Shown: positions 1 to 23,720 of the stretch, piece after piece
How positions within the stretch are numbered: position 1 is the stretch's first letter
Layout: every line of letters begins with the position of its first letter
Virus record (IMG/VR): IMGVR_UViG_3300042691_038248
Location: 1 to 23,720 of that record
DNA: 23,720 nt
Source of the DNA: a virus
Strand: one strand, 5' to 3'
Program-made: the position numbers and the translations under genes
The notes under the pieces: generated by a model
The model's database searches: none
The model's input: the letters and a program-made list of their open reading frames with translations, nothing else
What the model was told of the DNA's origin: nothing

Positions 1-1540
1 CCGTTTTTGACGGAAAGAGGTATTTCAGTGCTTCAATGCTATCAACACCTAATTCTTGCAGATTTCGAACAACAATGGAGTTGTTTAGAATATCTTGCGT
101 CGAATCTTCGTAGACGGGGCCTAACCATCTCCAAAGAATCGTGACATCACCGTCTGGAATCAGGCCGGTGACACCAGGAGGAATTTGCTGGGTCTGAACA
201 GAAGCAAGCATCAACTGCTTGATCTGTGTATTGAAACCATCTAATGCAGCTTCATAGAGATCCAGTTCATCCTGACTGGCACCATCTGCTGGTTCGATTG
301 GTTTCTCGATACCAGCAGCGGCGGCCAGTGTTTCACGGAACATCTTCTCTTCTTGGAAGATGATTAATTCAAGGCATCGACAGATGCCGTGGGTATAAAT
401 GGCATTCGCTTTTTTCTTAGATGTCGCAGCGACCCGCCCAAATAGGGATTTGTATTCAGTAGCAGTAACACCAGCAGAAATCGACAGCTCATCCACACCG
501 CCAAGAGCAGTACGAATCTCTTCCCGATACTGGCGAGCGAAAGCATTTTGGTCACCCGTAATAGCATCTGGAACGATGTAACCAACACGGTCGTTTGGTT
601 CCAGGTTTGCAATCACGCGTGGCACCCGGATCTGTCCGTCAACGCCACGGGTGATTGGATCTTGTTTGAAGGTGGAGCGACTGTATGCACTCAGGCTGCC
701 GAAGCCAGAGTTGGCTGCAATCGATGGCCGCTGCACTGCGCCATCAGTGCCAGACTCCATCAAGTCCGTCTTAGGACGAGATGACAGCAGAGTTGGGTTA
801 CCAAAGAACTGAACGTTCTTGCGCATGGTACGAACCAACTCATCGTGCGTCACGATGTGATTGGCAACAGAATCAAATTCTCCATAACCCTCCATGGAGA
901 ATCCTTTGGGGTTATTGAAGATCTCAACGCAAGGAATAAAACCAAGGGAATTCTTGAATGTTTTGGTTTTACCAGGGCTGGCGAAGGAAGGCATCTCGAA
1001 AGACATCTCGCCTTCTGCGTGTGTTTCCTCGATTGTTTTTGCTTTAATCGAAAGTTTGATATAACGCTTGGCACCTTGATCAGCAGTGATTGCACTACCA
1101 GTTACGTTGGTGACATTGATATTGTCACCAAAACCAAATCCCCGCCGAACTTTGTAGCTGTAGATGATGATCACTTCCTCCAGCTCGCCATCTACGTTGT
1201 AGAAGCTGCGGTACTCGTGTTCTCGGAAGTAATAAAGTCTGTAATTCTGCTTGGTAGGACGGATGTAGAACATCCCCTTACCATCACATAAAAAATAATC
1301 CCAAATGGAATCCAGTCTGGTATCGAGCTGGTTGTACTTCAGGACGCGATCAATGAAATCCTTGCGTTGATTTCCAAAGTTGTCTTGACCGGGGAAAAAT
1401 TCAACACCCTGACGGATGCCAAATAATTTCATCTGAGCCAGGTGAGAGGCAACCACGCTGGTATCAACAACTGCGTTGCCATCTTTTTCGATGTACGCGT
1501 TGATGATCTCCTGAAGTCTGGCGTTAGAGCTAGTTGCCAT
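1..1540 (-). CDS. Portal protein, 3' end beyond window
   Basis: Open frame from ATG at 1540 to the window edge, about 513 codons, so the C-terminus is missing. It reads as a phage portal: an N-terminal helical part (starts MATSSNARLQEII), a central beta-rich wing/stem region (YYFREHEYRSFYNVDGELEE, then VIIIYSYKV) and a long C-terminal part with charged helices. The portal is the dodecameric ring at one capsid vertex through which the terminase pumps DNA. The large terminase lies four genes upstream on the same strand, the usual terminase-to-portal order, and this supports the call strongly. AAAAGGTGA just before the ATG is a usable ribosome binding site. The start overlaps the end of the preceding 52-aa gene by 11 nt, suggesting coupled translation. 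Family assignment is from overall sequence character and context, not one diagnostic motif. Confidence 0.82.
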   Translation of the reverse strand, partial: MATSSNARLQEIINAYIEKDGNAVVDTSVVASHLAQMKLFGIRQGVEFFPGQDNFGNQRKDFIDRVLKYNQLDTRLDSIWDYFLCDGKGMFYIRPTKQNYRLYYFREHEYRSFYNVDGELEEVIIIYSYKVRRGFGFGDNINVTNVTGSAITADQGAKRYIKLSIKAKTIEETHAEGEMSFEMPSFASPGKTKTFKNSLGFIPCVEIFNNPKGFSMEGYGEFDSVANHIVTHDELVRTMRKNVQFFGNPTLLSSRPKTDLMESGTDGAVQRPSIAANSGFGSLSAYSRSTFKQDPITRGVDGQIRVPRVIANLEPNDRVGYIVPDAITGDQNAFARQYREEIRTALGGVDELSISAGVTATEYKSLFGRVAATSKKKANAIYTHGICRCLELIIFQEEKMFRETLAAAAGIEKPIEPADGASQDELDLYEAALDGFNTQIKQLMLASVQTQQIPPGVTGLIPDGDVTILWRWLGPVYEDSTQDILNNSIVVRNLQELGVDSIEALKYLFPSKT

Positions 1541-1688
1541 TCACCTTTTGCCCCTTGTCTTTTTTGATCTTAGCAGTTTTCTTATCTTCCTTTTTCTTGC
1601 GAAGCCAGTAATCAAAGAACGTCAACTCAGCCGGAGTGTACAACTCAGGATGCTTGAGTGCTCGTTTGATTAGCTTCTTCGTTTTCAT
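1530..1688 (-). CDS. Small basic protein between terminase and portal genes
   Basis: A 52-aa lysine-rich protein beginning MKTKKLIKRALKHPELYTPA and ending in a very basic tail (RKKKEDKKTAKIKKDKG). The ATG overlaps the stop of the upstream gene as ATGA, and its own stop lies 11 nt inside the portal gene, so it is embedded in a translationally coupled chain. I recall small proteins with an ALKHPELYT-like start between terminase and portal genes in other marine phages, but I know no function. The charge would suit contact with DNA or an acidic partner during packaging or assembly; that is inference. Its reading frame, tight overlaps and sensible composition make it likely real despite its size. 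Confidence 0.75.
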   Translation of the reverse strand: MKTKKLIKRALKHPELYTPAELTFFDYWLRKKKEDKKTAKIKKDKGQKVNGN

Positions 1689-2149
1689 GCAACTCGTGCC
1701 TGACCCATTTGAGGGCCGCGATAGAACTGAGCATTAGCCAAACCAGCCATGTTTCCAATGGCATTTGGAAGATTGCTGCTACCCATGGCCATCGGAAGAC
1801 CCAGAGGTGAAGTACCTGGCATTGGTTGCGGACCTGGGCGACCGTAGACACCTTCCACTGCTTCCTTACTTTCACCGGGAAGAACGGGCTGACCACCAGG
1901 TTTTTTACCAGGAATCTGAAATGCTGGGCCAAAAGGATTACCAGCTAAACCAGACCGTGGATCGTGAAGAATAAAACGATCACGATCTTGGTCTTGAAGA
2001 AAAGGACTATAAGCAGGGTTATTGAAGTAACCGGGACCAGGTTGAACGTTCAGCTGAGAAGGGTCAAAACGAACAGCTGGTGGACGCATCGCGCCTTCGT
2101 TACCCATGCCGCCGCCGTAAAAGCCACCTGGTTGCGTGGTATAAAGCAT
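1685..2149 (-). CDS. Gly/Pro-rich probable virion protein, unknown
   Basis: A 154-aa protein starting MLYTTQPGGFYGGGMGNEG. Gly, Pro, Asn and Gln dominate and there is no clear hydrophobic core, so it is probably largely disordered. Stretches such as RFDPSQLNVQPGPGYFNNPA resemble short linear segments rather than a fold. It sits in the terminase-portal interval, 25 nt after the AbrB-like gene, and ends in an ATGA overlap with the small basic gene. A minor structural or assembly-scaffold role is a contextual guess. I recognise no family. Confidence 0.72.
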   Translation of the reverse strand: MLYTTQPGGFYGGGMGNEGAMRPPAVRFDPSQLNVQPGPGYFNNPAYSPFLQDQDRDRFILHDPRSGLAGNPFGPAFQIPGKKPGGQPVLPGESKEAVEGVYGRPGPQPMPGTSPLGLPMAMGSSNLPNAIGNMAGLANAQFYRGPQMGQARVA

Positions 2150-2174
2150 GTACTTCTATTTCGATTTTCTTATT

Positions 2175-2360
2175 TTACTCGTCTTCTTCCAGTTCATACA
2201 AAGATGGATCAGCAACCTTGGAAATATGGATGCCGTCACCTTGCATGTCCCAGTTGAGGATGTCGCCTTCTTTCCAGCCCAGCTCTTCCATTAGTTCTTC
2301 GGGGAAGGTGAGAAACTGTTCTCCGTTCTCGTCTTCTTCCACCTCAAGGATGTAGCTCAT
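2175..2360 (-). CDS. AbrB/MazE-like small protein
   Basis: A 61-aa acidic protein. Residues about 10-48 (EDENGEQFLTFPEELMEELG, then WKEGDILNWDMQGDGIHISK) match the pattern of the SpoVT-AbrB swapped-hairpin fold: a short beta strand, the (F/I)P-(E/P)-E-(L/V)-hydrophobic helix, the W-x-E-G-D turn, then a strand with a G-D-G turn. In cells this fold forms dimers that bind DNA, in transition-state regulators and antitoxins such as MazE. No toxin gene is adjacent, so an antitoxin role is unlikely. Its place in the packaging cluster suggests a phage-specific role. Its ATG overlaps the upstream stop as ATGA. The acidic C-terminus (YELEEDE) is not typical of a DNA-binding tail. Confidence 0.75.
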   Translation of the reverse strand: MSYILEVEEDENGEQFLTFPEELMEELGWKEGDILNWDMQGDGIHISKVADPSLYELEEDE

Positions 2361-2650
2361 TTTGTCAAAAGCTTTTCCATTAGCTTATCAAGCTTATTAT
2401 TAATTTCGCGGAAGTTATCGTGCATTTCTTGGATTTCTCTTAAGAAATCAACTTTTAAAACATAGTCCAGCGGCATGCGATTGATTTGGTCTTCCAAGAT
2501 GTCGATCCTGCGTTTTTGTGAATTGGTGTAATCAAACGCCTGCTGGATATCCCGGCTTTGGCGAGCTAAGATCTTGTTGGCGACCCAGGTGCCACCACTC
2601 AATGCAGAAGCTACTGCCGTCAAGGCCAGAGCAATGTATTCGGGTCCCAC
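2357..2650 (-). CDS. Single-TM, coiled-coil protein next to terminase
   Basis: A 97-aa protein starting at a GTG codon (MGPEYIALALTAVASALSGG). One membrane helix spans about residues 5-26, followed by a charged helical region (about 35-95; RRIDILEDQINRM, then FREINNKLDKLMEKLL) with heptad-like hydrophobic spacing typical of a coiled coil. One TM plus a coiled coil suits an inner-membrane spanin-like, holin-associated or virion-membrane role, but no companion lipoprotein or lysozyme is visible. It begins 33 nt after the terminase stop and ends in an ATGA overlap with the AbrB-like gene. I recall similar proteins in this position in cyanophages, without a known function. Confidence 0.75.
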   Translation of the reverse strand: MGPEYIALALTAVASALSGGTWVANKILARQSRDIQQAFDYTNSQKRRIDILEDQINRMPLDYVLKVDFLREIQEMHDNFREINNKLDKLMEKLLTK

Positions 2651-2683
2651 GCTTTTTTGGTTCGCTTTCTTCTAATTCTAATT

Positions 2684-4213
2684 TTAGAAATCAAGATGTA
2701 GTTGCCCCTTGCGGGCAAGTCCGGTCACCAACCAAACCAACGCATCAACGCAGTCGTCATGGCTACTGACTCCGAAATTCGTGAGTTCCTCGAAGAGATT
2801 TGTGAAATTCCGGAAGCGGTTAAAGATAATTTTGCGATCTTCAAACATACCGATAATGCCACGAAAACGTGCCAACTTATCTGCACGGAACCCTTTGACT
2901 GGATGCCAAATGAGGTTGTAGAGACCTTCGTTATTCAAGCAAACGCGTTTGAAATCAGCTTCCAGGGATGCCTGGTACTGGACAGCTTCTGACCAGATAT
3001 CACAGGTTGAATAGGTCGGGAAGTAGTTACCGTTATCATCACGACCTAGTACAGACCAATCATTGAGAAGTTCCTTCATGGCATCCAACTTCTCAAGGTT
3101 GCCCATAACCCTGATACGGCGGTAATCAATAATATGAATGCGGTCGCCAATGCGGCCGCCCAAGATCATGACCGTGTAGTCATTCTTTTCTTTCACACCT
3201 GCCGAAAGGTCAACGCCAATACCAAGGGCATCGAATTCAGTGGCAATCTCAGCTTTGACAATCAGCTCTGGTGCCAAGGATAGTTCGTTCTGACGAACGA
3301 CCTGATTCATGTACTGGAACGAGAACGCAATCGGTGCCTGTCGTTTCTTTTCTTTCAGGTAATCAAGTGACCACATCTCAGGCCAGTAGGATTCCTCATC
3401 CCCAGTTACCGGATCTGTCTGGATAGCAGAAAGAACAATCTGCGTCCAGTTGTTTTGCTCGTTAAACGTGGTGGCGTGAATGTCATCATGCCTGAATCGA
3501 GTACCAAGACAGATGGCCCTGGCCCCCTCAAACATGGTTGGTGCAATCACCGCGTTCCAGTTGTCCTGCATCATCTTTCGGATGTCAGGGTTGGAGATAT
3601 CAGCAGCTGATTTAATAGCGTCATCAATCATCACAAGATGAGAACGCTTGGAGGTCACCGAACCCTTCAGACCAGCAGCGCAGAGCGTGAACTGTTCGTC
3701 ACCGGTTACATCAATGCCAGCAAACTTATGATCAATAGACCAGTATTCATTACTGGTGACATTCTTCAGAAGGCGAACGGTTGGAAAAACTTCTTGGTAG
3801 CGTTTGCTTTCAATGATCCGTTTGATGGTTGCAGACTTAGAACGCGCAATATCAACGGTGTAAGAAAGATAAAGAATCTGCAGCGGAAGCTTGGCTTGTG
3901 CATGGATGCCAATTGCCCACGCAGTCAACAAACCAAGGACCGTGGATTTTGCAGATCCCCGTGGTGCCAGAAGATCAATGTTGGGTCCAGCAATCTTGAT
4001 CAGGCAGTTGCTATCTTCATTCGTGATGAAGTGCTTGTGCCAATCCAGGTGGTGCTTGGCAGGTTTCTTTTTTTCATCCATGTACTCGCAAAAGTAACTG
4101 AAATCTTCGCGAGCACGCTCAATTGCTTCTAAGTTCTTCTGTGGCTTAACGTTATATTTCTGCGCAGCAGCTTTGGCATTACGCCTGTACGCGAGATGAA
4201 CGTAAGAAGGCAC
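2684..4213 (-). CDS. terL: Terminase large subunit (packaging ATPase/nuclease)
   Basis: A 509-aa, full-length large terminase, the motor that cuts the concatemer and drives DNA into the prohead through the portal. The N-terminal ATPase has a Walker A motif at about residues 83-91 (APRGSAKST) and Walker B at about 193-198 (LVMIDD). The C-terminal RNase H-like nuclease shows its first acidic residue at D335 (GIGVDLSAG) and a late acidic cluster at about 486-491 (HDDCVDAL). The length is within the usual range of about 450-650 aa. It lies 27 nt after the 372-aa gene and is followed by small genes and the portal. The family is certain. The packaging strategy (cos, pac or direct repeat) cannot be read from this sequence alone. 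Confidence 0.97.
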   Translation of the reverse strand: MPSYVHLAYRRNAKAAAQKYNVKPQKNLEAIERAREDFSYFCEYMDEKKKPAKHHLDWHKHFITNEDSNCLIKIAGPNIDLLAPRGSAKSTVLGLLTAWAIGIHAQAKLPLQILYLSYTVDIARSKSATIKRIIESKRYQEVFPTVRLLKNVTSNEYWSIDHKFAGIDVTGDEQFTLCAAGLKGSVTSKRSHLVMIDDAIKSAADISNPDIRKMMQDNWNAVIAPTMFEGARAICLGTRFRHDDIHATTFNEQNNWTQIVLSAIQTDPVTGDEESYWPEMWSLDYLKEKKRQAPIAFSFQYMNQVVRQNELSLAPELIVKAEIATEFDALGIGVDLSAGVKEKNDYTVMILGGRIGDRIHIIDYRRIRVMGNLEKLDAMKELLNDWSVLGRDDNGNYFPTYSTCDIWSEAVQYQASLEADFKRVCLNNEGLYNLIWHPVKGFRADKLARFRGIIGMFEDRKIIFNRFRNFTNLFEELTNFGVSSHDDCVDALVWLVTGLARKGQLHLDF

Positions 4214-4240
4214 AGGACTTGTTCAGAGTATTACTGAATA

Positions 4241-5359
4241 CTAACCGAAAGCTGCAGATCTGAACGGATCTTCTACATCACCACGATTCCGATAAGAACC
4301 GGCAGCCTGTGCTGCGATCAATGCTTTTTGTTCATCAAAAGCTGGAGCCTGTGCTTCCCGTACGGGGGGATTCTTCAGACGTATGTTTGTAGGACGCCCG
4401 CCACCTTGGTTAGGTACAAACATGTTCATATCTTCGTCGTACTTAACAGGTGTGCTGGGACCTTGGTTTCTGGCAATCTCACCCATATCTTCCCCACGAG
4501 GACCGCGAGCTGGTTCAACTTCCTCTCCCCGTGGACCTGTTTCCGGAACTCCTTGATCTTCTCCTTTGGACATGTAATCGTTTAAAAATTCTTGAGATGC
4601 AGTAATTCCTTGCTTTGATTGTTGAACTAATATTTGTAAATTTTGACGAGTTGGCAAATCTACCGTTGCATAAAATTTATTTGCATCCCATCCTTCAACA
4701 GGTTTACCGCTGTACAAAGTGTTGTATTGTCGCGCCAGGGCTATTTGCGCTTGCTGGTTTTGTTTTGATTCCGCTACTAGAGCATTGTAAGCAGCTTCTG
4801 ATGACGCAGGCGTATTCTTGAAGGCGGGATAGATCCTATTTGTATAATCGTCTCGAAGTGATTTGCCGACTGGATCTTCTAAGTACTTGTGGAATAAGTA
4901 ATGCGCTCCACTCCCTATATCTCTGTAACCCATTCCATAATCGGAAATCTCAATATTGGCATACGTAGGAATATCAACTTTTTTATAAGTTGCTCCAGGG
5001 AATTGCTGCTTTAAAGTTGCTTCTGACTCATATTGATAAGGATTTTGTGCATATTGAGAACGTAAACGTTCATATGATTCTTCTGGAATATCTACAAAAG
5101 CGTGATAAAAAGAAGATGTTACGGCAGAAGCTGGTTCAACAACAGATTCTTCAATAATGTCTGGCGAAACACTAGCAAGCGTTTCACCACGGGGCCCTTT
5201 ACCTTCAGGGGTTTCTCTCTTTGCCTGAGGAACGTAAGCACCTCTAGGGAGAAATGGGTTGGAACCAGATGGCCTAGTTGGATTGCTGCGATACCACTCA
5301 GCAGCACCCATGCCATAGGTTTTGAGCATCCAGCTGTATAGATTCTCGTTTACCGCCAT
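4241..5359 (-). CDS. Hypothetical virion protein with GPRGE repeats
   Basis: A 372-aa protein starting MAVNENLYSWMLKTYGMGAA. The N-terminal 45 residues look ordered (EWYRSNPTRPSGSNPFLPRG) and the middle (about 80-265) is Gln/Ala/Tyr-rich and probably helical. The pentapeptide GPRGE occurs exactly three times (about 55-59, 275-279, 286-290), with further RG/PRG copies around, giving a collagen-like local composition but no long Gly-X-Y run. The C-terminus (DPFRSAAFG) resembles the NPFG end of its neighbour. It lies 5 nt before the 85-aa gene's reverse-strand stop and 27 nt upstream of the terminase. A structural or ejected protein role is inferred from position. I recognise no family. Confidence 0.78.
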   Translation of the reverse strand: MAVNENLYSWMLKTYGMGAAEWYRSNPTRPSGSNPFLPRGAYVPQAKRETPEGKGPRGETLASVSPDIIEESVVEPASAVTSSFYHAFVDIPEESYERLRSQYAQNPYQYESEATLKQQFPGATYKKVDIPTYANIEISDYGMGYRDIGSGAHYLFHKYLEDPVGKSLRDDYTNRIYPAFKNTPASSEAAYNALVAESKQNQQAQIALARQYNTLYSGKPVEGWDANKFYATVDLPTRQNLQILVQQSKQGITASQEFLNDYMSKGEDQGVPETGPRGEEVEPARGPRGEDMGEIARNQGPSTPVKYDEDMNMFVPNQGGGRPTNIRLKNPPVREAQAPAFDEQKALIAAQAAGSYRNRGDVEDPFRSAAFG

Positions 5360-5364
5360 CGGCC

Positions 5365-5622
5365 TTAACCAAACGGATTGGTATTAAAAAACTTGCGGTA
5401 ATCAAAAATACCGGGGTTTTGATCGCTCATCGGAGCGTTTAAATCTTCTGGCTCATAAGGAGAGCTGTATGGTTTTTGTCCAGAAGAAAGAAGCGTTTGG
5501 AAAATTTCATCACTTTGTTGCTTCATGGCACCACTACGGGCAGCACGTTTAGCCTGGAAATTCTGCATGAACTCTTCGTTCATCATCTTGCCAGCGAGTG
5601 ATGGTGGTTTACCGCCGCCCAT
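5365..5622 (-). CDS. Small hypothetical protein, Gly-rich start
   Basis: An 85-aa protein starting MGGGKPPSLAGKMMNEEFMQ. One basic amphipathic helix (about 13-35, NFQAKRAARSGAMKQQSDEI) is followed by a Pro/Ser/Asn-rich tail ending in NTNPFG. The MGGG start recurs in other genes of this operon (9294 and 6652 starts). Its ATG overlaps the preceding TAA by one base (TAATG). No Shine-Dalgarno site is obvious, so initiation is probably coupled to the upstream gene. Function unknown; virion-associated by context. Confidence 0.7.
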   Translation of the reverse strand: MGGGKPPSLAGKMMNEEFMQNFQAKRAARSGAMKQQSDEIFQTLLSSGQKPYSSPYEPEDLNAPMSDQNPGIFDYRKFFNTNPFG

Positions 5623-5780
5623 TACTTTGCTCCCTTACGTTTTTGTTCTTGATATTTACGTGCTTTATCTAAAGCCGCCCGACGTTTTTCTTTATCGGAC
5701 ATTTCAGAACCGTCTTCATTTTTTGCTTCTTTCTTCTTGAAGTGTTCAAGAAGTTGAGGCGGCATTTTTCCTTTAGACAT
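5622..5780 (-). CDS. Small charged protein, unknown
   Basis: A 52-aa, highly charged, probably all-helical peptide (starts MSKGKMPPQLLEHFKKKEAK, ends KYQEQKRKGAK). It is joined to both neighbours by one-base overlaps: TGATG with the upstream 290-aa gene and TAATG with the downstream 85-aa gene. Such perfect punctuation on both sides argues that it is translated. The PPQLLEHFKKK segment recalls small phage peptides that begin with a MPPQLLEHFK-type motif, seen near structural genes. I know no function for them. Confidence 0.72.
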   Translation of the reverse strand: MSKGKMPPQLLEHFKKKEAKNEDGSEMSDKEKRRAALDKARKYQEQKRKGAK

Positions 5781-6652
5781 CAAACCATTCCTCCTTGATA
5801 TTGCTTCAGGCGATTAAGCAATTCCTGATACGAAAGCACGTTAGCGTCATCTTGTCCTGTAGCGACACCAACGCCAGGAGCTGCTTCTTGTCCCTGGAAA
5901 CGACGTTCGAAATCGGCAATTGCTTGATCACGCCCAGAACCGGGAGCCTGCTTGCGAGCACGCTCAAACTGAGAAATCATCTCAGCTTGACGCTCTTCAC
6001 CAGAGCTTTGGCGGCGCCCCGGCATTTTTGATTGAGCTTGATATTGCTGTTTCGCATCCCGAAGACTTGCTTCAAAAACAGCTTCTTGCTGACGACGAAG
6101 GCGTGCTTCTTCTTGAAGACGGGCATCACCTTCGGTACCACGGGTAGACCGAGCTGCTTCTGCATCCTTACGAATACGCGCTTCTGTTTCTTGAGCAGCA
6201 GCCATCTCACGCTCAAAAGCTGCCATCTGTTCTTGACGTGCACGCGTTGCATCAGCTAAATCGCGACGACGGGCATCTTGATCAGGACGTTGGCGACCTG
6301 GACGATCAACAGGCATCCCCTGTGCATTACGCACTGGACCTTCAATAGCTGGACCACGTTGAATAACAGTGGCACCTGCACCTGCTTGAGCGGCAGCACC
6401 TGCTCGTGCTTGTTGATCACGAAGACGTGCTTCAGCTTCAGCTCGTTCTCGTGCTTGCTGCTCCCGCGCAACTTGTTCAGCTACTTGTTGACGTTGGATC
6501 TCCAGCTGTTGACGATCATCTCCGCGCCTGCCAGGGGGATTCATTCTCCTCCCTTCCGCTAGTGCACGTCCACGTTCAACATCGGCTGGTGAACCTTTAG
6601 CAGTGAGGATAGCGTTTGGATTTGCTCCACCGCCCATGTTACCTGCGCCCAT
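5780..6652 (-). CDS. Long coiled-coil, Gln/Arg/Ala-rich virion protein
   Basis: A 290-aa protein starting MGAGNMGGGANPNAILTAKG. Residues about 45-220 are nearly continuous charged helix rich in Gln, Arg, Glu and Ala (QQVAEQVAREQQARERAEAE) and should form a long coiled coil. A Gly/Ala/Pro interruption lies around 83-110. The C-terminus (SYQELLNRLKQYQGGMV) looks like a separate amphipathic helix. AAGGAG stands 8 nt before the ATG, a clear ribosome binding site. Such proteins are typical of internal core/ejection proteins or length-determining rods, but no family motif allows a choice. Low complexity means similarity searches could give misleading hits. Confidence 0.75.
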   Translation of the reverse strand: MGAGNMGGGANPNAILTAKGSPADVERGRALAEGRRMNPPGRRGDDRQQLEIQRQQVAEQVAREQQARERAEAEARLRDQQARAGAAAQAGAGATVIQRGPAIEGPVRNAQGMPVDRPGRQRPDQDARRRDLADATRARQEQMAAFEREMAAAQETEARIRKDAEAARSTRGTEGDARLQEEARLRRQQEAVFEASLRDAKQQYQAQSKMPGRRQSSGEERQAEMISQFERARKQAPGSGRDQAIADFERRFQGQEAAPGVGVATGQDDANVLSYQELLNRLKQYQGGMV

Positions 6653-6668
6653 TATTCTTTCTCCTTAA

Positions 6669-7163
6669 TCAGCGATTTTGAAGGCCACGAATTTTATTAA
6701 CCATCTGTTGATACTCCGGAGTACCAAGGTCAGGCATTCGGGTCGTACGGCCAGGACCAAAAGCGATGCCAGAACGCAAGCCACTGCCTTGGCCAGCACC
6801 GCCAAATGGGGCACCAAAAACAGTTGCGCCACGCTCAACAGCACCGCCGGGAGTAACATCAGCAGAACCACCAGCGCCGCGCTCAAAATCACGGAAGATC
6901 TCTTCACGACGACCAGTGCGATCACGTTCGCGAGTCAACTCACTACGACGGAAGTAAGCTTCTTCCATTCCGGGAGGAAGTGGAGTGCCACCCGAACGGG
7001 GAGCTTCACCAGGGAACATGGAAGCTTCACCGGTTTGAGGTGATTTCTCTGCCAGCTCAATTGCTTTACGGCGTTGAGCAATACCTTCACGAGCAGCTTG
7101 AGCTGAACCCATGCGGGCGGCAGCACTACCAGCTAAACGTTGATTCTGAGTTTCTGCGCCCAT
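6669..7163 (-). CDS. Hypothetical Ala/Gly/Arg-rich virion protein
   Basis: A 164-aa protein starting MGAETQNQRLAGSAAARMGS. The N-terminal helix (to about 42, ELAEKSPQ) is followed by a Gly/Pro-rich, probably disordered middle and a short C-terminal helix (TPEYQQMVNKIRGLQNR). The TPEYQQM segment resembles the SYQELLN end of the next gene product and may be a shared interaction peptide. No Shine-Dalgarno site precedes the ATG. Separated from its downstream neighbour by 16 nt, which contain that gene's AAGGAG. Unknown function. Confidence 0.7.
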   Translation of the reverse strand: MGAETQNQRLAGSAAARMGSAQAAREGIAQRRKAIELAEKSPQTGEASMFPGEAPRSGGTPLPPGMEEAYFRRSELTRERDRTGRREEIFRDFERGAGGSADVTPGGAVERGATVFGAPFGGAGQGSGLRSGIAFGPGRTTRMPDLGTPEYQQMVNKIRGLQNR

Positions 7164-7203
7164 GGCTATTGTTTTGTTAAATAATATTTTAGGCGGGGTA
7201 ACC

Positions 7204-7821
7204 CTACTCCTCTAGTTGCATTCTAGCCCATACACTCATTGATGCTTCTTGCAAGGGACCTTCAATAGGATCGTCTTTAAAGATAAACATCAACTCACGA
7301 ATTGCACGATCAGCACCAGCCATCAGGAGGCCTTTACGATCCCTAGCAGTGGTGAATTGTTCAATCTGTGCAATAGCACCGCGAAGTTCTTTTTGCATAC
7401 TGGCAATACGCGCAACACCAGCATCACGTTTAACAACTTCCATCTCGACGGCATCACGCAATTTGCGGATGTCCTCCTGCATCTCCTCAATTTCATACAG
7501 GAGTGTTTTGCGGTGATCAGCTTTTTTGTAATTGCTGTTAACCCACAAATCACATGCAACAATGCTCCCTGTATACCCAAGGAAACGGGCATACAAGAAG
7601 CACTCAATGACTGAGTTATTGTCCTTTGCGAAAGAACAGAAGGATTCCTGGACAGAAGAATCAAGGTTATCGACCCACTGGTCGAAGACCTCAATATCGA
7701 TAAGCTCGTTGGGCCTGGTTGTAGTCGCGCTCTTCGTCCTTTTGACGGAACTGCTGAGCTTGTTCAGCGGAAGTTCGCTGTTCTTCTGCTCCTTTACCGA
7801 TGGTGGCTCGTTCTTGGGCAC
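7204..7821 (-). CDS. Possible terminase small subunit, GTG start inside upstream gene
   Basis: A 205-aa frame. Residues about 44-85 (EVFDQWVDNLDSSVQESFCS) look like a compact helical domain and about 105-165 form a coiled coil (EEMQEDIRKLRDAVEMEVVK). The conserved-looking end (DRAIRELMFIFKDDPIEGPL) resembles, from memory, proteins called terminase small subunit in marine phages. The helical head plus coiled-coil layout fits a small subunit that recognises packaging sites, but this is not proven. The start is GTG at 7821, preceded at a 6-nt spacing by GGAGG, the strongest ribosome binding site in the operon. It lies 131 nt inside the upstream 82-aa gene in another frame. No other ATG, GTG or TTG occurs before the conserved part. 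Confidence 0.6.
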   Translation of the reverse strand: MPKNEPPSVKEQKNSELPLNKLSSSVKRTKSATTTRPNELIDIEVFDQWVDNLDSSVQESFCSFAKDNNSVIECFLYARFLGYTGSIVACDLWVNSNYKKADHRKTLLYEIEEMQEDIRKLRDAVEMEVVKRDAGVARIASMQKELRGAIAQIEQFTTARDRKGLLMAGADRAIRELMFIFKDDPIEGPLQEASMSVWARMQLEE

Positions 7822-7939
7822 CAGTTTCCTCCATCTTCTTCTTTGAGAATTCGTAGGCTACTCCAGCCGCCTGGCGATATTTGTCAATATCAAACCAGTC
7901 GTCTGTATTGTAGGTATCCGTGATATCTGTAGTAGCCAT
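7691..7939 (-). CDS. Small helical protein overlapping the next gene
   Basis: An 82-aa protein (starts MATTDITDTYNTDDWFDIDK) with a charged, Gln-rich helical tail ending RDYNQAQRAYRY. The final 131 nt also encode the start of the 205-aa gene in a different frame. The tail resembles neighbouring virion proteins in composition, so it looks like genuine protein rather than a shadow. DDWFDIDKYRQ near the N-terminus recurs as DDYFDIGKFEQ in the preceding 55-aa gene, suggesting duplication or a shared binding peptide. Function unknown. Confidence 0.7.
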   Translation of the reverse strand: MATTDITDTYNTDDWFDIDKYRQAAGVAYEFSKKKMEETGAQERATIGKGAEEQRTSAEQAQQFRQKDEERDYNQAQRAYRY

Positions 7940-7953
7940 CCTACTAACTCAAA

Positions 7954-8121
7954 TCAGAAGTTGCTCATCATGCCAGCCAAGCCGGTGGCAAAGATGTCGC
8001 GACGGCCTTCAACGCTCTTTTGGCGCTGCTGACGTTGCTTGGAAGATTCCAGGCGCTCAAGCAGTTGCTCGAACTTACCGATATCAAAATAGTCGTCTTG
8101 GGTGTTGCCTGCAACAGTCAT
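7954..8121 (-). CDS. Small protein sharing DD(Y/W)FDI motif with neighbour
   Basis: A 55-aa protein starting MTVAGNTQDDYFDIGKFEQL. The middle is one basic helix (LERLESSKQRQQRQKSVEG) and the end is hydrophobic (FATGLAGMMSNF). Its N-terminus matches that of the next gene (DDYFDIGK versus DDWFDIDK), 14 nt away. The final Gly/Ala-Met-Phe segment resembles the ends of other operon members that may contact membranes or other core proteins. Found by reading the sequence directly; the frame is clean from ATG to TGA. Unknown function. Confidence 0.68.
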   Translation of the reverse strand: MTVAGNTQDDYFDIGKFEQLLERLESSKQRQQRQKSVEGRRDIFATGLAGMMSNF

Positions 8122-8163
8122 GATTATTCAATAACCAATGAATTAATTATAGGGGATGTGTTT

Positions 8164-9294
8164 CTAGAAGCTGAATGCTCCAACAAGGGATTTGTAGATA
8201 TCACCTTGTGCAGCAATCTTCTGCACTTCCTTAGCGCCTTCATTCTTAAGCTTTTGGGTTTCCTTGTCAATTTCACCCTGAAGGTTGGTCAGACCAGCAC
8301 TGTACAAGAATTGACGGGAGTCACGCACATTCTGAATCTGTTGTTCCAGTTCTGCAGGGGTTCCTTCAAACTGATCAGCAAATCCAGGAAGTTGAACCTT
8401 TGTGCGGCCCTCCAGATCTCCAGCGTATGTTGGAAGAAGGCTCTTATCGAACTTAAAGGTACGCTTACCGGTACCAACACCTTCTGCATCCTTAATTTCG
8501 TCACCATACATGGTGTCGTAATAAGAATCCAGGTAGCTGCGGTTGAACTTCTTCTGGTACTCCTGACCCTTATACAGCGATTCTTTAAGGTCGTTAACGG
8601 TCTGATAGTAACCGCCCTTAAAGCGTTCCAGGCCTGCAGCCTTTTCTTCCTCACTGGCCTGACGACCAAGGATTTCTTCATATGCGGCACCAAGGCCGGT
8701 TTCAAACCGCTTAGGTGCAATCTCTTCTGAATACAGTTTGGCGAACTGGTTTACATCACCCTCTTTGCCAAACATGTCATATTTGGTTGTGTACTCACGC
8801 AAGTAATCCTGCGCCTGAGTAAAACCAATCAGACCACTACGAAGCTGGCTTTCAATCGAAACCTTGAAGGGGTCATACCCAGCTTCTGCAGATGCCTTGC
8901 GTGCAGCTTCTGCTTGACGCTGAGCTTCTTCCTTGGCAAGGATCCGTTCTTCTTCCCTGGTTGCTTTACCGCGATAGAACGCACGGTCAGCTTCTGCGTA
9001 CTGTAACTCCTGCTGCTGCAGACCAAACAGCTGCGCATCTTTTTGCGTTTGATAGGCCAACTGCTGCTGGGCCATCGATTCATTAAACGATGCAGCCCGA
9101 TCGGCACGAGAATCTGCTTTGAGATCTAAAACATTACGGCGTTCGTTAGCAAGTTTTTGCTCAGCAAGAACTGCATTTTGATATTCCGCTTGACGGCGAG
9201 CTTCCCTGCGATCAAGCTCTAATTGCCTTTGTGCAATCCTTTCTTGTGAACGTGCAACTTCTGCTGAATTGTCACTAGGTCCTCCGCCGCCCAT
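8164..9294 (-). CDS. Coiled-coil virion protein with DUF4214-like segment
   Basis: A 376-aa protein starting MGGGGPSDNSAEVARSQERI. Residues about 10-135 are a long Gln/Arg/Glu/Ala coiled coil. Residues about 200-252 (AAYEEILGRQASEEEKAAGL, then SLYKGQEYQKKF) match the DUF4214 pattern of Y-x2-hydrophobic-L-G-R, a Gly-containing linker, then S-x-E-Y. DUF4214 occurs in cyanobacterial and phage surface or structural proteins and has no enzymatic role known to me. The C-terminus holds another helix (EIDKETQKLKNEGAKEVQKI). With its neighbours this suggests an internal or tail-associated protein. The DUF4214 match is from motif spacing only. Confidence 0.77.
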   Translation of the reverse strand: MGGGGPSDNSAEVARSQERIAQRQLELDRREARRQAEYQNAVLAEQKLANERRNVLDLKADSRADRAASFNESMAQQQLAYQTQKDAQLFGLQQQELQYAEADRAFYRGKATREEERILAKEEAQRQAEAARKASAEAGYDPFKVSIESQLRSGLIGFTQAQDYLREYTTKYDMFGKEGDVNQFAKLYSEEIAPKRFETGLGAAYEEILGRQASEEEKAAGLERFKGGYYQTVNDLKESLYKGQEYQKKFNRSYLDSYYDTMYGDEIKDAEGVGTGKRTFKFDKSLLPTYAGDLEGRTKVQLPGFADQFEGTPAELEQQIQNVRDSRQFLYSAGLTNLQGEIDKETQKLKNEGAKEVQKIAAQGDIYKSLVGAFSF

Positions 9295-9336
9295 ATCTAA
9301 TAGTTGCCAATAAGTGTCTTCATTTTAGCCCAGGCT

Positions 9337-10017
9337 TTACCCATAAGGACCAAAGCCAGCAGAGTAGTTGCCAAACATCTTGTCAAGAACACCACGATTA
9401 ATTGCAACCGCTTCTTTAATGCGACCTTCGCGTTCTTTTTGCGAAAGCATCCGAGCTTCAGGAGACAGCGCAATACCGATTCCTTGACGTGTTCGATATC
9501 CCTGTTCAGCCGTCTCCATGGGATCCTGGAAGAACGCTTTAAATTTACCTGCACGTTCTGCCAGCTGTTGACTCTGTGTGTTCAACAAGCTTGTGTTGGC
9601 AAAAGCATTGTCTGCCATTCGCAAGCTATTGCTGGTATCAATAACAGAATTAAGCGCATCCATGGATTTACCAGCGAGCATGTTACGCATCTCGCCGGCT
9701 TGGCCAATAATACCCCGCTGAATATCACCCTGATTTTTGGTCAGGAATGCATTCATGCCATAGATGTAATTATCAGTACGTGCATCTTGTGCTGCCTTCA
9801 TGTTCAGAAGGTCAGCAATATTGCGGTAACCACGATCCAGTCGGTTCTGGCTCATGGCCATCTGCGTACCACGCAGAGAACCTAAAGAAGCAACGTTTGC
9901 GGCATTGGCTTGGATTTGAGCAGCACGCTGAGCTGCTTGACCTTGGAAAATGCCACCGACAACATTGCCAATAGCGCCTAGGCCGAAGCCACCGAATGTT
10001 GCCCAATCAAATGCCAT
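9337..10017 (-). CDS. Probable internal/ejected virion protein
   Basis: A 226-aa protein starting MAFDWATFGGFGLGAIGNVV. A Gly-rich hydrophobic segment at about 8-24 looks like a glycine-zipper membrane helix. Ala/Gln/Asn-rich helices follow (QAAQRAAQIQANAANVASLG). This layout is shared by short proteins injected with phage DNA, such as the ejection proteins of podoviruses, and by small pore-forming proteins. The C-terminus (MFGNYSAGFGPYG) is Gly/aromatic-rich. Flanked by 42 nt and 31 nt gaps. The ejection role is inference from composition and position; I see no family motif. Confidence 0.75.
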   Translation of the reverse strand: MAFDWATFGGFGLGAIGNVVGGIFQGQAAQRAAQIQANAANVASLGSLRGTQMAMSQNRLDRGYRNIADLLNMKAAQDARTDNYIYGMNAFLTKNQGDIQRGIIGQAGEMRNMLAGKSMDALNSVIDTSNSLRMADNAFANTSLLNTQSQQLAERAGKFKAFFQDPMETAEQGYRTRQGIGIALSPEARMLSQKEREGRIKEAVAINRGVLDKMFGNYSAGFGPYG

Positions 10018-10048
10018 GCCACCGACCCTTCTGTAGCTTTATTTTAAA

Positions 10049-10561
10049 TCAGAAATATGTTGGTGCTGATCCACCTTGTACAGCCGGAATCGCCATTGGG
10101 GTACGAGCAGCTGCATAAGCAGCAGCTAAACGGTCACTAGAACCAGCGAGCATATCAGCTGCGTAACGTGCGGCCTCTGGGCTCCCATAGGGATTCATGG
10201 ACATTGCAATACCTTTGGTGAGGTTATCTAAACCACTACCAAGGGTATTAAACATCAATGACTTCCAGCCCTTTTTGGTCTGGGCTTCATCAGCTAAACG
10301 AAGTTGTTCTTTTTGCCACTCAGGATCAAACTGCTTCATGGTCGGAGCCATGAGTGCATTAATCGTGGCAAAATTCATGAATGCTTCCCGATCTTTTTCG
10401 GGAACCATCTGGAACATTTTTTGGAAGTCATCATAACTTCCGGTGCCCAAGAAACCCATGGGCCGAGTTCCCGCTAACGAAGCTGCGGCAGCAGGAGCTT
10501 GAAGGGCTGGGGCACTGGCCTCATTAAGGAGAGGGGCCCATCTTCCTGCGTTAAAAGCCAT
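10049..10561 (-). CDS. Hypothetical virion protein, Ala/Met-rich helical
   Basis: A 170-aa protein starting MAFNAGRWAPLLNEASAPAL. The middle is mostly helical with several Met residues (QMVPEKDREAFMNFATINAL), followed by a small Gly-rich turn and an Ala-rich helix near the end (RYAADMLAGSSDRLAAAYAA). No TM helix is clear. It follows the 285-aa gene after only 3 nt, so the two are probably translated together. Unknown function; a minor virion component by context. Confidence 0.72.
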   Translation of the reverse strand: MAFNAGRWAPLLNEASAPALQAPAAAASLAGTRPMGFLGTGSYDDFQKMFQMVPEKDREAFMNFATINALMAPTMKQFDPEWQKEQLRLADEAQTKKGWKSLMFNTLGSGLDNLTKGIAMSMNPYGSPEAARYAADMLAGSSDRLAAAYAAARTPMAIPAVQGGSAPTYF

Positions 10562-10564
10562 GGA

Positions 10565-11422
10565 TCAATACCGGAAGGTGGAAGAAGCGTAAGGATTGCT
10601 GGTCATCATGGTCCGCAGGTTCTCACCGGCCTGGGACTGCGCGCCACCAGCAAGCTGGAAGGCATACTGCTGACGGTTCAGAGCACCAGTCAGTTGACCG
10701 AGCTGCTGGTTCAGTTGCATCTGACGCTGCATATCAGCATTCTTCATCTGGTTGGCATAAGGCATCAGGGCAGCAGCCTGTTGCGCTGGAATGTCAACAC
10801 CCATCAAACGAGCAAGATCGGCAATTTGCTTTTGCTCACCACTCAGATTGCTAAGGCCAACGCCTTGGGATTGACCGGGGATGATGCCAGGGGTTTGACC
10901 TGCTTCCCGCTCGCGCTGGCTTTGACCGGTAATGGCTTCTGCAGCTTTACCAGGGAGAGAAGCAATAGCGCCGGTCAGGCCAGCAGCACCCACACCAGCA
11001 AGGGCTTGAGTAGCGCCACCGATCAGAGGAGCTGCAAGCTTGGCAGGACCAGGTAGCATGGCAGCAGCGCCACGAGTAACAGCAGCACCAATCGGGGCAG
11101 CAGCACGGGTAGCACCAGCACCGGCTGCAACCTGAGCAGCACCGGTCACAGTTTGACCGAGGTCGCCACCTGCAATGCCACCAGCAATGTTAGCCACACC
11201 TGGAGCAGCTGCTGCGCCGTACTTTCCCACTGCACCAACAGCAGCACCAGCACCTTTAAGTTTATTAAGCAGTTCTTGGAAGAAACGGGGATCTGCTTGA
11301 CCGCCGCCTGGGGCACCAAGGCCAGAAGTCAGAGGACCAGAGCCAACGGGGGCTAATGCTCCGCCGGGAACACCCGACTGAGGCGCTTGAGGGGACCCAG
11401 CTGGGTAACCGACGTAAGCCAT
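10565..11422 (-). CDS. Gly/Ala-rich hydrophobic virion protein
   Basis: A 285-aa protein starting MAYVGYPAGSPQAPQSGVPG. After a disordered Gly/Pro N-terminus and one charged helix (FFQELLNKLKGAG), residues about 55-170 are almost entirely Gly, Ala, Val, Leu and Thr (GAAAAPGVANIAGGIAGGDL). This could form glycine-zipper membrane-inserting helices. The C-terminal third is Gln/Met-rich and helical (MQRQMQLNQQLGQLTGALNR). The pattern fits a protein that enters membranes during DNA ejection, but low complexity makes any homology claim risky. The leader before the ATG has no Shine-Dalgarno site. Confidence 0.74.
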   Translation of the reverse strand: MAYVGYPAGSPQAPQSGVPGGALAPVGSGPLTSGLGAPGGGQADPRFFQELLNKLKGAGAAVGAVGKYGAAAAPGVANIAGGIAGGDLGQTVTGAAQVAAGAGATRAAAPIGAAVTRGAAAMLPGPAKLAAPLIGGATQALAGVGAAGLTGAIASLPGKAAEAITGQSQREREAGQTPGIIPGQSQGVGLSNLSGEQKQIADLARLMGVDIPAQQAAALMPYANQMKNADMQRQMQLNQQLGQLTGALNRQQYAFQLAGGAQSQAGENLRTMMTSNPYASSTFRY

Positions 11423-11466
11423 ATGTAAACCTAGCTTATGTTTCTAGATGATTTAATTTTATCAGC

Positions 11467-12378
11467 CTACATACCTTGCTGATAATTCTGAAGCTCTTCT
11501 AATTTAGGGCGATTAGCAGTAGCAATTACTTCGTTAATTAAATTACCTGCTGCGACACCAGCAGTTGAACCACCCAAGCCACCTAATACACCACGAATGG
11601 CGCGTTGACGTGGGGTTCCAGCACTGGCTACTGCTTTAGAAGCTGCAATAGAACCAGCTGCAAAACCACCGACCATTGGGATGGTGACTGGGAAACCAAG
11701 CATCCGCGCTTCTGGATAACCTTGAAGGTTTTCAGAAGTAGCTTTGACAATACCCAGGTTCAACAAGCCACGTTCGTTATAAAGGAAGTTTTGATAGTTG
11801 GCGTAACGCTGTGGTGTAAGCGATGGAATATCCTGTTTAGCTGTTTCGTATTTCAGCGGCTCACCAGTGCGGCCCATGAAGAACCGTTCAACTAACTCTT
11901 GTGCAGGTTGAGATGTTTCTCTGCGATCTTCTGAACCGGGTGCAGAATAAGTTTGGGCGTAACCCGTCGGTCGGAACAGTTGTCCTGGATTCAATATGTT
12001 GTAAGTACCAGCTGCCGAAATGGCTGGAGCGGCAACCGCAAGAGCAGCAGCGGCGCGAGCAGTGGGAGATTCAATACCTTGAACACCTCTCTCCACTCCC
12101 TTCTGCGCAACCGCCAGTGGATGGTTGTAACGCCACCAGTAAGTGCGAGTACCGTCGTTTGCTGCATCCACCACCAGACGTGATGCGTAAGCACCAAGGA
12201 ACTGAGCAGGGTTCTCCCGAAGGCTGACGCCTTGGGATGCCATCTCCTGCTTAAAGCGAGGATCGAGAATGCTTTCGCCGTAGCCCAAGCCACCGGTCTT
12301 CGTTTTGGTCTGAGCAACGTCAGCTTTACGAACTCCGGTTTTAAGATCCTCAAGAATATTTTTGATCTGGAAATTCAT
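11467..12378 (-). CDS. Hypothetical virion protein with membrane-like segments
   Basis: A 303-aa protein starting MNFQIKNILEDLKTGVRKAD. It has two hydrophobic Ala/Gly stretches: about 105-128 (RAAAALAVAAPAISAAGTYN), and about 225-285, which includes MVGGFAAGSIAASKAVASAG. Between them is a more ordinary folded region with many Tyr, Arg and Pro (YWWRYNHPLAVAQKG lies before the first stretch). It starts in an ATGA overlap with the upstream 203-aa gene. The Tyr-Trp-Trp-Arg-Tyr-Asn-His-Pro segment is distinctive and could identify homologues in other phages. Unknown function, likely internal virion or ejected. Confidence 0.75.
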   Translation of the reverse strand: MNFQIKNILEDLKTGVRKADVAQTKTKTGGLGYGESILDPRFKQEMASQGVSLRENPAQFLGAYASRLVVDAANDGTRTYWWRYNHPLAVAQKGVERGVQGIESPTARAAAALAVAAPAISAAGTYNILNPGQLFRPTGYAQTYSAPGSEDRRETSQPAQELVERFFMGRTGEPLKYETAKQDIPSLTPQRYANYQNFLYNERGLLNLGIVKATSENLQGYPEARMLGFPVTIPMVGGFAAGSIAASKAVASAGTPRQRAIRGVLGGLGGSTAGVAAGNLINEVIATANRPKLEELQNYQQGM

Positions 12379-12986
12379 CGCAGTGCACCCCCGCGCATGA
12401 TGCCGTAAGGATCAAGAGACGGGTCAACACGTCCCAGAGTGGATTCAATACCTTGCATCTGGAACATCGTGCCAGGAGACAAGGATTGCGCCTGAAGGTT
12501 ATTGATTAGATCTCGTTGGATTAACTGTTGCTCAGCGGTTGCAGTTTGATCCATCACGATAGGTTCTGCCATCAACTGTTGCAACTCCTGTTGAGACAAG
12601 TTGGCAACTTGAGAACCGGCATACATTGGATAAGTAGCAAGCGCTGCGCCAACACTGCCAACACCTTGGCCAACTTGTTGTAGTACAGACATTTGGCCAG
12701 GTTGCGACCCGGCAATGAAACTTGCTGCTTTCTTGGGCATTACCTTAGAAAGCATCTCAGGCGTGACTTTACCCGCTAAACGTACGCCAGCAGTTGATAA
12801 ACCAATATCTAAAGCACCTGTTGCCAAAGAAGGAATAAGGCCCCCACCGCCTGCTGCTGTAAGTCCGGTTGTTAATACAGCACCAGGTACCGATGCTTTT
12901 ACTGCTTCTTTGGTTGCAGGAGCCGTCATCACCTGGCCAATACGCGAGCCAAGGATGCGTTGTAATGCTTGCCCTGCAAGTTTCAT
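12375..12986 (-). CDS. Hypothetical virion protein, Gly/Ala-rich
   Basis: A 203-aa protein starting MKLAGQALQRILGSRIGQVM. The basic amphipathic N-terminus is followed by a Gly/Ala/Thr-rich hydrophobic region (about 33-70, TTGLTAAGGGGLIPSLATGA) and a Gln-rich helical end. It resembles the next two proteins in composition, so the three may be an assembly set. It is the upstream partner in an ATGA overlap with the 303-aa gene. No family recognised. Confidence 0.72.
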   Translation of the reverse strand: MKLAGQALQRILGSRIGQVMTAPATKEAVKASVPGAVLTTGLTAAGGGGLIPSLATGALDIGLSTAGVRLAGKVTPEMLSKVMPKKAASFIAGSQPGQMSVLQQVGQGVGSVGAALATYPMYAGSQVANLSQQELQQLMAEPIVMDQTATAEQQLIQRDLINNLQAQSLSPGTMFQMQGIESTLGRVDPSLDPYGIMRGGALR

Positions 12987-13025
12987 TTTATTGGCGCCCT
13001 TTTGATTATTATATTCCCGCTATCT

Positions 13026-13670
13026 TTACGCGTTTGGCGAAGAAGGTTGGACTGATTCTTCTTCTGTTGTTGTTTCTCCTGCTTTCTCTTCCTTCTTCAC
13101 CTCCACCGGCTTCATCACCCCCTTTCGGTCCAACAACTGCGCGATAGACATTTTCCCTTCAGATTCATTTTCTACACGGTTCTCCGCCGCCGACATCAGA
13201 TACCCATTTGGATCTGGGTTCTTCATGCGTGGCATCGGATTCTTGGCAGCTTTATCAGGACGCACTGTTGGGCTTAAGCGATAAGCTTCCACCCACACTG
13301 GATTGAAGTCCGGTTGATCCTGAGGGCGTTGCGGCGTAATTGCCCTGCCTTCGTTGAAGTCATATTCTTGAGGACGGTTAAACCGCCCCAGGCCTTCAAA
13401 CAGTTCGTACTCAGGTGTTACAGCTTCGTTGGTATCAAAGAAAGGTGAATTAGAAACAAAGTTAAGATCCGGATTTAATGTACGCTTTCGCGTCATCATC
13501 CGTTTGGTTAAGTCAGTTTCTTTAAACCGTGAGGGGTTCCAGGGATATTCACCAGTGTTTGGTTTAGCCCGAAACAACTCATCAAAATCCAGGTTTGCCC
13601 GGATCTTGCCCTGTGTATTAAATGGATTGGTGATATAACGGCCTAGGTCTAGCCTATGGTCCTTTGCCAT
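13026..13670 (-). CDS. Hypothetical protein, Asn/Pro/Arg-rich with acidic tail
   Basis: A 214-aa protein starting MAKDHRLDLGRYITNPFNTQ. Unlike its neighbours it is not Ala/Gly-rich. It is polar with many Asn-Pro, Arg and Phe residues (NFVSNSPFFDTNEAVTPEYE), and it ends in a Lys/Glu/Thr tail (VKKEEKAGETTTEEESVQPS) that is probably disordered. Its ATG overlaps the upstream stop by one base (TGATG). Composition suits an extended tether or scaffold-like protein, which is only a guess. Confidence 0.72.
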   Translation of the reverse strand: MAKDHRLDLGRYITNPFNTQGKIRANLDFDELFRAKPNTGEYPWNPSRFKETDLTKRMMTRKRTLNPDLNFVSNSPFFDTNEAVTPEYELFEGLGRFNRPQEYDFNEGRAITPQRPQDQPDFNPVWVEAYRLSPTVRPDKAAKNPMPRMKNPDPNGYLMSAAENRVENESEGKMSIAQLLDRKGVMKPVEVKKEEKAGETTTEEESVQPSSPNA

Positions 13671-13894
13671 CAGCCTTTAGCCTTTTTCTTCTTACCGTGT
13701 AATCCTACCAACGTCTGTCGTAACCGAGCTTGCTTGACGGTTTTTTCGTCGTACTTATCAGGGTTAGAAAGAACGTTCTCCTGAAGTTGAGCAGTGGTAA
13801 TTCCTTTCTTTTTGGCTTTAGCGGTGAAGGCTCCTTCCTTCATCTCCATGCCTTGAATCCACTTCTTGTCTTTCTTTTTCTTTTCTTCAGCCAT
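13670..13894 (-). CDS. Small basic WIQ-type phage protein
   Basis: A 74-aa very basic protein. The core WIQGMEMKEGAFTAKAKKKG, then NPDKYDEKTVKQARLRQTL, follows a pattern I remember from many phage peptides: W-I-Q, a K-x-G-A-(F/L) helix start, A-K-x-x-G, then Q-A-x-L-x-x-T-L near the end. These often lie among structural genes and have no assigned function. One-base TGATG overlaps join it to both neighbours. The Lys-rich ends suggest binding to DNA inside the capsid, as inference. Confidence 0.78.
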   Translation of the reverse strand: MAEEKKKKDKKWIQGMEMKEGAFTAKAKKKGITTAQLQENVLSNPDKYDEKTVKQARLRQTLVGLHGKKKKAKG

Positions 13895-15939
13895 CAGATC
13901 AGACCCTGCTTGAAACGAGTGAGGAAGTTTTCAGCCGCACCAGGCTCATTCGATAATTGTAACCGGCGCAATTCTCTTGTCACATCGACGGATGCCCGTT
14001 TCTTGAGTTGCTGTTGAGCATTGTATTTATCAACATCACTACCGTACATGCTCAGCTCACCAAGCTGATCATCCGACAGTCTGGAATAAGGATCACGCAA
14101 CTCCTCAAGACCGGGTTTGCCAGTCAGTTCAGTTGGGCGGCGTTCAGCAGCAGCGCTGTACTCGTAGCCAAGATCACCGTAATCCGATTCGCCAAACTCA
14201 CCACGGCGGCGGACAGCACCAGCTGCATACTTGGGCTCCAGGCCGTAGACGCCAATGCCACCACCCAGCTCTTCATATTCACCAGTACTTGGGTTGCGGG
14301 TGCTTAGACCGTAATCAACACGGCTCATGCCACGAATACCACCTTCGTATCCAGCTTGCTGAGAAGCAGCTTTACCAACGCGCTCCGGATCGCCCTGCCG
14401 AGGGGGAATCACGGAACCGATGTTTTCACGCACTTCAATCTGGCTTGGCATTCCCACGCGTTCAATGCGACGGGTTTCTTCCTGCAGTGGCGCCATCACT
14501 TCCCGGCCTTCGGGGAAGTTGGCCCGCATGTTCTCCAGGAGTTGTTGCTCTAGGCGCTCACCGGCAAAGCCTTGTGCAGTTAATTTGCGACGCTCATCTG
14601 CGCTACGGGTACGTGCCACATCAATGGGACGAACTTCACCACGTTCCTCACGAATGATTTGCTCAGCTGTGTCCTTCAGTTGTTGAGCGCGGGCAATACG
14701 CTCGTTTACCTGAGCTGTTTGACGACGGCTCTCAGGGCCGTAGTCATAATCCAGGTCAACTTCCTGTGCACGCAAGTAACGCTTGCCTTGCTCCACTAAT
14801 TGGTCGATGCGTCCAGCAGATTCAGCCTGATCAACCGGCACACCGTCAGGTGTCATCGATGCAGCAACATCAATGTTATTGGTTGCGTCTTCTAATTTGT
14901 CAATGGCGCCGATATTAAGATCTTCGTTGCGCTGCAGCTGTTGCCGCACGCGACCGGTCGATTGATCTTCGCCAGATTCCAATGCATTGATCGCTTGATC
15001 AACATTGAACGGACGTTTGGTTTGTTGTGTTTCAACCAGTGACTCACCACGGAGTTCATCCATGATGCGCAGAGCTTTGCCCTGCAATTCCATTTGGTAT
15101 TCGCGAACAGACGAACGAACACGCTGATCTGTACGCGCTTGCCGCTCCACGAGTTGGTTATATTCCGTCAATAGGCGATCAACAGCGTCACCTTGTGGTT
15201 CTGCCGCCTGTTGCACGTACTTAAACAGGTTTTGCTGCGCAGGTGCCGCCGATAACGGCCGAGATTCCGCCTGTGCAACTAATTCACCCGTTTCTTCTGC
15301 TGAAACTGCGGCCGGAGCACGCAATTCCATCAAAGTTGCTTTGACACCAGGAATTTCAGGCTGATATACGCCACGACGTGAGGCTGCTGCCTGCAATAAC
15401 CCCTCAGTTGCCGCTTGACGGCGGGCATCTGCCACTTGCCGCGACACAAGCTCCTTCGGATCGGGGCGATAGGCGACAAACTCTTCTTCTACAGACGGCA
15501 AGTAACCAAATACACTCCCACCGGTCAGTTGTGCCTGTCCGCGAGGGGGAGCTGCCGCAGGTTGAGGTTGGGTGGGAGGCCGGGGAATGGGCGGCCGCGC
15601 GGTTTGGGCTCCGGACTGCTGGGTGACACCCCGTAGCTGGGGCACAGGCTGGGCTGCACGCCGCACCACGTCCTCCTGCACCTGCACGTTGACCGGTGTG
15701 ACGGGCTTACGACCGCGTAATGCACGGTATCCAGCGATGCCTGCCGCCAAGGTGCCAGCACCGAGGGCGATTTTCCCCAGCGTGTCGACGATATTGCCTT
15801 GTTCTTCGGGTTGCTTGAGTTGATTCCGCCGCCACTCCATCACCTGGGGCGCAATCCTGGCTCTGGATTCCGGATCTTCAGGTACTGGGGAACCAGTGGC
15901 TTGGCTGAAGGCGTAAAAGTCGGCTTGAGAGATCGCCAT
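13894..15939 (-). CDS. Large internal-virion-like protein, first gene of late operon
   Basis: The longest gene here, 681 aa, starting MAISQADFYAFSQATGSPVP. The N-terminal 45 residues look folded and end in a helix (APQVMEWRRNQLKQP). A Gly/Ala hydrophobic segment at about 49-70 (IVDTLGKIALGAGTLAAGIA) could be a membrane helix. A Pro/Gln-rich linker (about 75-140) is followed by some 400 residues of charged Gln/Arg/Glu helix (QAINALESGEDQSTGRVRQQ) and a Gly/Tyr-rich C-terminal region. One membrane-like segment plus a very long helical body resembles large ejected core proteins. No lytic transglycosylase or peptidase motif is visible. First gene after the divergent promoter region, so probably first in the transcript. 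Confidence 0.78.
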   Translation of the reverse strand: MAISQADFYAFSQATGSPVPEDPESRARIAPQVMEWRRNQLKQPEEQGNIVDTLGKIALGAGTLAAGIAGYRALRGRKPVTPVNVQVQEDVVRRAAQPVPQLRGVTQQSGAQTARPPIPRPPTQPQPAAAPPRGQAQLTGGSVFGYLPSVEEEFVAYRPDPKELVSRQVADARRQAATEGLLQAAASRRGVYQPEIPGVKATLMELRAPAAVSAEETGELVAQAESRPLSAAPAQQNLFKYVQQAAEPQGDAVDRLLTEYNQLVERQARTDQRVRSSVREYQMELQGKALRIMDELRGESLVETQQTKRPFNVDQAINALESGEDQSTGRVRQQLQRNEDLNIGAIDKLEDATNNIDVAASMTPDGVPVDQAESAGRIDQLVEQGKRYLRAQEVDLDYDYGPESRRQTAQVNERIARAQQLKDTAEQIIREERGEVRPIDVARTRSADERRKLTAQGFAGERLEQQLLENMRANFPEGREVMAPLQEETRRIERVGMPSQIEVRENIGSVIPPRQGDPERVGKAASQQAGYEGGIRGMSRVDYGLSTRNPSTGEYEELGGGIGVYGLEPKYAAGAVRRRGEFGESDYGDLGYEYSAAAERRPTELTGKPGLEELRDPYSRLSDDQLGELSMYGSDVDKYNAQQQLKKRASVDVTRELRRLQLSNEPGAAENFLTRFKQGLI

Positions 15940-15983
15940 CTACGTTTATTGCCCGTATTTTTTACCTCTCCACATTCTATTGC

Positions 15984-16013
15984 TTGTAACTCAAGGAATA
16001 CTGGCTGTATATT
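15984..16013 (+). promoter_or_regulatory. Candidate sigma70-like promoter in the divergent region
   Basis: TTGTAA (15984-15989) and TATATT (16008-16013) are separated by 18 nt and lie about 27 nt before the ATG at 16040. This is a plausible -35/-10 pair for the 74-aa gene. The 100-bp gap (15940-16039) separates the two oppositely directed gene blocks, so it must also hold or follow the start of the long minus-strand operon, for which I found no good host-type promoter. A phage-specific or activator-dependent late promoter would explain that. Confidence 0.4.
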
Positions 16014-16039
16014 TGGTAATGATCAGGTTTTAGCTCCAT

Positions 16040-16264
16040 ATGGATGCGGGCACACGCCAAAAACGGGTCGAAGCGTTAGAGGCAATCAAGAATAAAGCAA
16101 TGCAAATGGCTGCTGACGGTACCGATTCTGGTGACGTACGCAGTTTTATTACTGATGCGAAGATAAATCTGGCATATGAGCTTCCAGATGAGGAAGCATT
16201 TACAAAAGCAGCGCGTGCAACGTTGGCTTATAAGCGTAAAAAGGGTAGCTCGACCCAGGAATAA
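16040..16264 (+). CDS. Small helical protein, divergent from late operon
   Basis: A 74-aa protein starting MDAGTRQKRVEALEAIKNKA. It appears fully helical with a basic end (YKRKKGSSTQE) and an acidic middle (YELPDEEAFTKAARATLAYK). It is the only gene between the divergent promoter region and a strong terminator, so it forms its own short transcription unit. A small protein transcribed back to back with the late operon could regulate that operon, but no helix-turn-helix is obvious. Not recognised. Confidence 0.72.
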   Translation: MDAGTRQKRVEALEAIKNKAMQMAADGTDSGDVRSFITDAKINLAYELPDEEAFTKAARATLAYKRKKGSSTQE

Positions 16265-16288
16265 CACTTAACCTGATCCAACGCACAC

Positions 16289-16315
16289 GCCGGGGCTCAA
16301 TACCCCGGCTTTTTT
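16289..16315 (+). terminator. Rho-independent terminator after the 74-aa gene
   Basis: Perfect 7-bp stem GCCGGGG/CCCCGGC with loop CTCAATA, followed directly by six T, 24 nt after the stop codon. A textbook intrinsic terminator on the plus strand. The loop sequence resembles the CTCAACA loop of the duplicated RNA element at 17339-17357 and 17871-17889. Confidence 0.93.
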
Positions 16316-16550
16316 GTCCAATTTTTTGGGCTAATTGGGGAAAATAATTACAAAAATGCAATTTATGTACCCATTTTTTGTTCGAGGGGGCCTCCTATAG
16401 AGCCCCAATAGGGTGCAAAATTACCTGACTCTTCTCCCACCCGCCACGCGACGCGGAATACGGGAAGAAAAAAAAGAATTGCGGGGTATATACATTTATG
16501 TTTGACGTAAATGTCATGGAATCCGCACATTTCTACCCCTAAATTGAGCG

Positions 16551-16565
16551 TGAGAACCATTCTCA
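16551..16565. promoter_or_regulatory. Symmetrical operator-like site
   Basis: TGAGAA-cca-TTCTCA is a perfect 6-bp inverted repeat with a 3-bp spacer, and GCG/CGC extend the symmetry after a single-base bulge. Its size and spacing suit a dimeric repressor site, while as RNA it would be a tight hairpin. It lies in the centre of the non-coding control region. Confidence 0.45.
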
Positions 16566-16636
16566 TCGCGCCCGCAATTGGGTTTCGCTCCCTCGCGGAG
16601 TAGCTGCGGTATAGAACAGTGACGCAGTAAGCAGCA

Positions 16637-16686
16637 CTGAATGTTCAGAGGTTTTACACTGAACAGCCTTGATTCTCACGAATCAA
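16637..16686 (+). promoter_or_regulatory. Tandem hairpins with alternative pairing before 51-aa gene
   Basis: CTGAA (16637-16641) can pair with TTCAG (16644-16648), but TGTTCAG (16642-16648) pairs better with CTGAACA (16659-16665) across a 10-nt loop. The two pairings exclude each other. A second hairpin, TTGATT/AATCAA (16669-16686), follows 26 nt before the ATG at 16713. No T-run, so not an ordinary terminator. Confidence 0.45.
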
Positions 16687-16712
16687 TTTCGATTCTTTTA
16701 TTTGAATTAACC

Positions 16713-16868
16713 ATGGCTATCCGTAAGAACATTGCTAAGCAATTCATCAACGCCGCCAAGGCGTTGGAGAATGACAAGAGCAAGGAGAAGCTTGGAGCAA
16801 CAATCTTCGCAGTACGCGTTGGCATTGCCAATGCAATCATGCCGAAGATCCCACCTACCGTTCGCTGA
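16713..16868 (+). CDS. 51-aa basic peptide
   Basis: A 51-aa peptide starting MAIRKNIAKQFINAAKALEN. I chose ATG 16713 over an earlier in-frame ATG at 16641 because the extra N-terminus would be translated from the hairpin region and looks random. The peptide is an amphipathic basic helix, then a Val/Ile/Ala-rich segment (GATIFAVRVGIANAIMP) that might insert in a membrane. First gene of the plus-strand block, followed after 1 nt by the next gene. Unknown. Confidence 0.62.
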   Translation: MAIRKNIAKQFINAAKALENDKSKEKLGATIFAVRVGIANAIMPKIPPTVR

Positions 16869-16869
16869 C

Positions 16870-17070
16870 ATGTTGATCTATCAACCAGAGGAAGACACAC
16901 GTACACGTGTGGCATGGTACGGAGGTGAATCAACTCAGCTCCACTACCAACACAAAGCCATCACCGACAGGTGGATCGATATCGAGACACGTACACTCGG
17001 TGGTGGCTTACCCAACGGTCCCAAAGAACTCCTGCATGAAATGCGTGAGTTCTACAACTACTGCTCCTAA
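16870..17070 (+). CDS. 66-aa hypothetical protein
   Basis: A 66-aa protein starting MLIYQPEEDTRTRVAWYGGE. The ATG at 16870 lies one base after the previous stop (TGACATG), so coupled translation is likely. An open frame extends upstream to 16732, but that part overlaps the 51-aa gene and has Arg/Ser-rich shadow composition. Two beta-like halves surround a Gly-Gly-Gly turn and the end is aromatic (MREFYNYCS). Not recognised. Confidence 0.68.
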   Translation: MLIYQPEEDTRTRVAWYGGESTQLHYQHKAITDRWIDIETRTLGGGLPNGPKELLHEMREFYNYCS

Positions 17071-17083
17071 CTCAACTCAGCTC

Positions 17084-17287
17084 ATGACTAAGCACTACAT
17101 GTTGGATGCAACGCTCTCCATCGTGATGGGCACAGGCATAGGCATGCTGTTGTCCGTATTTGGACAGAAGATGCTGAACAAGCATTACCAGGCTACATGC
17201 CACAACAAGCCCAATCACAATCTGATCTACACCCGTAGTTTCATTGGTGATGCGTATTACTGCATCCACAATGCCCAGTTCAAATGA
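17084..17287 (+). CDS. 67-aa single-TM peptide
   Basis: A 67-aa peptide starting MTKHYMLDATLSIVMGTGIG. A hydrophobic helix at about 8-27 (DATLSIVMGTGIGMLLSVFG) should cross the membrane, followed by a basic, polar tail with two Cys. It follows the leader CTCAACTCAGCTC directly and no Shine-Dalgarno site is present. A role in the host membrane early in infection is possible but inferred. An upstream in-frame extension overlapping the previous gene was rejected because ATG 17084 has the repeated leader. Confidence 0.68.
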   Translation: MTKHYMLDATLSIVMGTGIGMLLSVFGQKMLNKHYQATCHNKPNHNLIYTRSFIGDAYYCIHNAQFK

Positions 17288-17289
17288 TG

Positions 17290-17358
17290 ATCTGACTTCT
17301 GCACTTTCCCATCTCACCGCAGGTGACGATGGGTTTCTGCAGGACTCAACATCCTGCT
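17290..17358 (+). promoter_or_regulatory. Duplicated structured RNA element, copy 1
   Basis: CTGCA (17299-17303) can pair with TGCAG (17338-17342), enclosing a hairpin CCCAT...ATGGG (17308-17333) with inner TCACC-gca-GGTGA. Alternatively GCAGGA (17339-17344) pairs with TCCTGC (17352-17357) around loop CTCAACA. Strand two is shared, so the two folds exclude each other. Copy 2 at 17812-17890 has near-identical ends but a different inner hairpin. It lies after the 67-aa gene and before the SSB-like gene. No T-run follows, so it is not a simple terminator. Confidence 0.7.
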
Positions 17359-17363
17359 CACAG

Positions 17364-17382
17364 TTCAACTCAACTCAATTCA
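17364..17382 (+). promoter_or_regulatory. G-free CTCAAC leader, best of at least ten copies
   Basis: TTCAACTCAACTCAATTCA abuts the ATG of the SSB-like gene and contains no G and no Shine-Dalgarno site. Shorter copies end at or within about four bases of the start codons at 17084, 17910, 18552, 19091, 20030, 20565 (20538-20564), 20764, 21267 (21236-21266) and 23344 (23324-23343). The unit is roughly CTCAACTC with CAATTCA variants. It probably acts in translation initiation as an unstructured leader or a binding site for an RNA-binding protein. Promoter or DNA-level roles are less likely because spacing to ATG is so tight. Confidence 0.75.
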
Positions 17383-17814
17383 ATGACTACTCCTGTCTCT
17401 GACACCACTGGTCTCAAGCAGTACGCTGACTCATCCCACGTCCAATTCCAAGGACGAGTTGCGTTTATCAAGCAATTCGTCAATGAAGAGGACAACAGTG
17501 AGTTCATTGCTGTGAAGATGATTCACAACTTGAACTCCATGGTCAGCGTCACGCTCACGTTTACCAACAACAACGGACTTAACACAGCTTTCACCAACGG
17601 CAACCTCGTCGTTGGTCAAGAGCTTCGTGTCTACGGCCGTATCAATGGTATCCGTACGACCTACATGGATGAGCAGAACAATCTCCAGGTACTCAAGCGG
17701 CCTGAGATCCAGCTGATCGTGAAGGATTACGAGTTTGGTCGTAAACCTGCACCCAAGCAGGAAGCTCAGGTCGGTGCTGTAGCCCAGCCAACGCTGGACG
17801 AGATTGCATTCTGA
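17383..17814 (+). CDS. SSB-like OB-fold protein
   Basis: A 143-aa protein starting MTTPVSDTTGLKQYADSSHV. Residues about 20-115 alternate strands in OB-fold style: VQFQGRVAFIKQF, EFIAVKMIHNL, SVTLTFTNNN, then NLVVGQELRVYGRI and EIQLIVKDYEF. The G-Q-x-(L/V)-x-V-x-G-(R/K) motif is characteristic of single-stranded DNA binding proteins. The linker is Lys/Pro/Gln-rich and the end TLDEIAF resembles the acidic tip (DDIPF in bacterial SSB) that recruits partners. It would coat single strands during phage replication. An upstream extension to 17323 was rejected because ATG 17383 follows the leader repeat. SSB is the best guess; another OB-fold protein remains possible. Confidence 0.68.
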   Translation: MTTPVSDTTGLKQYADSSHVQFQGRVAFIKQFVNEEDNSEFIAVKMIHNLNSMVSVTLTFTNNNGLNTAFTNGNLVVGQELRVYGRINGIRTTYMDEQNNLQVLKRPEIQLIVKDYEFGRKPAPKQEAQVGAVAQPTLDEIAF

Positions 17815-17890
17815 CTCCTGCACTTAACCCTTCCGTTTGATACGAATTCGTATCGGACGGTGGGTTTTCTGCAGGACTCAACATCCTGCT
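17812..17890 (+). promoter_or_regulatory. Duplicated structured RNA element, copy 2
   Basis: CCTGCA (17817-17822) can pair with TGCAGG (17870-17875), enclosing ACCC/GGGT and a 14-bp hairpin (17833-17860) centred on the palindrome GATACGAATTCGTATC. Alternatively GCAGGA (17871-17876) pairs with TCCTGC (17884-17889) around CTCAACA. Outer strands match copy 1 almost exactly (TCTGACTYCTGCACTT, then CTGCAGGACTCAACATCCTG) while the inner hairpin is a different sequence with the same shape. The element starts on the stop codon of the SSB-like gene. Confidence 0.72.
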
Positions 17891-17909
17891 ACCCAACATC
17901 TCAACTCAC

Positions 17910-18113
17910 ATGAAACACATCTACAGATTCGGTGACAAAGGCTACGTCCAAATGGATTCTTATCCTGAGAATCATGAGACACGCCTTGGTGATGCAGTTG
18001 CCAACTTCCTGATGGTCACCACAGTACTTGCCATTGCTGCAATTACAGCTGGTGCCATTGTTGGCGTTGACATCACCAACCCACAACCAACATCTATTCA
18101 ACGAGCACGCTAA
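17910..18113 (+). CDS. 67-aa single-TM peptide
   Basis: A 67-aa peptide starting MKHIYRFGDKGYVQMDSYPE. The soluble N-terminus (about 1-32) precedes a strong membrane helix at about 33-54 (FLMVTTVLAIAAITAGAIVG) and a short polar tail. The charge pattern suggests a single-pass inner membrane protein. Leader CTCAACTCAC precedes the ATG and the duplicated RNA element lies just upstream, so expression may be conditional. Its stop overlaps the next start (TAATGA). Function unknown. Confidence 0.72.
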   Translation: MKHIYRFGDKGYVQMDSYPENHETRLGDAVANFLMVTTVLAIAAITAGAIVGVDITNPQPTSIQRAR

Positions 18114-18454
18114 TGACTGGACTGAAAGAACATCAGGAGATGCTGCTTGCACGCATCAACCGTCTCGTTGATTCACTCATCCAGAGTTATCTGGACTACC
18201 AGAAACGATCTGGATACATCACGATTAACAACATAGCTTTTGACATTGTTCCAGGTGTCAAATACTACAAGCTAGTTCTTAGGGACAGCGGTACATCAGT
18301 ACATGCATTTGTCCATAAGCAATCAGGTGCACTGTACAAGCCAGCCAGCTGGAAGGCACCTGCCAAACACGTCAGGTACAACCTTCTGGACGACGTATCC
18401 TTTGAGGTCTGTCTGCAGAAGGCTGACTGGGCAGGCGGCTACCTCTACATGTAG
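18113..18454 (+). CDS. Phage protein with YKPASWKAPAKHVR motif
   Basis: A 113-aa protein starting MTGLKEHQEMLLARINRLVD. An N-terminal helix is followed by a beta region: YITINNIAFDIVPGVKYYKL, then SVHAFVHKQSGALYKPASWK and APAKHVRYNL. The motif F-V-(D/H)-x-x-(S/T)-G-x-(L/I)-Y-K-(P/A)-A-(S/G)-W-K-x-P-A-K-H recurs, as I recall, in small proteins of many marine podoviruses and cyanophages, without known function. The ATG overlaps the previous stop by one base, so translation is coupled. The C-terminal part (LQKADWAGGYLYM) is aromatic-rich. Confidence 0.75.
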   Translation: MTGLKEHQEMLLARINRLVDSLIQSYLDYQKRSGYITINNIAFDIVPGVKYYKLVLRDSGTSVHAFVHKQSGALYKPASWKAPAKHVRYNLLDDVSFEVCLQKADWAGGYLYM

Positions 18455-18479
18455 GGGTCTGTGCACCTAGTCACACCAA

Positions 18480-18511
18480 AGCTGGTACTTGCACTCTTGT
18501 ACGTACCAGCT
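18480..18511 (+). promoter_or_regulatory. 9-bp hairpin upstream of HTH-protein gene
   Basis: AGCTGGTAC (18480-18488) and GTACCAGCT (18503-18511) form a perfect stem with a 14-nt loop that itself ends in GTAC. It stands in the 97-bp gap 18455-18551, about 40 nt before the ATG. No T-run follows, so it may stabilise or regulate the message rather than terminate it. Confidence 0.6.
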
Positions 18512-18551
18512 ATCCTCTGTCTGCATCCATCTTTTCAACCCATCTCAACTC

Positions 18552-18983
18552 ATGGAAGCTCTCAGTCAACTCGATGTGACCAACCCGGATCACGTCTCAG
18601 TGATTACAAGGGACAACAAGGTCACGGTATCTGTCGTGAAAGACGGCACGTCCGTAACCCTTGGTTTCCAACTTAAGGACACCATCTTCAATACGACCCC
18701 CAGGCCCCCGCTCCAACAGCCAGCACCACAGACAATGGCTGTTATAGGGACCAAGGAAGTCATCATGAGGGAACCGAAGAGGAACTTCCGTTCTTGGGAT
18801 GGTCCCTCCAAGCTCAACACTCAGAAGGTGAAGGAGATTCGTATGCTCCTGGCAGACGAGAACCTTCGCCGTTCTTGTGGAACCCTCACCAATTTCTACA
18901 ACGTTATTGGTAAGAAGTTCGGAGTTACTGGCTGCAGCATCTCCAATATTGCCCGTGGCATTTCTTGGAGGGATGTCAAGTAA
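18552..18983 (+). CDS. Helix-turn-helix protein, probable regulator
   Basis: A 143-aa protein starting MEALSQLDVTNPDHVSVITR. The N-terminal 45 residues form beta hairpins (RDNKVTVSVVKDGTSVTLGF), the middle is a Pro-rich linker, and residues about 85-143 look like a DNA-binding helix-turn-helix of the kind found after homing endonucleases (NUMOD-like): KLNTQKVKEIRMLLAD, then IGKKFGVTGCSISNIARGIS, W and DV. The pattern K-x-F-G-V-(S/T)-x-x-x-I-x-x-I-x-x-G-x-x-W is typical. No HNH or GIY-YIG nuclease is present, so a small regulator is likelier. CTCAACTC precedes the ATG; a longer frame from 18489 would start in the hairpin loop. Confidence 0.68.
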   Translation: MEALSQLDVTNPDHVSVITRDNKVTVSVVKDGTSVTLGFQLKDTIFNTTPRPPLQQPAPQTMAVIGTKEVIMREPKRNFRSWDGPSKLNTQKVKEIRMLLADENLRRSCGTLTNFYNVIGKKFGVTGCSISNIARGISWRDVK

Positions 18984-19039
18984 ATCCATTCGTAATACAT
19001 ATGTACTGCGTCTTACTCAATAATGGGGTGACACTACCC

Positions 19040-19068
19040 ACGTCCTGAGTACGACGTTAAACTGCTCA
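19040..19068 (+). promoter_or_regulatory. Compact H-type pseudoknot, copy 1
   Basis: Stem 1 is ACGTC (19040-19044) with GACGT (19053-19057). Loop bases TGAGTA (19046-19051) pair with TGCTCA (19063-19068) to give stem 2, including one G-U pair. Loop lengths of 1, 1 and 5 nt fit the geometry of a stable H-type pseudoknot. Copy 2 at 21211-21239 replaces the G-U by G-C. It ends 22 nt before the ATG of the 43-aa gene; a possible hairpin GGGT/ACCC and the palindrome TACATATGTA (18996-19005) lie just upstream. Confidence 0.7.
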
Positions 19069-19090
19069 ATTCTTTTATCCAATTCAACTC

Positions 19091-19222
19091 ATGACTCAAC
19101 AACTCGACGAGAACTACAACGCTGATTTGCTTGATGCCATCGCTGACATGGTATATGAACAAGAGCAAGCCATGCGTGAAACAGATCCTGAGCAATGGGA
19201 GGGATATGACGACCAAGCGTAA
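19091..19222 (+). CDS. 43-aa acidic peptide
   Basis: A 43-aa acidic peptide starting MTQQLDENYNADLLDAIADM and ending EQWEGYDDQA. It is helical and strongly negative, a composition seen in DNA-mimic or inhibitor peptides, though that is speculation. The leader TTCAACTC lies directly before the ATG and pseudoknot copy 1 is 22 nt further upstream. The end overlaps a second possible gene at 19206. Read directly from the sequence. Confidence 0.65.
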   Translation: MTQQLDENYNADLLDAIADMVYEQEQAMRETDPEQWEGYDDQA

Positions 19223-19715
19223 GGATCAATACCAAGAAGATGACATCATCATTGTCATCATCGCAATCATTTCAATCATCATTACGGAGTTCATCTCATG
19301 CTTCATCCAGAAACCCAAGCCATTGCAGAAACCTTTGGCTACGTCCCCTTCTCCGAAGAAGAAGGCACAGAGCAGTTCCAGGCAGACATCACCTACACCC
19401 CTGGTGACACCAAGCGTGAACCTAGGACAGGAGATGTCAAAGCCGACAAGCAAGGCACGCTCTGGGCCTACTGGAAGCCAAAGCACGCCGAAGAGGACCT
19501 CGAAGGCTGGTACGAAATCCCAGCCAACGAAGACATCGAAGAATGGTCTTTCGATAGTGTCTGCTTCACGCCAGGTGACGACGAGGTCGAACCTGACCAT
19601 CCCGACAGCTGGCTCTCAATCCTTGGACTCATCTAATGGCAACTCATCAAAAGGTTCAACAACCAGCGCTGACTATCAATCAACGCAACCTATACATGTA
19701 CTTCCTAGCTCATAG
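19206..19715 (+). CDS. Possible overprinted TM protein (uncertain)
   Basis: A 169-codon frame starting MTTKRKDQYQEDDIIIVIIA. An Ile-rich membrane helix (about 14-35) is followed by a Ser/Thr/Lys/Pro-rich tail. Its first part covers the otherwise empty 75 bp between the 43-aa and 112-aa genes, and GGAGG lies 3 nt before the ATG, which is close. From 19298 on it overlaps the entire 112-aa gene in another frame. The low-complexity tail could be a shadow of that gene, so either a short leader-type membrane peptide or nothing may be made. It runs 80 nt past the 112-aa gene's stop, overlapping the 83-aa gene too. Confidence 0.3.
   Translation: MTTKRKDQYQEDDIIIVIIAIISIIITEFISCFIQKPKPLQKPLATSPSPKKKAQSSSRQTSPTPLVTPSVNLGQEMSKPTSKARSGPTGSQSTPKRTSKAGTKSQPTKTSKNGLSIVSASRQVTTRSNLTIPTAGSQSLDSSNGNSSKGSTTSADYQSTQPIHVLPSS
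19298..19636 (+). CDS. 112-aa acidic hypothetical protein
   Basis: A 112-aa, very acidic protein starting MLHPETQAIAETFGYVPFSE. Repeated aromatic-acidic stretches (LWAYWKPKHAEEDLEGWYEI, then SFDSVCFTPGDDEVEPDHPD) suggest a small beta-rich fold. TPGD occurs twice (about 34-37 and 90-93). GGAG lies 8 nt before the ATG, a rare Shine-Dalgarno site in this arm. Its stop overlaps the next start (TAATG). Unrecognised; a DNA-mimic anti-defence protein is conceivable from the charge only. Confidence 0.72.
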   Translation: MLHPETQAIAETFGYVPFSEEEGTEQFQADITYTPGDTKREPRTGDVKADKQGTLWAYWKPKHAEEDLEGWYEIPANEDIEEWSFDSVCFTPGDDEVEPDHPDSWLSILGLI

Positions 19716-19887
19716 GAGGAAGAATGGCAGCCACCCATGTTTTGTCCCCAGACTAAACATGCAGAACTCACGTATGGCTGACTACATCCAAGCTTTGAAG
19801 AAGCTTGAAGAATACGGGTTGATTTCCGTTGATCGCAGCGCTGATAATTACACAGCCTGGATCATGAAAGAACCTACCAACACATAA
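19636..19887 (+). CDS. Small winged-helix-like protein
   Basis: An 83-aa protein starting MATHQKVQQPALTINQRNLY. Helical segments NQRNLYMYFLAHRRKNG, SRMADYIQALKKLEEYGLIS and the strand VDRSADNYTAWIM fit the order of a small winged helix-turn-helix, where KKLEEYGLI is the typical end of the recognition helix before the wing. This would be a DNA-binding regulator. It overlaps the previous stop by one base (TAATG), so the two are co-translated. The assignment is by pattern only. Confidence 0.58.
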   Translation: MATHQKVQQPALTINQRNLYMYFLAHRRKNGSHPCFVPRLNMQNSRMADYIQALKKLEEYGLISVDRSADNYTAWIMKEPTNT

Positions 19888-19896
19888 GTTTTACTT

Positions 19897-19972
19897 ATAT
19901 CTGGTATGGGATATTCCTTGATAACTACAAGGCTATCCCCCCAGACCCCCGCAAGGGGAGTACCAGGAATAT
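19897..19972 (+). ncRNA. Candidate three-way-junction RNA element
   Basis: Closing stem CTGGTA (19901-19906)/TACCAG (19961-19966), extended by ATAT/ATAT after a 2-nt bulge. Inside are hairpin GGGATA/TATCCC (19908-19939) continuing into CCTTG/CAAGG with loop ATAACTA, and hairpin CCCC-GCAA-GGGG (19947-19958) capped by a GNRA tetraloop. It fills most of the 142-bp gap between the winged-helix-like and 96-aa genes. Could be a cis-acting leader of the next gene or a processed RNA. It did not match any riboswitch or ribozyme consensus I know. Confidence 0.6.
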
Positions 19973-20029
19973 ATCTTCTATTAGTAGATGTATTCCTTCT
20001 TCAATTCATTTACTTACCAACTCAACACC

Positions 20030-20320
20030 ATGACAACACCAACTACCTATCCAACCATCAACTGGAAACAGAATGAGTATGTCTACGTTCAACAAGCATT
20101 GACCATCCTCAAGGATGTCATGGCTCGTGAGGACAAGCGTCATCAGATGGATCAACATCTCACACCTTCGATGTATGCACTGCTCGAAGAGGAGATTATC
20201 CCATTGCTAGAGAACGAATTAGACGGTGACTACGCACCAGATGAAATCGGTGAACCACCGCTGACTTCAGCTGAAATGCACACTGCTGCATGGAAGCAAC
20301 ACCAGCAAATGCACTCGTAA
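20030..20320 (+). CDS. 96-aa hypothetical helical protein
   Basis: A 96-aa protein starting MTTPTTYPTINWKQNEYVYV. It is helical in the middle (QQALTILKDVMAREDKRHQM) with an acidic region (LLEEEIIPLLENELDGDYAP) and a His/Gln-rich end. I chose ATG 20030 because the leader ACTCAACACC stands directly before it; a frame from 19988 would start inside a hairpin. It lies between the two three-way-junction elements. Not recognised. Confidence 0.7.
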   Translation: MTTPTTYPTINWKQNEYVYVQQALTILKDVMAREDKRHQMDQHLTPSMYALLEEEIIPLLENELDGDYAPDEIGEPPLTSAEMHTAAWKQHQQMHS

Positions 20321-20334
20321 ATCTTAAGGCAATA

Positions 20335-20401
20335 TGAAGAAGCAGGGGCTGGGTCGCATTAGACCCTAAGTCAGGTGCGGCCTGACGCCCTTGCTTCATC
20401 A
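20335..20401 (+). ncRNA. Candidate structured RNA, long-stem three-way junction
   Basis: Stem 1 is an 11-bp helix, GAAGCAGGGGC (20339-20349) with GCCCTTGCTTC (20387-20397), with one G-U pair, extended by TGA/TCA past an A-A mismatch. It encloses GGGTC-gcatta-GACCC (20351-20366) and GTCAGG-tgcgg-CCTGAC (20370-20386). Linkers are 1, 3 and 0 nt, so stems 1 and 3 can stack. Nearly every base is paired, which is strong evidence for a functional RNA. It starts 14 nt after the 96-aa gene. No T-run or tRNA-like core; not a known class to me. Confidence 0.68.
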
Positions 20402-20406
20402 TTGAT

Positions 20407-20437
20407 ATTCCGATGGTTGCCTGAAAACCAACGGAAT
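20407..20437 (+). promoter_or_regulatory. Hairpin following the three-way junction
   Basis: ATTCCG/CGGAAT (20407-20437) continues, after a 2x2 internal loop, into GGTT/AACC with loop GCCTGAA. CCCCTTTT follows, so it might be a weak terminator for the upstream messages, releasing the preceding structured RNA at its 3' end. The T-run is short and displaced by four C, so the terminator reading is uncertain. Confidence 0.45.
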
Positions 20438-20452
20438 CCCCTTTTAAACAAG

Positions 20453-20508
20453 CTGCTGGCCAGCAGGTCCCTGCAGGAGACGTGCTCATTGTAACCACAT
20501 TGCAATGT
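20453..20508. repeat. Cluster of three perfect palindromes
   Basis: CTGCTGGCCAGCAG (20453-20466), CCTGCAGG (20470-20477) and ACATTGCAATGT (20497-20508) lie within 56 bp of non-coding DNA. GCTGGCC (20456-20462) can also pair with GGCCAGC (20513-20519). They could be operators, an origin-associated structure or restriction-site-like sequences. No iterons or AT-rich unwinding region accompany them, so an origin is only one option. Confidence 0.5.
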
Positions 20509-20564
20509 CCTTGGCCAGCCCTTGACAACCCTGGTAGACTCAACGCACTCAACTTAATTCAATT

Positions 20565-20756
20565 ATGGACATCAACTTTGATCGAACCATCCATGGTGTC
20601 AACATTACTGAAAATGGCATCAAGTCCTACACCAAATCAATTCAGCTTGGGCCGTTTCAGCTAACGCTGAACGCCCGTAAGTCTGGTGTCTTGGGATCGA
20701 TATCAATCCCTGGCACCGGCTTGTCCAAGCGCAACATCCGTCTTTTTGATTTCTAA
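20565..20756 (+). CDS. 63-aa DUF4236-like peptide
   Basis: A 63-aa protein starting MDINFDRTIHGVNITENGIK. The part IQLGPFQLTLNARKSGVLGS, then ISIPGTGLSKR, follows the DUF4236 pattern: (K/R)-x-hydrophobic-x-L-G-P-x-(R/Q)-L-x-L-(S/N)-x-(K/R)-S-G-V, a short insert and G-(I/T)-P-G-T-G-L-S-(Y/K)-R. DUF4236 occurs in bacteria and phages and has no known function. TTGACA at 20522 has no matching -10. A long leader (20538-20564) with two ACTCAAC units precedes the ATG. Confidence 0.7.
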   Translation: MDINFDRTIHGVNITENGIKSYTKSIQLGPFQLTLNARKSGVLGSISIPGTGLSKRNIRLFDF

Positions 20757-20763
20757 TCAACTC

Positions 20764-20949
20764 ATGTCAGCTCAATCCGATTGCATTGATCTGTTTGATC
20801 GGATCAATCTTGCTAACTGTGCAATGGAACGTGCACGTAATAACGTTCTTGACCAAGATCGTTTCTACGCTGAGTACAAGACCGCAAGGTTTTGGACTAA
20901 GTACCGTTGCATGATTACCAAAGAATACTCCTACGTGGATTACACCTGA
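20764..20949 (+). CDS. 61-aa hypothetical protein
   Basis: A 61-aa helical protein starting MSAQSDCIDLFDRINLANCA. Asp, Arg, Tyr and Cys are frequent and the end is aromatic (CMITKEYSYVDYT). TCAACTC links the previous stop to this ATG, so the leader repeat also functions in a 7-nt intergenic space. An in-frame extension to 20686 lies inside the 63-aa gene and was rejected. Its stop overlaps the next start (TGATG). Unknown. Confidence 0.66.
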   Translation: MSAQSDCIDLFDRINLANCAMERARNNVLDQDRFYAEYKTARFWTKYRCMITKEYSYVDYT

Positions 20950-21206
20950 TGTCTGTACTTGCAATCGAAGACACCACTATCGACGGAATCAATGTCACCG
21001 TTACAGCAGTTGTTGACGAAATGCGGTTGCTTTACAGGGCAACTTATTTCGACCCTGAAGAATGGGCTCCTGCATTATGCACAGCTTCTTTCGAGCTGGA
21101 TGAAGGAGAACAAGTTCCTACTGACGAAGATGGCTTCTGTAGCTATCTTGATTCACTCGATCTTAACTGGCAACTGCTCGACACCTCCGACTGGAATCTA
21201 GATTGA
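20949..21206 (+). CDS. 85-aa acidic hypothetical protein
   Basis: An 85-aa, strongly acidic protein starting MSVLAIEDTTIDGINVTVTA. Predicted strands in the first half (NVTVTAVVDEMRLLYRATYF) precede an Asp/Glu/Leu/Trp-rich end (SLDLNWQLLDTSDWNLD). Overlaps the preceding stop by one base and is followed by pseudoknot copy 2, whose first base is 5 nt after the stop. Acidic small proteins are common anti-restriction candidates, but nothing specific supports that here. Confidence 0.68.
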   Translation: MSVLAIEDTTIDGINVTVTAVVDEMRLLYRATYFDPEEWAPALCTASFELDEGEQVPTDEDGFCSYLDSLDLNWQLLDTSDWNLD

Positions 21207-21210
21207 TTCC

Positions 21211-21239
21211 ACGTCCTGAGCATGACGTTAAACTGCTCA
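21211..21239 (+). promoter_or_regulatory. Compact H-type pseudoknot, copy 2
   Basis: Stem 1 ACGTC (21211-21215)/GACGT (21224-21228). Stem 2 TGAGCA (21217-21222)/TGCTCA (21234-21239), now fully Watson-Crick. Loops are 1, 1 and 5 nt, as in copy 1 (19040-19068). The two copies differ only at one stem-2 position, which keeps pairing, and at one unpaired loop base. It ends 27 nt before the ATG of the PcfJ-like gene. Confidence 0.72.
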
Positions 21240-21266
21240 ACACTACGAACTCACTCCGAACTCACC

Positions 21267-22982
21267 ATGCATTTTCAACTTCCCTCCAACCTACAAACTG
21301 AACTGCTTGCGTATGATCCAACACTCAAGAAACTAGCGCAGCAGAACAAACCTAAGACACAAACCAAGAAGGCTAAGTATCCACTTGGTAATGTCGGTGC
21401 ATTAATTCCAACGGAAGTCATCCGTGAAGCCATTCAGCAGGATGCTATAGATCACATCAACAGCGTTGGTGTAGCTGATCGCTATCAATTGTTTACTCGC
21501 TTCCAGGATCAGAAGGCTGTGCCTTGTGCCATCCTGTATCACTTCGAGCAATGCTGGTATGCAGCATGGCTCCCGCCCAAAGGCAAAGAGAACGAGTATA
21601 TCTATGGCTATGCCATGGCATTCAAGAACACCAGCACTGCACTTAAAGTAATCCCTCGTCAGATTGTTAATCGTTGTGAGGAATTTGAACTGCGTACCGT
21701 TGGTCGCAGTGAAATGTATTACCACACACAACTCATCAACAAGTATGACATCATCAACGGTAACGACGGTCGCAACTGGCGTAACCTAGGCGTTACCAAT
21801 TACTACAAGAAGTCACGTGATCTAGCAGAAGCACTCACTAAATTTGAAGATCAACTACGGGAAACAATTCCATCCTGGGCTGATGCCAGGGGATTGTTTG
21901 ACCGTATCAAATGTACATCTATTGCTGATGCACTAGAACTCAATAAGCTTCAGTCATACTGGGCTATTGGTAAAGTCAACAAGGAAGAGTGGCTGCCCTC
22001 AGCTGATAACTTCTTCCGTATTGTTGATTACTACACCCCACTGCCTGGCTACGAAGGATGTGAATACAAAGATGTAGCACGCATCCGTCACATCGTAGAC
22101 AAGCCGTTCTTCCGCCGCTGGATTCAACAGCGTTGCGATGAAGCTATTGCAAACTACAACAACCCAGACAACAAGTATCTCAAGTACATCAAGGCACCAT
22201 GGAAACAGATTGCACATTTGTGTTACACCATCAATACTGTTCACACCCTATGGCCTGACGCACCACTTGATTACTATCAAACGCATCTAAATGTCTTGCT
22301 CAACATTCGCTTGCGTCAAGGCGCCAATGAAGCTGCAGTGCAATGGATCCATAGGCATATGAACATTGCTTCCTACTTCAACATGCTTGATAAGCACTAC
22401 AAACGTATGCTCAAGGAAGCAGCTAGTAGCCGGTACACCTATCTATTTGATGCAGATCTCAACTGCTATCAGTTCACCTTCAGTGACTGGACTGACACCT
22501 TATCCATGCTATCTCGTGTACTAGAAGCTGGTGTAACCATCGAACCACCAAAGCGTTGGCGCATTGAAGAATTCCATGATCACGTCCAGGCAGAAGCCTG
22601 GAAGATCAAGAACCCTAATGAGGTATTGCCCCAGGATTTATTCCCTAATCCTGTTAAGGTTCAACTCGATGATCAATCATGGTCATTCTTCCAGCCTGTT
22701 GATACCCATCAACTTGCCATGTGGGGTCAGGCCGTACGCAACTGCGTTGGCTCTGCATCCCATTACGCTGAGGACTGCAAGAAGAAGAAGCACTTCATCG
22801 TGCTCTGTATGCTCGATGGCAAACCTCAGTTCACCATTCAACTTATTGTTGATATGGGCATGATGTCCGTCAAGCAAATCGCTGGTACTTCTAACCAACG
22901 GTTGACGGACGAACAGAAGGAACAGTACACCGCAGCATTCAAGCTTGCATTGCAAGAACGTGAATCTGCGCTAAAGTCCTGA
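21267..22982 (+). CDS. PcfJ-like protein
   Basis: A 571-aa protein starting MHFQLPSNLQTELLAYDPTL. The last 100 residues carry the PcfJ-family pattern: M-x-x-C-V-G-S with a following Tyr (WGQAVRNCVGSASHYAEDC, about 486-504), an F-I-V-L strand, then (K/P)-x-x-(A/F)-T-I-(E/Q) (DGKPQFTIQLIV, about 517-528) and V-x-Q-x-x-G-x-x-N (VKQIAGTSN, about 535-543). PcfJ was named on a conjugative Enterococcus plasmid; relatives are widespread in phages and mobile elements and their biochemical role is unclear. The N-terminal 460 residues have many Trp and Tyr and no motif I recognise. ATG 21267 was chosen because the CTCAAC-type leader precedes it. Confidence 0.75.
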   Translation: MHFQLPSNLQTELLAYDPTLKKLAQQNKPKTQTKKAKYPLGNVGALIPTEVIREAIQQDAIDHINSVGVADRYQLFTRFQDQKAVPCAILYHFEQCWYAAWLPPKGKENEYIYGYAMAFKNTSTALKVIPRQIVNRCEEFELRTVGRSEMYYHTQLINKYDIINGNDGRNWRNLGVTNYYKKSRDLAEALTKFEDQLRETIPSWADARGLFDRIKCTSIADALELNKLQSYWAIGKVNKEEWLPSADNFFRIVDYYTPLPGYEGCEYKDVARIRHIVDKPFFRRWIQQRCDEAIANYNNPDNKYLKYIKAPWKQIAHLCYTINTVHTLWPDAPLDYYQTHLNVLLNIRLRQGANEAAVQWIHRHMNIASYFNMLDKHYKRMLKEAASSRYTYLFDADLNCYQFTFSDWTDTLSMLSRVLEAGVTIEPPKRWRIEEFHDHVQAEAWKIKNPNEVLPQDLFPNPVKVQLDDQSWSFFQPVDTHQLAMWGQAVRNCVGSASHYAEDCKKKKHFIVLCMLDGKPQFTIQLIVDMGMMSVKQIAGTSNQRLTDEQKEQYTAAFKLALQERESALKS

Positions 22983-22998
22983 CGGCCGAGCCCAAGCT

Positions 22999-23030
22999 GA
23001 CCAGCCTTAGCCTCGATACTAGGGCTGGTC
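22999..23030 (+). promoter_or_regulatory. 12-bp hairpin after PcfJ-like gene
   Basis: GACCAGCCTTAG (22999-23010) pairs with CTAGGGCTGGTC (23019-23030) with one G-U pair and loop CCTCGATA. It sits between the PcfJ-like stop and the next ATG (23039), without a T-run. It may protect the upstream message from exonucleases or partly attenuate transcription. Confidence 0.65.
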
Positions 23031-23038
23031 CTTACCCC

Positions 23039-23257
23039 ATGACTGACTACACCGATGATCAACTCCTAGCCATGGCCATGGCCAACATCGGAGAATTCAT
23101 CCATGACAACTCACCTCATTACGTCTTGGTTGAGGAAGACCCACGTAATGAAGATGACTACGACACATGGGAATATGGCACTGAGCCATTGCCCCATGAC
23201 CACACCTGGCACGATACATCCATTGATGTAGCGGTAAGCCCAGGTGAGCCCGAGTAG
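23039..23257 (+). CDS. 72-aa acidic hypothetical protein
   Basis: A 72-aa, very acidic protein starting MTDYTDDQLLAMAMANIGEF. Asp, Glu, His and Trp are abundant (TWEYGTEPLPHDHTWHDTSI). The ATG follows a CTTACCCC leader without the usual repeat. The stop codon and last residues overlap the first 10 bases of the tRNA gene, so the tRNA may be cut from this message. Unrecognised. Confidence 0.65.
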   Translation: MTDYTDDQLLAMAMANIGEFIHDNSPHYVLVEEDPRNEDDYDTWEYGTEPLPHDHTWHDTSIDVAVSPGEPE

Positions 23258-23323
23258 CCCAGCGGAAGAGGCAAGCGACTTAAAATCGCTCCAGCGTGAG
23301 TTCGAATCTCACCTCGGGTACCA
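23248..23323 (+). tRNA. tRNA with anticodon UAA (Leu) on a class I scaffold
   Basis: A 76-nt cloverleaf with encoded CCA. Acceptor GCCCGAG/CTCGGGT (G1-U72), D arm GCC/GGC with GG in the loop, anticodon arm AGCGA/TCGCT with loop CTTAAAA (anticodon TAA, 23281-23283), variable loop of only 5 nt, and T arm GTGAG/CTCAC with loop TTCGAAT. The discriminator is A73. UAA reads leucine codon UUA, yet bacterial leucine tRNAs normally have a long variable arm. All conserved positions (T8, A14, G18G19, T33, T54T55C56, A58) are present, so the gene looks functional. Its 5' end overlaps the upstream CDS by 10 nt. Confidence 0.93.
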
Positions 23324-23343
23324 ACTCAATTCAATTCATCACC

Positions 23344-23720
23344 ATGTCATTGCTTCAGTATTTACAAACTGATCAGTACTTCTCTGATACATGGGACAAC
23401 ACTGGTGATCAAGCATTAGCAATTATCAATACAGCTGGTATACCAAGAGAACTGCTTTCAAAACTCAATGCAATGGTACGCATTACCGTTGCAGAATGGT
23501 GCAACATTCATTGGTTGCATTACTTCTTTATTGATGAAGCACAAGCAACAGAAGAATATCCAGAGGTATTAATTACTTCTGATATGTTGCGTACCTTTGT
23601 ATATCGCGCTGATGATGTCATTGATCATCCTGATTTAATGTCTGATGTATTTCCTTATCCTCTTTGGTATAAGGAGATGTATCCACATCGTGCAACATAT
23701 GATGACGATGATTATCAAAT
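23344..23720 (+). CDS. Hypothetical protein, 3' end beyond window
   Basis: An open frame of at least 125 codons starting MSLLQYLQTDQYFSDTWDNT and running off the window. It is acidic and aromatic-rich (ATYDDDDYQ at the edge), with no recognised motif. It begins 20 nt after the tRNA, behind the leader ACTCAATTCAATTCATCACC. It is more AT-rich than its neighbours: 4 of 12 visible leucines use UUA, against 3 of 50 in the PcfJ-like gene, matching the adjacent tRNA. Unknown function. Confidence 0.72.
   Translation, partial: MSLLQYLQTDQYFSDTWDNTGDQALAIINTAGIPRELLSKLNAMVRITVAEWCNIHWLHYFFIDEAQATEEYPEVLITSDMLRTFVYRADDVIDHPDLMSDVFPYPLWYKEMYPHRATYDDDDYQ

Follow-up and report, generated by a model that had tools for sequence, protein, structure and literature searches.

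Covariation and distribution show that two 29-nt repeats in the window, by which we mean the whole stretch of 23,720 nt of viral DNA that was analysed, belong to a hitherto unlisted family of intergenic H-type pseudoknots in tailed phages. Judged from sequence, the repeats are a genuine RNA element of compact pseudoknot form, and a structured RNA this common appears to have gone without a name so far.

A family of compact pseudoknots

The two copies lie on the plus strand at 19040..19068 (copy 1) and 21211..21239 (copy 2), where the preliminary description had placed them. Both were assigned from the sequence and from exact pattern matches, together with family covariation for copy 1 and conservation at 73 of 80 homologous loci for copy 2. 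Each consists of a 5-bp stem 1 (S1), a first loop of 1 nt (L1, a C), a 6-bp stem 2 (S2), a 1-nt linker and a third loop TAAAC (L3). In copy 1, S1 is formed by 19040-19044/19053-19057 and S2 by 19046-19051/19063-19068, with L1 at 19045, the linker at 19052 and L3 at 19058-19062; the corresponding parts of copy 2 are 21211-21215/21224-21228 (S1), 21217-21222/21234-21239 (S2), 21216 (L1), 21223 (linker) and 21229-21233 (L3). The window contains exactly two matches to the pattern ACGTC-N8-GACGT, and the 32-nt repeats that enclose the elements (19038-19069 and 21209-21240) are 94% identical. As had been noted earlier, the T to C change at position 11 turns a U-G pair of S2 into C-G, and the sole other difference, C to T at position 13, is in an unpaired base. 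At the DNA level, S1 and S2 each form inverted repeats.

Copy 2 begins exactly 4 nt past the TGA (21204-21206) of a small plus-strand ORF (20949..21206; from the ORF list and sequence) that has no match in Pfam or PHROG. This spacing, which the preliminary description missed, is made up by the spacer TTCC (21207..21210, +) and is the modal one of the family. Downstream stands a PcfJ-like gene of 571 aa (21267..22982, +), matching phrog_16315 and also PF14284 at 6e-6, barely over the curated cut-off. Copy 1 has its nearest upstream stop 56 nt away, not 4 nt, at the end of an ORF (18552..18983, +) whose match to DUF2092 is weak and under the cut-off. It is followed by a small ORF of 43 aa (19091..19222, +), identified from the sequence, whose homologues also stand 3' of a pseudoknot in other contigs (e.g. 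L064 and L180). The distance of 22-27 nt to an ATG given previously agrees with our measurements of 22 nt for copy 1 (ATG 19091) and 27 nt for copy 2 (ATG 21267).

The family consensus is NNNNC-C-TGAGYA-N-GNNNN-TAAAC-TRCTCA, to which covarying versions are to be added. In searches that did not constrain S1, its three inner pairs were formed in 98-100% of 219 distinct sequences, by many pair types, and S2, when unconstrained, was paired in 86%; swapping the 3' strands as a control gave maxima of 58% for S1 and 78% for S2. A descriptor of these stems and loops found 275 matches in 2.4 Mb of phage DNA, a set whose loci were partly retrieved with the same pattern, compared with 0 in shuffled DNA. 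The two helices are interleaved and both covary, as the H-type class demands. The C of loop 1 and the AAAC of loop 3 are invariant across the family, and the loop-1 C is kept in all of the 48 copies that are independent of the query patterns. The strong covariation of both stems bears out the earlier proposal that the pseudoknot acts as RNA; stem-breaking changes in homologues, which that proposal had named as evidence against itself, were looked for and did not occur. Nested folding of the 29-mers by themselves is weak, as is expected because folding programs cannot model pseudoknots.

Distribution and position between genes

The element is far more widespread than its two copies in the window had suggested. 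Each of three relaxed patterns matched at least 120 contigs in scans of IMG/VR, and one scan of GTDB gave 37 stretches. At least several hundred distinct copies were sampled, in phages of cyanobacteria, Firmicutes, Actinobacteria, Proteobacteria and other groups; the isolated phage S-EIV1 carries four of them, at 4, 5, 10 and 4 nt past annotated stops. No Rfam 15 family matched the window's copies at E values up to 10, with models that cannot score pseudoknots, so that a weak miss is possible, and at gathering thresholds the element was unmatched in 12 phage loci as well. The usual methods for RNA families take account of nested helices alone and would miss a pseudoknot family, and we found no description of this one in the open-access literature.

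Placement is tied most tightly to the upstream stop codon, not to the downstream start. Among 403 pseudoknots, 143 lie 4-5 nt past the preceding stop where 15 are expected, and none lies at 0-2 nt where 23 are expected; counted per upstream-gene cluster, 71 of 218 are found at 4-5 nt and again none at 0-2 nt, while the reverse-strand control is flat. The next start codon peaks 19-35 nt 3' of the pseudoknot, behind leaders that are unstructured and SD-less. An unbiased test was provided by 80 homologues of the gene after copy 2 (21267..22982), at loci picked for their protein, independently of the element. The pseudoknot is upstream in 73 of them, 4 nt past the stop in 64 of these 73 and at 21-34 nt from the start, and its stems show compensatory changes (TGAGCA/TGCTCA, TGGACA/TGTCCA, CAAGCA/TGCTTA, TGTC/GACA, GGTC/GACC), one version having a 7-bp stem, TAGGTCA/TGACCTA. 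Seven homologous loci are without a pseudoknot, and in five of these the upstream coding sequence reaches the start; at one locus that lacks it (L462), a GC-rich, terminator-like hairpin with a U-tract occupies its place.

What follows the pseudoknot is diverse. In 14 cases the 5' end of a tRNA lies 2-13 nt 3' of it, no tRNA being present within 50 nt upstream, and in L376 the pseudoknot is inside a tRNA cluster. Type III hammerheads stand directly 3' of two pseudoknots in L247, a hammerhead-like core 3' of one in L030, and the DUF2800 RNA begins right behind the pseudoknot in L269 and L297. Runs of at least five T begin 0-5 nt after 58 of 485 copies, the majority having no such run, and only three such runs occur within 12 nt upstream; in the arrays of L398 and L427, each pseudoknot and U-tract is followed by a TATAAT promoter. 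On the 3' side of most copies no cleavage signal can be recognised, and just the leader of the next gene is present. In phages of Gram-positive hosts the pseudoknot precedes scaffold and capsid genes, and some neighbouring genes encode SSB, but PHROG annotation of the neighbours revealed no common function, each listed upstream or downstream PHROG matching one member. A link with hammerheads as a general rule was rejected: the family is absent from PaP3, for which hammerheads have been reported, and neither in PaP3 nor in Bcep176 does a member stand beside a hammerhead.

A possible barrier at mRNA 3' ends

The occurrence of copies just 5' of processing sites leads us to favour a barrier by which the upstream mRNA would be protected at its 3' end against exonucleases that work 3'-to-5'. 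We put the probability that the pseudoknot is a mechanically stable barrier at mRNA 3' ends at roughly 45%, and consider it somewhat less probable that this 29-nt knotted RNA, common to tailed phages of many phyla, caps the 3' ends of processed messages against such enzymes. In this model, the knot, which lies just past the stop of a cistron and as near to it as a terminating ribosome permits, is just 5' of sites where the RNA would be cut or would end, whether through RNase P at a tRNA, through a hammerhead, at a U-tract or in an intercistronic leader. Cleavage there would remove the downstream part, the knot would halt the host PNPase, RNase R and RNase II, and what survives would be the upstream message, stop codon included. 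Groove triples involving the unvarying loop-1 C and the loop-3 AAA may brace the helices, stability being the trait presumably under selection. Against the model stand copy 1, 56 nt past its stop, the majority of copies, which have no recognisable downstream cleavage signal, and the absence of the family from PaP3; a position ahead of highly expressed scaffold and capsid genes could equally reflect an effect on the downstream message, and genome compaction alone could explain the close packing against neighbours. If correct, the model would make the pseudoknot a bacterial-virus counterpart of xrRNAs, working in the opposite direction, and would help explain the selective stabilisation of pieces of long processed phage transcripts, a question raised by the hammerhead and theta ribozymes that adjoin phage genes and tRNAs. 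Should the knot prove to protect mRNA 3' ends or to control ribosomes at stops, it would be a general, portable control element of phage operons.

The sharp spacing of 4-5 nt, with no copies at 0-2 nt, could instead reflect a barrier that faces the ribosome, the knot being at the mRNA entry when the stop codon is in the A site. Such a barrier might block forward drift after termination or tune termination and re-initiation, thereby insulating neighbouring frames, and the start codons 19-35 nt downstream are in keeping with it, since the footprint of an initiating ribosome ends just short of that peak. Such a role towards the ribosome seems unlikely to us: there is no frame to insulate before tRNAs, within the tRNA cluster of L376 or ahead of the promoters in L398 and L427, copy 1 is distant from its stop, and read-through is unlikely. 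We give poorer odds to a protein or ligand site that controls downstream translation like the T4 gene 32 pseudoknot or a riboswitch, as the preliminary description had suggested. Topology and the 1-nt first loop are shared with the gene 32 pseudoknot, the loop bases C and AAAC do not vary, the leaders before the starts at 19-35 nt are unstructured and SD-less, and SSB is among the neighbours; however, the downstream genes are unrelated, each listed PHROG matching one member, the loop bases are the same across hosts of several bacterial phyla, and the pseudoknot, whose placement tracks the stop, also stands ahead of tRNAs and ribozymes. From that suggestion, a protein partner is still conceivable, whereas a ligand and a shielding of the start fit less well. 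The distance is tightest to the stop (4 nt in 64 of 73 orthologues, as opposed to 21-34 nt to the start), and the element also precedes unrelated genes; when a tRNA, a hammerhead or a U-tract follows, there is no start that it could shield.

An element acting on transcription, either an unusual intrinsic terminator or pause made of knot and U-tract or an antiterminator that targets RNA polymerase in the manner of put, is about as improbable as a protein or ligand site. The T runs behind 58 of 485 copies, the promoters that follow knot and U-tract in L398 and L427 and the hairpin that replaces the knot in L462 speak for it, but most copies lack a U-tract and lie inside operons or precede tRNAs that must be transcribed, and many copies per operon are unexpected of a put-like site. 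A DNA operator, or a DNA-level repeat with no role in RNA, would account for the inverted repeats in both stems, yet we give it hardly any credence: the interleaved covariation of the two stems, the strand-specific placement relative to genes and the fixed single-stranded loops fit RNA, and because of the stem covariation this reading is already contradicted.

Comparison with known elements

Several identities were tried and rejected. A T4-late promoter, which would have put the knot at position +1 of late transcripts, is one of them: the TAAATA signals upstream in cyanophages are for the most part stop codons, and no general promoter showed when the flanks were aligned. A 5' protector of the downstream RNA is disfavoured because cleavage by RNase P or a hammerhead would remove the knot at once. 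Against programmed read-through or frameshifting, TAA is the prevailing stop codon and T is often the next base, the median length of the short in-frame extensions is 17 codons, and the elements also stand before tRNAs. Downstream genes are too diverse in the family for a gene 32-type operator, the window itself having the 43-aa ORF and the PcfJ-like gene, and the PHROGs listed upstream and downstream, each matching one member, show no association with one pathway as in a riboswitch. The 29-mer has no hammerhead core (CUGANGA...GAAA) and no Rfam ribozyme match; the pistol ribozyme, with which we take it to share the string GUUAAA, likewise gave no Rfam match and differs in layout.

Minimal frameshifting pseudoknots of the luteovirus type, such as that of BWYV, have 26-29 nt, a short first loop with a C, an A-rich loop in the minor groove of stem 1 and a spacer of a few nt from the A-site codon. 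The phage knot resembles them in size, first-loop C, A-rich loop and spacing, but has no slippery site or read-through extension, follows true stops and is also found before tRNAs and ribozymes. REP and terminator hairpins, which protect the 3' ends of bacterial mRNAs, are likewise stable intercistronic structures soon after a stop, present in many copies per genome, and a terminator-like hairpin stands in for the knot in one orthologue (L462); the phage element, in contrast, is a phage-borne pseudoknot with conserved loops that extends across phyla. The xrRNAs of flaviviruses and plant viruses stop the 5'-to-3' exonuclease Xrn1. The mode proposed here is likewise the stalling of a processive exonuclease by a knotted fold, albeit in the 3'-to-5' direction.

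In the leader of gene 32 of T4, T2 and RB69, an H-type pseudoknot, about 67 nt before the SSB gene in T4, is the operator for gp32 (PMC3014915). Compared by features alone, it shares with the phage family a location in phage mRNA near a gene boundary and a very short first loop crossing a stem of 6-7 bp, whereas members of the family are found in phages of many phyla, 4-5 nt past the stops of a wide range of genes, and never vary in the loop bases C and AAAC. Phage hammerheads (PMC3088659) and theta ribozymes (PMC10879173) adjoin genes and tRNAs and are thought to process long transcripts; like them, the knot is a phage RNA element at the borders of cistrons and tRNAs. Theta ribozymes, however, cut at tRNA 3' ends (PMC10879173), while the knot stands 5' of tRNAs and 5' of hammerheads.

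The two window copies and their family

The preliminary description placed two copies of a 29-nt H-type RNA pseudoknot (hereafter the knot) on the plus strand at 19040-19068 (copy 1) and 21211-21239 (copy 2), and the window sequence bears out both sets of coordinates; exact matches to ACGTC-N8-GACGT in the window are confined to these two sites. Each copy consists of stem 1 (S1, 5 bp), a single C (loop 1), stem 2 (S2, 6 bp), one linker base, the 3' strand of S1, TAAAC (loop 3) and the 3' strand of S2. As had been claimed, a T to C difference between the copies turns an S2 pair from U-G into C-G with pairing kept, and the other difference falls in the unpaired linker.

The window, an IMG/VR virus record, encodes a terminase, and homologs of the gene 3' of copy 2 occur in many viral contigs from freshwater and in the isolated cyanophage S-EIV1. 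This gene (21267-22982) is PcfJ-like (PF14284) and is conserved among S-EIV1-type cyanophages. Homologs of copy 1 (e.g. loci L003, L006 and L014) carry a GC-rich hairpin, CACCCC-ACAA-TGGGGTG, ∼9 nt 5' of the knot, for which the window counterpart is the region 18984-19039. A second window repeat, the 28-nt hairpin GCAGGA-CTCAACA-TCCTGC (17331-17358 and 17863-17890, 96% identical), flanks on both sides an ORF (17383-17814) that is SSB-like by appearance and has no Pfam or PHROG match.

The two window knots belong to a large family. An exact-pattern scan of IMG/VR found the knot in 26 contigs, and scans with S1 unconstrained (S1-free), with S2 unconstrained (S2-free) or with an altered S2 found at least 120 each; freeing the loops added only 3 loci, with GAAAC, AAAAC and AAATC as loop 3. 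A single scan across 84,980 species genomes yielded 37 stretches, in 3 of which the copies lie within CRISPR-array spacers (L268, ∼208-236; L276, 1772-1800 and 3033-3061; L282, ∼6750), the arrays belonging to one cyanobacterial and one Ignavibacteria genome. Phage records with the knot include those of Synechococcus, Nostoc, Staphylococcus (with S2 shortened in the S. aureus copy), Streptococcus, Lactobacillus, Bacillus, Geobacillus-type (D6E), Moorella, Mycobacterium, Arthrobacter, Pasteurella and Vibrio phages. BLAST matches to Paracoccus, Cellulosimicrobium and crAss-like phages lacked confirmation from the descriptor (the search pattern of stems and loops), and a match in Escherichia phage flopper was rejected as a family member. 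No Rfam 15 model matched the knot in the window or in the phage loci searched, and no description of it was found in the open-access papers searched, although one may exist elsewhere. The T4-type gene 32 knot is possibly the only viral pseudoknot serving translational autoregulation (PMC3014915).

Covariation and structural constraints

Both stems covary. Among 219 distinct sequences from S1-free loci, the S1 pairs adjoining loop 1 are formed in 98-100%, as G-C, C-G, A-U or U-A, and the outer pair in only 27%, so that S1 is effectively 4 bp. S2 pairs are formed in 86% of cases among 60 distinct sequences from S2-free loci. Swapping 3' strands among sequences gave pairing of at most 58% (S1-free) and 78% (S2-free), and sliding the partner along gave 25-39%. 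In the descriptor scan, loop 1 was C in all 48 copies that fell outside the reach of the query patterns, and no family had a 5-bp S2 or a linker that was absent or 2 nt long; some versions have an S2 of 7 bp.

Position relative to neighbouring genes

The distance from the preceding stop codon to the knot has a sharp mode at 4-5 nt (71 of 218 upstream-protein clusters) and is never 0-2 nt (0/218). Compared with uniform placement within each gap, 143 knots were observed against 15 expected at 4-5 nt, and 0 against 23 at 0-2 nt; the opposite strand has no 4-5 nt peak. The next start codon mostly follows at 19-35 nt. By the annotated genes of S-EIV1, its 4 knots lie 4, 5, 10 and 4 nt after stops and precede starts by 20-23 nt.

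When homologs of the protein 3' of copy 2 were chosen by protein similarity alone, 73 of 80 loci had the knot upstream, in a set that includes near-identical contigs (25 distinct sequences). These 73 knots show compensatory changes in both stems, and in 64 a stop triplet lies 4 nt before the knot. In 5 of the 7 knot-less loci the coding sequence extends to the start; another (L459) retains a remnant only, and in L462 the stop is followed by a GC-rich hairpin of 7 bp and then TTTT, where orthologs carry the knot.

Downstream contexts and a possible role

In 14 cases a tRNA 5' end lies 2-13 nt 3' of the knot, and none lies within 50 nt upstream; the placement in Arthrobacter phage Amigo and Nostoc phage NMeng1 agrees. 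Within one phage tRNA cluster (L376, 6300-8200) the knot follows tRNA-Lys and stands 4 nt 5' of tRNA-Arg. T runs (≥5) start 0-5 nt after 58 of 485 copies, with only 3 in the 12 nt upstream, and two loci (L398 and L427) carry 9-10 knots per ∼10 kb, where every knot leads into a U-tract, then a TATAAT-type promoter and a small gene. A Polynucleobacter MAG (L247, 7271-7595) has two knots ∼270 nt apart with a type III hammerhead directly 3' of each, and L030 has a hammerhead-like core after its knot; from the hammerhead layout, cleavage would fall ∼5-7 nt 3' of the knot. Hammerheads may cut phage transcripts to gene-length mRNAs (PMC3088659), and L247 puts the knot in this setting of possible transcript processing.

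On our preferred reading, the knot sits past the end of one RNA unit, shortly 5' of an RNA cut or end point, and would serve the upstream unit as a stable roadblock at its 3' end. We give this reading a probability of about 0.45, and favour it because it covers the tRNA, ribozyme and promoter contexts, the hairpin replacement in L462 and the stop spacing. Given the extent of a terminating ribosome past the stop codon, 4-5 nt would be the nearest position still clear of it. A ribosome-facing role would account for this spacing equally well, but leaves the tRNA cluster and the promoter arrays unexplained. Regulation of start sites, along the lines first suggested for the window copies, would not account for knots beside tRNAs, ribozymes and promoters. 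A guard of downstream 5' ends is disfavoured, as RNase P or the hammerhead would take the knot off.

At L269 (1691-1874) and L297 (2499-2684), the DUF2800 RNA (RF02960) begins with the base immediately after the knot, and knot and DUF2800 RNA may together make up a single module. The knots of Gram-positive phages separate portal or minor-head genes from the scaffold and capsid genes.
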